Origin: Terriglobus roseus
Lineage (GTDB): Bacteria > Acidobacteriota > Terriglobia > Terriglobales > Acidobacteriaceae
Length of the DNA: 64,000 nucleotides
Reading direction: 5' to 3'
Assembly: GCF_900105625.1 (NCBI RefSeq)
Contig: NZ_FNSD01000001.1
Coordinates: 992,001 to 1,056,000, forward strand
The position numbers and the translations under genes are program-made. Under the pieces are notes generated by a model, which did no database searches, was not told where the DNA came from, and worked only from the letters and a program-made list of their open reading frames with translations. Shown in pieces: positions 1-64,000 of this stretch. The first letter of the stretch is position 1. Every line of letters starts with the position of its first letter.

Positions 1-1
1 G

Positions 2-814
2 CATTACGTCTGTGATGAGGCAAACGGTTGGCACCCCGACCTGGACGACATTCGCTCGAAGATCACGCCGCGCACCAAGGGCATCGTCGTCATCAACCCG
101 AACAACCCCACAGGCGCGGTCTATCCAGACCACGTGTTGCAGGAGATCGTGACCATCGCCCGCGAACACGGACTGGTCATCCTTGCAGATGAGGTCTATG
201 ACAAGGTTCTTTACGACGACATCCGGCATACCGCGCTGGCAAGTCTTTCGACAGATGTCTTGACCTTGACCTTCAATTCCCTCTCCAAGAGCTACCGTGC
301 CTGTGGTTATCGCGCCGGTTGGATGGTGGTCTCAGGCAACAAGGCGGTTGCGGCCAACTACATCGAAGGCTTGAACATGCTGGCGAACATGAAGCTGTGC
401 GCCAACGTGCCGGGCCAGTGGGCGATCCAGACCGCGTTGGGTGGCTATCAGAGCATCAACGACCTGGTGCGTGAAGGTGGCCGGCTGCGTCGTCAGCGCG
501 ACCTGGCCTATGAACTGCTCTCGGCGATTCCAGGCGTCACCTGCGTCAAGCCACAAGCGGCGCTCTATATGTTTCCGCGGCTGGATCCTAACGTCTATCC
601 CATTCAGGACGACCGCAAGTTTCTGCTGGAACTGCTGGAAGCCACGCGCGTGCTGGTGGTCCAGGGGACAGGCTTTAACTGGTCGCGATCGGATCACTTC
701 CGCATCGTATTTCTGCCACATGAGTCCGACCTGCGAGAGGCCATTGGCCGCATCGCAAAATTTCTCGCGGATTATCGCGAAAAATACTCGACGGATCCAG
801 TCGCGCTCGCGTAA
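2..814 (+). CDS. alaA: Alanine-synthesising PLP aminotransferase (AlaA type), 5' end outside window
   Basis: The reading frame is open from base 2, so the N-terminal part of the gene lies upstream of the window; 270 residues are visible. The fragment carries the class I aminotransferase motif NPNNPTGAVY, the ADEVYDK segment, and the PLP-lysine region NSLSKSYR. It follows E. coli AlaA closely through the stretches CANVPGQWAIQTALGGYQS and YMFPRLDPN. The expected reaction is pyruvate plus glutamate to alanine plus 2-oxoglutarate in the cytoplasm. It is separated by about 265 bp from the molybdenum hydroxylase genes, so co-transcription is doubtful. Other class I aminotransferase specificities are possible. 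Confidence 0.9.
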   Translation, partial: HYVCDEANGWHPDLDDIRSKITPRTKGIVVINPNNPTGAVYPDHVLQEIVTIAREHGLVILADEVYDKVLYDDIRHTALASLSTDVLTLTFNSLSKSYRACGYRAGWMVVSGNKAVAANYIEGLNMLANMKLCANVPGQWAIQTALGGYQSINDLVREGGRLRRQRDLAYELLSAIPGVTCVKPQAALYMFPRLDPNVYPIQDDRKFLLELLEATRVLVVQGTGFNWSRSDHFRIVFLPHESDLREAIGRIAKFLADYREKYSTDPVALA

Positions 815-1079
815 ACACGACGGGCGCGCTGGGCGTGTCTCACCGATTCCGGAGAGCTGCCGGTTTTAGCGGAGTCGTGCGGGAATTGCAGTGGTTCCGA
901 CCGAATCTGGCGATCAGGCTCGCGATCTTTCCTTCGCCCGCGGAGTGCTTGACTGGCGCTCGCCAGGCCTCGGGTGCGTACTGTTGGCGAAAATACGTGA
1001 TTTCCGACTCACTCAAGCTGTAAAGTTTATGGCGCGAGCGATTTGTGCAGGAAAACTGCAGAACAAGTCCGGAGGGCAA

Positions 1080-1598
1080 ATGCAGACGATCAAGGTAAAC
1101 GGCAAGATGCGCGAGGTGAAGTCTTCGCAGGACACACCGTTGCTTTACGTCCTGAAGGACGAGTTGTCCGTCTCAAGTCCCCAGTTTGGCTGCGGGCTGG
1201 CCCAGTGCGGTGCGTGCTCCGTCCTGCTGGACGGTAAAGAGATAAGGTCCTGCATCACCCCCGTCTCGCAGGCTGCAGGCAAGGAAGTCACCACGATCGA
1301 AGGGCTGCCAGAGCGCTGGGCCAAGCATAAGAAGACGTCCACGACACCGGGCCTCCTTCACCCCGTTCAAGAGGCGTGGATTGAGCAACAGGTCCACCAA
1401 TGTGGCTTTTGCCAGAGCGGCATGATGATCAAGGCCACGGAGCTATTGGAGAGCAAGCCAAAGCCGACTCTGGATGAGATCAAAGAGGCCTTCACGACCT
1501 CGGGACCGTCGCCGCACCTGTGCCGCTGCGGAACCTATCTCGCGATCGTAGACGCAGTTCGACATGCCTCGACTCTGATGACGAAGGGACAAGCCTAA
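1080..1598 (+). CDS. (2Fe-2S)-binding subunit of a molybdenum hydroxylase (IorA type)
   Basis: This is a small two-cluster iron-sulfur subunit of 172 residues, the usual size of the family. A plant-type [2Fe-2S] ferredoxin motif CGLAQCGACSVLLDG with a later Cys (IRSC) is followed by the C-terminal four-helix motif CGFCQSGMM...CRCGTY. It passes electrons from the molybdopterin subunit to an external acceptor, probably a membrane cytochrome. ATG 1080 is chosen because a strong GGAGGG site lies just upstream and the homologous part begins there; an open frame extends further upstream but looks non-coding. The stop codon overlaps the next start (TAATG), which indicates translational coupling with the large subunit. 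Confidence 0.93.
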   Translation: MQTIKVNGKMREVKSSQDTPLLYVLKDELSVSSPQFGCGLAQCGACSVLLDGKEIRSCITPVSQAAGKEVTTIEGLPERWAKHKKTSTTPGLLHPVQEAWIEQQVHQCGFCQSGMMIKATELLESKPKPTLDEIKEAFTTSGPSPHLCRCGTYLAIVDAVRHASTLMTKGQA

Positions 1599-4060
1599 TG
1601 GAACAGCTTCTGGAAGCACTGACAGGGGAAGTCTACGGAGCGCAGCCCGAGGCTCTGACATCGGACGTTTACGGAGCAAAGCTGACACGTCGTGGCTTCG
1701 TCAAAGCGGGCGGCGCTTTGGTGGTGGGCTTCGGCCTACTGCGCGGCGGCGTTGCCAGGGCAGGCACCGGTCGTGCCGACGGGAATGCTTTTGATCCCGG
1801 TCTGCCGCAGTCATGGATTGAAATCCATCCGGACAACACGGTGCTCTACCGCACAGGCAAGAGCGACTTTGGCCAGGGAACCATCTACACCGCATACAAG
1901 CAGATCATCGCGGATGAACTCGACGTCAGCTTTGAAGCCATCACAACGGTTGTCACCGCCGATACCGACACCACTCCCGAAGGTGGCGGTACCTTCGGTC
2001 TACTGGGCGAGGGCATTCCGAACATCCGTAAGGCTGCAGCTTATACCCGAGAGGCGCTTCTGCAGTTAGCCTCACAACGCCTCGGCGTGCCGAAAGATCA
2101 ACTGAAGACGGCCGATGGCATCGTCTCGGGCGGCGGAAAGAAGGTCTCATACGGCGACCTTGTGAAAGACGGGAACTTCCAGCTCACCATCCCCGTTGGC
2201 GGAGACCTCACCAGCATCTTTGGCCTACGCATCACGGGCAATCCGCCGCTGAAGCCAACCAGCGAGATGAAGGTCGTTGGCAAGTCCTACAATAACAGCA
2301 ACATCGCCAGTAAGGTCAAGGCGGAAGAACTTTGGGTCACGAACGTGAAGCTACCGGGCATGATGCACGGTCGCGTGGTGCATCCGGGCACGCTTGGATC
2401 GCACCTGGTATCCGCTGGAACATTGGATAAGACGAAGTTCCCGAACACCCAATTGATCGTGAAGGGTGACCTCGTCGCAGTAGTCGCACCGACTGAGTGG
2501 GAAGCGGTCCAGGCCTCCTGGCAAGTCGCCGGTGCCACAAAGTGGACGGAGTGGAAGGGATTGCCCGGCAAGGACAAGCTCTACGACCATCTTCGGAACG
2601 AGTCAGACTGGAAGACCGCGCCAGTCGCAAAGGGCCGCAAGAATAAGGGTGATACGAAGTCAGTGATGGAAGCCTCACCCAAGAAGCTTGAGGCGACTTA
2701 CCGTCTGCCGTACTGGAAGCACGCTCCCATCGGACCAACGCTTGCCGTGGCTGACTACAAGACCGATGGCTCCGTCGTGGTGCATACCCATACCCAGAAC
2801 GCCCAGGCCCTGCGCGGACAGCTTGCGAAGATGCTGGGCACGTCGATCAACAATGTTGTCGTCAAGACCTATTCAGGAGCTGGACACTACGGTCGCTCGA
2901 ACGGCGGTAATGCAGGTGCCGAAGATGAGGCGGTCATCCTCTCGAAGGAAGTCGGCAAGCCCGTGCGTGTGCAGTGGATGCGCAACGATGAGATGCAATG
3001 GTCGACGCAATCCCCGGTTGCTTTCGCGGATGTGAGGATCGCTGTCGACGCCGGTGGAAAGATCTCAGCCTATGAGATCGACCACTTCATGCCGGCAATG
3101 CAGGACGATCGGCTGATCGGCGCTGTCATCGCTGGCTTGCCTACCATGAACGCGCCGAGTGAGAAGGGTGCCATCCTTAATGGCATTGGGAATGGCCCTT
3201 CGGACGACTGGCTTTACGCCGCGGTCCCCGCGTTGACCGAGCGCGCACATGGCACCTACCAGATTGGTCAGCAGAAGTCTCCGGTATCCATCGGTATTCG
3301 TGACCACACGATGCGAACGCCGGGGCAGTTCCAGCAGAACTTTCCACGCGAAATGGCGATGTCGGAAGCTGCAGGACTGGCAGGGGCCGATCCTCTGCAA
3401 TTCCGCCTGGATCATGCAAAAGATGAGCGATTGATCCAGGTCTTGAATCGTCTCAAAGTGGAGTCCGGATGGGAGGCGCGGCCCAGTCCGTCTGCTGCCT
3501 CAGCGTCCGGCATTGTGCGAGGTCACGGGGTCTCAGCAATGCTCCGCTCCGGCACGTATTGGGGCTGCGCCTGCGAGGTTTCGGTGAACCAGGCGACCGG
3601 TGCCGTGAAGGTGGACAAATACACCATCGTGCTCGATCCAGGCATCGTGGTGAATCCTGACCAACTGAAGCGGCAAGTTCAAGGGGGTGCCATGATGGGG
3701 CTCAGCATCGCTCTTCACGAGGAAGTTCCCTTTAACGAGAGCGGCATCACCGCAACTGATTGGTACTCCTATCCCATCCTGACGATGGCAGAAATCCCTG
3801 AGTTCAAGGTGGTTCTGCTGCACCGCCCCGAGTTCGGCACGATGGGTCAGGGGTCGGAGGCTGCGAATGCACTCGGTGCCTCTGCGATTGCATCCGCAGT
3901 CTATGACGCAACCGGAAAGCCCGTGCGCCAGATACCGCTTCGCCCTGCTTATGTGAAACAGATGCTGGCCGGCAACTCAGACATCAATGCCATCCCACCC
4001 CGTCACGATGAACCAACGAAAACGGGTTCGTCAGCTCCTCCCGCAACCAGCGCGCTCTAG
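1598..4060 (+). CDS. Molybdopterin-binding subunit of a periplasmic aldehyde/isoquinoline oxidoreductase (IorB type)
   Basis: The 820-residue large subunit belongs to the xanthine dehydrogenase/aldehyde oxidase superfamily and has the IorB domain order. A twin-arginine signal LTRRGFVKAGGALVVGFGLL lies near residues 28-47, so the dimer is probably Tat-exported with its cofactor. The catalytic Glu near the C-terminus appears kept in GQGSEAANALG, followed by ASAVYDATG, although the usual GxGE is here GSE. The family hydroxylates aromatic heterocycles or oxidises aldehydes using Mo-pterin cytosine dinucleotide. The substrate cannot be read from the sequence. ATG 1598 overlaps the preceding stop. 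A hairpin about 40 bp after the stop probably ends the operon. Confidence 0.9.
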   Translation: MEQLLEALTGEVYGAQPEALTSDVYGAKLTRRGFVKAGGALVVGFGLLRGGVARAGTGRADGNAFDPGLPQSWIEIHPDNTVLYRTGKSDFGQGTIYTAYKQIIADELDVSFEAITTVVTADTDTTPEGGGTFGLLGEGIPNIRKAAAYTREALLQLASQRLGVPKDQLKTADGIVSGGGKKVSYGDLVKDGNFQLTIPVGGDLTSIFGLRITGNPPLKPTSEMKVVGKSYNNSNIASKVKAEELWVTNVKLPGMMHGRVVHPGTLGSHLVSAGTLDKTKFPNTQLIVKGDLVAVVAPTEWEAVQASWQVAGATKWTEWKGLPGKDKLYDHLRNESDWKTAPVAKGRKNKGDTKSVMEASPKKLEATYRLPYWKHAPIGPTLAVADYKTDGSVVVHTHTQNAQALRGQLAKMLGTSINNVVVKTYSGAGHYGRSNGGNAGAEDEAVILSKEVGKPVRVQWMRNDEMQWSTQSPVAFADVRIAVDAGGKISAYEIDHFMPAMQDDRLIGAVIAGLPTMNAPSEKGAILNGIGNGPSDDWLYAAVPALTERAHGTYQIGQQKSPVSIGIRDHTMRTPGQFQQNFPREMAMSEAAGLAGADPLQFRLDHAKDERLIQVLNRLKVESGWEARPSPSAASASGIVRGHGVSAMLRSGTYWGCACEVSVNQATGAVKVDKYTIVLDPGIVVNPDQLKRQVQGGAMMGLSIALHEEVPFNESGITATDWYSYPILTMAEIPEFKVVLLHRPEFGTMGQGSEAANALGASAIASAVYDATGKPVRQIPLRPAYVKQMLAGNSDINAIPPRHDEPTKTGSSAPPATSAL

Positions 4061-4098
4061 GCATTGCGGAGGGGCCTCGCTCTCGCCTGACCATGAGG

Positions 4099-4125
4099 AT
4101 CACCGCCTAGTCTAATGGCGGTGAT
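4099..4125. terminator. Bidirectional hairpin between convergent operons
   Basis: A 9-bp perfect stem (ATCACCGCC / GGCGGTGAT) with a 9-nt loop lies between the 3' ends of the molybdenum hydroxylase genes and the convergent ABC permease gene. The T-tract is weak on both sides, so termination is inferred mainly from the position. Confidence 0.55.
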
Positions 4126-4135
4126 TCCCTGCTCT

Positions 4136-5371
4136 CTATTCGAAGCGCAGCGCCTCGATGGGATCGAGCAGCGCGGCCTTGCGCGCAGGATAGAAGCCGA
4201 AGCCTATTCCCACCAGCGCGGAGAACAACACAGCGAGCAGCACCGCGTTCAGGCTGATCACGGTGCGCCACTGAGCAAGATGCGAGACAAGCAGCGATCC
4301 GGCTACACCAATCACCACACCGATCACGCCGCCTGTCGCAGAGAGGGCTGTCGCCTCCACCAGGAACTGCAGGAGGATATCCGCGGTCTTCGCTCCGACG
4401 GCAAGCCTCAACCCGATCTCCCGCGTGCGCTCACGAACTGAGACGAGCATGATGTTCATGATGCCGATCCCACCTACGATCAGCGAGACCGACGCCACGG
4501 AGGCGAGCATGAGTGACATGACCCGTGATGAATTCGCTTGCGCCTTGAAGACCTCTTCCAGATTTCGCATGGAGAAGTCATCCGCCTCCCCCGGCAACAG
4601 GTGATGCCGCTGCCGCAACAGGCTACTCGCCTCATCCTGCGCCGCATTGATGCTGTTGTTTGCCGACGCCTGCATCAGTACCGCGTCCACCGCGTCAGCG
4701 TTCGCTGATTTGAAGCCAAGCACCTTCTGTTTCGCAGTGGAAATCGGCAGCAGGATCACGTCATCCTGATCCTGCCCGCTGGCCGACTGCCCCTTCGCAG
4801 TCAACACCGCTGCAACGAGAAACGGTACCTGCTTAATCCGGATCGTGGAGCCGACTGGATCGGACTGCCCAAACATCTTTGTGGCCACCGTCGGCCCGAG
4901 CATTGCGATCTTGGCCGCACGGTCGACATCCTGTTCCGTAAACAGATCCCCGCGTGCTGCGCCAATCTCACGGATCTTGAAGTACGCCGGGGTCGTCCCG
5001 ATCACCGTGGTTCCCCAGTTCGTGCCCTCCGAAACAACGGTGGCGGCCCCACGGACCGCAGGCGCCGCGTAACGGATATGCGAACAACAGGAACTCAACT
5101 CCCTTGCGTCCGCGAGCGTAAGTGTGGTCGCGCTTCCCGTTCCCAGTTGCAGGCCCGACGTTGTAAGACTGCCAGGGATCACAATGACGAGATTGCTGCC
5201 AATGCTCGCGATCTGCTCGCGCACTCGCTCGCTCGCACCAGTTCCCACGGCAACCGTTGCAATCACAGCGGCGACACCAATGACGATACCCAGCATCGTC
5301 AAGGCACTGCGAACGATGTTCACCCGGATCGCAAGGAAGGCAACACGAATGATTGACAGTGCATGCATCAT
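4136..5371 (-). CDS. ABC transporter permease, MacB/FtsX type
   Basis: This 411-residue inner-membrane permease has one N-terminal membrane helix (IRVAFLAIRVNIVRSALTML), a large periplasmic MacB_PCD domain, and three C-terminal helices forming the FtsX domain, with the family signature RERTREIGLRLAVGA. Unlike E. coli MacB, the ATPase is a separate protein encoded immediately upstream, and the two genes overlap by 4 bp (ATGA). With the adaptor gene it forms a tripartite efflux or lipoprotein/peptide-exporting system. The exported substrate is unknown; macrolide export should not be assumed. Confidence 0.92.
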   Translation of the reverse strand: MMHALSIIRVAFLAIRVNIVRSALTMLGIVIGVAAVIATVAVGTGASERVREQIASIGSNLVIVIPGSLTTSGLQLGTGSATTLTLADARELSSCCSHIRYAAPAVRGAATVVSEGTNWGTTVIGTTPAYFKIREIGAARGDLFTEQDVDRAAKIAMLGPTVATKMFGQSDPVGSTIRIKQVPFLVAAVLTAKGQSASGQDQDDVILLPISTAKQKVLGFKSANADAVDAVLMQASANNSINAAQDEASSLLRQRHHLLPGEADDFSMRNLEEVFKAQANSSRVMSLMLASVASVSLIVGGIGIMNIMLVSVRERTREIGLRLAVGAKTADILLQFLVEATALSATGGVIGVVIGVAGSLLVSHLAQWRTVISLNAVLLAVLFSALVGIGFGFYPARKAALLDPIEALRFE

Positions 5372-6096
5372 CCCCGAAGCTCCAGAGCATCCGGCGCGCC
5401 GGCGGGGAGAGCGGGACGCTCATCGGCGACAAGCATGCCATCCCGAAAACGCAGGATGCGTTCGGCATAGGCGGCCACCTCGTCCGAATGCGTCACGATG
5501 ATTACGGTGATCCCGCTGGATTGCTGAACCTTGCGGAAAAGCAGCATGATCTCCTGGCTTGTCGCGGAATCAAGCGCCCCGGTGGGTTCATCGGCCAGAA
5601 TCAGACGCGGCTGGTTGATCAGCGCACGTGCAATGGCAACTCTCTGCTGCTGGCCTCCGGAGAGTTGCGTGGGTTGATTGTGCATTCGTTGACCTAATCC
5701 CACAGCCTCGAGTGCCTTCATCGCCATGGCGTCAGGATTCTCAACCGGACGCGAAGTGTACAGCAACGGCAGCTTCACATTCTCCAATGCCGACGTACGC
5801 GCCAACAGGTTGAAGTTCTGAAAGACGAAGCCAATCTTTTCGCTTCGTATGGCTGCAAGCTCATCCCGTTGAAGCCCACCCACGGATTGACCATCCAGCA
5901 AATACTCGCCGGACGTAGGCCGGTCCAGGCAGCCGAGAATGTTCATGAAGGTCGACTTCCCGGAGCCGGACGGTCCCATGATGGCGACAAACGAACCTTC
6001 CTTAACGGTCACGGATACGTCGCTCAGCGCATTCACCTGAACCTCACCCAGGTCGTAGACCTTGCTGACGTGCCGGACTTCGATCACGTCTCCCAT
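5368..6096 (-). CDS. ABC transporter ATP-binding protein, MacB/LolD type
   Basis: The 242-residue ATPase has a complete set of motifs: Walker [11 protein letters not shown]-loop region FQNFNL, signature [15 protein letters not shown], Walker [14 protein letters not shown] and the H-loop VTHSD. It energises the FtsX-type permease encoded next, whose start codon overlaps this stop. The adaptor gene ends 11 bp upstream, so the three genes (adaptor, ATPase, permease) form one tight operon on the minus strand. Confidence 0.95.
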
Positions 6097-6107
6097 GGTG
6101 GCCGACT

Positions 6108-7601
6108 TTAAAATGGCCGACGGCCTGGTGGGCCCGGCGCAGCGCTGGTGGACTTGTCGGGGCTGTCCCGCACAATCACTTCATCGCCAACCTTCAGTAG
6201 GTTCGAAGTGACCGCTGTGTATCGCCCATCCGTCAGACCGGGGACGACCGGAACGACCGTGACAGCCTCTCCAGAGACGAGATAGAGGCGAGCTGCGTCT
6301 CCCTTGGCAGACCCCATGGGGCCAATCGCCTTGGTGACAGCAACACTCGGACTGTAGCGCAGCGCTGCATTCACCACACGCAGCACACGATCCTGCTTCG
6401 CGGTAAAGATCGTGACTTTGGCCGTCATGCCTGGAAAGAGTTTGAGATCCTGGTTTGGCACGGTTACGACGACATCGTAGGTCACAACGTTCTGCGCTGT
6501 AATCGGAGCTCTGCGCACGCTAAAGACGGTTCCCTGGAAAGTTCTTCCGGGGTAGGCATCGACAGTGAAGGTGGCCGACTGTCCGGTCTGCACAACACCC
6601 ACATCCGCCTCATCGACGCTGGTGTCCACCTGCATCTTGGTAAGGTCCTCGCCGATGTCAAAGATATCCGGCGCCTGGAAGGACGCAGCGACCGTCTGCC
6701 CCACATCAAAGTGCCTTGCAATCACCGTGCCGGAGACAGGTGCAACGATACGTGTGTGCTCGAGATTGATGGATGCCTGTCGTAGCGCTGCCTGGGACTG
6801 CTGCAGCTGTGCGGCCGCGCTCCTCCGCTGTTCCTGCACGGTGCGAATATTCGCCTGCGCCGCCGTCAGGTTCAACTTCGCAGCTTCCACTTGTGAGTGA
6901 TCGGCATCCACCTGGGCCACGGCGGCGGCATATACCGCCTGTGCAGAGTCGCGAAACTCTTTTGAGACAACACTCTGTTCGTAAAGGCCATTGGCGCGGT
7001 TCCACTGCAGTTCCAGATTTTGAAGCGTGGCCGTGTCTTTCATGACGATAGCTTCTGCATTTTTAAGCGATCCATTCACCGCGCCCGCATCCGCTTCGGC
7101 CTTTGCAATCTGCGCCTCTGCCGCTGTCACCGCGCTCTCCTGCTGGCGAACGGTCGCAGCCGCAGCATCCACCTCTGACTCAAAGATGGACGGATCGATC
7201 TGGGCGATGAGCTGCCCTTTCGTTACCCGCGTGTTGAAGTCGGCATACAGGGCTTGAATGTTTCCCGAGACCTGGCTGCCCACCTGAACGTTGACGACCG
7301 GATTGAGATTGCCAGTTGCTGTGACCACCGACTGAATGCTGCCCATCTCGATCTTGGCTGTGTCGACGCCAAGGCCTATGTCTCTGATTCGCAAACGCAT
7401 GGCCGCAAAGCCTGCAACGATGAGGACCGCGATCCCGATCATTAAATTGAGCTTCCACCTGCGCAGGAAGAAGCCTGCCTTCAACGGGGTAGGTAACAGG
7501 GTGATTGCCGAAGCGTTACTGACCGGCGGAAGCGGCTCTGCTGTTGCCGTTTTGCTCAGGACGCTTACGGGCTCATCAGAAGTGATCGGTTCCAGATTCA
7601 T
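6108..7601 (-). CDS. Efflux periplasmic adaptor subunit (MacA/RND membrane-fusion type)
   Basis: The protein has a cytoplasmic N-terminal segment, one membrane helix (LNLMIGIAVLIVAGFAA), a barrel-sandwich/lipoyl domain (NVQVGSQVSGNIQALY), a long Ala/Glu/Gln-rich coiled-coil hairpin, the returning lipoyl half (IVAPVSGTVIARHFDVGQTV) and C-terminal beta domains. It bridges the inner-membrane ABC complex and an outer-membrane channel; no channel gene is present here. The frame is open to 7766, with ATG codons at 7766 and 7676. I prefer 7601 because the first 55 residues are rich in Arg/Lys and look unconserved, but the ribosome-binding sites do not settle the choice. Confidence 0.88.
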   Translation of the reverse strand: MNLEPITSDEPVSVLSKTATAEPLPPVSNASAITLLPTPLKAGFFLRRWKLNLMIGIAVLIVAGFAAMRLRIRDIGLGVDTAKIEMGSIQSVVTATGNLNPVVNVQVGSQVSGNIQALYADFNTRVTKGQLIAQIDPSIFESEVDAAAATVRQQESAVTAAEAQIAKAEADAGAVNGSLKNAEAIVMKDTATLQNLELQWNRANGLYEQSVVSKEFRDSAQAVYAAAVAQVDADHSQVEAAKLNLTAAQANIRTVQEQRRSAAAQLQQSQAALRQASINLEHTRIVAPVSGTVIARHFDVGQTVAASFQAPDIFDIGEDLTKMQVDTSVDEADVGVVQTGQSATFTVDAYPGRTFQGTVFSVRRAPITAQNVVTYDVVVTVPNQDLKLFPGMTAKVTIFTAKQDRVLRVVNAALRYSPSVAVTKAIGPMGSAKGDAARLYLVSGEAVTVVPVVPGLTDGRYTAVTSNLLKVGDEVIVRDSPDKSTSAAPGPPGRRPF

Positions 7602-8200
7602 TCTGTCCATCAGATCGGGATGCGAGATCAACCGATCGCCTTTCACCAACGGAGCCTTCGCGCGTGCGGTGAGCATGGTGATCCGGCGGCGATGCCGTAG
7701 TTTCACAAGCTCGTCCCGCCGCTTTGCTCCGGAAAAGGTCGCCGGCCGCGGAAGACCTCGATACATTCAGAACACCGGCGCAACGATCGACGGCGTGTTG
7801 CCTTCGAAGTCCATGATCAACATCTGTCCGCAATCACATGGCTTCTGATCCAACAGTAGGGCGGGCAGGGCAAGACTGCTGTGATAGGCATCACAGGTGC
7901 CTTCACGTGACTTCGTCGCAGCGAGCGGTCAAAAATTACGTGAGCCACAGTCGCGTACGCTTCATGGCGCTCGCACACGCGTTAGAACCCATCTCGCTGT
8001 AAAGGAATCGGGAAGGATAGTGAGCTGGTGTGTTCTGCGCCAGTGGCATTGGAATCTTTCGCCACAAGCGCGGACCCGCGTCAATGTCTACCTCACTGTC
8101 GAGATGTGGTACGAGCGCAACCTGCGCTTGCGATGAAACCCGCGTTGCGAAGATGACCATTGTCGCCGTAATCGATGAAATGCGAAGATCGAAGCCAACC
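7602..8200. other. Divergent intergenic region between the efflux operon and the TIM-barrel gene
   Basis: If the adaptor starts at 7601, about 600 bp separate the two divergent genes; part may be an N-terminal extension of the adaptor, whose frame is open to 7766. The region holds a CRP-like palindrome at 7880-7895. I see no further gene or RNA. Confidence 0.5.
7880..7895. promoter_or_regulatory. CRP/FNR-family operator-like palindrome
   Basis: The site reads TGTGA-N6-TCACA, the exact consensus of the E. coli cAMP-CRP site. The symmetry extends one base each side (CTGTGAT aggc ATCACAG). It lies between the divergent efflux operon and the sugar isomerase gene and could control either. No CRP gene is in the window. 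Confidence 0.5.
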
Positions 8201-9103
8201 ATGATGAATCGTCGAAGCTTTCTGCAGAACGCCGCCGCACTCACCGTGATGTCTTCCCTGCCTGCCCGAGCGAGCACACGACTGCCGATCCGTATGGCGG
8301 TTGAGTACAACATGCTTCCCGATAATCTGCCGATCCAGCAGCGTTTTCAGCTCGCCAAAGATTGCGGGTATCAGCAGATCGAATGCCCCACGACATCCAA
8401 TCAAGTCGATGCAGAGGCCATGAAGGCTGCTTCGGAAAAGGTGGGCTTGCCGATTCATTCCGTGATGAACATGGACCACTGGAAATACCCTTTTACCTCC
8501 GCCGATCCAGCAGTGGTGGAGAAGAGTCTCGAGGGCGCGCGCACTTCAATTCGCAATGCGCATCTGTGGGGTGCTTCAACAGTTCTGCTGGTACCCGGTG
8601 TGGTGAACGCATCAACCTCCTACCAGGACGCCTACATACGTTCGCAGGCAGTCATCCGCAAACTGATTCCCCTGGCAGAGGAATTGAATGTAACGCTTGC
8701 GCTTGAAGAGGTTTGGAACAAGTTCCTGCTTAGTCCGTTGGAGTTTGCGCGTTACATCGACGAATATCACTCCCCGCGCGTCCGCGCCTACTTCGATGTC
8801 GGCAACGTTGTGCTGTACGGATACCCGCAGGACTGGATACGCACGTTGGGCAAGCGTATCGTCAAGCTCCACATCAAAGACTTCAAGTTTCTGCGCGGTA
8901 AGGGTGGCGCGGACTCCGTAGCTCGCTGGGTCTCTCCAGGCGATGGCGACATTGATTGGATCGCCATCCATACGGCACTCAGCGAAATCGGATATCAAGG
9001 GACCGCAACTCTCGAACTGGATCCCGGAGATGCGAAGTATCTGCAGGAGATGCGGCACCGCTTCGATCTCATCTTGTCCGGCGAAATGCGTGCCAGGGCG
9101 TAG
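8201..9103 (+). CDS. Tat-exported sugar phosphate isomerase/epimerase-like TIM-barrel protein
   Basis: The protein is a xylose-isomerase-like TIM barrel of about 300 residues. Likely divalent-metal ligands are the Glu in LALEEVWN, the Asp in YFDVGNV, the His in KLHIKDF and the Glu in ATLELDPG, in the usual order. Family members isomerise or epimerise keto sugars or hydroxypyruvate; the substrate is unknown. The N-terminus NRRSFLQNAAALTVMSSLPARA is a Tat signal, so it acts outside the cytoplasm, which makes a phosphorylated substrate unlikely. The ATG pair at 8201/8204 is chosen because it gives the signal peptide directly; the open frame upstream looks non-coding. Confidence 0.87.
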   Translation: MMNRRSFLQNAAALTVMSSLPARASTRLPIRMAVEYNMLPDNLPIQQRFQLAKDCGYQQIECPTTSNQVDAEAMKAASEKVGLPIHSVMNMDHWKYPFTSADPAVVEKSLEGARTSIRNAHLWGASTVLLVPGVVNASTSYQDAYIRSQAVIRKLIPLAEELNVTLALEEVWNKFLLSPLEFARYIDEYHSPRVRAYFDVGNVVLYGYPQDWIRTLGKRIVKLHIKDFKFLRGKGGADSVARWVSPGDGDIDWIAIHTALSEIGYQGTATLELDPGDAKYLQEMRHRFDLILSGEMRARA

Positions 9104-9146
9104 CAGGGCTTACCTGCAAATGCCGGTCCCAAGTATCATTCACCTC

Positions 9147-10235
9147 ATGCAATGGCCTCGTCTTTGTCTCCTGCTAATGGCTGGCATCGCACCCCTGGCT
9201 GCGATTGGGCAAGAACCCAGTGCGTCACTGCCGGACGCTCCCCATCGCGACACGGTGCAGCGCGCCTGCTCAGGCTGTCATACGGTTCAGATGTTTGCCG
9301 GGCGCAGGATGACCCGGCAGCAATGGGGCACGACCGTCTCGAACATGATCGGCCGCGGAGCGAAGATCTCCGACGACGAGTTCGATCAGATTGTCGGCTA
9401 TCTCGCGACGACATTTCCCTTGAACGGCTCGTCTACCGCCAGCACGCCAACTGCGGCGCAGACCAAACCCGCCCGCAAGCCCAGCCTGATTGATCAGGCT
9501 GGTGCTGACGATAAGCAGGTTGTCGATGAGGAGGCCGCCGCGCGTGGCAAGACGGTCTACATTACGGGGTGCATTACCTGTCACGGAACGCGAGCACGCG
9601 GCGGCAGTCGCGGTGCTGATTTGCTGCGCTCTGTGCTGGTCCTGCATGACCGCTATGGCAGCACGCTCGGGCCCTACCTTGCCGAAGGACATCCAAAGAG
9701 CAAACCGGCGATTCTGAGCAAGGAGCAAGTGACGGATCTATCGCATTTTCTCCATCAGCAGATTAGCGATACGTTGCGCACCGGGCCGTATAACAATCCG
9801 CTGAACATCCTGGTGGGCGATGCCCGGGCGGGCAGGCTTTACTTTGAGAACACGGGCGGCTGCACGCGGTGCCACTCGGTCACGGGCGACCTGCAACATA
9901 TCGCCAGTAAATACGATGCACCTGCGCTGCAGCAAAAGATCGTCTTCCCCGATAACCGCGCAATTACCAAGCAAGGGACAGCATCGCGTCAACACGGTGC
10001 CATCACGGTCACCGTCACAACCCCCTCAGGGACGTCGGTAACGGGTGAGCCCACCGATATCGACGACTTCCATGTCTCCCTGCGCGACGCTGCGGGACAC
10101 TACTACAGCTTCACCCGCAGCGCTGACCTCAAGGTGGAGAAGCACGACCCTCTTGCCGGTCATCAAGCATTACTCGACACATACACCGATATGGATATCC
10201 ACGACTTGGTGTCGTATCTGGAGACCCTGCAATGA
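9147..10235 (+). CDS. Secreted three-haem cytochrome c
   Basis: A Sec signal peptide (RLCLLLMAGIAPLAAIG) precedes three haem c motifs: CSGCH at residues 41-45, CITCH at 142-146 and CTRCH at 239-243. These imply two cytochrome c domains plus a third haem-containing C-terminal part. The stop overlaps the start of the PQQ-type dehydrogenase (ATGA), so this is probably its electron acceptor in the periplasm. The upstream frame extends into the isomerase gene; ATG 9147 gives a compact signal peptide, and ATG 9120 is the alternative. Confidence 0.88.
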   Translation: MQWPRLCLLLMAGIAPLAAIGQEPSASLPDAPHRDTVQRACSGCHTVQMFAGRRMTRQQWGTTVSNMIGRGAKISDDEFDQIVGYLATTFPLNGSSTASTPTAAQTKPARKPSLIDQAGADDKQVVDEEAAARGKTVYITGCITCHGTRARGGSRGADLLRSVLVLHDRYGSTLGPYLAEGHPKSKPAILSKEQVTDLSHFLHQQISDTLRTGPYNNPLNILVGDARAGRLYFENTGGCTRCHSVTGDLQHIASKYDAPALQQKIVFPDNRAITKQGTASRQHGAITVTVTTPSGTSVTGEPTDIDDFHVSLRDAAGHYYSFTRSADLKVEKHDPLAGHQALLDTYTDMDIHDLVSYLETLQ

Positions 10236-11830
10236 AGCTTCTTTCAACACTCTTCCTTGCCCTGCTCTCTCTCGCCTCCGTGCATGCAGCAAGTCCACAA
10301 CAGCAGACGGGCGCAGCGCTGGATCCAGCCGCGTTAGTGCATCCGACTCCAGATTCGTGGCCGACGTACAACGGGGATTACTCCGGTCGCCGTTTCAGCG
10401 CGCTCCATCAGATCAACGATAAGAACGTGAAGTCACTGAGCCTGGCGTGGCTGTACCAGTTACCCAACCTTGGGGAGGGGCTGGTGCGCCGGCTGGCTGG
10501 CACGCCGGTGGTTGTCAACGGCGTCATCTACATCACAGTGCCGGACCATGTTTGGGCGATTGACGCGCGGACCAGCAAGCCCTTGTGGCACTACGCGTGG
10601 GCATCCAAGGGCGGGATCCATCTTGGGAATCGCGGCGTCGGCATCTCTGGCGAGTCGTTGTACTTCGAGACACCGGACTGCAACCTCGTTGCCCTGAACA
10701 TAGCGGATGGCAAGAAGCTTTGGAGTCAGTCGATCTGCGATCTGGACCAGATGTATTACGCATCGGTCGCGCCCCTGGTCGTGAAGGATCATGTCATCAC
10801 CGGTGTGAGTGGCGATGACCTGGATCGACCCGGGTTCCTTGAAGCCCATGATCCAAAGACAGGCGCACTGCAGTGGCGCTGGTCAGTGGTGCCAAAGCCG
10901 GGCGAGCCGGGGTCTGAGACATGGCCGAACGCGGATGCGATGGCCCACGGTGGTGGCATGACCTGGATCTCCCCCACCTACGATCCGGAGTTGAATCTCA
11001 TCTACATCGGCACAGGTAATCCTCAGCCAGTGATTGCCGCCAGTGGACGCAATGGCGCCAATCTTTACACAGAGTCCATCGTGGCTCTCCATGCCGATAC
11101 GGGAAAGATGGCTTGGTACTTTCAACCTTCACCGCACGATACCCACGACTGGGACGCGGTGCAGACGCCAATCCTGTTCGATGGCGTGATCGCTGGCAAG
11201 CCGCACAAACTCCTGGCGCAGGCAAGTCGTAATGGTTGGTTCTTCGTACTCGACCGCGAGTCAGGAAAAAATTACGTTAGTTCCGAATTCGTCAAGACAA
11301 ACTGGACCACAGGTGTGGACTCCAAAGGACAACCGATTCCCAACCCCGCCAAGGAACCGCAGATCGCCGGCGCACTCGTCACCCCCGACGCTTCGGGCGG
11401 CGTGAACTGGGCGCCTTCCACATTCAGTCCGGCGACTGGCTTGTTTTACGTGAACGCCACACATTCGTATTCGATGTTCTACATCTTTGACGACAGCGAC
11501 AAACCCGAGGGCTGGGGCGGCCACGAGATGGGCCATTGGACTCAGGCCATGCTGCAAGCCGTGGATTACCAGACCGGCAAAATTAAATGGAGCCACAAGT
11601 GGGAGACACCAGGCGGCGAGAGCGGCCTGCTGAGCACTGCCGGGAACCTTGTGTTTGCAGGAGACTCCAACAACAATCTCATCGCCCTGGATGCGACCGA
11701 GGGCAAACCGCTCTGGCATGCCAACCTGAGCACAGGTATGTCGAATGGTCCCATCACCTATGAACTGGATGGCCATCAATACCTTCTTGTGGGTGCCGGC
11801 GACAAGCTCTTCGCTTTCGTCATGAACTAA
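10232..11830 (+). CDS. PQQ-type (quinoprotein) dehydrogenase, eight-bladed propeller
   Basis: The 532-residue protein begins with a signal peptide (MKLLSTLFLALLSLASVHA). It has repeated propeller-blade segments typical of the methanol/ethanol/glucose dehydrogenase family (YNGDYSGRRFSALHQI, GALQWRW, GKPLWHANL) and the WYFQPSPHDTHDWDAVQTP stretch. It would oxidise alcohols or sugars in the periplasm and pass electrons to the coupled cytochrome. The vicinal Cys-Cys pair used by many PQQ alcohol dehydrogenases to stack on PQQ is absent, so cofactor binding is not certain. I recall that Acidobacteria carry quinoprotein-like families thought to lack PQQ; this protein may be one. Confidence 0.87.
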   Translation: MKLLSTLFLALLSLASVHAASPQQQTGAALDPAALVHPTPDSWPTYNGDYSGRRFSALHQINDKNVKSLSLAWLYQLPNLGEGLVRRLAGTPVVVNGVIYITVPDHVWAIDARTSKPLWHYAWASKGGIHLGNRGVGISGESLYFETPDCNLVALNIADGKKLWSQSICDLDQMYYASVAPLVVKDHVITGVSGDDLDRPGFLEAHDPKTGALQWRWSVVPKPGEPGSETWPNADAMAHGGGMTWISPTYDPELNLIYIGTGNPQPVIAASGRNGANLYTESIVALHADTGKMAWYFQPSPHDTHDWDAVQTPILFDGVIAGKPHKLLAQASRNGWFFVLDRESGKNYVSSEFVKTNWTTGVDSKGQPIPNPAKEPQIAGALVTPDASGGVNWAPSTFSPATGLFYVNATHSYSMFYIFDDSDKPEGWGGHEMGHWTQAMLQAVDYQTGKIKWSHKWETPGGESGLLSTAGNLVFAGDSNNNLIALDATEGKPLWHANLSTGMSNGPITYELDGHQYLLVGAGDKLFAFVMN

Positions 11831-11937
11831 GAGAAGACGGCAGACGCAAGGTCCTGTCGTTGATCGGATTCACACAGCGCCTTTTCTCGCACCGAGCAAT
11901 TGATGATCGACTTCCATCATGCATTCAGTGAAAAGAA

Positions 11938-11957
11938 GGGCGCCCGGTAAGGCGCCC
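11938..11957 (-). terminator. Rho-independent terminator of the lectin/FG-GAP gene
   Basis: A 7-bp GC stem (GGGCGCC / GGCGCCC) with a 6-nt loop is followed on the minus strand by TTCTTTTC. It lies 9 bp after the stop of the lectin gene. Confidence 0.75.
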
Positions 11958-11965
11958 ATCCATAG

Positions 11966-14965
11966 TTAGTTGATGCCCAGCGTAGTGTTCCACGAGTAAA
12001 TCTGGATGGCCGAAGTCAACGCGCCCGTTCCGGCTGTGAAGCCGATATAAGCAGTGTTTCCTTGGACGGCATTCCGTAGATTGACCTGCGTCTTGTAGGT
12101 GAAGGTGTTCGTTGCTCCCGGATTGATGATCATCGTCAGCGTGGTGCCGTCGTACTTTAATTCGTAGTTGTTCGACCCGACAAGGTTGATGCTTGCCGGT
12201 AAGACCGTCGAAGCACCAGTCAGGGTGTCACCAGCATTGAAGAGCCCAACGGATGGCGCGCCCTCTCCGGAGTTGTTATAGAGATCGAACTTGAAAGCGA
12301 TGCTGTTCGGAATGAAGTTGAAGCCGAGTTCGCCGCCACCGGTCCCCAAGGCTGTCGGGCCGCTGTTTTGCAAGGTGAAGGTGAAACCATCGGCTGCGGG
12401 TCCGGACGTATTGTTTTGCACGGACGCATTGAACGTCACATCGAAGTTGTTGATGTTGACCGGCGTCGTGCTCCATGCTGAGCCGGCCTCACCTTGCCCG
12501 CCGTCCACCAGCGAGATGCCGTTGCTCGTAGTAACAGCACTGCCATTGGTGGAAACAGGGTCGGAGGAATTCGGTTGATAGATGGTCACCTTGGGAGTGT
12601 AGAACCAGTCAAGAATATCGACCGTTGAAGTTAAACCCCCTGTGGCGCCCGTGAAGCCTACGTACGCATAGTCCGATCCGATCATCTGCACAAGATCAAT
12701 GTTGTTTTTGGTAAAGGTATAGGACGCGTTCGTCGAAGTGTCTCGCAGGACAAGCACTAACTTGCTGCCGGTGTACGTCACCTGTGCATAGAACTGGTGA
12801 CCGCTGTGCAGGTCAATGTTCGATGGAAGCATGGTCCCAGGTCCGGTAAGCGTGTCGCCAGCAGCATACACGCCAACGGAGTTGGCCCCTTCACCGGCGT
12901 TGTTGTAGAGGTCGAACTTCAGTGCCACGCTGTTGGGAATGAAGTTGAAGCCGAGCTCGCCACCAACAGACCCAAGAGCCGTCGGGGCAGAGTTCTGCAG
13001 CGTCAGAGTGAAACCGTCCGCATCAGGATTCGTGATCTGGAAGTCGAAAGACGTGGAGAAGGAACGCATGTAGAGTGGCGAGGTACTCCAGGCGGATCCT
13101 GCCTGATACTGTTGCCCATCCGTCAGGCGAAGCTTAGCCCCATTGAGAGCAGCCGAACCATTCAAGTGCAGACCCATGGCCGGTGAAAAGCCAGAGCCAG
13201 CCAGCACCGTGTTGGACTGTGTGCCTGACAGGTTGATGGTGTTGCTCTTAACGATTGAGATACCGTCAGGGCTGTACTGCGCGGTCACCTGATGAATCCC
13301 ACCGCCAGCAAGCGTGAGGTTGCTGACCGTTGCAGTGGCTGAGCTTATTGCAGAAGCGAGGAACGTGCTCTTGCTCACGATGACATCCAGCATGCCATCG
13401 CTGTTTAGGTCTGCAGTAACAATGGCCCCGCCTGTCGAGGAGGACGTGTACGGACCAATAGCGGCATTCCTCGCGAAGGTGCCGTCGCCCTGTCCGAAGA
13501 GAAAGTTTACCGAACCGTCGAAGAAAACGAGGTCGAGGCGTCCGTCGCCATTCAAGTCACCAGTTGCTACTGACTGTGGTGTCCAGGTGATTGCATCGGT
13601 TAAGTTAACTCCAGGTTGAAACGTTCCGTCGCCAACTCCAAGGTTGACGTAGACAGCAGCAGTGGTCTGGAAGGGGTGCGTGAACGTTGGACGAATGTAT
13701 GCGAGATCCGTGATGCCGTCTCCGTTGAAGTCTCCCGGAGTGATGGAGAACGCCCGTGCACCGTTATAGCTCGGGTTTACCGCTCGATACGGCTGAAAGG
13801 TGCGATTACCATTGCTCAACAGCATTACAAGGTCATTGCCCAAGACTCCATCACCATGGAATACAGTAGTGACGACGTCGTCAATCCCGTCGCCATTAAA
13901 GTCAGCGGAGGCAGAAGCACCATTGGAGATAGTGCCGCCAATGGAACCTTGCGCGATCGGCGTCTGGAACGTGCCGTCTCCATTGCCATAGCTGACATAT
14001 AGATTCCCGGCATTAACGAACGCATAATCCGTCGCGCCGTCCCTATCGAAATCACCCAAAACTGAAGCCGAGCTGAGGCTTGGCGGGGTCGGTCCCTGAA
14101 CAAATGTTCCGTCTCCTCTCCCCAGGAGAAGCGCGTTCAACAGGAGCACGTCCAAGTTGCCGTCAGCATTAAAGTCCGCGATCAACGCTGGGGAGCCGGC
14201 GCTCTGCGTATACAACACTGTAGGCGATTTGAAAGTGCCATCGCCGTTTCCAAGAGCCAGCGAAACTACCCCGGTTGAACTCTCAACTGAAAGCAGATCC
14301 ACGATCCCGTCGCTGTTGTAGTCGTATGCCGGAAGGCCGGTCACAGTCGTAGCGACGGGAGCCGAACCCTGTACATAATTCAGGCTCTGAGTAGGGCCGG
14401 CGACAAGTGGTGCGGTTGCGATTTCAGAACTCGTGTAAAGGTCCTGGAATGAAACGGTCCCGGCAGGAGCAGTAGGGGTATTCGCCGTGATCGATGCTGT
14501 CAACGTGTACGGAGGAGTGCTTAGGGAGGGCGATGCAGCAAGAGTCATCGAGTAGGTCGGAGCCACGCCACCAGGCGTCGACGCACTCACAGTTAGAACC
14601 TGAACGACCGATTGACTATTGTTGCCCAGATTAGTGACGCCGGAAAAGATAGCCTTGAGAGAATGCGAACCGCCACCAAAGCGCGTACGCAAAACCGCGT
14701 TCCCGATGGGACCGGCGCCCTGGGTAATAATCTGGCTCGTACCAACGAGCCGGCTACCATCGTAGAACTTCACTTGCCCGCGGGAGACGACACCGTTGGA
14801 AGCGTCAAACACCTGTGCAGTTAGTGTTTCTAAAGTGCTTGCCGGGACTGTGCCGGGTTGGGAGATGGTGAGAACGGTTCTGGTCGTGCCTTGCGCGTTT
14901 GCTGCAACTGAGGGTATGAACGCGAAGGCCAGGCAACAAGCGAGGGAAAAGCGGCAGTACTGCAT
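11966..14965 (-). CDS. Secreted FG-GAP/VCBS-repeat protein with two L-type lectin domains
   Basis: The 999-residue exported protein starts with a signal peptide (LACCLAFAFIPSVAANA). An Ig-like domain follows (residues ~30-130), then at least seven Ca-binding-like FG-GAP repeats of the form DFNGDGxxDxxxx (about 200-530). The C-terminus has two tandem legume-lectin-like domains. These share segments such as GGELGFNFIPNS, KFDLYNN and TLTG, showing an internal duplication (from about 610 to the end). It probably binds glycans at the cell surface or outside the cell. ATG 14965 is preferred over the longer frame because AAAGGAG lies six bases upstream. No enzymatic domain is visible. Confidence 0.85.
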   Translation of the reverse strand: MQYCRFSLACCLAFAFIPSVAANAQGTTRTVLTISQPGTVPASTLETLTAQVFDASNGVVSRGQVKFYDGSRLVGTSQIITQGAGPIGNAVLRTRFGGGSHSLKAIFSGVTNLGNNSQSVVQVLTVSASTPGGVAPTYSMTLAASPSLSTPPYTLTASITANTPTAPAGTVSFQDLYTSSEIATAPLVAGPTQSLNYVQGSAPVATTVTGLPAYDYNSDGIVDLLSVESSTGVVSLALGNGDGTFKSPTVLYTQSAGSPALIADFNADGNLDVLLLNALLLGRGDGTFVQGPTPPSLSSASVLGDFDRDGATDYAFVNAGNLYVSYGNGDGTFQTPIAQGSIGGTISNGASASADFNGDGIDDVVTTVFHGDGVLGNDLVMLLSNGNRTFQPYRAVNPSYNGARAFSITPGDFNGDGITDLAYIRPTFTHPFQTTAAVYVNLGVGDGTFQPGVNLTDAITWTPQSVATGDLNGDGRLDLVFFDGSVNFLFGQGDGTFARNAAIGPYTSSSTGGAIVTADLNSDGMLDVIVSKSTFLASAISSATATVSNLTLAGGGIHQVTAQYSPDGISIVKSNTINLSGTQSNTVLAGSGFSPAMGLHLNGSAALNGAKLRLTDGQQYQAGSAWSTSPLYMRSFSTSFDFQITNPDADGFTLTLQNSAPTALGSVGGELGFNFIPNSVALKFDLYNNAGEGANSVGVYAAGDTLTGPGTMLPSNIDLHSGHQFYAQVTYTGSKLVLVLRDTSTNASYTFTKNNIDLVQMIGSDYAYVGFTGATGGLTSTVDILDWFYTPKVTIYQPNSSDPVSTNGSAVTTSNGISLVDGGQGEAGSAWSTTPVNINNFDVTFNASVQNNTSGPAADGFTFTLQNSGPTALGTGGGELGFNFIPNSIAFKFDLYNNSGEGAPSVGLFNAGDTLTGASTVLPASINLVGSNNYELKYDGTTLTMIINPGATNTFTYKTQVNLRNAVQGNTAYIGFTAGTGALTSAIQIYSWNTTLGIN

Positions 14966-15949
14966 TAAAACTCCTTTGACGAATTGTTTTGTGCGGATCA
15001 TCGCGTGGGCCGCCAGGCAGGACTTGAGCTAAGCACGAAGGGCATCCGAGATAGTAATGCGCTCTTCTGCGACCTGTCATGTCTCGAAGGAAATGCACGT
15101 GTGTTTGAAATGGATTTTGGTGACGAAAAGCTCAGATGCTGCCTGTGGATCAATCAGTCGCACCCACTCCCAGTAAAAAAGCTTTCTTGTCTCGGCCGTA
15201 TACCCGCGGGAGTACCAGGTCACTACAAGCTTTGGTGACGGGATCGTTAAGGTGAGGTTAAGTTGTGTCGTATACACTCCAACACTCGGGGGTACAGGCC
15301 ATACAGAGATCCGTCATCACCTCGGCACGCTGAAGACGATCGCCCGGCTGATGGTCTCCCAGGAGCAGAGCCAGTACTCAAGCTGCCCGCAGCGCTTCGT
15401 GCACACTCAGAACCGAGTTTCAGATGCAAGCCATAGATCTCGAATCCTGCCTTACTTTCGTCTACGCAAATCGTCTGGCCGCAGACATCCTGAAGGACAA
15501 AGCTCAGAAGCTCTTCGAGACATTGTCGTCAGTAAACGACAGCGTTCTCAGGGCGAGCCTTGAATATACCGCTCGTTCCTCTCTTTTGCGCGCACTGCGC
15601 CACGAGCGTCTGGCAAATTTACAAGAGCGCGATATGGGTTCCAGGTGTTATTGCAAGAGTCGCGCGCCGATTCATTGATCTGGACTCGTGGATTGAGATC
15701 GCAAATGTGGCACACACACCGGGGCAACAGCTTGGACCCACTGCAGACTTCTCCCTTCAATAGACAAATGCATCCGCAAGTTTGAAGTGGCCAAGATGTG
15801 ACTTCATGACCAGGCCGATTTGCCGACCATTCCGGATAGCAGTGAGAAAATCTCACGAGCTCGGAGAGTCTTTTTTTGAATCTTTGGACCGACTGGTCTA
15901 CTCTTCTCGAGCAGATCGCCAAGAGGCGTTTTTGAAAAGGAGAACAACG
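14966..15949. other. About 1 kb without a recognisable gene
   Basis: Several short frames exist on both strands but none has a good ribosome-binding site or recognisable domain. The best candidate is an 84-residue plus-strand frame at 15424-15678 with an amphipathic helical middle (AADILKDKAQKLFETLSSV). The frame structure looks degenerate and may be gene remnants. The 3' end holds the promoter region of the dehydrogenase/TetR operon. Confidence 0.4.
15885..15900. promoter_or_regulatory. Candidate TetR-family operator upstream of the SDR/TetR operon
   Basis: The palindrome TGGACC-GACT-GGTCTA lies 50 bp before the dehydrogenase start. It resembles TAGACC-N4-GGTCTA sites known for LmrA/YxaF- and AcuR-like TetR regulators. 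The regulator encoded as second gene has the matching type of DNA-binding domain. Confidence 0.55.
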
Positions 15950-16756
15950 ATGTCCAGCAACAAAGGTACCGCCCTCATCACGGGTGCTTCGACCGGAATC
16001 GGCGCGGTCTACGCCGACCGACTCGCGAAGCGTGGCTACGATCTGATTCTCGTCGCGCGTAGCAAAGAAAAGCTCGACGAGGTTGCAAAGGAAATCCACT
16101 CCAGCACCAGCCGTAAGGCCGAAACACTGCAGGCCGACCTTTCCGTCGCCGCCGACGTCAAGCGCGTTGCAGATCGCCTCGCTTCCGACCAGCTGATTAC
16201 AGCGTTTGTGAATAACGCCGGCATCGCCTCAACCGGCAAGTTGTTGGAGTCGGACCCGGACTATCTTGATCAAATCATTCAGATCAACATCACTGCCTTC
16301 ACGAGGCTCGCAATCGCAGCAGCAACCAGCTTCGCAAAGCGGTCCAGTGGAACTATCGTCAACATCGGCTCCGTCGTCGCATTGGCGCCCGAACTCTTGA
16401 ATGGCACCTACAGCGGCAGCAAAGCGTATGTGCAGAATTTCAGCACCGCACTCAAGAACGAGCTAGCGGACAAAGGTGTCACCGTGCAGGTAGTGCTGCC
16501 CGGAGCCACGGCAACCCCGCTATGGGGAAAGTCAGGCGTGAACGTTCATACGGACCTCCCTGCCGAATGGGTTATGACCACCGAAGACATGGTCGACGCC
16601 TCGCTCGCGGGACTGGATCAAGGTGAGTTCGTCACGATTCCTGCGCTGCCAGATGTCGCAGATTTCGAAGCGTACGAAGAGTCGCGCCTGGCGCTCGCTC
16701 CAAGCTTGTCGCGCAGGGATCCAGCTCCCCGTTACGGCATAGGAACGAAGCGCTAA
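15950..16756 (+). CDS. Short-chain dehydrogenase/reductase
   Basis: This 268-residue Rossmann-fold enzyme is a classical SDR. It has the cofactor motif TGASTGIG near residue 14, the structural NNAG motif, and the active site with Ser (IGSVVAL) and YSGSK. The arginine in LVARSKEKL suggests NADP(H) use. The substrate is unknown. AAGGAGA before ATG 15950 fixes the start, although the frame is open further upstream. It is followed 91 bp later by a TetR regulator on the same strand. The operator-like palindrome upstream suggests a stress- or xenobiotic-inducible two-gene operon. Confidence 0.92.
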   Translation: MSSNKGTALITGASTGIGAVYADRLAKRGYDLILVARSKEKLDEVAKEIHSSTSRKAETLQADLSVAADVKRVADRLASDQLITAFVNNAGIASTGKLLESDPDYLDQIIQINITAFTRLAIAAATSFAKRSSGTIVNIGSVVALAPELLNGTYSGSKAYVQNFSTALKNELADKGVTVQVVLPGATATPLWGKSGVNVHTDLPAEWVMTTEDMVDASLAGLDQGEFVTIPALPDVADFEAYEESRLALAPSLSRRDPAPRYGIGTKR

Positions 16757-16847
16757 ACAGCGATCGCATAGCAGCCGGTAGGATAAGGATGTTGGCCTTC
16801 ACCGAGAAGGGTGAGGGCTACGTTCTTCCACGAAGGAATGGTCAATC

Positions 16848-17477
16848 ATGTCCTCGAAAGAAAAGGCAGCATCGAAGAACTCGCTCGATACAAAGACTGC
16901 CTCCAAGTCAACGCGCGATCATCTCATCGATGCTGGGCTCGACCTCATGCGCAAGCACGGTTACGGGGCTACCGGTCTCCAGGAAATCCTGAACGCAGCC
17001 GGTGTTCCAAAGGGTTCGTTCTATCATCACTTCCGCAGCAAGGAAGAATTCACTGGGGCCGTGGTCGAACGCTACTACACGCTCGCAATGGAGCACGCAC
17101 AAAAAGTTCTCGGCAATGCGCATCAGGCTCCGCTCAGACGGCTGCGCCGTTACTTCGAAGAGCTCATTCAAGTAGCGGGCCAGTCCTCTCCGATCAGGGG
17201 CTGCTTGCTCGGCAGCCTTAGCCTGGAGGTTGCTGAAGCAAGCCCATTGCTCCAGAGCTGCCTTACTCTGAGCTTTACGCAGTGGCAAGCTGTGGTCGCT
17301 TCTGTGCTTCGAGAGGCCATGGAAAGAGGCGACCTGCCAAAAACAACGAAGCCTGATTCGCTTGCCGGTTTTGTGCTCAATAGCTGGGAAGGATCACTGC
17401 TCCGCTCCCAGGCTGACAGAAGTGACGCCCCGCTAAAAGATTTTTTGCGCTTTGTGTTTGAGGCTTTGCTGGCGTAG
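16848..17477 (+). CDS. TetR/AcrR family transcriptional regulator
   Basis: The 209-residue regulator has an N-terminal helix-turn-helix around residues 22-66 (GYGATGLQEILNAAGVPKGSFYHHF), the typical TetR signature. A C-terminal ligand/dimer domain of the LmrA/YxaF/AcuR type follows, with SSPIRGCLLGSLSLEVA. It probably represses its own operon with the dehydrogenase through the site at 15885-15900. AAGGA lies upstream of ATG 16848. Inducer unknown. Confidence 0.92.
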   Translation: MSSKEKAASKNSLDTKTASKSTRDHLIDAGLDLMRKHGYGATGLQEILNAAGVPKGSFYHHFRSKEEFTGAVVERYYTLAMEHAQKVLGNAHQAPLRRLRRYFEELIQVAGQSSPIRGCLLGSLSLEVAEASPLLQSCLTLSFTQWQAVVASVLREAMERGDLPKTTKPDSLAGFVLNSWEGSLLRSQADRSDAPLKDFLRFVFEALLA

Positions 17478-17595
17478 TAGAGAGGAACCTGACGGCGATA
17501 CACGTCCCCATCTCACTTCGGTTTTGCAAGTCAGCTTGTGGTGCCACCATCTGTATCTTCTGCAGTCCGTCGAACAGGTGCGACGCAAACCGAAG

Positions 17596-17610
17596 GCGCT
17601 CATTTAGCGC
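17596..17610 (+). terminator. Short hairpin followed by T-tract after the TetR gene
   Basis: A 5-bp stem (GCGCT / AGCGC) with a 5-nt loop is followed by GTTTTCT. It lies between the convergent TetR and M20 deacylase genes. The stem is short, so support is modest. Confidence 0.35.
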
Positions 17611-17618
17611 GTTTTCTC

Positions 17619-18806
17619 CTACCCTGGATCTTCCTTCCACTGCAGCGATTCGACCAAGCTTCGGAGGAATTGCTTACATGCCACGAGATCCGATACTTCA
17701 ACATACTCGTCTGCTTTATGAGCTCTGTTGATGTCCCCCGGACCACAAACGACGGTCGGAATCCCAGCTGCCTGGAACAGCCCCGCTTCAGTGCCATACC
17801 CGACTCGCTCTTCTCGCTTGTCAGAAAGAAGCTCCCTCACCAGTTCAACGATAAATTCGGTTGGAGATGTTTCCAGTGCCGGCGAAGACGCGATTAATTC
17901 GACCTGCGCTCCTGCTTCCGGTGCGAGTCTGACCATCTCCGCAGAGATGTTACTCTCCACAAAATCTGTGATTTCGCGTCGGATAGTTTCCGGATTGATC
18001 GTTGGCAGGTTTCTAAATTCGAACTCCAGCGAACATTCGTCCGGTACCGTGTTGACCGCGATACCGCCGTTCATTCGGCCCGTTTGTGCCGTCAGATAAG
18101 GCACTTCGAAGCGGTGATCAAATGGTCCTTCCGTTCTGTACCGCTGAGCGAGCAGCCGAAGGCGTTCTACAATCTGTGCCGCGTACTCGATGGCATTCAC
18201 GCCTTGCGTCTGAAGAGACGAGTGTGCCGCACGCCCGCGGACCTGACACCGAAACGTATGGATACTTTTGTGACTGAGAACCATTCGCATGGACGTAGGC
18301 TCTCCCACGATGCATCCTCGCGGATTGATGCCTCGGCGCGCCAAGTCGGCGAGCAAATGGGGAATGCCAGCACACCCCACTTCTTCATCGAAGGATAACG
18401 ATAAATGCAGAGGAACCGACAGTCTTGCCTGGGTCATAGCGGTGACTTCTTCCAGGACAACCCCGAGGAACCCCTTCATATCGCATGCTCCCCGCCCGTA
18501 GATACGACCATCACGATAGGTCGCGTCGTAGGGGTCCACGGTCCAGGCTTGTCCAGTTGTGGGCACGACATCCGTGTGGCCTGAAAGGACAATGCCATTG
18601 TTGATGTCACCGTTATTGTTCGGAATCGTGGCGAACAAGTTTGCTTTCGTCCGCTCACGGTTATAAGTAAGCGAGACATCAATGTTCATTTGACCGAGGT
18701 AGGCCGCAACGTCATCGATCAAGTCAAGGTTGGACTTCTCGCTGGTGGTATCAAAGCGGAGAAGTCGTTCAACCCAGGGAAAGCGCATCTCATTATGGAT
18801 CGACAT
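17619..18806 (-). CDS. M20 family deacylase, acetylornithine deacetylase (ArgE) type
   Basis: The 395-residue zinc amidohydrolase has the ArgE-type length and a full di-zinc site: H77 in SGHTDVVP, D109 in ACDMKG, the E141-E142 pair in DEEVG, E169 in GEPT, and the His of AHKADEYV near the C-terminus. The dimerisation domain sits in between (GRAAHSSLQTQG). ArgE hydrolyses N-acetylornithine. Here the gene is the last on the minus strand behind an amino-sugar catabolic operon and no other arginine gene is near, so it may instead remove an N-acyl group from a sugar- or amino-acid-derived product. That role is inference. ATG 18788 is an alternative start. Confidence 0.87.
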   Translation of the reverse strand: MSIHNEMRFPWVERLLRFDTTSEKSNLDLIDDVAAYLGQMNIDVSLTYNRERTKANLFATIPNNNGDINNGIVLSGHTDVVPTTGQAWTVDPYDATYRDGRIYGRGACDMKGFLGVVLEEVTAMTQARLSVPLHLSLSFDEEVGCAGIPHLLADLARRGINPRGCIVGEPTSMRMVLSHKSIHTFRCQVRGRAAHSSLQTQGVNAIEYAAQIVERLRLLAQRYRTEGPFDHRFEVPYLTAQTGRMNGGIAVNTVPDECSLEFEFRNLPTINPETIRREITDFVESNISAEMVRLAPEAGAQVELIASSPALETSPTEFIVELVRELLSDKREERVGYGTEAGLFQAAGIPTVVCGPGDINRAHKADEYVEVSDLVACKQFLRSLVESLQWKEDPG

Positions 18807-18816
18807 CAGGGACCTA

Positions 18817-18987
18817 TCAGGGCAAGACGTGAGCAGAGAGGGAGTGTGCGGATGAAGCTCCAGCGTTCGCTATGAGCGCGACATGCCAGTCGAGTTTTCC
18901 AAACGCCGGAATATCATTCGCGTTGGGAAGCCACAGACGCGAGCTGCATTGCTCAAGGAAAACGGCCATCCCGAAACCGACGTCCAT
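18817..18987 (-). CDS. Possible 56-residue small ORF between SIS and M20 genes
   Basis: A minus-strand frame from ATG 18987 encodes 56 residues starting MDVGFGMAVFLEQ and fills the 193-bp gap between two operon genes. It has no ribosome-binding site and no recognised family, so it may be chance or a gene remnant. Confidence 0.2.
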   Translation of the reverse strand: MDVGFGMAVFLEQCSSRLWLPNANDIPAFGKLDWHVALIANAGASSAHSLSAHVLP

Positions 18988-18993
18988 TGACCT

Positions 18994-19013
18994 GACCGGT
19001 TATGAGACCGGTC
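18994..19013. repeat. Inverted repeat at the end of the SIS gene
   Basis: A perfect 7-bp inverted repeat (GACCGGT / ACCGGTC) with a 6-nt spacer overlaps the SIS stop codon. It could form an mRNA hairpin that lowers expression of the downstream M20 gene. No T-tract follows. Confidence 0.4.
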
Positions 19014-20058
19014 CGAAGCTCGCTTCATCGAGTGCGACCGGCGGCGCAAAGCGGAAGCTTCCCGGCACAATGCCTTCCAACTCTGCAAGCCGCAGAGCCG
19101 CCGCCTGAAGTGGCACGACCTCAAAGATCGGCGCATAGATATCCAGCAAGCTTGGTGTAGCAATCCATTGCATCTCTCCTGACGTATCCTCGGACGGGCC
19201 GATCACCCGGACCTGTCCTCCGAACCGCACCAGATCCTGCGCCAGGGCTACGTTGAGCTTCTGCGTCTTATCCTGCGGAGCGAAGAGGAACGCGCGAAAA
19301 CCACGATCGACAACTTCAACCGGCCCATGTCGAAAGGATGCTGTCGGCATTGCGACGGCGGGTTCCTTGGAGACTTCGTGGAACAACAAAGCACCTTCGA
19401 GGGCCGAGGCATAGGAGGCACCGCGCCCCAGCAGGTAGAGCGACCGGCAGGGGCGAAGAAATGCATCCCAGCCCTGCAGACCGTCTAGGCTCGTAATTAC
19501 TAAGTCTTCAAATCCGGGCAAGAAAGATTCCACCTCTGTCCTGGCAGCGGCTGATGCGTTCTCTACCGCGCGCCCCAGCAGCGCCAACGTCAGCAGCGTG
19601 CCAGTGTAGGTCTGCAACGCGACGATGTCGTCGTCTTGGCTTTCCATCGCGATCGCAACATCAGCTTCGCGGGCCAGTCGGCTCTTTGGACGATTGGAGA
19701 CGCCAATGACCGTTTGGCCGGGTGATTTGGCTGCCAGAAGCTTGGCGATCTCGATGGATTCACCGGAGCGGGAAACAACGAGTAGGACGGCATCGGGATA
19801 GGCACGGAGCCGGAAGTGCAACAACTCGCCGGCTTCCACCGCAACGGCATTGACACCGGCGGCGCACAGGTGGGACTCCAGCGGGAGGGCAGCGTAATAC
19901 GATGCACCCATGCCTGTGATGACAACCTGAGCAGCTGACCGAAGGAGCGACGCTGCCTGCTGCAATGCATCGGCACCCGCTCCGTATTGGTGTTTCAACA
20001 CGCGGCGTAAGGATGCTGGCTGCGCAACGATTCTTCCCTTCATCTGCTCGGAACTCAT
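19000..20058 (-). CDS. SIS-domain amino-sugar-phosphate isomerase/deaminase (GlmS C-terminal/NagB-II type)
   Basis: The 352-residue protein consists of two SIS domains like the isomerase half of GlmS, without the glutaminase domain. Visible motifs are SRSGES in the first domain, the ELLHF segment, and the C-terminal region LLGRGASYASALEGALLFHE followed by FRHGPVEVV. NagB-II and AgaS enzymes of this type deaminate/isomerise GlcN-6-P or GalN-6-P. It stands 45 bp after nagA in the same operon, although a NagB-type deaminase is also encoded. The two may act on different hexosamine phosphates. Confidence 0.88.
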   Translation of the reverse strand: MSSEQMKGRIVAQPASLRRVLKHQYGAGADALQQAASLLRSAAQVVITGMGASYYAALPLESHLCAAGVNAVAVEAGELLHFRLRAYPDAVLLVVSRSGESIEIAKLLAAKSPGQTVIGVSNRPKSRLAREADVAIAMESQDDDIVALQTYTGTLLTLALLGRAVENASAAARTEVESFLPGFEDLVITSLDGLQGWDAFLRPCRSLYLLGRGASYASALEGALLFHEVSKEPAVAMPTASFRHGPVEVVDRGFRAFLFAPQDKTQKLNVALAQDLVRFGGQVRVIGPSEDTSGEMQWIATPSLLDIYAPIFEVVPLQAAALRLAELEGIVPGSFRFAPPVALDEASFGPVS

Positions 20059-20103
20059 GTCTCTCCTTCTTGCGGCGGTTCAAACGTTCTATCTAAGTCA
20101 GTC

Positions 20104-21249
20104 CTATGCGGCGCGCCCGTATCGTTGCTCTCCTCTGGACCACACCGCGTCGATCTCAAGGCCGTTCTTCCATCGGAATCGCATCAGGTCTGCGTCGCAG
20201 CCTTCTGCCAGTCGACCGCGACCGCCAACGACGCGGCCCGGCAATTCCGTCGCCATGCGCATGGCCTGCGCCAGCGAAACCCCGGTCATTGCCATGACGC
20301 CCTTGACACACGTCGTCATGGTCGCCGTAGAGCCTGCGAGCAGATCTTTTCCGGCGATGCAAAGACAGCCGTCCTCTCGCAACTCGACCCAGCCACCCAC
20401 CGGTGTTTCGTAGATCCCGGCCGGCATCCCGGCCAATGCCACGGAGTCGGACACAAGCAGCACGCAATCCGCGCCTTTAGCTCGTAGGAAGGCCTTTAGC
20501 ATCTCTGCTGGAAGATGATGGCCATCCGCAATCACCGAGGCGACGAGTTTATCCTCCGCGAGCTGAGACCACAGCGGATTCTTATGTCGAGGAATTTCTG
20601 TGGGAAGCCCGTTTCCCAGGTGCGTCGAAAACCTAGCTCCTGCGTCTACCGCGCGCCGTATCTGTATCGCGTCTGCATGCGTGTGGCCCAAGGCGACATG
20701 CGCTCCTCGAGCCGCGAGATGAGATATGTAGGCTGGGGCCTCTGTGTAGTGAGCCGATAACGTCACCATGCCAACACAGCCCTGCGCCGCAGATTGCCAG
20801 CGCTCAAACTCGGCGATCGAGGGAGCACGTATGACCGACGCCTCATGCGCACCGCGGTATCCGTCGAGCGGAGAAATGTACGGGCCTTCCACGTGAACGT
20901 ATGGGATGCAGGCCTGCACATGCGGCATCCGTCCGCGCGCGACCGCAATTACATTCAACGCGTGACATATCTTCTCTTCCCTTGCGCTGATAATCGTGGG
21001 CGCAAACGAGGTCACGCCGTGACGCAGCATCTGCTCTGTCAGATTTGCGATCGTCTGCACAGAGACATCGTCTGCGTTGACATCGAAGCCTGCGTAACCG
21101 TTCACCTGTAGATCGATCATGCCGGGACTCAAGAAGTATTCGCAGTCTTCGGATGTTGCTTCGATCCTTGCAATAAGACCGTTTTCGACGCGGACCCGCA
21201 AGCCAGTGCCCGTCTCCAGGGACTTGCCGGTCAGGTCAAAACCTTTCAC
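20104..21249 (-). CDS. nagA: N-acetylglucosamine-6-phosphate deacetylase
   Basis: The 381-residue amidohydrolase-fold enzyme has the family's usual length. Motifs are SPGMIDLQVNGYAGFDVN, the metal ligand Glu in HVEGPYIS, His residues in LGHTHADA and STHLGNG, and the catalytic Asp in LLVSDSVALAG. It converts GlcNAc-6-P to GlcN-6-P plus acetate in the cytoplasm. The start is taken as GTG 21249, preceded at eight bases by GAGGAG; the longer frame upstream lies within nagB. It overlaps the end of nagB by 14 bp, so translation is coupled. Confidence 0.93.
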   Translation of the reverse strand: MKGFDLTGKSLETGTGLRVRVENGLIARIEATSEDCEYFLSPGMIDLQVNGYAGFDVNADDVSVQTIANLTEQMLRHGVTSFAPTIISAREEKICHALNVIAVARGRMPHVQACIPYVHVEGPYISPLDGYRGAHEASVIRAPSIAEFERWQSAAQGCVGMVTLSAHYTEAPAYISHLAARGAHVALGHTHADAIQIRRAVDAGARFSTHLGNGLPTEIPRHKNPLWSQLAEDKLVASVIADGHHLPAEMLKAFLRAKGADCVLLVSDSVALAGMPAGIYETPVGGWVELREDGCLCIAGKDLLAGSTATMTTCVKGVMAMTGVSLAQAMRMATELPGRVVGGRGRLAEGCDADLMRFRWKNGLEIDAVWSRGEQRYGRAA

Positions 21250-21982
21250 TGAGCCGGCTCCTCGAGGCGGACGCGAAGTCCAGATACACCGTGCAATGGG
21301 GATGCGTGCGCAGGGCGGTTGCGGGACACGCTCCACTCACCGGCTCCTCCAGCATCGCCTGGACCGCTGCACTCTTATGCTCACCGGGAACACAGCCGAA
21401 GATCTCCTTCGCACGCAACAGCGCAGGGGTCGTCATCGTCATGGCTTCTTGAGGAACCGCTTCAAGCGAGGGGAAGCACTCATCGAAAACCTGCTGTTCG
21501 CGGCATGCGGCATCGAGCGTCACACGCTTCACCAGGCGCGTGTCCTTCAAATCGGCCGGTGGATCGTTGAAGGCCAGATGCCCGTTCGTGCCGATACCGA
21601 GTAAGACGATGTCGATGGGTTCAGGCGCAAGTAATCTCTCGTATTCCGCACAGGCATCCTCGGGCCGCACACCGGGGTTCATCAGGTGGACCTGCCCCAG
21701 AGGTACATGGTGGAAGAACTCATGCATCAACCAGTTGCCGAAGCGCTGCGGAGCGTCCTGTGAAAGACCAAGATACTCATCCATGTGGAACGCCGTAACG
21801 CGCGACCAATCGATACCAGGCTCTTGCCGCAGCGCCGAGAGCATTGTGCTTTGACTTGGTGCTGCGGCGAAGACGACGCGCACATGAGACTGTGATGAGA
21901 GGCGGAGGCGCAGGGCTTTACCGATGTCCTGTGCGGCCGCCCTTCCCATCTGTTCCTTGGTCGGAAACACTCTTACATCCAT
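21236..21982 (-). CDS. nagB: Glucosamine-6-phosphate deaminase
   Basis: The 248-residue NagB-family enzyme has the catalytic loop HMDEYLGL (D68, E69) and the GIGTNGHLAFNDPP segment with H135. It converts GlcN-6-P to fructose-6-P and ammonia, feeding glycolysis. The Asp of the E. coli GND motif is Asn here, as in many other bacterial NagB proteins. ATG 21982 is chosen because AGGAAAG lies upstream; ATG 22003, overlapping the MFS stop, has no site. It lies between the transporter and nagA. Confidence 0.92.
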   Translation of the reverse strand: MDVRVFPTKEQMGRAAAQDIGKALRLRLSSQSHVRVVFAAAPSQSTMLSALRQEPGIDWSRVTAFHMDEYLGLSQDAPQRFGNWLMHEFFHHVPLGQVHLMNPGVRPEDACAEYERLLAPEPIDIVLLGIGTNGHLAFNDPPADLKDTRLVKRVTLDAACREQQVFDECFPSLEAVPQEAMTMTTPALLRAKEIFGCVPGEHKSAAVQAMLEEPVSGACPATALRTHPHCTVYLDFASASRSRLSERF

Positions 21983-21999
21983 CTTCTCTTTCCTCGCCT

Positions 22000-23343
22000 T
22001 CATGCAGGCAGCGCGGACTCGGCCAGTCCGCCGTCTTTATCGTTTCGGTCAGCAATCACCCCGGATGGTCCGCCACCAGCGCGCATGAGATGGCGATAGA
22101 TGAAGAACACGAAAAGTGCGATTGTGCTGAGAACAAATCCAAACCAGAACGCAGCAACGTAACTGCCGGTCCACTTGATCAGGAAGCCGGAGATTGCAAT
22201 GACGGTCCCTGTGCAGAAGTTACGACAGAGAGCGACGGTGGAGGTGTAAGAACCCGTGTCTGCTTTGTCCATCGTCTTCCAAAGAATCGTGTCGCCGGCC
22301 ACCTTAAGTGCCATGATCAGTGCGTAGAAGACGGTCAGCATGATCAGGCCGGAAGCGGTGTGAACGCCTACTGAGAAGGCGGACAGTCCAAGCATCAACA
22401 GCCAGACGATCAGCAGCGCAAGGTAGCTGCCCCAGCGGTCGATGAACCAGCCGGCCGGATAGGAGATGCCGATCTGCAACAACAGGCCCCATGACATGGC
22501 CGCACCGGTCTGTCCAATGGTCAGTCCGAGTTTCGACTTGGCGTAGAACCAAACCCAGGTCTTGAACACTGCGGGAAAAGCATTGAGTAAAGCCACCGCG
22601 ATCATCAGGACCAGAATCCGTTTGTCCTGTGCCGCCACCCGGATGGGCGCCAGGAAGTTGAAGCGTTCTTTTGTTGGGTGATAGATCGGCGGCTCTTTGA
22701 TCTGCCAAAGTGCAAGTAGCGTCGCCACGGCATTCGCCATTGCCGCGACCACAAAGACACGGCCGGGGTGGGCATCCGCCATGCGGGCACCTACTCGTGA
22801 CGACAGGAAGCCGGCAAGGCTCGTCATCACGGCCACCAGACCTGAGGCGCGCGCGAGTAAGTCCTTCGAGACGCAGTCAATCGCCAGCAAGGGATACGTG
22901 GATGCCTTCACGTCATTGAAGAAGAAGTACATTCCCATCAACGCGATCAGGACCCACTTGGTGTCAGAGAGAGGAAACAGCAGGAGCGAAAGAGTCAGGA
23001 ACGGAAGCGCACCCAGGACGAAGGGTGTGCGCCGGCCCAGCTTGCTCGTGCAGTGATCACTCTTCCACGAGTAATACATGACCAGGAAGCTGACTGCCCA
23101 AAGATTGGCGGATGTCAGTAGACCAATGCTGGAATCGCTAACACCGATCGCCTTGAGCCGCAGGTTCATCAGCGGTTCGACAATCGTCATCGACAACGCC
23201 ATGCCAAAATGCCCGAACGTGACCCAGATGAGATTGCGCCACATACGACCGCGGTCCGCGAAGAACCGCTGCAGCTTGGCGTCCTCCTTCGGTTCAAACG
23301 ACTCCGGAGTGGAGTCCATCTCTGGATCCAACACTTCACTCAT
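22000..23343 (-). CDS. MFS transporter, probable amino-sugar uptake
   Basis: This 447-residue inner-membrane protein has about 12 hydrophobic segments and the MFS loop motif in modified form (SWKSDHCTSKLGRRTPFVLG). A charged cytoplasmic N-terminal tail of about 40 residues precedes the first helix. Its start overlaps the stop of the Gfo/Idh/MocA gene (ATGA), and nagB follows directly. From this position it probably imports the mono- or disaccharide released by the locus's hydrolytic enzymes. The specificity is inferred from context only. Confidence 0.9.
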   Translation of the reverse strand: MSEVLDPEMDSTPESFEPKEDAKLQRFFADRGRMWRNLIWVTFGHFGMALSMTIVEPLMNLRLKAIGVSDSSIGLLTSANLWAVSFLVMYYSWKSDHCTSKLGRRTPFVLGALPFLTLSLLLFPLSDTKWVLIALMGMYFFFNDVKASTYPLLAIDCVSKDLLARASGLVAVMTSLAGFLSSRVGARMADAHPGRVFVVAAMANAVATLLALWQIKEPPIYHPTKERFNFLAPIRVAAQDKRILVLMIAVALLNAFPAVFKTWVWFYAKSKLGLTIGQTGAAMSWGLLLQIGISYPAGWFIDRWGSYLALLIVWLLMLGLSAFSVGVHTASGLIMLTVFYALIMALKVAGDTILWKTMDKADTGSYTSTVALCRNFCTGTVIAISGFLIKWTGSYVAAFWFGFVLSTIALFVFFIYRHLMRAGGGPSGVIADRNDKDGGLAESALPA

Positions 23344-24434
23344 TGCGTGGCCTCGATCCTGAGCTCATCCATTCGCACCGGGCGGCGCTCCCTTGCAGAG
23401 ATTTCTGCTGCGAAGCATAGTCGCGTGGTCTCCAGCGCGTCACGCGGAGATGTCATGGGTGGTTCGCCTTCTGCAACACGGCGCACGATATCCAAAGCCT
23501 GGTCATGCGTGTTGTGGAACCATTTGAAATCCTCGTCCGGATCCCAGGTCTCATTCTCCACCCAGCGGCTTCTCTGCCCCCAGTCGTCTTCTCCAAACTC
23601 CCAGCGCTTCAAAGTGCGCGGGAACACATCCGTCTCGGCGGCTCCTTTGTCGCCGTAGATCATGTAGCGCAGCATGTGACCGTCACCTGCCTGCTGTGAC
23701 ACAGCATTCTGCAATGGATCCCCTTGAAACGTTGCTGCGGGGGCCATCATGAATGTGAGCTGACTGACAGCACCGCTCTTGAACCGGTAGGTGCAGTGAT
23801 AGTTATCGTGCACCTCGTAGTAAGAGATGACATTGGGAGCTGCCACCGCATACACCTCTTCGACTTGGTCGTCCGCCCACCAGCGCACCAGATCCACGTA
23901 GTGGCTGAGCTTTTCGCCAAACATGCCACCGCTGGTGCCTGCGGCGGCACGCCATACATTGTGCCGTCCCCACGCACTGGTGCAATACGTGCATTGCGTG
24001 TTCTTAATCTTGCCAAGCAGGCCAAGGTCCAGCCACTGCTTTACACGGCGATACAGGTGAGAGTAGCGAAGCTCGAACCCAACCTGCAGGAATCCGCCCG
24101 TGCGCTCTGCTGTCTGAACCATTGCTTCGGCATCGGCGAGCGTTGTCGCCATTGGTTTTTCACACATGACAGCCTTGCCGGCTTCCAATGCCTGTACTGC
24201 AAGGCTCTTGTGAACATCGTTCGAAGCAGTGATGAAGACAAGCGGAATATCCGGGCTGTCAAGAATCCGCTCCAGACTCGCCTCCGTAGTGACACCTTGC
24301 TCCCGGCGCAATTTCTCCAGCCGTGCAGCATCGGTGTCATACACGGTGACGTCACTGAGGAGCGGACTATCCCGCAGATGCCCCATGACATTTATCCCCA
24401 TCTGGCCGCCGCCCAGAATTGCTACCTTCATCAC
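23340..24434 (-). CDS. Gfo/Idh/MocA family oxidoreductase (first copy)
   Basis: The 364-residue NAD(P)-dependent sugar oxidoreductase has the Rossmann motif AILGGGQMGINVMG at the N-terminus and the family's conserved EKP (MCEKPMATT). A C-terminal beta-sheet substrate domain follows (GGMFGEKLSHYVDLVRWW). Family members oxidise or reduce sugar or cyclitol carbons, and some hydrolyse glycosides by a redox mechanism. It is encoded between the broken lyase and the transporter. It could process the lyase or hydrolase product before entry into the nag pathway. The substrate is unknown. Confidence 0.92.
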   Translation of the reverse strand: MMKVAILGGGQMGINVMGHLRDSPLLSDVTVYDTDAARLEKLRREQGVTTEASLERILDSPDIPLVFITASNDVHKSLAVQALEAGKAVMCEKPMATTLADAEAMVQTAERTGGFLQVGFELRYSHLYRRVKQWLDLGLLGKIKNTQCTYCTSAWGRHNVWRAAAGTSGGMFGEKLSHYVDLVRWWADDQVEEVYAVAAPNVISYYEVHDNYHCTYRFKSGAVSQLTFMMAPAATFQGDPLQNAVSQQAGDGHMLRYMIYGDKGAAETDVFPRTLKRWEFGEDDWGQRSRWVENETWDPDEDFKWFHNTHDQALDIVRRVAEGEPPMTSPRDALETTRLCFAAEISARERRPVRMDELRIEATQ

Positions 24435-24457
24435 TCTCTCCTTTTTCTACTTGCTTA

Positions 24458-26365
24458 TTAGTGGTTCGCCTGTGCTGCGGCGTTAAGGTTTGAAGCGAAG
24501 CGACCATGCGAAGCCTGTGTATTTGCTTCGCTCCAGCTGCCCATCACAAAGCCTGTCAGGAGTGCCTGGGGTGTTGTGCTTGCGAAGAGCCGCCCCTGCT
24601 GCCGGGAGACGATGTATTCCAGATCGATGGGAGGATCAAACGTAGCGCTCCGTCCTTTGTGGACAAGCTGGGATACGCCCAGCGCTGTGATCAGCTCTGT
24701 TGCGTCGTCCCATAGCAGACATTCACAGCGGACACGAACGTCCCATATCTCGTGCTGCCCGAGACCCACCTGCATCCCCCCGCCTGGCAATTGAATGCTG
24801 TCTGCGAGGATCGTCAACATATCGGGCCGTGGACTCAATGCATAGACCATCTCTCCGCTCGTTGACCGGTCTTGCTGCTCCAGTCGCCAACGCGTGTAAC
24901 GCGGGAATTGCGCGTCGCTGAGTGACTCTTGGCCCGTGTGGTTGACGCCGTAGATGTAGCCGGGAATCCACGCTGGCTCTTCCGTCACGATGCGGGTCGC
25001 TGCAGAACTGCGCAGCACGCGGACGTAGAGCTCGCCCTTTTCCTCGTCACCCATGCCTTTCGATCCACCTTTGATGCCTGCGATCCGATTCGCCTGGCCT
25101 CCAGTGAGCCGGTAGAGATCATCTTCGATCGCATGTGCGGAGCCGGCGCAGTGAAGGTGTGTCGCAAACTTCAGATCGCATCTTGCCGCGAAGGAGTCCG
25201 CCACCACAATCGTTCCAGTGTGGCGATCGAAAAGAAACAAACGTTCGGCCATCTCCAGGTGAAGCTTCGGGTCCATCGCATGGGTCATGACCACGTTGGC
25301 ACACACAAAGCGATCCCCGGCCAGATAGCGCCGCATCACGCTGCATTGGTCCGGTCGTACGGCGCCGTTCAGATACTGCCCATTCGTCACTCCGCCACCT
25401 TCTTCCAGACAGAGGGTGTTCGTCAGAGCGCTATTGATCCCGTAGCAACTGATATTGATATTGATCAGTACGGGAGCGCCGTCCACCGCTACTTCAAAGG
25501 CACCCATGGACGGCGCGAACTCGCGATTCTGGGGCATCAGCGTAAAGCTTGCGCGCCTGCCGGCCTTGGCTCCTGCGGACATGGAAATCGATATCTGCGG
25601 CTGACTTTCAGAGTTCGCTATGACATCCCCAATGTCCTGCGCGAACAGCACATTATGTGGCATCCGCGCGGTCGGACCATCGCACTGAGGCGCATACAGA
25701 AGGTCGAACATCCCAAGCCAGACGTCACCCTCAGACTGACGCTCCTGCTGCACGAACGTCCGGTAGATCGCAGCGATTTCAGGCGTTGGATGGAAGCGAT
25801 AAAGAAATGCTGTGAGGAAGCGATGCTCTCGTGTGCGCAGTCCACGCTGCAGTTCCTGGCTGTTCGGCGAAGCGAATGATGTCAGTAAAGCCCATCCCAG
25901 ATTGTCCAGGAAGAGACTCTTGTCCACATCCGCCAAGGCCCCCCCGAACGTGCAAGCCGCTGCCAGGTAGAGGACCATGTGGAATGGGAAGTAAGTCGCC
26001 CACGCGGCCTTTCCACTGTCAGGAAAGAGCTGCAGGCTATCCATCAGCAAGCCGTGAAAAAACGGTAACGCGTGGCGCGCAACTGGTAGCTCGTCGTAAA
26101 ACGCCATGCATGCGATGGCAACACCATTCCAGCTGCCCAGCGAGTGAGGGTCGATTGCCGGATATCCCATGTACGCACGCTGCAGAACCGTAAAGTCGTA
26201 GATCTTACGGATGTATTCCTCGGCCTTCGCCTGCAGTACGTTGCGATCCGCTGCAGTCAGCAGCGAGCCCAGATGCTCCCAGGCGAGTGCAATATGGAAG
26301 AGGCGTACCGAAATCCCTTGTCGTTTTCTCCACCCATCAGTAGCGGGTCTGGCCTGCCGCTCCAC
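24458..26365 (-). CDS. C-terminal fragment of the heparinase II/III-like protein
   Basis: The fragment is true homologous sequence from about 26315 downward; the residues from ATG 26365 to the join are an out-of-frame overlap. It holds most of the alpha-helical toroid (YMGYPAIDPHSLGSWNGVAIACMAFYDE) and a large beta-rich C-terminal part, as in heparinase II/III-type lyases. These eliminate uronic-acid-containing glycans. No signal peptide can be linked to it. Confidence 0.6.
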   Translation of the reverse strand: MERQARPATDGWRKRQGISVRLFHIALAWEHLGSLLTAADRNVLQAKAEEYIRKIYDFTVLQRAYMGYPAIDPHSLGSWNGVAIACMAFYDELPVARHALPFFHGLLMDSLQLFPDSGKAAWATYFPFHMVLYLAAACTFGGALADVDKSLFLDNLGWALLTSFASPNSQELQRGLRTREHRFLTAFLYRFHPTPEIAAIYRTFVQQERQSEGDVWLGMFDLLYAPQCDGPTARMPHNVLFAQDIGDVIANSESQPQISISMSAGAKAGRRASFTLMPQNREFAPSMGAFEVAVDGAPVLININISCYGINSALTNTLCLEEGGGVTNGQYLNGAVRPDQCSVMRRYLAGDRFVCANVVMTHAMDPKLHLEMAERLFLFDRHTGTIVVADSFAARCDLKFATHLHCAGSAHAIEDDLYRLTGGQANRIAGIKGGSKGMGDEEKGELYVRVLRSSAATRIVTEEPAWIPGYIYGVNHTGQESLSDAQFPRYTRWRLEQQDRSTSGEMVYALSPRPDMLTILADSIQLPGGGMQVGLGQHEIWDVRVRCECLLWDDATELITALGVSQLVHKGRSATFDPPIDLEYIVSRQQGRLFASTTPQALLTGFVMGSWSEANTQASHGRFASNLNAAAQANH

Positions 26366-27144
26366 GTGGGAGCGCTCGCCAATTCCATCACAGCAGCACG
26401 CGCCCGTTGGCCAACTTCCACATCACCAGTAATCGCGTAATAGATCATCGCCAGCGAAAGCGTTCCCTGGCTGTTATCGGTCAGCAGAACGAGTTTCTCC
26501 TGCAACAGGGACGCCCGCAAGAGCTGGAACTCTGGCCGTCCGCTCCATAACTCCGCGCGCTCCGCAGCCTGCTGCCGCGTTACGAAGAGCCGTGGTCTTT
26601 CTTCGCTCTGCGGCGACAACGCCACACATCGCCGGTCGTCCAAGCGCATCTCGGCAAATTCGATCCGATCCCAGCCCATGCGGTCACGGTCGCGTTCCAC
26701 CAACTCCAAGATCAGCTCGTTTTGACCATTTATTGCCTCAAAACCAAGGTCCGCGAACAAACGGCCAGCAGCGATCTCTTCGGGTCCCGGCATCCCAAAC
26801 CACAGGCCTCCCTTCAGGGCGCCGTTGACGAAGACACGTGCCATTGGCAGCGCCATTACGTTATGGATGTGATCCAGATCCCATGGGCCCAGAGGAACTC
26901 GCTTACCGTCCGGCGCGCGCACCATGTCGATGCTGGCAGTTGCCATATCGAAGGCACCGGCGCGGGTCCGCAAATACATCCGGAAGATGCCGGCCAGAGC
27001 CTCAAACCGGATCGTTAGCCGGAAGCGATTCGCTTCGATGTCGGTAATCTGCCCGGTCAGGTCAAGCAGCTCGACGCGCTCAGCTTGGCTGAAGCGGCTA
27101 CTCACCGGCTTGATATACGCGACCAGATCCCGGTTATGCATCAT
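26257..27144 (-). CDS. N-terminal fragment of the heparinase II/III-like protein
   Basis: The fragment begins at ATG 27144 (or 27141), preceded by GAGAGAG. It encodes a beta-rich N-terminal domain (LTIRFEALAGIFRMYLRTR) and the start of the toroid (YYAITGDVEVGQRARAAVMEL). After GENDKG the frame leaves the homologous sequence and ends after about 15 further residues. No signal peptide is visible, so export is unclear. Confidence 0.6.
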   Translation of the reverse strand: MMHNRDLVAYIKPVSSRFSQAERVELLDLTGQITDIEANRFRLTIRFEALAGIFRMYLRTRAGAFDMATASIDMVRAPDGKRVPLGPWDLDHIHNVMALPMARVFVNGALKGGLWFGMPGPEEIAAGRLFADLGFEAINGQNELILELVERDRDRMGWDRIEFAEMRLDDRRCVALSPQSEERPRLFVTRQQAAERAELWSGRPEFQLLRASLLQEKLVLLTDNSQGTLSLAMIYYAITGDVEVGQRARAAVMELASAPTWSGRPDPLLMGGENDKGFRYASSILHSPGSIWARC

Positions 27145-27185
27145 GCAAATCTCTCTCATCCCGACTTACGCAGCGCGAGGAGTGA

Positions 27186-27213
27186 GACTCAAGATCTCAG
27201 GAAATCTTGAGTC
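27186..27213. repeat. Perfect 10-bp inverted repeat before the lyase gene
   Basis: GACTCAAGAT and its complement ATCTTGAGTC flank an 8-nt spacer. The repeat lies 42 bp upstream of the lyase start and about 125 bp past the TonB-receptor stop. It has no T-tract, so it may be an operator or an mRNA-stabilising hairpin. Confidence 0.5.
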
Positions 27214-27303
27214 CATCCTGCGCTGCCTAGTTCTGTACTTCATCCGTCTTTGGTGAGCATGCTCTTCGCACCCGACACGAATTGCAATGGGTAAAGTCAG
27301 TGA

Positions 27304-27329
27304 GCGGCTGCCGCAACTGGCACAGCCGC
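27304..27329 (-). terminator. Hairpin 8 bp after the TonB-receptor stop
   Basis: A 7-bp GC-rich stem (GCGGCTG / CAGCCGC) with a 12-nt loop lies just past the receptor gene. No U-rich tail follows, so it may attenuate rather than end transcription, giving higher receptor than enzyme expression. Confidence 0.35.
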
Positions 27330-27337
27330 CCGAATCG

Positions 27338-30300
27338 TTAGAAGTTATATTTCAGCGCGAACTGGATTTGCCGCGCGCCCTCTGAAGTCTTGATCTGCCC
27401 AATGGTGCCGGCATTCGGGTTGGAGCTATTGATGCCGCTGGTGCTCGGAGCATCGAGGATGGGATGGTTGAGCGTGTTAAAGAACTCCGAACGGAACTCG
27501 ACGTTCTGGTGCTCTGTGATGGCGAAGGTCTTCGCCACGCTGGTATCGATGGTCTGTTGGCCAGGACCGTAGACCGAGCTCACGCTGCAGCTTCCGAAGG
27601 TGCCAGCCTTCGGCTCGGCATACGATGCGGGATCAAACCAGCGATAGCCATACAGGCCATTGCCGATCGTCTGCTTGTGGAGCACGCGAGGTGGTGCCAC
27701 ACAGTCAGGCCTGTTCTGGAACGAGTTGGTACCGGAGTGATCGTCATTCGAGCTAAGCGTCAGCGGGAAGCCGCCACGGAAAGTTGGAATGAGGTTGACC
27801 TTCCATCCACCCACCACGGCATCGGCTGCGCGGTTCATGTTTGTACCGAAGTGCTTGCCACGACCGATGGGCAGTTCATATGTCGCATAGCCGCTGAAGA
27901 CGCCCTTTACGTTGTAGTAGCACGCGCCCGTTTCACCCTTCGGGTCGTAGCTGTTCTGCCACCAGGCACTTGGACCCGACGACTGTCCGCCCTCGCCGAA
28001 GAAGCCCTGCGAGTTCGTCATGCAACGCGACCACGTGTAGTTCACCTGGTAAGAGAAGCCACGGTTGTTGCGTCCCTGCAGTTGCGTCTGCAACGCGTGA
28101 TAGCTCTGATGGGCGGCTGCAAACGTACCGAAGATGTACGCGACCTGGTTGATGTACTGACGGTTGTTGGCAAAGTAGGGAGACGGCGCGACCACGCCGG
28201 GCGATTGCAGGACTCCCTGCGTGAGCAGTTGCGCGTTGGTCAGGTGACGAGTCGCCTGTCCCACGTATCCGATCTGGAAGGTTGCGTTGGGCCAGATCTC
28301 CTGTTGGAGGAACATACTCCACTGATGAGACTGCGCGGGCTGCACGTGCTTGTCCCACGAGTAGATAATCGCGCCCTTGTAGCAGAGCGGATCTGCATTG
28401 ATCAGACCAGCAAGGTTGCAGCCGGCAGGCGTGGCAATTGGGCTGAAGCCCTGATCCAGCGTTGTTGTCGGATACGAGAGAGCGCTGTAGTTGGCGCTGG
28501 TGGCCACCGCGCGAGGCGGGTTGCCCGGCAGGCGCAGTCCCAGGCCGGTGCCTTCCATGAATGAGGACAAGCCGTAGGAGCCACGAAGCGTCGTCTTCGT
28601 CAGCACCTGCCAGGCGATACCGATGCGAGGCTGGTAGTTTCCATAGCCGTTGTAGTTCTTATAGAGGGCGCGATTGTTGCCGTTCTGGTTCGGCAGTTCG
28701 AGGTTGCCCGTTTGCGGATCCCAGTTCACCTGGCGATCACGAGCCTCAACGAAGGGTGTGTGATTCTCATAGCGAAGCCCCAGATTGAAGGTCAACCGAT
28801 CGGTAATCTTCCAGTCATCCTGGATCAGTCCGGCGTAGATGCTGTTCCGTTGTCCCCATCCCGAACCGGCCGCGCCCACGTTTACCTGGCTGGGCAGCCC
28901 GAGCAGGAAGTTGGATTCCGCACTGCCCGAAAAGATCGAGCCGAAGGTCAAGCTGCCAGAGTTACCGTTATTGCTGTTGAACAGACCGTTGACCCGTACG
29001 CGCCATCCCTGGAAGCCAAAGCGCGTGTTGTGACGACCATGCACCCAGTTCAAAACGTCCGAATACTGAATGGACGTGTCGTAGTTATCCGTGATGGCAG
29101 CCTTGGTCCCAAATCCAGTTACAAAGCCGCCGCTGAAGCTCATCGCCGGCAGAAAGCTCGAAGTCAGGCCGGGGATGCTGAAGAGCGATCCCGCGTCGCC
29201 GGTGAAGTTGGCGGAGGTGTGGTTCTGCCCGACCTGGACATAGTTCACACCCACACGGGCGTCATTCAGCAGGTTCTGTCGCAACGTGCGGGTGTAGCCC
29301 GTCACAAAGTTCCAGGACGTCACCAAGTTCGCCGTGTTGTACGCGTAGTTGAATGAGCTGAGTTTCGGGTTGTTCAGCCTGGAGTAAGAGAAGCGGCCCA
29401 TAAAGCGGTCCTTCTCGGTTGCGGCATAGTCGAGACGCCCATCGCCTTGGTCGACGTTGGTCTGCGTGACGACCGTGTTGTATGCGTTCCCCTGGATCGC
29501 ACTGTTGATGGGAGTGGGATACAGCGAGGAACTCAGAATCGCCAGCGCTGCCTTACTCAGGCGGTTCTGCGGAATAACGTTGTTTGGAAAGGGCTGACCG
29601 GTCAGGGGATCAATCACCTTCTTGCCTGCCGCCACCAACTCAGAGACGTCGCCCGCGCGTTCCTTCGCGGTGAAGACGGTGATCAGTGAAGACGTACTTG
29701 GGAAGTTGAAACGCTCAGCCTGGTAATCGGCAAAGAAGAAGAGCTTGTCCTTGAGGACGGGGCCGCCGATGCTTCCGCCATATTCGTTCCAGCGCACCTT
29801 CGTACGCGGAACCGGGCTGCCGGGAACCAACTTGTTCATCCATTCATTCGCGTTCAGCTTGTCATTGCGGAAGAACTCGAACGCAGAGCCGTGGAACTTG
29901 TTGGTGCCGCTCTTGATGCTGGCGCTGATGACGCCGCCCATGTAGTTGCCGAAATCGGCAGGCGCGTTCTGCGTGATGATGCGGAACTCCTGCAGAGCAT
30001 CCGGCTGAGGGGAGTACACCACGTAGTTGCTTCCGGCATCGTTATTGTCCATACCGTCCAGCAGGTAGCTGTTCGCGGTGAAGCGATTTCCATTGACCTC
30101 AGGGCGTGCAACCTGTCCTACGTTCTGACCGTTGCCGAAACCGGAAGGCTGAACCGTCACCACACCCGGCGTCAGCAGGCTTAACTGCAGATAATTCCGG
30201 CTTGCCAAGGGCAGAGTGACGTTCGTGGCCGCGTCAATCGTTGTCCCAACGTCGGTTGTGTCCGTCTGCAGAAGGGGGGCCTCGGTCGTCACCTCCACCA

Positions 30301-30682
30301 CCATCGTCTCGGCCCCGATCGGTAGATGAACATTCGCGGCAAACACCTGGTTAGCTTGGAGCGGAATGGGCGACTCGACCGACGTCTGGAAGCCGGTGGC
30401 CATGACACGCACCTCGTACCGACCGACAGGCAGATTGCTTACGCTGTAGAAGCCGGACTCGTTGGTCTTAGCAGACCTGACCGTTGCGCGATCCAGGTCT
30501 TTAATCACGACGTTTGCGTTTGGAACGACCGCACCACCCGGGTCCGTAATGATGCCATTGATGGTTGCCGTAACGTTCTGTGCGTGCGCTGCGTCCGGTC
30601 TCCAGAGAGTCAGCGCCATCAAGAGGCCCAGCGCCAAAGCACATGTATGCCTCCAAAAGGATTTCGTACAACGTGCGTTCAT
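27338..30682 (-). CDS. TonB-dependent receptor with carboxypeptidase-regulatory-like domain (first)
   Basis: The 1114-residue outer-membrane protein has a signal peptide (LALGLLMALTLWRPDAAHA), a carboxypeptidase-regulatory-like beta domain (TATINGIITDPGGAVVPNA), a plug-like region (NGNRFTANSYLLDGMDNND) and a long beta-barrel ending in Phe (FALKYNF). It resembles the large Oar-like receptors of Acidobacteria and would import oligosaccharides. It heads the minus-strand amino-sugar operon. The promoter has a TTGACA -35 and a 37-bp inverted repeat just downstream of the -10, shared with the operon at 33631. Confidence 0.92.
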   Translation of the reverse strand: MNARCTKSFWRHTCALALGLLMALTLWRPDAAHAQNVTATINGIITDPGGAVVPNANVVIKDLDRATVRSAKTNESGFYSVSNLPVGRYEVRVMATGFQTSVESPIPLQANQVFAANVHLPIGAETMVVEVTTEAPLLQTDTTDVGTTIDAATNVTLPLASRNYLQLSLLTPGVVTVQPSGFGNGQNVGQVARPEVNGNRFTANSYLLDGMDNNDAGSNYVVYSPQPDALQEFRIITQNAPADFGNYMGGVISASIKSGTNKFHGSAFEFFRNDKLNANEWMNKLVPGSPVPRTKVRWNEYGGSIGGPVLKDKLFFFADYQAERFNFPSTSSLITVFTAKERAGDVSELVAAGKKVIDPLTGQPFPNNVIPQNRLSKAALAILSSSLYPTPINSAIQGNAYNTVVTQTNVDQGDGRLDYAATEKDRFMGRFSYSRLNNPKLSSFNYAYNTANLVTSWNFVTGYTRTLRQNLLNDARVGVNYVQVGQNHTSANFTGDAGSLFSIPGLTSSFLPAMSFSGGFVTGFGTKAAITDNYDTSIQYSDVLNWVHGRHNTRFGFQGWRVRVNGLFNSNNGNSGSLTFGSIFSGSAESNFLLGLPSQVNVGAAGSGWGQRNSIYAGLIQDDWKITDRLTFNLGLRYENHTPFVEARDRQVNWDPQTGNLELPNQNGNNRALYKNYNGYGNYQPRIGIAWQVLTKTTLRGSYGLSSFMEGTGLGLRLPGNPPRAVATSANYSALSYPTTTLDQGFSPIATPAGCNLAGLINADPLCYKGAIIYSWDKHVQPAQSHQWSMFLQQEIWPNATFQIGYVGQATRHLTNAQLLTQGVLQSPGVVAPSPYFANNRQYINQVAYIFGTFAAAHQSYHALQTQLQGRNNRGFSYQVNYTWSRCMTNSQGFFGEGGQSSGPSAWWQNSYDPKGETGACYYNVKGVFSGYATYELPIGRGKHFGTNMNRAADAVVGGWKVNLIPTFRGGFPLTLSSNDDHSGTNSFQNRPDCVAPPRVLHKQTIGNGLYGYRWFDPASYAEPKAGTFGSCSVSSVYGPGQQTIDTSVAKTFAITEHQNVEFRSEFFNTLNHPILDAPSTSGINSSNPNAGTIGQIKTSEGARQIQFALKYNF

Positions 30683-30746
30683 TGGTCCCCCTCCATCCTG
30701 TTACGTCTTCTCATCGCGGTATCCATAGCTGTATTCGAGCTACGTA

Positions 30747-30783
30747 GTTCCGAAATGCGAAATGAATTTTTGCATTGCGGAGC
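30747..30783. promoter_or_regulatory. IclR-type operator 1 (37-bp inverted repeat)
   Basis: Half-sites GTTCCGAAATGCGAAA and TTTTGCATTGCGGAGC are reverse complements at 13 of 16 positions, around the spacer TGAAT. The repeat sits directly downstream of the -10 of the TonB-receptor promoter and between that gene and the divergent iclR-type gene. A second copy with the same spacing lies at 33533-33569. Confidence 0.75.
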
Positions 30784-30813
30784 AAGATAGAGCATCTGGA
30801 ATTGCCGTGTCAA
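30784..30813 (-). promoter_or_regulatory. Promoter of the TonB-receptor/amino-sugar operon
   Basis: On the minus strand a perfect -35 TTGACA (30808-30813) is followed after 18 bp by TATCTT (30784-30789). The operator begins at the next base, so a bound repressor would block initiation. Confidence 0.65.
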
Positions 30814-30838
30814 GTGCGTAAGTGAGACATTGATAGGT

Positions 30839-31648
30839 ATGAAGAAGGCAACAACCGCCATGAGTTCGACCCTCCGCTGTCTGAAGGTGCTGGAACTGCT
30901 TGCTGATGAACCGTTCGAACTGTCTTTGAGTGAAATGGCCTCACGTCTGGACATCCCGAGAGCATCCGCCCACCGGTTGTGCACCACACTGATCGAGGCA
31001 AATCTCATTACGCAGGATCCAGCCACACGCAGGTACATGCTCAACAGCCATGCTCTGTGGATCGGTTCCGGGTATCTTCGGCACTCGCCGCTGTACCGCG
31101 CGGCCTTCTTCCCCATGCAGGAGCTGGCCCGGCAGATCCCCGGTACGGTTCAACTTGGTGTACTCGATCAGGACTACGTTCTCTTCATCCACTCCGTCGG
31201 CTATTCCGGAGCACCCGATTCCTTCGCCGATGTCGGTCTGCGACGCCCGTTGAACGCGACGGCCTCCGGCAAGATCTTCCTCACCGGCATGACGTCTGAG
31301 GGAGTGGAACGCATCATGGTCAAGTGCACAGAGAAGTACACCGGCAACACCATCACGTCGCACGACCGCATGCTGGAAGAGTTGAGTGCCGTCCGCACAA
31401 ACCGTTACGCACGCAATATCGAGGAACTTCTTCCCGGTTACTGGGTGCTGGCATCGGGGGTCTTTGCAGGAGTATCCGAAGTTCCGGCCGCGGCCATCAG
31501 CATCACGCTGCCGCTGTCAGAATTTTCGCCGGAACGCGAGGCTGCGATTGCCGCTTTAGTGCAGGATGCCGCTCGCAGAACATCGCTCCAGTTAGGCCCC
31601 AACTCGGTCAGTCGCGCTGTTGTCCCGGCAGGGAATGGGTTGCGGTAG
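30839..31648 (+). CDS. IclR family transcriptional regulator
   Basis: The 269-residue regulator has an N-terminal winged helix (LSLSEMASRLDIPRASAHRLCTTL) and a C-terminal IclR effector domain (LNATASGKIFLTGM). It is divergent from the TonB receptor and directly upstream of the GH9 gene. The paired operators at 30747-30783 and 33533-33569 are the obvious binding sites. IclR proteins usually sense a sugar acid or aromatic metabolite. ATG 30839 is preferred to the TTG at 30830, and ATG 30860 is a further alternative. Confidence 0.93.
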   Translation: MKKATTAMSSTLRCLKVLELLADEPFELSLSEMASRLDIPRASAHRLCTTLIEANLITQDPATRRYMLNSHALWIGSGYLRHSPLYRAAFFPMQELARQIPGTVQLGVLDQDYVLFIHSVGYSGAPDSFADVGLRRPLNATASGKIFLTGMTSEGVERIMVKCTEKYTGNTITSHDRMLEELSAVRTNRYARNIEELLPGYWVLASGVFAGVSEVPAAAISITLPLSEFSPEREAAIAALVQDAARRTSLQLGPNSVSRAVVPAGNGLR

Positions 31649-31686
31649 ACGAGTGGTGAGAGGCGAACGCCGTATCATCGTTCACC

Positions 31687-33489
31687 ATGCAGCTCAGTCT
31701 TAGCCATCTTGGTTATCTGCCGTCCAGTCCGAAGACACTCACCCTGATTCCCGGCAAGGACATCTCTCTGCCGAATCGCATTCCGTATTACCTGCGTCAG
31801 AACTGCCTGCGCATGGAACGCGACCGTCCCGCAGAACCAGGATTTTCCCCACGATTTCCCTCGCCTTATCGCCTCCTCGAAGGAAACTTGACAGGAACGG
31901 ATGCAGCATCTGCCTTCTACACCGGGCAGCTTGTTCGTTGCGACACTGCGTGGGGCACTCTATGGCAGGCTGACTTTTCTGACTACACGACACCCGGCAG
32001 CTTCCAGATTGAAACCGACTTCCAGATCAGCCCTCCCTTCGCCATTCGTCCGCGTGTGTATGATCGCCTTCTCTCTGGATATCTGACATTTCTTCGCGCC
32101 CAGCGTTGCGGGTGCGACGTCTTCGGCGTTCATCCCGCATGCCATCTCGATGATGGGTATCTCGACCGCGATGGCTCAGCCTGGCCCGTGGTGGGCGGAT
32201 GGCATGATGCCGGCGACTTCCGTAAGTGGCTTGCCTTCACACAGCACCATCTGGACGCGCTCGCAACCATGCTGGAGCGTTGCACAGACGAACTCGAACG
32301 CGGTGGCATCCCGACCGGGACGCTGCGGGACGAAATCGCCTGGGGCAATCGCTTCTTCCACAGCATGGTCTCTCCGGAAGGTCAGGTCTTTGAGGATGTG
32401 GCCGGGGGCCGGGCTCCCGCAGCCTCGACGCTCTCGTACGAGAAACATTGGTGGTTCGAAAATCATCCTGGCTGTTTCGGCGACGCGACCGACAATCGCT
32501 GGACAGATAATCTTCCGTCCTCTGGCGATGAGCGCATGGTCCGGACGACCTATAACCCGCTCGTGCAATGGGCATTCATTCACACGCAGATCCGGGTCGC
32601 CCGCCATCTCCCCGCGGAGGAAGCCGCGCAGTGCCGGCACTACGTGGATCGTGCGTTTCAGTACGCAGAGCGATACCCGCATGATGGCCGCACACTGTTC
32701 CTTGCCGCCGAACTTCGCGGGCGGCTGGAACGTCTGGCCTCGGGCATCGATTCACACACGAATGCAATTACCAATGTCGCTGATCGACTACTCGACCGTC
32801 AGGATCGGACCACGAGCGGTCTCAGCGGCTTCTTCACCGAGAGCCAGCGCACCGACGCGTACCGCTCCATCGCCTTTTCTGCTGATCCTGCCCTCGCGCT
32901 GTTGCGTCTTTACGAGCTTCGTCATCTGTTGCTGAATCCTGCCATTGCAGCCCGCGCACAGGAAGCAATCGCTCGCTACGTCGAGCAGTATCTGCTTGCG
33001 GACGCATTCTCAAATCCGTTCGCTCTTACGCCTTATGGCATCTTCTTCCACCCGCCCCAGCGCGATCGGCAACGCTTTCGAGAGGCAGGAGCAGGTCGCG
33101 GAGTTCGAACCTTCATGCACCCGTACAACGAGCAGGGCATCGTGCATGGAACAAGTTCTGTGTTGCTGAGCCACGCCCACCTTCTGGCACGGGCGGCCCA
33201 CCAGTTTCAGCATTCAGGCTGGCGCGCCGCGGCCGAACGGCTTCTGCAGTGGTGCCTTGGCCACAATCCCGAAAATCGATCGCTCTTCTCAGGGGTCGGC
33301 TACCGGCATCCCGTCGGCTACTCGTACCGGATTCCTCAGCTTCCAGAGGCACCGGTCACCGGATTCATCGGCGCTCCGGACGACACACCGTACTTGGAAA
33401 CTTCCACGGCCATCGAGTGGAACACCCTCGAGTATTGGAGCATTCCGTACATCCATGCCGCACAGGCAGCCTGTTGGATTCAGGCCTGA
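31687..33489 (+). CDS. Glycoside hydrolase family 9 enzyme without signal peptide
   Basis: The 600-residue protein has a CelD_N-like Ig domain (residues 1-115) and the (alpha/alpha)6 GH9 catalytic domain. The catalytic aspartates are visible in GGWHDAGDFRKW (D174, D177), and the proton donor is probably E571 in LETSTAIEWN. GH9 includes endoglucanases, and also intracellular exo-glucosaminidases of chitin/chitosan pathways. No signal peptide is seen, so it probably acts in the cytoplasm on imported oligosaccharides. It begins 38 bp after the iclR-type gene and is probably co-transcribed with it. Confidence 0.88.
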   Translation: MQLSLSHLGYLPSSPKTLTLIPGKDISLPNRIPYYLRQNCLRMERDRPAEPGFSPRFPSPYRLLEGNLTGTDAASAFYTGQLVRCDTAWGTLWQADFSDYTTPGSFQIETDFQISPPFAIRPRVYDRLLSGYLTFLRAQRCGCDVFGVHPACHLDDGYLDRDGSAWPVVGGWHDAGDFRKWLAFTQHHLDALATMLERCTDELERGGIPTGTLRDEIAWGNRFFHSMVSPEGQVFEDVAGGRAPAASTLSYEKHWWFENHPGCFGDATDNRWTDNLPSSGDERMVRTTYNPLVQWAFIHTQIRVARHLPAEEAAQCRHYVDRAFQYAERYPHDGRTLFLAAELRGRLERLASGIDSHTNAITNVADRLLDRQDRTTSGLSGFFTESQRTDAYRSIAFSADPALALLRLYELRHLLLNPAIAARAQEAIARYVEQYLLADAFSNPFALTPYGIFFHPPQRDRQRFREAGAGRGVRTFMHPYNEQGIVHGTSSVLLSHAHLLARAAHQFQHSGWRAAAERLLQWCLGHNPENRSLFSGVGYRHPVGYSYRIPQLPEAPVTGFIGAPDDTPYLETSTAIEWNTLEYWSIPYIHAAQAACWIQA

Positions 33490-33501
33490 AAGGCGAACGC
33501 C

Positions 33502-33531
33502 TTGACAGATTTTTTTGCCGCTGCATATGCT
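33502..33531 (+). promoter_or_regulatory. Promoter of the second catabolic operon
   Basis: A perfect -35 TTGACA (33502-33507) is followed after 18 bp by TATGCT (33526-33531). This is the same geometry as the TonB-receptor promoter, with the operator starting two bases downstream. Confidence 0.7.
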
Positions 33532-33532
33532 A

Positions 33533-33569
33533 TATCCGAATTGCAAACACCAATTTCGCATTTCGAAAC
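33533..33569. promoter_or_regulatory. IclR-type operator 2 (37-bp inverted repeat)
   Basis: The right half, read on the minus strand, is GTTTCGAAATGCGAAA, differing at one position from GTTCCGAAATGCGAAA in operator 1. The left half TATCCGAATTGCAAAC is degenerate but keeps the symmetry (10 of 16). The spacer is again five bases. Confidence 0.75.
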
Positions 33570-33630
33570 TGATGTACGTCGATAACCGTGCGACCCTAGC
33601 AACTCAATAGAACCGCGGAATCTTGACCAA

Positions 33631-34656
33631 ATGACACCGATAACGACGGATGAACAGCTCGACCAGCAACTCACCATGCCCAGCGCGGCAGACGTTGCCT
33701 TTGCGCAGCGCCTCGAAGGAGACACGGTGATTCTGGGAGCAGGCGGCAAGATGGGACCGACCCTTGCGAAACGCCTGCGCCTGGCTCTGGCCGAGGCTGG
33801 TAAAGACAGCGGGATCCTTGCCATCTCTCGATTTGAATCTGCTCAAGCGCGGCAGGAACTCGAAACAGCCGGTGTTGAGACCCTCTCAGCGGATTTGCTT
33901 AACCCCGAAGCGGTCGGCCAGTTGCCGCACGCGCGGAACGTGCTATACCTTGCTGGCCGTAAATTCGGTTCAGCTGCCGACCCGGAACTCACCTGGGCGA
34001 TGAATGCGCTGGTGCCAGCCTGGGTTGCGAACCACTATCGCAAGTCACGCATCGTCGCCTTCTCTACTGGAAACGTCTACCCTTTCGTTTCGCTGGAAGA
34101 GGGCGGCTCGGTGGAAACAGATGCCCTGGCGCCCCGTGGTGAGTATGCACAATCTTGCCTGGCGCGCGAACGAGTCTTTCAGTACTACTCCAAGAAGTTC
34201 GACACACCGTGCCTGATCTACCGGCTGAACTACGCCATCGATCTTCGCTATGGCGTACTCGTCGATATCGCTCGACAGGTGATCGCGGGGGAACCCGTCG
34301 ATATCGCTGTGCCTGCGGTTAACGTTCTGTGGCAAGGCGATGCGAACTCGTATGCTATCCGTTCGCTCGAGCATTGCGAATGCCCTGCACGCATCCTCAA
34401 CGTCACGGGTCCGGAGACAATCTCCGTGCGTCGAGCCGCGGAGTTCTTTGCCGAACGTTTCGGCTGCGCGCTGCAACTGAAGGGCGAACCCGGATCTTTT
34501 GCACTCTTGAACAATGCGTCAGCCTGCCATGCGGCTCTGGGTTATCCGTCTGTCTCCGCATTGGAGCTCATGGACGCAGTCGCCACTTGGGTGCTTGCCG
34601 GCGGTAGCAGCCTGAACAAGATCACGAAATTTCAAGTTATGGATGGTAAGTTTTGA
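33631..34656 (+). CDS. NAD-dependent epimerase/dehydratase-like protein with atypical active site
   Basis: The 341-residue extended SDR-type protein has the cofactor motif VILGAGGKMG (residues 33-42) and the sugar-nucleotide-epimerase layout (STGNVYP, NVTGPETISV). The usual YxxxK pair reads YAQSC, so the catalytic Lys is missing. Activity as a standard dehydrogenase is therefore uncertain. It is the first gene of the operon and its stop overlaps the aldolase start. It might act on a sugar-acid intermediate; no function is assigned. Confidence 0.85.
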   Translation: MTPITTDEQLDQQLTMPSAADVAFAQRLEGDTVILGAGGKMGPTLAKRLRLALAEAGKDSGILAISRFESAQARQELETAGVETLSADLLNPEAVGQLPHARNVLYLAGRKFGSAADPELTWAMNALVPAWVANHYRKSRIVAFSTGNVYPFVSLEEGGSVETDALAPRGEYAQSCLARERVFQYYSKKFDTPCLIYRLNYAIDLRYGVLVDIARQVIAGEPVDIAVPAVNVLWQGDANSYAIRSLEHCECPARILNVTGPETISVRRAAEFFAERFGCALQLKGEPGSFALLNNASACHAALGYPSVSALELMDAVATWVLAGGSSLNKITKFQVMDGKF

Positions 34657-35708
34657 TGTCGGATGCAACGGCCAAATTTCGCAGCCTAATGCACCAGGGC
34701 CTGGTGATACCGGCCCATCCGCTCGCATTAACGGAAGACCTCCGTATCGACGAGCGCCATCAGCGGGCGCTGACGCGGTATTACTGCGATGCCGGCAGCG
34801 GCGGCGTTGCCGTGGGTGTGCACACGACCCAATTCAACATTCGCGATACCTGCGTCGGGCTCTTCAAGCCGGTGCTCGAACTTGCTCTTGAAGAAGTACA
34901 TACCTTCGAAGCACGCAGCGGCAAGACCCTGGCGAAGATCGGAGGCATCTGCGGTCCCACACCGCAAGCGGTTCGTGAGGCGGAAACGCTGCGCGAGCTT
35001 GGGTATGATGGTGGTCTTCTCAGCCTTGCTGCACTGGGGAATGCCTCCAACGAGGAACTGATCGAGCACTGCCGTATCGTTGGCGAAACCATCCCGCTGA
35101 TTGGCTTCTATCTGCAGCCCGCTGTGGGTGGACGTCCACTGAACGCGCACTTCTGGGAGCGCTTTGTTGAGATCGAATCCGTAGTTGCAATCAAGGTCGC
35201 CTCCTTCGACCGCTACCAGACGATGGAGGTGCTCCGCGCCGTCGCGCACAGCGGCCGCGGCTCAGAGATCGCGCTCTACACCGGCAATGACGACAACATC
35301 GTCGCCGATCTCCTGACTGAGTTCCGCTTCGGTGACCGCACTGCACACTTCGTGGGTGGCCTGCTGGGCCAGTGGGCCGTCTGGACATCGCGCGCCGTCG
35401 AGCTTCTGCGGTCCGTGCAGGAGGCGAAGAGCAATCGCGCCCGTCTTGACACGGTTCTGGCACGCGGTGCCGAAATTACCGACGCCAACGCTGCCATCTT
35501 CGACGCCCGGCACGAGTTCCGCGGCTGCATTCCAGGCATTCACGAAGTGCTGAGCCGCCAGGGTCTGCTGGCAGGCAGGTGGTGCTTGGATCCGCATGAA
35601 AGCCTCTCACCCGGGCAGCTCGATGAGATCAATCGCATCTACGCCGCCTATCCGCTCTTGAACGACGACGCCTTTGTGGCGGAGAATCTCGACCGCTGGT
35701 TGGCTTAA
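34656..35708 (+). CDS. DapA/N-acetylneuraminate-lyase superfamily aldolase
   Basis: The 350-residue TIM-barrel class I aldolase keeps the catalytic pair: the Schiff-base Lys180 (VVAIKVASF) and Tyr152 (GFYLQP). These are 28 residues apart, the same spacing as Y133/K161 of E. coli DapA. Family members cleave or form 2-keto-3-deoxy sugar acids. In a locus with a lyase this suggests cleavage of a keto-deoxy acid to pyruvate plus an aldehyde. The start overlaps the preceding stop (TGATG). Confidence 0.9.
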   Translation: MSDATAKFRSLMHQGLVIPAHPLALTEDLRIDERHQRALTRYYCDAGSGGVAVGVHTTQFNIRDTCVGLFKPVLELALEEVHTFEARSGKTLAKIGGICGPTPQAVREAETLRELGYDGGLLSLAALGNASNEELIEHCRIVGETIPLIGFYLQPAVGGRPLNAHFWERFVEIESVVAIKVASFDRYQTMEVLRAVAHSGRGSEIALYTGNDDNIVADLLTEFRFGDRTAHFVGGLLGQWAVWTSRAVELLRSVQEAKSNRARLDTVLARGAEITDANAAIFDARHEFRGCIPGIHEVLSRQGLLAGRWCLDPHESLSPGQLDEINRIYAAYPLLNDDAFVAENLDRWLA

Positions 35709-35731
35709 CGGCAACCCTGAATCACCCGCCT

Positions 35732-36658
35732 ATGAATGAGAAGACGATTGCAGCCATCGCACTTCGCAATGGCGAATACGAAGACTTCCACCAGACGTTG
35801 ACCGAAGCAGCGCGTCTGGTGGAAGACGCTGCGCGCCAGGGCGCGGACCTGGTAGTTCTGCCCGAAACCATCAACCTGCTGCACCGCTACAGACAGAGCA
35901 CGCCGCTGGCAGAGCTTGCTCTCGAAGACTGGCAAAATGCGACCGCAGTGTTGTGCGAAGCCGCTTCGCGAGCTAACGTCGCACTGGTCCTGCCGCTCTT
36001 CGTCCGCGACGCACTTGGTATGGCTAACCGCTTCTTCCTGCTGGACCGTGACGGTACAAACCTCGGCCAGTATCAGAAGCGCATCCCCTCGACAGGCGAG
36101 GTCGTCTGCGGCGTTCTGCCCGGTGCGCCGAAACCGGTCCGCTGGGAAGGGCTGTCACTCGGGGGAAGCATCTGCGTCGACCTATACTACCCAGCGGATG
36201 TCTTCGATCCGCAGATGGCCGCCGGCGTGGACGCATTCCTGCTGCCCAGCATGACGCCCGGTGGTTCCCTGCTCGAAGCCTACGCCGTACAGTACGGTGT
36301 GCCGTTCATCCTGGCCTACTCACCCTGGAGCCGCATTCTCGATCGCGATGGCCGCGAGCTTGCCGCCGGCGGCTACCGGTCAGAGACTCTTCGCGCCGGT
36401 TTCGGATCTCCGATCGTGCAAGCGACGCTCAACTTCGACGCCGTCACGCTTTTCGCGGACTTCAACCAGCACAAGCTCCCGAATGTGCAGCGGTACTACG
36501 GAGATCGCGTGCGCATCCGTTTCGACCAGCCCAACTGCACGTTTCTGCTTGAATCGCGTTCTGCCGATCTTACGGTCGCGGAAGTCGTGCGCGAATTCGG
36601 CCTTATCTCGCGCCGGGACTATCTTGCACAGCTTGGTCCTCTACCTCTTCAACCCTGA
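35732..36658 (+). CDS. Carbon-nitrogen hydrolase (nitrilase superfamily amidase)
   Basis: The 308-residue enzyme has the complete catalytic triad of the superfamily: Glu45 (LPETIN), Lys116 (YQKRIPS) and Cys148 (GSICVDLYYP). Members hydrolyse amides, carbamoyl groups or nitriles. Its place among sugar catabolic genes is unusual and suggests an amide-bearing sugar or deamidation of an intermediate. It lies 23 bp after the aldolase gene and 14 bp before the next oxidoreductase. The substrate is not known. Confidence 0.9.
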   Translation: MNEKTIAAIALRNGEYEDFHQTLTEAARLVEDAARQGADLVVLPETINLLHRYRQSTPLAELALEDWQNATAVLCEAASRANVALVLPLFVRDALGMANRFFLLDRDGTNLGQYQKRIPSTGEVVCGVLPGAPKPVRWEGLSLGGSICVDLYYPADVFDPQMAAGVDAFLLPSMTPGGSLLEAYAVQYGVPFILAYSPWSRILDRDGRELAAGGYRSETLRAGFGSPIVQATLNFDAVTLFADFNQHKLPNVQRYYGDRVRIRFDQPNCTFLLESRSADLTVAEVVREFGLISRRDYLAQLGPLPLQP

Positions 36659-36672
36659 ATCCGAGAGAGTTC

Positions 36673-37866
36673 ATGCCGTCCTTCGATCCCAACGTGCCGC
36701 TTCGCTTTGCCGTCATTGGCTGCGGATCCGTCGCGCGTGCGCAGCACATCCCCAACATCGCCGCCTCGCCCCGCATGGTGTTGCAAAGTTGCATCGACCT
36801 GGACGACGCCATCCTGAGCGAGTGTCGCGACCGCTTCGGCGCGCGTCACATCGGCCATGATTGGCACGACGCGATTGCAGACCCGGAAGTGGATGTGATC
36901 TGTCTTGCAACGACCGAGAAGCTGCGGCTGCCTGTGATTGAAGCTGCGGCCCGCGCCGGCAAACCTGTCTATGTCGAAAAGCCCCTCGCCACGACGCTGC
37001 AGGAGATGCACAACATCCAAAGCGTTGTTCACGCGACCGACATTCCCTTCTGCGTTGGACATAACCGCCGCGCCAGCCCGGCGATGCTTGCCGCACATAA
37101 TCTCTTCCGCGATCACATGACCCATCCGCAGCGGTCGCCGTGGCGCTGGCAGCGAGAGGCAAGCTTACCCCCACTCCCCGACGACGGCGTGCCATCCATT
37201 GCAGTCCGTATCAACGACGACTGGCATAGCTGGAAGGGATGGGTCTTCGATAAGACTCAGGCACCGCACGGTCCCATGCTCTTTGAGATGACGCACTTTA
37301 CCGACGTATGCAATTGGTTCCTCGCCGATGAGCCCGTCGAAGTTACCGCCGTTGCCACCGGCATGCTGAACGAGGCAGTCATCGTTCGCTATCAGTCTGG
37401 CGCTCTCGCGACGATTCTGCTGGGCAATAACGGAACCTTTGCCTACTGCAAGGAGCTTTACGAACTCATGGGCAACGGTGGCTACCTCGCCATCGACCAC
37501 ATGCTCGAGGTCCGGACGGCCGGCATGGAAGGCGCACCCGACCGCCTCACCTTTCCCATGATCTCTGACCGCCATCCGCAGATCGGCCTTGAGGGTGGTG
37601 TCTCCGGATGGCTTGCCAAGAAGCGAGCCGCGTGCTCCGAAGCCGCACTGGCGAACGACCCCATGCTCCAATTCACAGCGGAGCCGGACAAGGGCCACGC
37701 CCATGCGCTGGAACTCTTCGCCGACCAGATCTACGGCCTTGGTCCAGAGGTCTGCGGAGTCGATGCAGCGGTGCTTGCTACAGAGGTTGCGTTCGCAGCC
37801 ATTAGGTCTGCGCACGAGCACCGCCCTGTGTCCATTGACGAAATTCGCTCAGGGGCTCACTCATGA
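36673..37866 (+). CDS. Gfo/Idh/MocA family oxidoreductase (second copy)
   Basis: The 397-residue enzyme has the Rossmann motif GCGSVA (residues 16-21) and EKP at 102-104, with a C-terminal substrate domain (MLFEMTHFTDVCNWF). It differs clearly from the first copy at 23340. It probably oxidises or isomerises a sugar in the same pathway. GAGAGAG precedes ATG 36673. Its stop overlaps the GH92 start (ATGA). Confidence 0.92.
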   Translation: MPSFDPNVPLRFAVIGCGSVARAQHIPNIAASPRMVLQSCIDLDDAILSECRDRFGARHIGHDWHDAIADPEVDVICLATTEKLRLPVIEAAARAGKPVYVEKPLATTLQEMHNIQSVVHATDIPFCVGHNRRASPAMLAAHNLFRDHMTHPQRSPWRWQREASLPPLPDDGVPSIAVRINDDWHSWKGWVFDKTQAPHGPMLFEMTHFTDVCNWFLADEPVEVTAVATGMLNEAVIVRYQSGALATILLGNNGTFAYCKELYELMGNGGYLAIDHMLEVRTAGMEGAPDRLTFPMISDRHPQIGLEGGVSGWLAKKRAACSEAALANDPMLQFTAEPDKGHAHALELFADQIYGLGPEVCGVDAAVLATEVAFAAIRSAHEHRPVSIDEIRSGAHS

Positions 37867-40163
37867 TTCGACAGGCCGTCGCAGCCCTGATGCTCTTCGC
37901 CGCAACAGCCAATGCTCAGTCGCGCGCTGCTGGCCCCTTCGCGCATGCCCTCTCGGGACCTGTCGCTGAAGTGAATCCGATCATCGGCACCGGCGGCGAC
38001 CCCGACGATGGCATCAACCTGTTTCCCGGGGCAGTCGCTCCCTTTGGCATGAGCCAGATCAGCCCCGAAACCGAAGACCGCGGCCTGGGCTATCACTACA
38101 TCCAGAAGTGGATGAAGGGCTTCAGCATGACCCACATGAGCGGGGCTGGCTGCGCCAATGAAGGAGATGTCTTCTTCACAGCAACGACCGGTCCTGTTGT
38201 CACCCAGACGAACGATTTCCAGACGCCGTATTCGCACGAGCAGGAGACCGCCGAAGCAGGCTACTACGCCGTACAACTGCTGCAGTGGAATATCAAGGCG
38301 GAGCTGACCGCAACGCCTCGAACCGGTCTTGCACGATTTACGTTCCCCGCTGGAAAGTCCGGCAACATCTTCGTCCCCATCAGCCACACGCTCAACCAGA
38401 CGGAGAGTGCGCAGGTCCGCGTCGTTGGCGATCGCCGCATCGAAGGCTTCGTCGAGAACCACGCCTTCTGCAATAAGACCGGCACCTACAAGGTCTACTT
38501 CGTTATGCTCTTCGACCAGCCGTTCTCCACCTTCGGAACCTGGACAGGAGCTCAATACGGCGGTCCAGGCACACCGATATCCGGCTCTCGCGGCGCTGCG
38601 CAGCCTTCGCACGATCACACGACGGGAGCCTGGGCCACATGGCCCGCACAGTCTGCAGCGCACGCCGTCACGGCACGCATCGGCATCTCGTACGTTGACA
38701 TCAACGGAGCCACAAACAATCTCCGCACCGAAGCAGCGTCGAAAGACTTCGACACCATTCGCCACGAGACACAGCAAATCTGGAACAAGGAACTAAGCCG
38801 TGCCGAGATCACCGGCGGCTCTTCCGCACAGCAGCGTGTCTTCTATACCGCGCTTTATCACAGCTTCCTGATGCCTTCGCTCTTCAGCGATGCGGACGGA
38901 CGCTACCTTGGCTTTGACCAGGGCATCCACACCATACGTCCCGGCCATGCGGTGTACACGAACATCTCCGGCTGGGATATCTATCGCACGCAGATTCCGC
39001 TGCTCGCTCTGCTCCAACCAGCGCGCATGCAGGACATCGCGCAGTCTGCCGTCCTGATGTATCAGCAAGGCGGCTGGATCGATCGCTGGCCCCAGATCAA
39101 TCTCTACACGAATGACATGGTCGGCAGCCCGCTGACCATTGCGATGGCTACTACGTGGCTCTATGGTTTGCATGGATTCGACATCGACACCGCCTGGCAG
39201 GGCATGTTGAAGGATGCCACCGAGGCCCCACCCGCGGGCAAGCCATACCTTGGCCAGGAAGGCATCGAGTGGATCAACAAGATCCATTACCTGCCGTATG
39301 ACAAGGTCGACTACGGCGGTGTCGCCAAGACACTCGAGTACACGCTCGCCTACGCTTCTCTCTCACGTCTCGCCAAAGACATCCACAAGGACGCGGACGC
39401 CGCGCGCCTTCACGAGCGCGCACTCTACTACCGCAATCTCTTCGATCGCGATAGTGGGTTTTTCCGCCCACGCCACTCCGATGGCTCCTGGCTGCCTGAC
39501 TTCAATCCCGCACAGGATGGTCACGGCTTCGTCGAAGGCACAGGGTGGCACTTCTTCACCTTCGCTCCGGCGGACATGACGTGGCTCGTCGACAATATGG
39601 GGCGCGAGCGCTTCAACCAGCGCATGGATGAGTTCTTCGCCTACCCCACGCCCGGCTGGTATGCCCAGTACTACAACCCCCTGAATGAAACCGACTTTCA
39701 GGCTCCCTTTGCCTATCACTTCTCCGGCCGTCCATGGAAATCGCAGGAGGTTGTCCATCGCATCCTGCGCGAGAACTATCTCGATATGCCGGACGGTATC
39801 CCGGGCAATGACGACGCCGGCGCAACCTCCGCCTGGGCTGTTCTCAGCATGATGGGTCTCTACACCGTCGACCCCACAAGTCTTGCCTACGAACTGATCG
39901 CGCCTTCTTTTCCGCGCGTCGTTCTTCATCTCGACGCGCCCTACCCCGCCCGCACCTTCGTGCTTACCGCGCAGGGCGGCGGCTCCGCAGCCACGCCGTA
40001 TGTTCAGACCGTTACCGTCAATGGCAAGCCGCACTCAGAGAACTGGCTTGCCGTCGAGGACATCCGCCGTGGCAGCACGGTCGCCTTCACTCTTGGCTCA
40101 ACTCCCAACACGGCCTGGGGCTCAAGACCGGAGGATGCACCACCCTCGCTTAGCCACCCATAG
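37863..40163 (+). CDS. Glycoside hydrolase family 92 alpha-mannosidase
   Basis: The 766-residue exported protein begins with a signal peptide (AVAALMLFAATANA). GH92 motifs are complete: VNPIIGTGG, FPGAVAPFGMSQISPET, GFSMTHMSGAGC, the probable acid Glu in GFVEGTGWHF, and the Ca/catalytic motif GNDDAGATSAW. These are exo-acting, Ca-dependent inverting alpha-mannosidases. The enzyme would remove terminal mannose residues in the periplasm before uptake. It is coupled to the preceding gene by a 4-bp overlap. Confidence 0.95.
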   Translation: MIRQAVAALMLFAATANAQSRAAGPFAHALSGPVAEVNPIIGTGGDPDDGINLFPGAVAPFGMSQISPETEDRGLGYHYIQKWMKGFSMTHMSGAGCANEGDVFFTATTGPVVTQTNDFQTPYSHEQETAEAGYYAVQLLQWNIKAELTATPRTGLARFTFPAGKSGNIFVPISHTLNQTESAQVRVVGDRRIEGFVENHAFCNKTGTYKVYFVMLFDQPFSTFGTWTGAQYGGPGTPISGSRGAAQPSHDHTTGAWATWPAQSAAHAVTARIGISYVDINGATNNLRTEAASKDFDTIRHETQQIWNKELSRAEITGGSSAQQRVFYTALYHSFLMPSLFSDADGRYLGFDQGIHTIRPGHAVYTNISGWDIYRTQIPLLALLQPARMQDIAQSAVLMYQQGGWIDRWPQINLYTNDMVGSPLTIAMATTWLYGLHGFDIDTAWQGMLKDATEAPPAGKPYLGQEGIEWINKIHYLPYDKVDYGGVAKTLEYTLAYASLSRLAKDIHKDADAARLHERALYYRNLFDRDSGFFRPRHSDGSWLPDFNPAQDGHGFVEGTGWHFFTFAPADMTWLVDNMGRERFNQRMDEFFAYPTPGWYAQYYNPLNETDFQAPFAYHFSGRPWKSQEVVHRILRENYLDMPDGIPGNDDAGATSAWAVLSMMGLYTVDPTSLAYELIAPSFPRVVLHLDAPYPARTFVLTAQGGGSAATPYVQTVTVNGKPHSENWLAVEDIRRGSTVAFTLGSTPNTAWGSRPEDAPPSLSHP

Positions 40164-40204
40164 CTTCCGCGCCCGCAGCCTTGCGCTCGGGAGAAAGGTT
40201 CAAC

Positions 40205-42952
40205 GTGCGACGCCGCACCTTCCTGGAACTCGCTGCTCTCAGCGCACTGCATCAGGCCGCACCCTCCGCACGCGCTGCCGCGGTCTCCCGCACCGCGGCT
40301 CCTTCCTACGGATCCGGGCATTTCGGCCAGTGGGAGACCGATCGCTTCGGCCTGCCTGCCTATCGCTATACCTGCGACCAGACGCGCGATCCGAAGGCTG
40401 TGGAAGCAGTGAACGAAGCGTGGCGCTCGAGGACGGACCATATCCACCAGTTCGGCAATGACCGCGTCGTCGCCGTCGCCTCCAACTATGGCTACGTTCA
40501 ACTACGCCAGGACGAAGGTAGCCCGAAGTTCCTAAATGACTACTTCCCAGCGAAGCAGCGCTTCGGTGGGGGCATTGGCTACCTCGTTGACGGAGAGCTC
40601 TGTGCAGGAACGCACTATCCATCTCCCAAAGCCGCATCCTTCCAACGCACCTTCGGCACTGGCTATCTTCGCAAGCAGCTTCAAGCAGGCGGCTTTGCCA
40701 TCGACCAGCACATCTTCGCGCCGTTTGGCGACGACCCCGTATTGATCTCGCAGGTCACCATCACCAATCGCACAGCACAGCGTCTCCGCCCACGCTGGAT
40801 TGAGTACTGGGGCTGCCGTCCCTATCAGTTCTCCTACCGCTCCCTAATGGAAGGCTCCGTCATGACTAACGCCGACGCAGTCCCGCAACTGCGACGCGAT
40901 CTGAGTCAGCGCTTCGAACCCCGCTTCGAGCAACTACCCAACACGACCGGCCTTCTCGTCGAACATCACTTCCTTGGGCGCTCGAGAGAGGAAGAAGATC
41001 TTTGGCTGAAGCTCCAGGAATCCTTACGCAAGAATCCTCACGGCTATTTTGGCGGTCCTGTCGCTCCGCTCGCAGCCGGTGCCAGCATGGACGATCTGGC
41101 GCCGCCCGCCACCTTCCTTTTATCGCTCGACGGCGTGGCATCCGGCTTCAGCACCGACGCCAACGCTTTCTTCCGCAATGGACCGGAAGACCCGGTTGGC
41201 GCGCATTCCCCGCTCTCCAGCACGATCGACAGCACAGGCGAACCAGCCTTTCTCCTTGAGCGCGCACTAGACCTCGCACCGCATGAGAGCCAGACGCTCA
41301 CTTTCCTCTACGGTTACCTACCCGAGGGCTTCACGCTCGACTCGCTTATCACCAAATACAGTGCTCAGCCTGCATCGCACCTCGCCGCATCAAGTGAGAA
41401 GTGGAAGGCCAACACGCCAGTCTTCCGCGTGGAGGGTTATCCGTGGATCGAGCGCGAGATCGCATGGAACGCCGGCTATCTTCGCAGCGCGCTCACCTAT
41501 GACAGCTTCTTCCGCGAGCACATCCTCTCGCAGGGTGCGGGCTATCAATACCTCGCGGGCTTGCAGGGTGCCGCGCGGGATCCTCTGCAACACGCGCTCC
41601 CGCTCGTCTTCACCGAGCCCGACATCGTCCGCGGCATCCTTCGATACACCTTGAAAGAGATCCAGCCAGAAGGTTCGCTTCCTTACGGGATCGTGGGCTC
41701 GTCCGTGCCGATGCCCTGCCGTTACCTTCCCAGCGACTCTGAATTGTGGGTTCTCTGGCTCGCGTCGGAGTATGTGCTCGCAACCCGCGATGTTGCGTTC
41801 CTCGACGAGAAAGTCTCCACCTATCCGTCCGGTAGCGCACCGCAACCAGCAAGAACAATCCGTGAGCTACTGGCCCATTGCTTTCAGCACATCACCGAGC
41901 GCATTGGGACGGGCGAGCATGGCTTGCAGCGCATTCTGAATGGCGACTGGAATGACAGCATCGTTGTGAATCGACTGACGCCCGAACAGGTCGCGGAGAT
42001 CACAGCACACGGCGAAAGCGTCTTGAATGCTGCGATGGCTTCGTGGGTCTTCGATCAGTACGCGCGGCTTCTGGAGTACACCCATCAGCCTCAGGCAGCC
42101 AACGCCGCACACGCCAAGGCTGAGGCGCAGCGTCAGGCAGTCCGTCGCCAGTGGACAGGCCGCTGGTTCCGCCGCGCGTGGCTCGGCAAAGACTCTGGCT
42201 GGAATGGAGAAAAGCAGCTCTGGCTCGAACCGCAACCCTGGGCATTGCTCGGCGGTTGCGCCACGCCGGAACAGAGCGTCGAGCTGATCCACGCCATCGA
42301 CGAAATGTCGCGCAAGCCCTCGCCCATCGGAGCGCTTCTGCAAAGTCCAGTCGACCCCACCATGAAAGATGCCGCTGGCTCCGGCACAAACGGCGGCATC
42401 TTCGCTGCCATCAATGCAACGCTCATCTGGGCGCTGGCGCAGCACGACGGCGCAATGGCATGGGACGAGTGGAAGAAGAACACCTTCGCTGTCCACGCAG
42501 AGCGCTACCCCGAGATGTGGTTCGGCATCTGGAGCGGACCCGACGCCTACGACTCCATCTTCGCCAAGCGGCCTGGAGCGACCGGCCCCGACTTCCCAGT
42601 GCTCAACATGCACTCCCACGCCTGGCCGCTCTATACCGCCACGAAGCTTCTGGGGGTGGACTTCCATCAGCAGGGCGTCCACCTGCGTCCGGTGCTGCCG
42701 GAGGCTTCCTACGAATTCGCGACACCGCTCTTCGGCCTTCGCAAAGTTGCGCCGGGCCGCTACTCCGGCTGGTATGAACCCAGCCAACCCGGCCGCTGGA
42801 CGATCACTGTGGAGCTTCCCGATGCCGAGCACACTCGTAGTCGCAGTCTCCTTGTGAACGGTGCCGCCGTGCCCTTGGCCGCCGACCGCAGCCTCATCAC
42901 CTTTGCCGGAGATAGCCGGCCCGGACACCCACTACGTTGGGAGCTCCGCTAA
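40205..42952 (+). CDS. Tat-exported GH94/GH36-like (alpha/alpha)6 glycosidase or phosphorylase
   Basis: The 915-residue protein has a twin-arginine signal (RRRTFLELAALSALHQ) and then a beta-sandwich and an (alpha/alpha)6 barrel like glycoside phosphorylases. Key segments are YLAGLQGAARDPLQHALP and LNGDWNDSIV, with the putative acid Asp in 581-584, as in the GH94 DWND motif. Phosphorolysis outside the cytoplasm would be unusual, so it may be a hydrolase derived from this fold. GTG 40205 follows GGGAGAAAGG and gives the Tat signal directly. It is encoded between GH92 and the permease. Confidence 0.85.
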   Translation: MRRRTFLELAALSALHQAAPSARAAAVSRTAAPSYGSGHFGQWETDRFGLPAYRYTCDQTRDPKAVEAVNEAWRSRTDHIHQFGNDRVVAVASNYGYVQLRQDEGSPKFLNDYFPAKQRFGGGIGYLVDGELCAGTHYPSPKAASFQRTFGTGYLRKQLQAGGFAIDQHIFAPFGDDPVLISQVTITNRTAQRLRPRWIEYWGCRPYQFSYRSLMEGSVMTNADAVPQLRRDLSQRFEPRFEQLPNTTGLLVEHHFLGRSREEEDLWLKLQESLRKNPHGYFGGPVAPLAAGASMDDLAPPATFLLSLDGVASGFSTDANAFFRNGPEDPVGAHSPLSSTIDSTGEPAFLLERALDLAPHESQTLTFLYGYLPEGFTLDSLITKYSAQPASHLAASSEKWKANTPVFRVEGYPWIEREIAWNAGYLRSALTYDSFFREHILSQGAGYQYLAGLQGAARDPLQHALPLVFTEPDIVRGILRYTLKEIQPEGSLPYGIVGSSVPMPCRYLPSDSELWVLWLASEYVLATRDVAFLDEKVSTYPSGSAPQPARTIRELLAHCFQHITERIGTGEHGLQRILNGDWNDSIVVNRLTPEQVAEITAHGESVLNAAMASWVFDQYARLLEYTHQPQAANAAHAKAEAQRQAVRRQWTGRWFRRAWLGKDSGWNGEKQLWLEPQPWALLGGCATPEQSVELIHAIDEMSRKPSPIGALLQSPVDPTMKDAAGSGTNGGIFAAINATLIWALAQHDGAMAWDEWKKNTFAVHAERYPEMWFGIWSGPDAYDSIFAKRPGATGPDFPVLNMHSHAWPLYTATKLLGVDFHQQGVHLRPVLPEASYEFATPLFGLRKVAPGRYSGWYEPSQPGRWTITVELPDAEHTRSRSLLVNGAAVPLAADRSLITFAGDSRPGHPLRWELR

Positions 42953-42973
42953 GTCGGCTCAAGGTTTCTGCAC

Positions 42974-44296
42974 ATGGAACGTCCATACGATCTGCGCCGC
43001 AGCCTACGTCTGCGCGACCTCATCCTCTACGGTATCGTCCTCGTACAACCGACGGCTCCCATGCCCGTCTTTGGTGTGATCTACGAGAAGTCGCACGGGC
43101 ACGTCACCCTGACGATCCTGCTGGCGCTCTTCGCCATGCTGTTCACTGCCATCAGTTACGGCCGCATGGCCCGCGCTTATCCAAAGGGCGGCTCTGCCTT
43201 TCTTTATGTCGGGAAAGAACTTCATCCCGGCCTCGGCTACGTCACCGGTTGGGGTCTGATCCTGGACTACGTCATCAACCCGCTCATCTGCACCATCTGG
43301 TGCAGCACTGCGGCCATGAATTTTCTGCCGCACATTCCGTACGTCGCGTGGGTTGTGGGATTCGTCGTCCTCTTCACCATGCTGAACTGCAACGGGATTG
43401 AAACCTCAGCGCGCATCAACGCCCTTGTCGCCGCATCCCTTGGGCTCATCATTGTCTGGATTCTGGCAGCAGCCATCCACTACATCGTGACCGTGTTGCA
43501 TCCCGGAGCCGCCGGCTTCCTTGCCCCCTTTCAGGCAAACAGCCCTGGCGACCATGCGGCCATCATGCGCGGCACTGCAGCGGCCGTTCTCGCCTACATC
43601 GGCTTCGACGGCATTTCCACACTGGCCGACGAGGCGCACAATCCACACCGGGATATCTCGCGTGCGATCGTGATGACGTGCTTTGCCACCGGCATTCTCG
43701 GCGCCATCGAGGTCTACTTCGCAGAGGTAGCGTGGCCGCGCTCCACGCCGTTCCCTGAGATCAACACCGCCTACATCTTTGTTGCAGGACGTGTGGGCGG
43801 TCCCACCCTCTTCGCCGTCGCAAATTTTGCTCTCTTGATCGCCACGGTCGGCTCCGGCATGGCATCGCAACTCGGGGCTGCGCGCCTGCTCTACGCGATG
43901 GGCCGCGATGGCGCTCTACCGAGCCGCTTCTTCGGCGAAGTCGACACACGACACCACATTCCGCGCAACAACGTCATCCTGATTGGCCTGGTCTGCCTGG
44001 TCGGAGCACTCCTCTTCAGCTTCTCCCTGGGAGCCGACCTTCTCAACTTTGGCGCGTTGCTCGCCTTCATTGGAGTCAACCTGTCTTCTGCGGTGCGCGC
44101 CTGGAGGCAGACCTCTGGCAGCAGACTCAGCCGCCTTCTTCCGCTCGTTTCCTCCACTGCAGGCTTCCTCTCCTGCTGCTTCCTGTGGTGGAATCTGTCG
44201 CCGAAAGCCAAGGCCGCGGGCTGCGCGTGGACGGCGCTAGGGCTTGTTCTCTTTGCAGTGCGCCGTAATACGCGGCAAGCGAGCAGACCAAGTTAA
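42974..44296 (+). CDS. APC family permease
   Basis: The 440-residue inner-membrane transporter has about 12 helices and the amino acid-polyamine-organocation layout: an N-terminal substrate-binding helix (VLVQPTAPMPVFGVI), a conserved loop GRMARAYPKGGSAFLYVG, and AYIGFDGISTLADEAHNP. APC permeases move amino acids, polyamines or related organic ions. As last gene of the operon with an amidase, it may handle a nitrogen-containing product. It starts 21 bp after the GH94-like gene. Confidence 0.92.
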   Translation: MERPYDLRRSLRLRDLILYGIVLVQPTAPMPVFGVIYEKSHGHVTLTILLALFAMLFTAISYGRMARAYPKGGSAFLYVGKELHPGLGYVTGWGLILDYVINPLICTIWCSTAAMNFLPHIPYVAWVVGFVVLFTMLNCNGIETSARINALVAASLGLIIVWILAAAIHYIVTVLHPGAAGFLAPFQANSPGDHAAIMRGTAAAVLAYIGFDGISTLADEAHNPHRDISRAIVMTCFATGILGAIEVYFAEVAWPRSTPFPEINTAYIFVAGRVGGPTLFAVANFALLIATVGSGMASQLGAARLLYAMGRDGALPSRFFGEVDTRHHIPRNNVILIGLVCLVGALLFSFSLGADLLNFGALLAFIGVNLSSAVRAWRQTSGSRLSRLLPLVSSTAGFLSCCFLWWNLSPKAKAAGCAWTALGLVLFAVRRNTRQASRPS

Positions 44297-44441
44297 CTCG
44301 GGATGGGGCGCCTGCGATGGAGAGCAATAACTGCCTATAGGTGAAGCGGACTTGATAGCGGTAACTCTACAGCGCTGCGCGAGGGCTGAAAGGCAAAGGT
44401 CGCGCACCACACTTACCGAAGCGATGCGATGAATGGCCTGA

Positions 44442-45710
44442 TCACCACGTTTTGCTTGCGATGACGGTAGGCGGGCCCGCTCGTCCTCCTACAGCCGTGG
44501 TTTGAATCACGACCTCGAAGTTCTCGCTGTTCGTGACCGTGCGCAGAGCAGACTCCAAGGACGAAGGGATGGTGACCACTTCGCCTGCGGCCTGCGTCCC
44601 CTGTGACGAGATACCGGCGATGACCATCGCGGGCTGTCCTGTCAGCGGACTCTTGTAGCGAGCTACGATACCGTAATCCTGCCCAATTCTTTGATGGGGA
44701 GTTGTAATGTCGACCGACCAAATGCGTGGCTTCACCTGGGCGTCGGGCTTGCTCTCGACGATGCTTCCAGTCCGGCCGTCGGCGCTCTCCTGAAAGACAA
44801 AAGGCAGGTCCTTGCTCAGCTGCAGCGTCCAGACATTGTCGAGCGCACCGATCAGTACGGCCGGACCGGTTCGAAGATCGGCAAAATTGACTTCGGGAGC
44901 GGGCGATATCAAGTATCGCTGTCCGCTCTTCTCAAGCTGGCCCGCAACGCGCGCTGCAATGTTCGTGTCTTCCAGGGAGAGATTCGGTGAAACCGAGACA
45001 TCACTGGGGCGCTTCGCGCTAGACGCCCAGTCCGTGCCGATGACCGGCATCACGATGCGTACCTGCAAATTAGAACCGGCGAAGGATGTCCAGAAGCGAG
45101 CAATCGGTGTGGGGCGGAGCTTGGCGAAGAGCGGTAGATAACCGAGCAAAGCACCAATCAGCAGACCTGCCAAGACGCCTGCGGCCTGTCTCCACGGCGC
45201 AGCGGGCGGTGTCCGGTGCAAAGTGGCCGCTTGAAGCGGGTCCGCTCCTACCGATACCGCCGCCGGAGGCTTTTCCTGAACTTCCGGCGAAGAGGCCAAC
45301 GGGACAGCGGCGGACGGCTCTGCTACGGCGGGTAAATCGGTGGAGCGGTGGAACTTCGGCAGATAGCTTCCGGGAGGCAGCTCGATACGAATGGCATCGT
45401 CGTGACCGTCCGCATAGTAATACTGCGCCAGTTTCTTGCGGAGTTCCGTCGCCGTCACACGCACGATCGGGTCTGCGTTTGTATCGTAGTCAGGCTTTCG
45501 GCCGAAGACTTCCACGCCGAGCGTTCGCTCCTTAGGCGGCTGTAACTCGGAGTGTGTCAGCGATTCATGGACGACGTAGTTCAGGAATGCCGGGAGGCGT
45601 TTGCTCATCCGGAAGAGCGGATGCGCAAGGAGCCTCTCTAACTCTCTATCAATCGTGCGGCGATCTTCTTCACTGATCTGCGCTGCTGGAATTGGCTGCT
45701 TCTGAACCAT
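44442..45710 (-). CDS. Membrane-anchored winged-helix regulator-like protein (acidobacterial type)
   Basis: The 422-residue protein has an N-terminal region of the type FLNYVVHESL...GVEVFGRKPDYDTNADPIVRV, ending ELRKKLAQYY, resembling an OmpR/CadC-type winged helix. A Pro/Ala-rich linker, one membrane helix around residues 175-194 (VLAGLLIGALLGYLPLF) and a periplasmic domain of about 220 residues follow. I know this layout mainly from Acidobacteria, often next to TonB receptors or glycan genes. It may be a membrane-bound transcription factor for the divergent GH79 operon. That role is inference. Confidence 0.8.
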   Translation of the reverse strand: MVQKQPIPAAQISEEDRRTIDRELERLLAHPLFRMSKRLPAFLNYVVHESLTHSELQPPKERTLGVEVFGRKPDYDTNADPIVRVTATELRKKLAQYYYADGHDDAIRIELPPGSYLPKFHRSTDLPAVAEPSAAVPLASSPEVQEKPPAAVSVGADPLQAATLHRTPPAAPWRQAAGVLAGLLIGALLGYLPLFAKLRPTPIARFWTSFAGSNLQVRIVMPVIGTDWASSAKRPSDVSVSPNLSLEDTNIAARVAGQLEKSGQRYLISPAPEVNFADLRTGPAVLIGALDNVWTLQLSKDLPFVFQESADGRTGSIVESKPDAQVKPRIWSVDITTPHQRIGQDYGIVARYKSPLTGQPAMVIAGISSQGTQAAGEVVTIPSSLESALRTVTNSENFEVVIQTTAVGGRAGPPTVIASKTW

Positions 45711-45767
45711 CAGGTATTAGTATCGCGCGTTTCCCGCCTGCATTCCGGGCGGAATTCTTCGATGGAG

Positions 45768-45784
45768 CGCCGTATGATACGTCC
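45768..45784. promoter_or_regulatory. 17-bp palindrome A upstream of the GH79 gene
   Basis: The site is CGCCGTAT-G-ATACGTCC, with 6 of 8 symmetric positions. It lies in the divergent region between the membrane regulator and the GH79 gene and matches the perfect copy at 50336-50352, including the following CCGC. Confidence 0.65.
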
Positions 45785-45897
45785 GCACAAGTAAATGATA
45801 ATGAAAGACTTGTATCGCATGTTGCCGTTAGATCAGGGCTCGGACTGGTTTTCACGGATAGAGTGGGTTCGCGCCTGAAGCAGGTGCAGGAGAGCAC

Positions 45898-47415
45898 GTG
45901 AACACGAAGACAGCGCCGGCCGAACATTCCCAGCCACAGGACAATGAATCCAGAAATACCACCATCGTGAGCCGTCGAGACGTCCTGCTTGGCATGGCAG
46001 CGCTTAGCGGCACGACACTTCTCGATGCGCCGATGATGCGCGCGATGTCTCTTGAAGCCGCTACGGTGACAGTCACGGTTGGCTCCGCAGCTGGCGCAAC
46101 GATCCCCAGCGACTACACCGGCCTGAGTTATGAGACGTCTCAGTTAACTCATCCCGCGTTCTTTGCGAAAGAGGCGTTGGTGTTGGAGCGCTACTTCCGT
46201 TTGTTGGGCAAGGATGGCGTCCTTCGCATCGGCGGCAACATGAGCGAGTTCACGTTCTGGAACACGAAGTCGACCGGCGAGGGATCGCCCACGGATGTGG
46301 AGGGACCCGATCCCGGAAAGGGCTCGGACCGCACCTTCCAGATTCCGCCCGTGGCGATCGACCACCTGGCTGCTTTCCTGGAACGGACCGGCTGGAAGCT
46401 GATCTACGGCCTGAACCTCCGCGCGGGATCTGCAGAGATCGCGGCGGACGAGGCGGAGTATGTCTCCAGGAAGGTTGGCAGCAAACTGATCGCGCTGCAG
46501 TTCGGGAACGAGCCGGACCTTTTCAAGGAAGCCAGCGACGCGTCGAAGCACTGGACCTATAACGAGTTCATCGCGAAGTGGCAGACGTTCTACGACACCG
46601 TGCATTCACGCGTGCCGCATGTGCCCATCGCAGGCCCGGATACATCCTTCCAACCGGTCTGGATGAAGCGATTTGCGGAGGAAGAGAAGGGTAAATTCCA
46701 ACTGCTGACCGGGCACTACTACGCCGGTGGACCGCCGACCGATCCGAAGATGACGACAGAGTTCCTTCTGGAGCCGAATACACGCCTGGTGGATCATGTT
46801 CTGCGTGCGATTGAGATTGCGAAAGCTAACGATGTTCCCTACCGCATGTCCGAAGGCAATACCTGCTACGGCGCGGGCAAAAAGGGCGTCAGCGATACCT
46901 TCGCGTCTGCGCTCTGGGTACTCGATTTCTGGCTGGCATTGGCGCAGCAGGGATCGGTGGGTGTCAACCTTCATGGCGGCGGCAATGGGTACTACACGCC
47001 CATTGCCGGATCGCCTCAGGCGGGCTTCGTCGCCCGGCCCATCTTCTACGGCATGATGCTGGCCGGACAGTTCGCCGGCGCGCAACTGCTTCCATGCACG
47101 TCGGAGAGCGGTGGCAAAAACGTGGTGGGTTACGCAGCGCGCAAGTCAAAGGAAGTGCTGGTGGCCGTCATCAACCGCGGCAGCATCGCTTCCACGGTTG
47201 AGATCACACCGCCCGTGGGAGCTGGGAAAGCTTCGGTATGGAGACTCGAGGCTCCGGCCGTCGACAGCACCAGCGGTGTCACGCTCGCGGGGGCATCTGT
47301 CGATGCCGATGGTAAATGGTCTCCGGCGAAGATCGAGACGCTCCGCATCTCCGCGGGCAAGGGATCCCTGGCGCTTCCGGCCTACAGTGCTGCGCTGGTT
47401 CGCTTCAGCATTTGA
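45898..47415 (+). CDS. Glycoside hydrolase family 79 (beta-glucuronidase-like), Tat-exported
   Basis: The 505-residue enzyme has a twin-arginine signal (VSRRDVLLGMAALSGTTLL) and a GH79 TIM barrel followed by a C-terminal beta domain. The acid/base is probably Glu205 (FGNEPDL) and the nucleophile Glu319 (RMSEGNTC). Their spacing of 114 equals that of Glu173/Glu287 that I recall for the Acidobacterium capsulatum enzyme. It should release glucuronic acid (or 4-O-methyl form) from plant or other glycans. GTG 45898 is supported by AGGAGA. Confidence 0.92.
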   Translation: MNTKTAPAEHSQPQDNESRNTTIVSRRDVLLGMAALSGTTLLDAPMMRAMSLEAATVTVTVGSAAGATIPSDYTGLSYETSQLTHPAFFAKEALVLERYFRLLGKDGVLRIGGNMSEFTFWNTKSTGEGSPTDVEGPDPGKGSDRTFQIPPVAIDHLAAFLERTGWKLIYGLNLRAGSAEIAADEAEYVSRKVGSKLIALQFGNEPDLFKEASDASKHWTYNEFIAKWQTFYDTVHSRVPHVPIAGPDTSFQPVWMKRFAEEEKGKFQLLTGHYYAGGPPTDPKMTTEFLLEPNTRLVDHVLRAIEIAKANDVPYRMSEGNTCYGAGKKGVSDTFASALWVLDFWLALAQQGSVGVNLHGGGNGYYTPIAGSPQAGFVARPIFYGMMLAGQFAGAQLLPCTSESGGKNVVGYAARKSKEVLVAVINRGSIASTVEITPPVGAGKASVWRLEAPAVDSTSGVTLAGASVDADGKWSPAKIETLRISAGKGSLALPAYSAALVRFSI

Positions 47416-47460
47416 GACAACGGGACTCGATTGGCCGAAGCATGGTGAGATAGGAGACAT

Positions 47461-50289
47461 ATGAAGTCCGGTCTTCTCATGGCCGTCAGCGTCTGCCTGG
47501 CTTTGTCAGTCGGTGCGGCTGCCGCACAGCAACGAGGCGCCTCGGCTTTTCTTACGCGGCCCACCGACGACAACGCCCCGACCTTCAACGCGGTGCAGTG
47601 CGCGAATCATGCGGACTGCACCGCAGTTCTTCAGCGGGCGATTGACGATCTGCAGAGCGCACGGCATCAGGGGGTTCTGTGGATTCCCGAGGGCAGCTAC
47701 CGTCTGAGCGGGACCGTCACGGTGTGGACCGGCATCCGGCTCATGGGCTTTGGACAACATAGACCCGTCTTCGAACTCGCCGACAATACATCAGGCTTTA
47801 CTGGAGATAAGCCTCATCCGCTCTTTCACTTTGCGCACGAACGGCCCAAGCCAGGTCTGCCCGTGCAGGACGGTACCTCCGACACCTTCTACAGCGCCTT
47901 TGAGAATCTCGACATCACGGTCGGTAGCGGCAACCCGGCGGCATCGGGAATCCGCTTCCACGTGGCACAGCACGGCATTCTGGCACATCTGAGCATCACC
48001 TTGAAGTCCGGTCATTCGGCGCTGCAGGACGTGGGTAATGTTGCCTTTGACGTACACCTGAAGGGTGGCGATTTCGGCATCGATACCGGCAAGACAGCGC
48101 CAGGCTGGCCTTTCATGCTGATGGACTCCGAGATTGACGGCCAGCATGTTGCCGGCATCCGTACGCGCGAGGCCGGTATGACCCTGGAGCGAGTGACGAT
48201 CGCGCAGACACCCGTCGCCATTGCCATCCCTGAGGGGCAGGTCGATCAACTCTTCCTCTCCAACAGCCTCTTTCGCAACATCTCGGATAGCGGCATACAG
48301 ACCGGCAATGTGAAGAATGCCTGGTCGCAAATCTCCGCCCAGAATCTTGGCTGTGTAGGCGTCAAGCGTCTCTTCCCTGACCTGGGCGACGTCCCCGGCT
48401 ATCGCCGCAGCGAGATGAAGTCCGGAACGTTTGTTGTGGACCGGCTGCGTCTCGGTGTCGCAGTCGGAGCGGACGGAGGAAACACCGGCGTGCATCTTGC
48501 AATCGCATCGCACATCGGCACCTTTGCGATGCTTGTGACAGACGTTGTTGGATTGCCAGCCGTAAACGATTGGGTAAGCGTGCGTGCGCTGGGTGCATCC
48601 GGTGATGGGCTGCATGACGATACCGAAGCGCTACAGACCGCCATTGACGGGCATCGCGTATTGTTTTTCCCCGCAGGCCGCTATCGGCTGACGGGCACCT
48701 TGCACCTGCGGTCCGACACGGTCCTGGTGGGGTCGCAGCCGTTCACCACGCAAATTGTTCTTGCGGACAACACCCCGGCTTTTTCGGGAACCGGTTCCAT
48801 GATCCCAATGGTCGAAGCACCCCGTGGAGGCAGCAACGTCCTGAGCGGCATTGGCATCTCGGCGGGGGCATTCAACCCACGGGCGGCGGGTGTACTGTGG
48901 CAGGCCGGGCCGCGTTCGCTGCTGGAGGATGTCAAGTTCTTCGGCGGTCGGGGCACTCTGTCCGCTGACGGCAAGCCGCTACAGGTGTATCCGGCAACCG
49001 CAGGAGTCGATCCTTCCGATGTATCCAAGGGTTGGGGCACGCAGTTCCCAAGCCTGCTGGTGCGCGGTGGGGGCGGGGTCTTCCGTGGCATATGGAGCGC
49101 AAGCGGCTTCGCGAAGGCCGGTCTTACGATCGAGGACACGGCTGTTCCAGGCCGGATCTACGGCTTCTCCTGCGAACACCACATGCGCAACGAGGTGCAA
49201 TTGCACAGCATTTCGGGCTGGCGTATTGAGGCACTGCAGACCGAGGAAGAGACGGAGCAGGGCCGTGACGCGATCTCGCTCGAGGCGCGTGACGCAAAGG
49301 ATGTGATCTTTGCCAACCTGTTTCAGTACCGCGTTTCGCGAAGCGTGGGACCTGCGGACCACGCGACGGAGATCGGCCAGAACGCATCGTTGGAATTCGC
49401 CAATGTCCACGTCTTTGCGGGTGGCCGTTATGCCTTCGACAACAGCATGCTGGATCTACGCACAGGTGTTCGAACAAGGGTTCGGGACTTCGCCTCCATG
49501 GGAACGGTCACGCCCTTAGTGAAACCTGTTGCATTCAGCGCGTGGCGTGGAGCCAAGCTGCAGGTTCTGGCCTCGGGCTTTCAGGACGTTACAGGAGTGA
49601 TTGCCGAAGCGGATGGTAACGTTCTCTTCACGGACGCGGTTGCTCACCGGTTGCTGCGTTGGGAACGCGCGACTCGTCTCGTGAAGGAACTGGATGTTCC
49701 GGCAGGCTTCCGCCCTGTAGTTGCGGTGTCGTCAGAGCGGGGCTTTGTGACCGTCCTGGGAGCGGATAATCGACTGCTGGAACTCGCCCCGGACGGCGCA
49801 GCGCGGGACGTTGCGACTGCCGCGATCCCCTCCGATGCTCGCCTCCGTCTGCCGGCCGGTGGCCATAGCAATCTTGCAGCAGTTGTCACCGTACAGAACG
49901 CCTCGCGGGGCTTCAACCTTGGAAGAGATGCTGGCTGGCTGCCATCGCCCAAGGACATGCGACCGTTGCTCTACGCCTCGCAGTTTGCAACGCTGTTGCC
50001 GGGGCAGACGCAGCTGCAGGCTCTGGAGGATGGCGCTCGCATCGTCCGGCTCTCCGCAGACGGTGCACACGTTCCCTTTGCCGAAATTGGCGGCACATCG
50101 CTCGCGGCAGGGGCGTTTGGCGAGAGTTACCTGGCTGGCGAGCAGTTGCTGGTCCTGGATCGTGAGGGGCGGCAAGTCGGCACTGTCGCAGTCCCGGAAC
50201 GCCCAACGGCAGTCACTGCCGGGGGCGACGGAACGCTCTATGTAGGCGCCCGCTCAACCCTCTACTCTCTCCCGGTGGAAGCGCACTAG
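47461..50289 (+). CDS. Secreted double pectate-lyase-3 (right-handed beta-helix) protein with C-terminal propeller
   Basis: The 942-residue protein has a signal peptide (VSVCLALSVGAAAA). It contains two related beta-helix modules of the Pectate_lyase_3/GH28-related type. Each opens with the form AIDxxxxxVLxxPxGxYRLxGTxxxxxxxxLxG, near residues 60-100 and 395-430. From about residue 690 short propeller-like repeats occur (GVIAEADGNVLFTDAVAHRLLRW, AVTAGGDGTLYVGARSTLY). Catalytic residues cannot be assigned. It starts 45 bp after the GH79 gene, so both are probably in one operon acting on the same glucuronate-bearing polysaccharide. Confidence 0.82.
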   Translation: MKSGLLMAVSVCLALSVGAAAAQQRGASAFLTRPTDDNAPTFNAVQCANHADCTAVLQRAIDDLQSARHQGVLWIPEGSYRLSGTVTVWTGIRLMGFGQHRPVFELADNTSGFTGDKPHPLFHFAHERPKPGLPVQDGTSDTFYSAFENLDITVGSGNPAASGIRFHVAQHGILAHLSITLKSGHSALQDVGNVAFDVHLKGGDFGIDTGKTAPGWPFMLMDSEIDGQHVAGIRTREAGMTLERVTIAQTPVAIAIPEGQVDQLFLSNSLFRNISDSGIQTGNVKNAWSQISAQNLGCVGVKRLFPDLGDVPGYRRSEMKSGTFVVDRLRLGVAVGADGGNTGVHLAIASHIGTFAMLVTDVVGLPAVNDWVSVRALGASGDGLHDDTEALQTAIDGHRVLFFPAGRYRLTGTLHLRSDTVLVGSQPFTTQIVLADNTPAFSGTGSMIPMVEAPRGGSNVLSGIGISAGAFNPRAAGVLWQAGPRSLLEDVKFFGGRGTLSADGKPLQVYPATAGVDPSDVSKGWGTQFPSLLVRGGGGVFRGIWSASGFAKAGLTIEDTAVPGRIYGFSCEHHMRNEVQLHSISGWRIEALQTEEETEQGRDAISLEARDAKDVIFANLFQYRVSRSVGPADHATEIGQNASLEFANVHVFAGGRYAFDNSMLDLRTGVRTRVRDFASMGTVTPLVKPVAFSAWRGAKLQVLASGFQDVTGVIAEADGNVLFTDAVAHRLLRWERATRLVKELDVPAGFRPVVAVSSERGFVTVLGADNRLLELAPDGAARDVATAAIPSDARLRLPAGGHSNLAAVVTVQNASRGFNLGRDAGWLPSPKDMRPLLYASQFATLLPGQTQLQALEDGARIVRLSADGAHVPFAEIGGTSLAAGAFGESYLAGEQLLVLDREGRQVGTVAVPERPTAVTAGGDGTLYVGARSTLYSLPVEAH

Positions 50290-50335
50290 GAAGATGACTG
50301 GACCAGCGCGAAGGGCCCTTGCAGATGGTGCGGGC

Positions 50336-50352
50336 GGACGTATCATACGTCC
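50336..50352. promoter_or_regulatory. 17-bp perfect palindrome B upstream of the second TonB receptor
   Basis: GGACGTAT-C-ATACGTCC is fully symmetric. It contains a good -10 hexamer TATCAT (50341-50346) with TTGCAG 16 bp upstream (50319-50324), so a bound repressor would cover the promoter. It is the same motif as the site at 45768. Confidence 0.7.
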
Positions 50353-50543
50353 CTTTCCCGACGTCCAGAAAATCCCCTAACGTACAGATTCGATGAGACG
50401 TAAGTGGGGCGGTTAATGCGGCTTCGTGTCTGTACCGTAAGGCACTAACCAACGGTCATTCCGTCTACGTAGATTTGCCCGCGTTGTTGGATCAGAAAGA
50501 AGCTGGCGGCGAACGAACGCCCAGCATGGAGAAGCTACAGAAG

Positions 50544-53500
50544 ATGAAACACAACTTACGAGGCAAGTGGCAGAGCGCAGCACAGATTTCCGGTGATGGA
50601 CGACGTGGACCGGGGTCACGAGCGGTTTGGTTGGCGGCGTCGTTGACCCTTGGCGCGGGGTTCATGGGCTCCACCATCTTCCCAAGAGCGATGTACGCGC
50701 AGAGTGCCAACGCTACCGTTCGCGGATCGGTTACAGATGCTGGCGGATCGCTGGTTCCAAACGCCACGGTCGCGCTGCGCAACCAGGAGACCCGCGTCCT
50801 GGTATTCCAGGGTAAGGCGCAGGAGAACGGGACCTTCGTCGTCCCGCAGGTCCCGGCCGGCAACTATTCGCTGACCGTCGAGGCCCCGGGCATGAAGACG
50901 TCCACGCTGAACGACATCGTCGCCAGCGTCTCGCAGGTCACCTCGCTGGAGGTGAAGCTTGAGGTTGGTTCGGCGAACGAGCAGGTGACCGTGACGGCCG
51001 CCACGGTGACGCAGGACCTAGACCGCGATACCTCGAATATCAGCACGCTGATCTCACCGGCTGAGGTGCAGAACCTTCCGCTGCAGTCCCGCGACGCCTA
51101 CAACCTGCTGGCCATAGTGCCCGGCATCACGCACGGCGGCTCCGCGACCAACGTCAATCAGCAGCAGATCTCCATCAACGGCAGCCGCTCACTCAATACG
51201 GAACTGCTGCTGGACGGTGTCTCCCTGGTGGTCCCCTCCACCGGCTTCACCGCTGGCCTCCCCTCGCCCGATGGCATCACCGAGTTCCGCGTCCTGTCGC
51301 TGAACGCTCCAGCGGAGTTCGGCAGAACCTCAGGCGGTGTGATCACCGTCAGCACCAAATATGGCACGGACACCTTCCACGGCAACCTGTACACGCTGGC
51401 TCGCAACGAGATCCTGAATGCCAACAGCTACGCCAACGGACTCAAGAGTCCCGTCGTGGCGAAACAGCGCGATCGCTATTTCCAGTTTGGAGGCAGCATT
51501 GGTGGACCACTTTTTGTCCCGCGGCTGTACGGACGCAACCACCAGACGTTCTTCTTCGTGAACTACGATCGCACGCTGCAGTTGGTGCCGGACACACAGA
51601 CACAGACAGTGCCGACGGCCGATTGGCGTGCCGGTAATTTCAGTTCGGCACTCACCACCATCGTGAATCCTGTAACGAGGACACCCTTCGTGGGCAACCG
51701 GCTGTCCTCGATCGACCCGGCTGCGGCGGCGATCATGGCGCGGCTGCCGTTGCCGAACACTACCGGCACTTTCGATGCGGTAAACAACCGTTATACGAGT
51801 AATTACGTGTACTCCACGACGCGCCGCTTGAACTCGCAGCGTGTGGTCGGACGTCTCGATCAGCAGATCCACACATCGGATCGCCTCTTCGCGTCGGTCT
51901 ATCGATTCACGGGCAGCTCGCCACAGGTCGCCGACTATAACGATGCCCTGCTGAACACCACTTACGATTGCGCCTGCACCGAGGGATGGTCTGCATCGCT
52001 GGGCGAAACACACGTCTTCACGCCGACACTTGTGAGCGAATTGCACTTCGGGTTCTTCCGCTATGGATCGTTCCGCAATCCCACGGGAGACAATGCCAAT
52101 GTCCCCAGCACCTTCAAGATTCCCAGCACGCCCATGGATCAACTTCCGTATCTGAATATCAGCGGTAACTCTGCCATCGGCGCGAACACGAACACGACGC
52201 AGTTCAACGTGACCAATACCTTCACGCCTTTTGGATCTATCACGAAGACCTGGGGCCCACACACGATCAAGGCCGGTTTCGCCTACCGTTGGAACCAGTT
52301 CAACTCCTTCAACCCTGCGTCGTATGTGAATGGATCCCTGAACTTCAACGGCGAGATCACCAGTCCCAACGCCACCACGGGCAACCCTGCGAATGCGTTG
52401 GCCGACTTCCTGCTGGGCCGAATCAAGACCGGGAATTATGAGATTCCTCAGCCCGCCACGGGTCGGCGGAATCACAACCTTGGATTGTTTGCACAGGATG
52501 ACTTCCGAGTGAACTCCAAGTTGACTCTGAACCTGGGCGTTCGCTACGAGTATGAATCGCCACAGACCGTCAGCAACAACATCTACTCGCGTATTCAAGA
52601 ATCGACGGGCACGCTGCTGGTCGCAGGCAAAAATGCATCGACCTCGCTGAACATCAATACGCCAAAGCTAAACTTTTCGCCGCGCCTGGGCTTCGCCTAC
52701 AGCGCGAATCCTTCGACCGTAATTCGTGGGGGCTTTGGCACCTTCTATGGCCTCGTGCTGTCCAACCTCGGCGGTCAGATTGCCTATCCCGGTTACGACG
52801 TGACATCGAGTTACAACAACCTTGGCACGGCGGTGGCGCAGCCGTTCACGCTGTCGCAGGGCCTGCCCCTGAATGGGGTGCGCGACCTGAACAATCCAGG
52901 TGCGGTATTCAACGGCACTAGCGCTGCTAATCCGCTGACGATTAGCGGTGTCCAGTTCGGCGGCCTCTCTCCCATGTCGATGGTGCAGCAGTACAACCTG
53001 GGTGTGCAGCAGAAGCTCCCCTGGAACATGCTGGCGGAGATCAACTACGTGGGCAATCACGGTCTGCATCTACCGGTGAACGTACCTCAGAATCTGGTGC
53101 CGATCTCGCAGTGGGACTCCGTCGCGCTGGCAAACTCCACGCTGGCGCAGCAGAACGCCAAGCCCTTCCACAACATTGGATCGTTCACTTCGGTCTACAA
53201 CGTTGGCAACGCTCGTTACAACGCGCTGCAGGCTTCGTTGCGAAGGCAGTTCAGCACCAGCCTTGCATTTATTGCAAATTACACGTGGTCCAAAAACCAG
53301 GATGATGACAGCAGTATCTTTGGCAATGGCGTGCCCACCAATGCTTCGGCCCACGCGCAATACTCGGGCGATAACAAGTTGCGGCGTGCAGACTATGCAC
53401 TCAGTAGTTTCGACACACGCAATACGCTGAACGTTGCGCTGCAGTTCACGACGCATGGACCTGTATGGCTACGTGACTTTAAGATCGCTCCCATCTTCGT

Positions 53501-54002
53501 CATGCGGTCCGGCACGCCAGTCAACATCACGCAGAATAACCTGATACCAAACGTGACGGCGCAGCGCCCGAATGGCAGCAGCCAAAATCTGAAGATCAAC
53601 AAATATCGCGACGGCAGTGTCATCCGTTACTTCCGCCCGATCACCGATGCCAACTTCCCGCTGACGCCGAGCGGTCCGCTCTTCGTCGGCACAGGGACGG
53701 CGCGTCGTGCAATTATCCCGGCAGCGCTGGGAACACTGGGCCGCAACAGCATCACAGGGCCGGGGGAAGTCAACCTGGACTTGTCCATCTCACGAACGCT
53801 GCCCATTTACAAAGAAGCGAAGTTCCAGATTCGCCTGGACGCCTTCAACGTACTGAACCACGTCAACCTGCAATTCCCGAATACTTCGCTGACCGCGACG
53901 GTATCCGGGACGACCCCTATTTTCAACTCATCCACCTTCGGCACGATTAGTTCCGCACAGCCGATGCGGGTGATGCAGTTGGTAGGCAGAATCACCTTCT
54001 AA
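50544..54002 (+). CDS. TonB-dependent receptor with carboxypeptidase-regulatory-like domain (second)
   Basis: The outer-membrane receptor of about 1150 residues has a long N-terminal basic segment before the export signal (VWLAASLTLGAGFMGSTIF). A regulatory-like beta domain (ATVRGSVTDAGGSLVPNATV), a plug (NGSRSLNTELLLDGVS) and a barrel ending in Phe (LVGRITF) follow. ATG 50544 is chosen for the GGAGAAG upstream; ATG 50526 is possible. It follows the GH79 and beta-helix genes and shares their palindrome, so it probably imports glucuronic-acid-containing oligosaccharides. This gene is distinct in sequence from the receptors at 27338 and 61279. Confidence 0.9.
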   Translation: MKHNLRGKWQSAAQISGDGRRGPGSRAVWLAASLTLGAGFMGSTIFPRAMYAQSANATVRGSVTDAGGSLVPNATVALRNQETRVLVFQGKAQENGTFVVPQVPAGNYSLTVEAPGMKTSTLNDIVASVSQVTSLEVKLEVGSANEQVTVTAATVTQDLDRDTSNISTLISPAEVQNLPLQSRDAYNLLAIVPGITHGGSATNVNQQQISINGSRSLNTELLLDGVSLVVPSTGFTAGLPSPDGITEFRVLSLNAPAEFGRTSGGVITVSTKYGTDTFHGNLYTLARNEILNANSYANGLKSPVVAKQRDRYFQFGGSIGGPLFVPRLYGRNHQTFFFVNYDRTLQLVPDTQTQTVPTADWRAGNFSSALTTIVNPVTRTPFVGNRLSSIDPAAAAIMARLPLPNTTGTFDAVNNRYTSNYVYSTTRRLNSQRVVGRLDQQIHTSDRLFASVYRFTGSSPQVADYNDALLNTTYDCACTEGWSASLGETHVFTPTLVSELHFGFFRYGSFRNPTGDNANVPSTFKIPSTPMDQLPYLNISGNSAIGANTNTTQFNVTNTFTPFGSITKTWGPHTIKAGFAYRWNQFNSFNPASYVNGSLNFNGEITSPNATTGNPANALADFLLGRIKTGNYEIPQPATGRRNHNLGLFAQDDFRVNSKLTLNLGVRYEYESPQTVSNNIYSRIQESTGTLLVAGKNASTSLNINTPKLNFSPRLGFAYSANPSTVIRGGFGTFYGLVLSNLGGQIAYPGYDVTSSYNNLGTAVAQPFTLSQGLPLNGVRDLNNPGAVFNGTSAANPLTISGVQFGGLSPMSMVQQYNLGVQQKLPWNMLAEINYVGNHGLHLPVNVPQNLVPISQWDSVALANSTLAQQNAKPFHNIGSFTSVYNVGNARYNALQASLRRQFSTSLAFIANYTWSKNQDDDSSIFGNGVPTNASAHAQYSGDNKLRRADYALSSFDTRNTLNVALQFTTHGPVWLRDFKIAPIFVMRSGTPVNITQNNLIPNVTAQRPNGSSQNLKINKYRDGSVIRYFRPITDANFPLTPSGPLFVGTGTARRAIIPAALGTLGRNSITGPGEVNLDLSISRTLPIYKEAKFQIRLDAFNVLNHVNLQFPNTSLTATVSGTTPIFNSSTFGTISSAQPMRVMQLVGRITF

Positions 54003-54009
54003 GCAATCA

Positions 54010-54082
54010 CTCGAGATCATCCTGTGGAACGCGGCGCTGCCTGTTAGCCGGCATGCGCCGTGTTCTGCAGGATGACCTCGAG
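54010..54082. repeat. Long imperfect hairpin (28-bp arms) between convergent genes
   Basis: Arms 54010-54037 and 54055-54082 both begin and end in CTCGAG/GCGCCG-type sequence and differ at only four positions, three of which still allow G-U pairs in RNA. The loop has 17 nt. It could be a bidirectional terminator or a REP-like/miniature repeat element. No T-tract and no second copy were seen. Confidence 0.65.
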
Positions 54083-54237
54083 AACATTCGTCCATCCCCG
54101 AACCACTGGAGACGTCGCGTCCGAAATGGACATTGCCCCGCAGGGTTAGCGACCCCGGTGAGGCGCCGCGTGACTTCGCGTCTGCTGTTTCTGCTCAATC
54201 GTGAAATGACGCGCCCGAGACGGGATTGCTCACTGCG

Positions 54238-55479
54238 TTACGAACGCGCTCTTGATGGGCGATAGGTCCATTCCGGCCGAATTGCCGTTGCGATGAGTGC
54301 CGCAACCAAGAAACCGCCGGTGGTTATAAACAGACCAAACGAAAGCCCATGCGTCTCTGCTAAACGACCGACAGTATAGGGCGCCGCCGCGCTGACGACG
54401 CGACCGAGGTTGTATGCAAAACCCATCGCGCGCCCTCGCAGGGCCGTTGGGAAGGCTTCACTGGCAATGACACTGAAGCCACTGAAATATCCGGACCCCC
54501 AGAAGCCTACCAAGGGCCCTAGAAACAGCAACATCGTTGGGGTCTTCGCAACGGCATACAGAGGCACGACCATCGCCGCAACCACCAGGAATGTGACGTA
54601 AACCCACTTCCGTCCGAAGCGGTCTGCGAGTGGACCAAAGCTGAGGTAGCCAAGAAAAGTCCCGACCTGCATCACGATCGTCCACGTGGAAGTATGGACA
54701 ACGTCGAGGCCGTGTCCTCCTCTCGAGACTGGCGCAGCGAGGAATGACGGGGCCCACGAGAAGAGACCCCACCAGGCAAAAAGACTGGCTGCGTTCATGC
54801 TGGTGATCACCAGGGTACGCAGCGCAAGTTTGCCTCGAAACAAGGCGCTCACAGGCACATCCACGGCTGGTTTCCAGTGCTCAGGCTCCTTCACCTTGCG
54901 GCGGATCCAGACGGTGACGAGCGCCGGCAGCAAACCTACAAGGAAGACTGCGCGCCAGCCGAAGTGAGGCATGATGACAGCCACGACGGCGGCAGCCAGT
55001 GCGTAGCCGATCGCCCAAGCGCTTTGCACCAATGCAAGCGCCTTGGCGCGATGCTGCTCCGGCCAGGTCTCCGCGACCAGTGCCGCCCCCGCAGCCCACT
55101 CTCCGCCCATACCGATCCCGAGCAGCAGGCGGCAGGCCGCTAATTGCGGCACAGTGTGAACGAAGGCGCAGAGGCCCGTACACACCGTATAGATCAGGAT
55201 GCTGAGCGAGAGGGCACGTGTGCGGCCGAGACGGTCCGCAACAAAACCAAACCCGATACCACCGGCCGCTGCAGCGATGAGCGTGAAGCTCATGATGAGA
55301 CCCGCTGTTGAGGAGCTCATATGCAGATCTTTCTGCGCGGCCGGGATCACCATGGAATACAACATGACATCCATGCTGTCGAGCATCCAGCCGATGCCCG
55401 CAGCCAGCAGGGCGTTGCGCCTCTCCGGATGACGAGCCATTCTCCAGAAGGAAGTGCTTACCGTTGTCGCGTCCGTCAT
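54238..55479 (-). CDS. MFS transporter (aromatic acid/sialic acid:H+ symporter-like)
   Basis: The 413-residue inner-membrane protein has 12 helices and classical MFS motifs: FVADRLGRTRAL after helix 2, LLLGIGMGGEWAAGAALVAE in helix 4, and FGPLADRFGRKW in the second half. It is most like the metabolite:H+ symporter group. It starts 13 bp after the M14 peptidase gene and is the last gene of the minus-strand operon. It may import amino acids or small acids released by the peptidase. The specificity is unproven. Confidence 0.9.
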   Translation of the reverse strand: MTDATTVSTSFWRMARHPERRNALLAAGIGWMLDSMDVMLYSMVIPAAQKDLHMSSSTAGLIMSFTLIAAAAGGIGFGFVADRLGRTRALSLSILIYTVCTGLCAFVHTVPQLAACRLLLGIGMGGEWAAGAALVAETWPEQHRAKALALVQSAWAIGYALAAAVVAVIMPHFGWRAVFLVGLLPALVTVWIRRKVKEPEHWKPAVDVPVSALFRGKLALRTLVITSMNAASLFAWWGLFSWAPSFLAAPVSRGGHGLDVVHTSTWTIVMQVGTFLGYLSFGPLADRFGRKWVYVTFLVVAAMVVPLYAVAKTPTMLLFLGPLVGFWGSGYFSGFSVIASEAFPTALRGRAMGFAYNLGRVVSAAAPYTVGRLAETHGLSFGLFITTGGFLVAALIATAIRPEWTYRPSRARS

Positions 55480-55492
55480 GCTGCTCCGTCTT

Positions 55493-58400
55493 CTAATGGT
55501 GCGTCGGTGATGGCTGCTGGGTCTGATTTGTGGGTGTTGCCGTAGTCAACGACTCGCCTGCAGTTCCGGTCGGGGCGGATGCTGGTGTGGCTGACCCTCC
55601 CGGAGGAACAGGCGCACTCGGAAGAGTACCAGCCGGCTTGCTGTCGGGCAGTACCGGGCGATCGCGGTTTACCTGCCACTGCACGCCGTCGAAGAACTCC
55701 TTCTGCGTCCGTTTGATCTTGAACTTCCCATCCGAAAGAAACTGCAGATGCGCGTGATCATAAGCCAGACCGGCGCCCGCGACCAGGTGCAGCCAAGGTC
55801 CACGTGCCGTTTCGTCCGGCGCTTCCGTATAACCATCGTCATACGTCACGTCGGGAAAGCGCGCGCTGAATGCAGAGGAGCGTGCTCCCGGCTGCTGGCC
55901 AACGACTGCCATATAGACCCGTACACCTTTGTAGATGGGCTGCTGGAACGCGCGTTGATCCCACTGCTGACCATAGCGGAAGTAACGTGCATTCATGCGC
56001 GAGTTCATATCGATCACGCCGGGAGCACGTCCCATGTTATCGACGATGTAATCCCGCAGAACGTAATTCACGGTCTTGCTCTGTGCATGTTCCGGATCAT
56101 TAAAGTAATAAAGGCTGGTGAACCATCCGCGCGGTGCCCACCACGCACGGCCTAGCTCTGCCCCATTGCGAGAGATAACCCATGCGGAATACTCAGAGAA
56201 TGGCTGTACCCATTCATGCGAGGGATACCCGTGGGGGTTCAGAAAGCCATCGGGCAACCACGCCTCCCACAACTGACGTCGCGTGCGAGACTCTGGATAA
56301 ATCGGATCCTGATCCCACAAGCCCGTGATCATATCGGCAGTAAGCGATGCGTGGTAACCCGCATGCAGCATGTTGTCGGGCGTGATCTTCGCCAGATCCA
56401 TGGCCAGTTCCGCGCCGTCAGGATTCGTCACCGGATGGATGACCACGTTCACCTTGTCCAGCGCTTTGCGCCTCGCCGGATCTAGCACAAGCTCTTCGGC
56501 GAGTTTCTGAATGTGACTGGTGCTGCTGACTTCATTCGCATGCTGACGGCCGGAGTAGACGATCGGCGCCTTCAGCGTTGTCTCCTTCGCAAGCGAACGG
56601 AGCGCAGAGGGGGTAGGCAGCATGATGTCCGCAGCCCAGATGTTGTTGCCAAGATAGCTGCGGCCCATCCAATACACATTGGCGCCGGGGAAGGTTGCGA
56701 GGCGCGCAAGCAGGTGTTGATTCTCTTCGAGGCCGATCGGCTGATCCCACTGGACATACGTTTTGTCCGCCTTCTGTTCCGCCGGCGTGAAGTCGGTAAT
56801 CTGCGGGCGGGCGTGTAGCGGCGCGATCACAGCGACCTGTGCCGTGACCACTTCCGGGCGCACGTGCTCGGCAGGATGAAGCTCAAGGGGTAGCGCGAAC
56901 TCGAAGTTCAGTTCTTTGATATGCGGATATGAGAGACGTGCGGTATACAAACCAGCTGCATGCATCTTCTGCAACCACGCCAGTTGGGCCTGCGCCTGTT
57001 CCGTACTCAGGACCGTATGCTCCAGCGAATCTTCGGTGACCTGGTTGCGCCACTCGTCGAATTTATCCTCGCGACTTGCCGCTTCCATGCCCCAGGTGAG
57101 TGAGTTCACCCCCTCAACGCCGCTTTGAACACTAGCAGCCAGCAGACGCGGATCTCCGGCGGCCAGCGGCGGCAGATCACGCTCCAGCACATTCTCCTTG
57201 CCGTCAGCGGTCCAGGCCAGTCTGACCTGCGGATGTGCGGCGTCCGTGCTGTAGAACTCCACACGAACATGCGGGTCTTTTCCTTCGTCCGAAAGATGCG
57301 CAACAGGCAGGATGCGGCCCATGTAGTCCATGATGCCGGTCGAGAAGGTGTTGCCGAAGATGTAGAAGGAGTTCTGTGTTGCAAACAGCAGGTCTTCCTG
57401 CAGGCCTTCCAGCGACGAGATTCGCTCCTGATCAAGACCGAGTGCGTAGTCCGGCTCACTCATGTGGAAGTCGACCTTAAGGGTGTCGAAGAGTGGCTGA
57501 TCCTCGATCTTTGGTTTGCCGTTGCTCTGCTGCAACACGCTGTGGATGACGCGGGGCAGGGTGACGTCCTGGTAGTGATCCCAGAACATCTCAACGTCTG
57601 TGGGTACGCGTTCCGTGGCGAGTTGCTTGCCATCGTCCGTGCTGAGAGTGACCCATCCGGTTTCGATGCCGACCTTCTCGTAGTTATTGAACTCTGAGGA
57701 GTAGGGGCGCTGATGAATGTATGCGGTGAAGTCACGGGTCAGGAATTCTTTGCCGTCTTTATCGAAGACATGGACGCGGTATGTGGGGCCTTGATCGCTC
57801 GCCAGTTTGCTGAACGTCACGCTGGTAAGCGGTATCTTCAGGTCCCGCGCGAGTATCTCGTCGACCGGATATAACTCCTGGATCCAGCGCTCTTCCGTGC
57901 GCATGGTCGATTCTTTTTTCGGGTCGCGATAGGGCGCGAACTCGATCGTCATCTTTGCGACGTGCTTTCCAGCCAATGCGGGTTCGATCGAATCCACCAG
58001 CCAGCTATAGCCCTGCTTATAGGCAGAGAGAACCTCAACGCGCGCGTCCTTGACTCCGGCCGCGTGCAACGTCTCGCTCAACCGTGTTGCGAGAGCCCTA
58101 CGTTGAGCCGGGCTTTCACTGACACCGGCCTGTACCAGAACAGATTGACCGGCGGGGACGCTGGCGGCAAGCTTCTGTGCCGTCTCCAGCATGCGTTTTC
58201 CTTCCCATACGAAGGACAGGTCTTCAGCTAACGTCGGACTCGCCTGCTGGAACGGCTTCACCTCGGACTGCAAATGCTGCGGCACCTCGCCCTCGCAGCA
58301 CTTCACACCAGCATGCTTCGCCGCTGTGGCCACTTCGATCTTCGTTGTTCCCAAACGTTCAGCGAGCATCTTCTGAACGAAGTCATGCAGGCCGGGGTCG

Positions 58401-59968
58401 ACTTCATCCACATCCACTTCGGCGCGGACAGTTGCCAGCCCTTTCGGATGATCTTTCGCGAGCTTCGCGCTCCATTGATCCAGGTGGTACAGCGCGGCCG
58501 CCGCCTGGCCGACGTCGGAACGCTGTCCAAAGAAATGCCGCAGATCATCGCGCACCTCCTCGACAGACGCGTAGCGCTTATCCGCCTCCCACACATACGG
58601 AAGATGTTCGGCAGCGTAAGTGAGCGCTGCGGTTGCGCCTGCAGCATCGCCCCGTACCAGTAAGGCGTCGGCCTTGTCTGCACCGTGCTCCACAACACGC
58701 AGTTCTCCTTCGCCGGCGCTCATCGGTGGTAATGCCTTACCAGCACCCGGCTGCATCTTGTCCAGGTCGGCGTTCGGCTTTGCCATCATGAGATCGCGGA
58801 GATGATCAGCGGCGGGGGAACCCTCTGCGATGACGGGCGTCCCCTGGATCTGCGATTGCGAAACACCCGATTCCGGCATGGCGAGCGGCAGCGTAATGCC
58901 CACTGTCTCAAGTCCGATGCGGGCTGCAAGATTCGCCATCGCGATGCCCTGCTCCCCTGCAGGAACATAGAGCTTTGCAGCGGTGCCGGATGGAACTGGC
59001 TTCTTTGCGCTGCCTGTGAGCAGACCTTTCACGGTATACAGTCGCGCCAGGTCAAGCGATCGTGAGTCACCGTTCCCTTCCGGCATCGCGGGCAGTGCGG
59101 CGGCTCGCTGAGCTGCAGAGCCATTCAACGACAGGCGAGACTCTCCCGTCAGTATCTGCACTTCGCGAACGGCGCCCAAGGATACTGGCGTTCCCTCTTC
59201 CGGCTTCAGCATGCCCGGCAGTGACGCGGCATCGACGGTGCCGTTCATGTGCAGAATGGCTCGCCGCACGCCGCCGTTGTTCGCGGTGAAGACCAGGGCT
59301 GTCAATTGCGCAGTCGCCTTGCTCTTTGCCTTTGTGAGTGCGGCATTGATGTTTTTCGCCGTGATGGAAATCTTCTCGCCCGGAATCGACCACAAAAACG
59401 GCGCGCGTTCCGCGTAGGCGTTGGCTGCATTCATCAGTCCAACAGGATCAGGTCCTATAACAGCGATGCCGCCGTCGATCGCGACGACTGCACCATCACC
59501 GAGCGCCAGAGTAGCGGACACGGCGCGAACGGCTGCTGCGGAGGCTGCAGGTACGGCCGCCTCACCCACCCAGATGCTGGGCGCATTCGTTGAACAACCT
59601 TTCACTGCCTGTGGACTTCCCTGCACCACGATCGGCAGCGAGAGTGCCGAGGTCTCGTAACCGATGCGTGCCGCGATGTTGGCTGCGGCTGTGTTCTCCG
59701 CTGCACTCGGCGTTGCGGGCACGACGACGTGGCCACACACGGCGTCGGCGATCTTGTCACCATTGGTGTCCTGCAGCAGCATTCCCAGTTGCCAGGGGTT
59801 CTCAAGGAAGCTTTCCTTCTCTAGGACCGTTTCGCTTGCAGGGGCCGCAGGAGCAACTGCAGCGGGAGGCTTCACTGGCTGCTGCGTCTTCTTCTGTGCT
59901 CGAGACGATGACGTGGAAGTGCCGGCGAGCAGCAGGGTGCATGCAAGAGAAATCGAAAGCGTCTTCAT
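55493..59968 (-). CDS. Very large secreted M14-type metallopeptidase
   Basis: The 1491-residue protein has a signal peptide (LSISLACTLLLAGTSTSSS). The C-terminal third is an M14 zinc carboxypeptidase domain. HxxE is in GRQHANEV (about 1143-1146), a substrate-site motif HPVTNPDGAE is near 1178, and a probable third ligand lies in NPHGYPSHE near 1250. The first 1090 residues contain two related modules (AANIAARIGYETSALSLP and MANLAARIGLETVGITLP) of unknown function. A Pro/Thr-rich tail ends the protein. ATG 59968 is chosen because of GAGGACAG and the signal peptide; it overlaps the DUF2891 stop (ATGA). Confidence 0.85.
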   Translation of the reverse strand: MKTLSISLACTLLLAGTSTSSSRAQKKTQQPVKPPAAVAPAAPASETVLEKESFLENPWQLGMLLQDTNGDKIADAVCGHVVVPATPSAAENTAAANIAARIGYETSALSLPIVVQGSPQAVKGCSTNAPSIWVGEAAVPAASAAAVRAVSATLALGDGAVVAIDGGIAVIGPDPVGLMNAANAYAERAPFLWSIPGEKISITAKNINAALTKAKSKATAQLTALVFTANNGGVRRAILHMNGTVDAASLPGMLKPEEGTPVSLGAVREVQILTGESRLSLNGSAAQRAAALPAMPEGNGDSRSLDLARLYTVKGLLTGSAKKPVPSGTAAKLYVPAGEQGIAMANLAARIGLETVGITLPLAMPESGVSQSQIQGTPVIAEGSPAADHLRDLMMAKPNADLDKMQPGAGKALPPMSAGEGELRVVEHGADKADALLVRGDAAGATAALTYAAEHLPYVWEADKRYASVEEVRDDLRHFFGQRSDVGQAAAALYHLDQWSAKLAKDHPKGLATVRAEVDVDEVDPGLHDFVQKMLAERLGTTKIEVATAAKHAGVKCCEGEVPQHLQSEVKPFQQASPTLAEDLSFVWEGKRMLETAQKLAASVPAGQSVLVQAGVSESPAQRRALATRLSETLHAAGVKDARVEVLSAYKQGYSWLVDSIEPALAGKHVAKMTIEFAPYRDPKKESTMRTEERWIQELYPVDEILARDLKIPLTSVTFSKLASDQGPTYRVHVFDKDGKEFLTRDFTAYIHQRPYSSEFNNYEKVGIETGWVTLSTDDGKQLATERVPTDVEMFWDHYQDVTLPRVIHSVLQQSNGKPKIEDQPLFDTLKVDFHMSEPDYALGLDQERISSLEGLQEDLLFATQNSFYIFGNTFSTGIMDYMGRILPVAHLSDEGKDPHVRVEFYSTDAAHPQVRLAWTADGKENVLERDLPPLAAGDPRLLAASVQSGVEGVNSLTWGMEAASREDKFDEWRNQVTEDSLEHTVLSTEQAQAQLAWLQKMHAAGLYTARLSYPHIKELNFEFALPLELHPAEHVRPEVVTAQVAVIAPLHARPQITDFTPAEQKADKTYVQWDQPIGLEENQHLLARLATFPGANVYWMGRSYLGNNIWAADIMLPTPSALRSLAKETTLKAPIVYSGRQHANEVSSTSHIQKLAEELVLDPARRKALDKVNVVIHPVTNPDGAELAMDLAKITPDNMLHAGYHASLTADMITGLWDQDPIYPESRTRRQLWEAWLPDGFLNPHGYPSHEWVQPFSEYSAWVISRNGAELGRAWWAPRGWFTSLYYFNDPEHAQSKTVNYVLRDYIVDNMGRAPGVIDMNSRMNARYFRYGQQWDQRAFQQPIYKGVRVYMAVVGQQPGARSSAFSARFPDVTYDDGYTEAPDETARGPWLHLVAGAGLAYDHAHLQFLSDGKFKIKRTQKEFFDGVQWQVNRDRPVLPDSKPAGTLPSAPVPPGGSATPASAPTGTAGESLTTATPTNQTQQPSPTHH

Positions 59969-61218
59969 CGAGAGCTGTCCTCGTTGGAAGGTTTGATCTT
60001 GGGTACCGGTGGAAGAGGGGTGGCAGGGCCTACGGGTTGTGCTGGAACGTGACGCGCCGCACGCAGGTAGAGAACGGCGTACGTCCCAAGCCAATGCGAA
60101 CCCAGGTAGCCTGCATCCGGCAGTCCCTTCATGCCCTGCGAGGCATTGATGGTGGCAAGCTGCCTTAAGACAGGAACCCGTGGGTCGTTCGCAGGTAGCG
60201 CATCTGCAATCTCGATCATTGCGTACGCGCGAGCGAAGGCAAGACCGATCAGATGAGACTTGCCCGCAAACTCCTCTTTGTCCGTGAGCTTTGATACATC
60301 GAAAGGCTTCGCCAGCGTCTGAAACTCTGCCGCGTCGAATGGCACAAGAAAATCAGCGAGCCACTGCGGATACTCCTCATGCGTCAGGACGCGGCTCATC
60401 AACTGGGCCTCTACCAGGCATGGCGACAGGAACTCGGTGCCGCCCGGCTCAAAGGCCGTCGGGCAATCGTGATCGGCAGCGAAGAGGCGCTTCGCATTCC
60501 GGTCGACGGACGTCTGCAGCTTGTCGTTCGGCACCGCGTGCAACGCATCCAGTACCAGCAGCATGGACATCGCGGTATTAGGATGAACGCCCGCACGAGA
60601 TGCCACCGGCAGCGCGTCATAGTACGCGATGAGCTTGCCCGCGAAGAACTCCTGCAACGGCTGTAGATTCGTCGCAAGTTTTGCCGCCTCGGGGTCATTC
60701 CAGGTGCGCAGTTCCGCGTGCAACTTCAGCAACCATGCGTAGCCATAGGGCTTTTCGAACTGCTTCGCCTGCTTGAAGAACTGAAGCTCCCCGGCAATAT
60801 TCTTTTCTCCCAGATGATCGACCAGCCTCTCCTGCATCAACCGCCGCAGTGGTAGATCCGGGTAGTCCTTCGAGAGCGCCACCATCATCCACGTGCTGTT
60901 TACCGCTGAGTGCCAGTCGTAACAGCCGAAGAAGGCATGCGTCTTGTCATATTCCGTTGCCAGCTCGGGCCGCTGGCTATAACTCCACAAATACTGCGAA
61001 CCCTCGGGTGCGGGCTGGGGATGATCCAGGCACGCAAGCGGCCATGCGGAAAGTGCGGTCGCCTGCTCCAGCCCGAACACTGGCATAGTCACAGTGGGGA
61101 GCGTCTTGCTGTACTTCGCGAGTCTCTTCGCATCTGGCGTGCGGTGCTGTGCTTGTATCCATCGCGGGCCTGCACACAGCACCAGGGCTGCAGCAAGGAA
61201 TATTCGGCGTGCTGTCAT
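59965..61218 (-). CDS. DUF2891 family exported protein
   Basis: The 417-residue protein has a signal peptide (IFLAAALVLCAGPRWIQA). The DUF2891 segments are FFGCYDWHSAVNSTWMM, AFEPGGTEFLSPCL and YLGSHWLGTYAVLYL. The helical repeat pattern suggests an alpha/alpha toroid as in many glycan-active enzymes, but no reaction has been established to my knowledge. It is flanked by a TonB receptor and the M14 peptidase and is coupled to the latter by a 4-bp overlap. TAGGA precedes ATG 61218. Confidence 0.88.
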   Translation of the reverse strand: MTARRIFLAAALVLCAGPRWIQAQHRTPDAKRLAKYSKTLPTVTMPVFGLEQATALSAWPLACLDHPQPAPEGSQYLWSYSQRPELATEYDKTHAFFGCYDWHSAVNSTWMMVALSKDYPDLPLRRLMQERLVDHLGEKNIAGELQFFKQAKQFEKPYGYAWLLKLHAELRTWNDPEAAKLATNLQPLQEFFAGKLIAYYDALPVASRAGVHPNTAMSMLLVLDALHAVPNDKLQTSVDRNAKRLFAADHDCPTAFEPGGTEFLSPCLVEAQLMSRVLTHEEYPQWLADFLVPFDAAEFQTLAKPFDVSKLTDKEEFAGKSHLIGLAFARAYAMIEIADALPANDPRVPVLRQLATINASQGMKGLPDAGYLGSHWLGTYAVLYLRAARHVPAQPVGPATPLPPVPKIKPSNEDSSR

Positions 61219-61238
61219 GTTTTTCCTACCCAGGCAGA

Positions 61239-61269
61239 GAGAGCCTTGTCCGCGCGGGACAAGGCTCTC
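61239..61269 (-). terminator. Strong hairpin after the third TonB receptor gene
   Basis: A perfect 13-bp stem (GAGAGCCTTGTCC / GGACAAGGCTCTC) with a 5-nt loop lies 9 bp past the receptor stop and about 20 bp before the DUF2891 start. There is no U-tract. It may partly terminate or stabilise the receptor mRNA. Confidence 0.65.
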
Positions 61270-61278
61270 GGGTTCGGC

Positions 61279-64000
61279 TTAGAAGATGAAGCGCGCCGCG
61301 AGCTCACCCTGTTGACGATTGTTCGAATCGGAGGCTCGCCCAAACTGAGCGGAAGTCACCGTTGTGGTGATACTGCTGCCCAGGTAGTTATTCGTGCCGA
61401 ACAGGTTGAAGCCCTGCCCATACACTTCAAGGTTCATGCTTTCGTGCAGATGGAACGTCCGCAGCAACCGGAAGTCAAACGTCTTGTAGTTGCTGTTCTG
61501 CATGGTGGATGGGTCGATCGCAGCAAGTCCGCGCGTTGCGCGATAAGCGTTGATCGCACCGAAATCTACGTTGCGCGCCACCTGATTCCGCGTGGTTCCA
61601 GGAACGTATTGCGACACGGCATCCGCGTTGCTCAAACCGCTGTACGCGCTGAACGGCTGTGACGAACGCAACGTCAGGATGCCGCTTCCCACGAAGCCCC
61701 AGGGAAGTTGGACCGCACCGCTGGCAACCAGCGCATGACGGCGATCATTCGATCCCGGGCCCCAGTCCTGATTCAGGTTGAGCGGGTTTGTTACCGTCGC
61801 CTGCGGATTGTTGTCGCGGGTCGATTGCAGCGTGTAGGCGATCGTGTACATATAACGCTTCGCCAGGCGCTTATCCACACGCACAAACAATGCCTTGTAC
61901 TTCGAGGCGGCGATGGGCGCTCGCAGATTGATGATGTTCCATCCCGCTACGGGCCGCGCCGTGCCTGTCGTTGGGAAGTTCAGATCAATGGTGCGGTAGT
62001 CATGCAGGCTGTAGCTGTAAAGGCCATCCACGTTGATGGAAAGGTTGTTGTTGATCTGTCGTGAGTAGCCCGCCGAGTACTGCTGTGCGTAAGGATTCTG
62101 GAAATTCGGCGCCATGAAGCTGACCGTCGGCTTGTTCGTGGTGCAGAACTGCGCCGCCGTTCGACCGCCGAAAGGGTCGGGGTAGTTCGGGTTGCTGATG
62201 GAGATGGAGCAGCTCAGGAGGTTCCGGGCTTCCGAGAAATTCTGCAACGTCTGAATGTTGTTGTAGTAGATTCCGTAGCCAGCACGGACCACGTCGCGGG
62301 ACTTCCCTGTGATGTCCCACACAAAGCCGATGCGCGGAGCGAAGTTGTTGCTATCTCCGCGAGCTTTGTTGTTATTGATGAACGGGATTGCAGCCTGCGC
62401 AGCGGTGTAGTTCAGGTGCTCGTTGAATGATCCGAATTGACGCTCCCACCGAAGTCCCAGGTTGATCGTAAAGCGGCGGGAAAACTTCCACTCGTCCTCT
62501 GCGTATAAGCCGAGCGGCGTGGTTGGGATCTTGGTCGAAAGGAATGGGATGGTCTGCGTGTAAGACGTGGGGTTCCGCAGAGCCGCGATCGTCGCTGCAT
62601 TTTTCGGATCGAAGGCCTGGTCCGTCGCGAAGGTCCACGTTCCGTTGTAGTTGCTCGCGGAACCATCCGTGAAGGGGATGTAACTGAGATCGAAGCCCGT
62701 CTTAAAGGTGTGTTGTCCACGAACATAGGACACGCTGTCCAGTAACTGGAAGCGACGTTCGACGCCTGTGTCTGCGTACCCGAATCCGTAGCTGAAGGTC
62801 GGGAAGACATACGAGGTCTGCAGACTGGTGAGCACCTGCTGCGAGTAGTTGCCAGGATCGGTGGGGATCGGCGCATTCGGCGGCCCGAGTTGGTACGAGG
62901 CATAGGCGTACTGGAAACGAAGATCATTCACCAGCCGCGGCGACAGGGTGTAGGTATGCCCCACCACGATGGACTGACGCGGAATCTGTCCGTTGTAGCA
63001 GTTGCGAACTGTTCGACCACCGCAACCCTGGTAGCTGAGCAAGTTCCACTCCTGCGCATAACGCACAAACATCGACTGACGATCGGTCAGGATGTGATCG
63101 ACACGTCCCGTCAGCATCTGGTCGTGACTTGGCTTATCGAAGATGCCGTCATTCGCGGCATACAACGCAGAGCCAGTGGCGATGGTGTACGTCTCCCGCG
63201 TCTGTGTCCGTTCGAAAGCCGCGTAGAAGTGGGTACGGTCTTTCAGAATAGGCCCGCCAATGTCCGCACCAAATTGATTCCGATTGAAGTCGGGGTTGGT
63301 GGTCTGGTTGTACTTGGGCACATTGATGAACTTGTTGCGGAAGAGTTCGAAGCCTTCGCCATGAAAGCGGTTCGTTCCACTCTTTGTCGCAACCGAGATC
63401 AGGCCGCCCATCGACAAACCATACTCCGCCGGATACTGCGTGATATTCACCTTGAATTCCTGCACGCCGCCCTGCGGAAAGTTCTGACGAGGCTCGCCCA
63501 TCTCCGCGAAGACATTCGAGACACCATCCACGACAAAGCCATTGGTGTAATAACCAGATCCGCCGCCAATCTGCACGTTGTTATAGAACGAGCGCGAACC
63601 ATCCTGGCTGGTGCCTGGAACAAGCAGAGCAAGATTCAGATACTGACGGGTGTTGACCGGCAGCTTGTCGATCTCTTCCTGGGTGACAACGCCACCAACC
63701 GAATTGCTTTCCGTATTGATCTGCGGCGAATAACCGTCGACCTGCACCGTCTCCGAAGCGCTGCCCGCCACCAGCGTCACGTCCTGCGTGAGATGGCCAT
63801 CGAGGTTGATGATCAGATTCGCGACGTTGGTCGACGTAAAACCCGGTGCAGAGACCTCGAGACGGTAGCGCCCTGGCTGTACCTGTTGGAAGCGGTAGTT
63901 ACCCTCTCCAGAGCTGACCAGCTTGCTGCTGACACCCGTGTCGGTATTGACCAGCGTGATCGCTGCACTCGGAATATTTGCTCCGGAAGCATCGTGCACT
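61279..64000 (-). CDS. TonB-dependent receptor with carboxypeptidase-regulatory-like domain (third, N-terminus outside window)
   Basis: The frame is open to the window edge, so the signal peptide and start are missing; about 907 residues are visible. The fragment begins inside the regulatory-like domain (DASGANIPSAAITLVNTDTG). A plug follows (QIGGGSGYYTNGFVVDGVSNV), then a barrel ending in Phe (GELAARFIF). The first in-window codon is GTG for an internal Val, not a start. It heads the operon with DUF2891, M14 peptidase and MFS genes, so the imported ligand is probably a peptide or peptide-linked compound. Confidence 0.9.
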   Translation of the reverse strand, partial: VHDASGANIPSAAITLVNTDTGVSSKLVSSGEGNYRFQQVQPGRYRLEVSAPGFTSTNVANLIINLDGHLTQDVTLVAGSASETVQVDGYSPQINTESNSVGGVVTQEEIDKLPVNTRQYLNLALLVPGTSQDGSRSFYNNVQIGGGSGYYTNGFVVDGVSNVFAEMGEPRQNFPQGGVQEFKVNITQYPAEYGLSMGGLISVATKSGTNRFHGEGFELFRNKFINVPKYNQTTNPDFNRNQFGADIGGPILKDRTHFYAAFERTQTRETYTIATGSALYAANDGIFDKPSHDQMLTGRVDHILTDRQSMFVRYAQEWNLLSYQGCGGRTVRNCYNGQIPRQSIVVGHTYTLSPRLVNDLRFQYAYASYQLGPPNAPIPTDPGNYSQQVLTSLQTSYVFPTFSYGFGYADTGVERRFQLLDSVSYVRGQHTFKTGFDLSYIPFTDGSASNYNGTWTFATDQAFDPKNAATIAALRNPTSYTQTIPFLSTKIPTTPLGLYAEDEWKFSRRFTINLGLRWERQFGSFNEHLNYTAAQAAIPFINNNKARGDSNNFAPRIGFVWDITGKSRDVVRAGYGIYYNNIQTLQNFSEARNLLSCSISISNPNYPDPFGGRTAAQFCTTNKPTVSFMAPNFQNPYAQQYSAGYSRQINNNLSINVDGLYSYSLHDYRTIDLNFPTTGTARPVAGWNIINLRAPIAASKYKALFVRVDKRLAKRYMYTIAYTLQSTRDNNPQATVTNPLNLNQDWGPGSNDRRHALVASGAVQLPWGFVGSGILTLRSSQPFSAYSGLSNADAVSQYVPGTTRNQVARNVDFGAINAYRATRGLAAIDPSTMQNSNYKTFDFRLLRTFHLHESMNLEVYGQGFNLFGTNNYLGSSITTTVTSAQFGRASDSNNRQQGELAARFIF

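Follow-up and report, generated by a model that had tools for sequence, protein, structure and literature searches.

A Palindrome Beside a Glucuronidase and TonB-Dependent Receptor Locus of Terriglobus roseus Suggests a Docking Site for a Neighbouring Membrane-Anchored Regulator

Introduction

Acidobacteriota are abundant soil degraders. In the 64,000-nucleotide stretch of Terriglobus roseus DNA analysed here (contig NZ_FNSD01000001.1, positions 992,001 to 1,056,000; the window), genes for a GH79 beta-glucuronidase, a beta-helix protein and a TonB-dependent receptor follow one another, and a 17-bp palindrome before the receptor gene has a near copy before the GH79 gene (Table 1). This raises the question of which protein binds the palindrome and which genes it controls. 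Sequence comparison leads us to put at roughly 0.78 the probability that the palindrome serves as operator for the membrane one-component regulator encoded divergently, with autorepression and local control of the receptor, GH79 and beta-helix genes being most likely.

Palindromic Sites in the Window and in the Genome

The palindrome before the receptor gene, GGACGTATCATACGTCC, is perfect over its 17 bp, as the initial annotation had described it, with 0 mismatches. It covers the putative −10 element TATCAT (50341–50346), which agrees with the placement proposed there, and TTGCAG, 16 bp before TATCAT (50319–50324), is a poor −35 element. The receptor open reading frame starts at TTG, and a later ATG at 50527 is a possible alternative start. 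The near copy, CGCCGTATGATACGTCC, sits in the gap between the regulator and GH79 genes. Its conservation on one side through CGTCCGC had been recognised correctly, but not its orientation, since the two copies read on opposite strands: CGTATGATACGTCCGC is read on the plus strand at 45768 and on the minus strand at 50336.

Table 1. Coordinates of the genes, predicted protein domains and candidate regulatory elements in the window.
Feature	Position	Strand	Remarks
Predicted membrane-anchored regulator, 422 aa, whole gene	44442–45710	−	Homologues carry the candidate operator
Putative periplasmic sensor domain, residues 200–422, fold of the C-terminal part of BcsB	44445–45113	−	Structure comparison
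Single predicted transmembrane helix, residues 172–195	45126–45197	−	Suggested by AlphaFold2 helix and hydrophobic stretch
Predicted DNA-binding domain, residues 14–121, helices followed by a beta-hairpin 'wing'	45348–45671	−	AlphaFold2; weakly PhoB/SaeR-like
Candidate operator, weaker	45768–45784		Gap between regulator and GH79 genes; GCCGTATGATAC in L200
GH79 beta-glucuronidase	45898–47415	+	PF03662; Acidobacterium capsulatum beta-glucuronidase 5g0m_A, E 8.4e-114
Beta-helix (pectate-lyase-like) protein	47461–50289	+	PF12708, two stretches
Possible receptor promoter, TTGCAG-16-TATCAT, under the candidate operator	50319–50346	+	Poor −35, not conserved in type
Candidate operator, strong, perfect 17-bp palindrome	50336–50352		Precedes the receptor gene; identical at L200 14785
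TonB-dependent receptor with CarboxypepD_reg	50475–54002	+	PF25183, PF13620, PF07715 (Plug)

Scanning the window with the 17-mer at up to three mismatches found two places, against 0.05 expected from shuffling. In the whole genome of 4.81 Mb, the S-centred 17-mer at up to three mismatches has three places (with 0, 2 and 3 mismatches), the first two of which are the window sites, and its backwards control has nine. The genome has two copies of the exact core CGTATSATACG, and each of them is at the window locus. At up to one mismatch this core has 24 places versus 43 in the control, and so only the full-strength sites are distinctive. GTATNATACGTCC at up to one mismatch finds both window sites and one place elsewhere with one mismatch. 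A search of the same genome for a genome-wide regulon gave no further strong site at full core strength, and the regulon therefore looks strictly local. The genome-wide motif scan that the initial annotation had proposed thus returned the exact core only here, and not many copies at unrelated genes. The window palindromes are rare and local and are not a repeated element.

The neighbours of the sites are the genes for the 422-aa protein, the GH79 enzyme, the beta-helix protein and the receptor; no LacI or GntR gene is adjacent, in agreement with the earlier statement that a classical regulator gene is absent next to the palindromes. The Acidobacterium capsulatum beta-glucuronidase (5g0m_A) is among the closest solved relatives of the window GH79 enzyme. 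On the other side of the regulator gene lie a GH94-like phosphorylase gene (40181–42952) and an amino-acid permease gene (42974–44296). The leader of the receptor gene contains a possible hairpin, ACCGT-AAGGCACTAACCA-ACGGT (50434–50456), with counterparts in L199 near 8144 on the minus strand and in the L200 leader; paired changes are seen in two relatives, and the three sequences folded are too few for a claim.

Conservation of the Locus

Of 398 family genomes, 6, the own genome included, have an ortholog proper, defined by E ≤1e-85. The locus of another genus, L200, has the same gene order, with identities of 58% for the regulator, 67% for the GH79 enzyme, 49% for the beta-helix protein and 72% for the receptor. 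It keeps both sites: the 17-bp palindrome ahead of the receptor gene is perfect, and GCCGTATGATAC lies between the regulator and GH79 genes. The gaps of the window and L200 align at identities of 0.65 and 0.64, compared with 0.60 (sd 0.04) after shuffling, and the only strings of at least 8 bp that these gaps share are the 18-bp operator at the receptor gene and the 12-bp operator. The proposal that the GH79, beta-helix and receptor genes share an operator is thus supported by a four-gene layout kept with both sites in another genus. Conservation in relatives, which the initial annotation had named as a point on which its reading could fail, is seen in the sites kept beside the relatives' regulators.

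Other orthologous loci are arranged differently. In L199, from the genome of L019, the regulator and receptor genes stand back to back; the distance between its two sites is 51 bp, and the one on the receptor side is the stronger. The L019 receptor on the far side of the site is 66% identical to the window receptor. L201 contains regulator, receptor and GH10 genes, and L202, from the genome of L065, contains regulator, receptor, GH79 and GH10 genes. In Terriglobus roseus DSM 18391 (L064), the regulator gene is broken by two stops, fragments of the GH79 and beta-helix genes lie in inverted order at 9200–11268, no receptor lies in the flank that was retrieved, and a single site, which has the GTATNATAC core, is left; from its sequence, the module in this strain is one that has decayed together. 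Among 19 genomes of the own genus, no second intact example was found and four hold the exact core; in the three of these besides the own genome, the core has no regulator match at E 1e-40 nearby. Conservation within the genus is invisible because the sole other ortholog there is a pseudogene.

Predicted Structure of the Regulator

The 422-aa regulator has no match in Pfam or NCBIfam, and none in Pfam up to an E-value of 5. The AlphaFold2 model (71 sequences; mean pLDDT 84) consists of an N-terminal domain (residues 14–121), a linker, a helix (residues 172–195) and an alpha/beta domain, and the helix is hydrophobic and lies between the two folded domains. The putative periplasmic domain resembles BcsB (6yg8_B; Z 11.8, rmsd 3.5, 166 aligned) as well as the N-terminal domains of alpha-glucuronidases of GH115 (4zmh_B; Z 10.3) and GH67 (1mqp; Z 9.9). 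For the N-terminal domain, SaeR (4u88_B; Z 6.5, with the whole model) and PhoB (1gxp_A; Z 4.9, the best match with this domain alone) are fold matches below the safe level, and Foldseek with this domain alone gave none under E 0.001. LacI and GntR members are missing from the list of fold matches of this domain, an absence that excludes nothing.

An hhalign comparison with 13 Trans_reg_C domains taken from the own genome gave a probability of 2.1% (P 0.023) in a sensible register. A paralog (L062, at C1:1090086) matches the window protein with E 7.3e-8 and also PF00486 above the cut-off, at 32.5 and 31.1 bits. Since this paralog bridges the window protein and PF00486, the modelled N-terminal domain is likely to be a winged helix. 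The family profile against sequences of solved structures gave one match, which has E 1.2 and is unrelated.

Sixteen tblastn matches to the regulator family, corresponding to about a dozen genes, lie on C1 of the own genome. Most of these paralogs have no Pfam match, and several are longer with other C-terminal parts. A search for palindromes at the own-genome paralogs gave no clear operator for any single one. Two family members, L133 and L137, are on contigs of metagenome-assembled genomes labelled Rhodanobacteraceae and Methanoregulaceae, and they group with the acidobacterial ones; bin contamination is a likelier account of their placement than transfer.

Distribution of the Sites Beside Regulator Homologues

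The 17-mer at up to two mismatches matched 30 of 200 family genomes, and the backwards control had more places in total. Because there is no enrichment over the control, this search alone is no evidence, and the lead was tested separately. The exact core has seven places outside the own genome in the 200 family genomes, five of them directly before a gene for a homologue of the 422-aa protein; of the other two, one is inside a coding frame in G031 and one is in G151:C24. L005, which has a core one base off, has no regulator homologue within 3 kb.

From the 251 relatives of the 422-aa protein in a collection of named genomes, the loci of the 80 best were taken. In these loci, a few of which are near-identical (for example L101 and L102) so that counts are not all independent, the exact core occurs 23 times in the 30.4 kb upstream of the regulator gene versus twice in the 1,271.8 kb elsewhere, and those two lie shortly after a regulator gene, at 845 bp in L086 and at 116 bp in L124. 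For the shorter word GTATnATAC, the 1.302 Mb contain 65 sites. Of these, 47 fall between −400 and +30 of the regulator gene, 15 follow the gene at up to 1 kb and belong without exception to clade D, and 3 are elsewhere. Hence, 62 of the 65 stand just before or after the regulator gene. In 20 further genomes, selected for bearing a relative (about 88 Mb), there are 24 exact cores versus 13 in the control, mostly one per genome; at least 13 of the cores are at the regulator gene, as seen in the 17 loci read, and two more (L082 and L088) likewise. These distributions suggest that the membrane-anchored regulator encoded next to the palindrome docks there. The initial annotation named the divergent membrane protein as a candidate binder and held a distant LacI- or GntR-type protein to be equally possible. 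The candidate stands and the equality does not: since the site travels with homologues of the membrane protein (44442–45710), the latter is most likely by far the better binder candidate.

A second conserved word, TACCCGATNNAAC, occurs once each in 23 of the 80 loci (L067, L068, L069, L072–L074, L077, L078, L081–L084, L087–L092, L096, L101, L102, L105 and L112), always upstream of the regulator gene on the target side and nowhere else in those loci. It does not occur in the window, and it may be a further operator or belong to the target promoter.

Palindromic Words and Sugar Targets of the Clades

A quick maximum-likelihood tree of 118 homologues groups the window protein with L019 and L065 as clade A (SH-aLRT 100), within a 45-row group that also contains clades B, C and D (SH-aLRT 97). 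A hypothesis-free count of all palindromic words with arms of 4–5 and gaps of 0–7 in the upstream regions, whose p-values treat related loci as independent and are uncorrected for the number of words, gave GTATnATAC as the top word: it is present in 4/4 upstream regions of clade A, 10/10 of clade B, 16/16 of clade C and 7/16 of clade D. Among the 256 words of the form X4-N-X4', the one with GTAT occurs in 37 of the 46 upstream regions of clades A–D, and the runner-up in 2. If the 1 kb after the gene is included, GTATnATAC is found in 45 of the 46 loci of clades A–D (missing: L131) versus 4 of 60 upstream regions of other clades. The word of clade F is TCTTATCnnGATAAGA (5/5) and that of clade H is CGTAnnnTACG (6/9), with weaker cases in clades E, I and N; the words of clades I, J, K, N and O, coming from closely related members of a single genus, are weak. 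The palindrome thus tracks the protein clade, as expected if the protein binds it.

The clade F regulators L104, L119, L122, L127 and L143, from Granulicella-like genomes, have TCTTATCnnGATAAGA upstream and lie beside receptor genes. This word is probably a further operator used by the same family.

The neighbours of the regulator are sugar genes, which change by clade; they were identified by tblastn with representatives, with Pfam on the representatives, and the census is not exhaustive. The target is a trehalase in 9/10 loci of clade B, GH3 and/or GH2 in 10/12 loci of clade C with long flanks, and GH3 in 11/16 loci of clade D. A receptor gene is present in the loci of clades E (6/6) and F (5/5) and, within the retrieved DNA, in those of clade H (9/9), and a receptor gene is divergent to the regulator gene in 7/14 loci of clade G. 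We see an even chance that this unmodelled membrane-anchored family, with a BcsB-like sugar sensor, provides the principal local switch for glycan loci across Acidobacteriota, with a palindrome and a sugar target specific to each clade.

Promoter Geometry and Sign of Control

At the regulator-facing sites of the sister clades B and C, TRGACA is present upstream of TATSAT in 22 of 22 cases, 18 of them at a distance of 17 bp and 4 at 18 bp, and in the opposite direction these sites have nothing comparable. The palindrome thus covers the −10 element of the promoter from which the regulator itself is expressed, and autorepression of the regulator is likely in these two clades. A second site, 134–171 bp off on the trehalase side, is present in 7/10 loci of clade B. 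In clade D, the site is after the regulator gene and before the GH3/receptor genes in 14/16 loci and upstream in 7/16, with L138 having the upstream site only. Since most clade D sites are after the gene, autoregulation is not general. The target-side sites have no consistent −35 element, and those of clade D have none at the right distance.

For the target promoters, repression is slightly more likely than not. The same binder may also activate the targets and repress only its own gene, as would be the case for a protein like ToxR, CadC or Bacteroidota SusR/HTCS, and we give this possibility somewhat less than even odds. The best-studied membrane one-component regulators activate, as described in PMC5430869; the target-side site of clade D is upstream of the target operon, again with no −35 element at the right distance, and clade B has a separate promoter-like stretch, seen by eye, after its target-side site. 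At the window receptor gene, however, the palindrome covers the only promoter-like pair seen, TTGCAG-16-TATCAT, whose −35 element is poor.

Proposed Mechanism and Alternative Binders

We infer binding by the regulator, its dimerisation, its ligand and its membrane topology. A dimer of the cytoplasmic DNA-binding domains would bind GGACGTAT-S-ATACGTCC both in the regulator–GH79 intergenic gap and, more strongly, before the receptor gene 4.6 kb away. The periplasmic BcsB-like domain may sense a glucuronide-containing saccharide and alter occupancy across the membrane; a glucuronide is proposed as the clade A ligand on the basis of GH79 and, in relatives, GH10. The regulator would repress itself through an operator over its own −10 element, as in clades B and C, and would exert local control over the receptor, GH79 and beta-helix genes.

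Many sugar regulators of the LacI and GntR families bind palindromes, and the neighbour is itself a putative binder, so that a factor of either family or of another kind, encoded elsewhere, might bind the palindrome and control the regulator together with its neighbours. Such a distant factor is unlikely, because the sites are almost confined to the homologues of one protein (62/65), because the 20 further genomes mostly have one exact core each and 13 of the 17 loci read have it at the regulator gene, and because the palindrome changes with the clade of the membrane protein. It is less probable still, to the point of being hard to credit, that the conserved word is no operator and chiefly serves as a −10 element, its symmetry being incidental to TATSAT reading on both strands. 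The exact spacing of 17–18 bp behind TRGACA in clades B and C would fit this, but conservation extends past the hexamer to the C/G arms and the outer GGAC/GTCC, the word is rare at other promoters (two exact cores elsewhere in 1.3 Mb of flanks), the clade D site is after the gene and has no −35 element, and 7/10 loci of clade B have a second copy on the target side. Binding by the neighbouring membrane regulator is therefore the preferred reading.

Comparison with Known Systems

Membrane one-component regulators are an already known kind. According to the survey of transmembrane one-component regulators (TTRs) in PMC10269533, Acidobacteriae are among the groups richer in them, and that survey relied on Pfam models of DNA-binding domains; the window protein has no such match and would thus go uncounted there. 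In searches of the open-access literature, including PMC3174227, PMC10269533 and PMC5430869, this regulator family, its operator and the link to sugar loci were not found, nor did searches of the open-access literature find a described glycan regulator of Acidobacteriota with a mapped operator. If the present reading is true, one protein family that has no Pfam model explains the switching of individual sugar loci, several clades each offer an operator that can be put to the test, and a family of this sort is overlooked when membrane regulators are surveyed with Pfam DNA-binding models. If, beyond this, the family is the main local glycan switch with a palindrome and a sugar target for every clade, operator and sensor could be read together from sequence, and in most clades the binding site could be located without experiment.

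In fold, the periplasmic domain is like BcsB, the periplasmic subunit of cellulose synthase, and the N-terminal domains of GH67 and GH115 alpha-glucuronidases, but identity is 12–14%, there is no common enzymatic role, and the common fold shows no ligand. PhoB/OmpR-type domains are the best fold matches of the N-terminal domain, and the paralog L062 reaches PF00486, whereas the window protein itself falls short of it.

In SusR/HTCS systems, a membrane protein beside a TonB-dependent receptor and glycosidases exerts local control. The window locus is like the polysaccharide utilisation loci of Bacteroidota in its receptor and glycosidase neighbours and its proposed local control, and its regulator differs from SusR/HTCS in phylum and architecture: Y_Y_Y, histidine kinase, receiver and AraC domains were found neither in the window protein (Pfam, E ≤5) nor in the list of 25 families that matched 71 relatives (E ≤1). 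The window protein may share with TTRs of the ToxR/CadC type a predicted layout of an N-terminal winged-helix-like domain, a long linker, one transmembrane helix and a C-terminal periplasmic domain. Unlike them, it has neither Trans_reg_C nor any other Pfam match, its sensor has a BcsB-like fold, and its putative operator is a short odd-centred palindrome linked to sugar genes.
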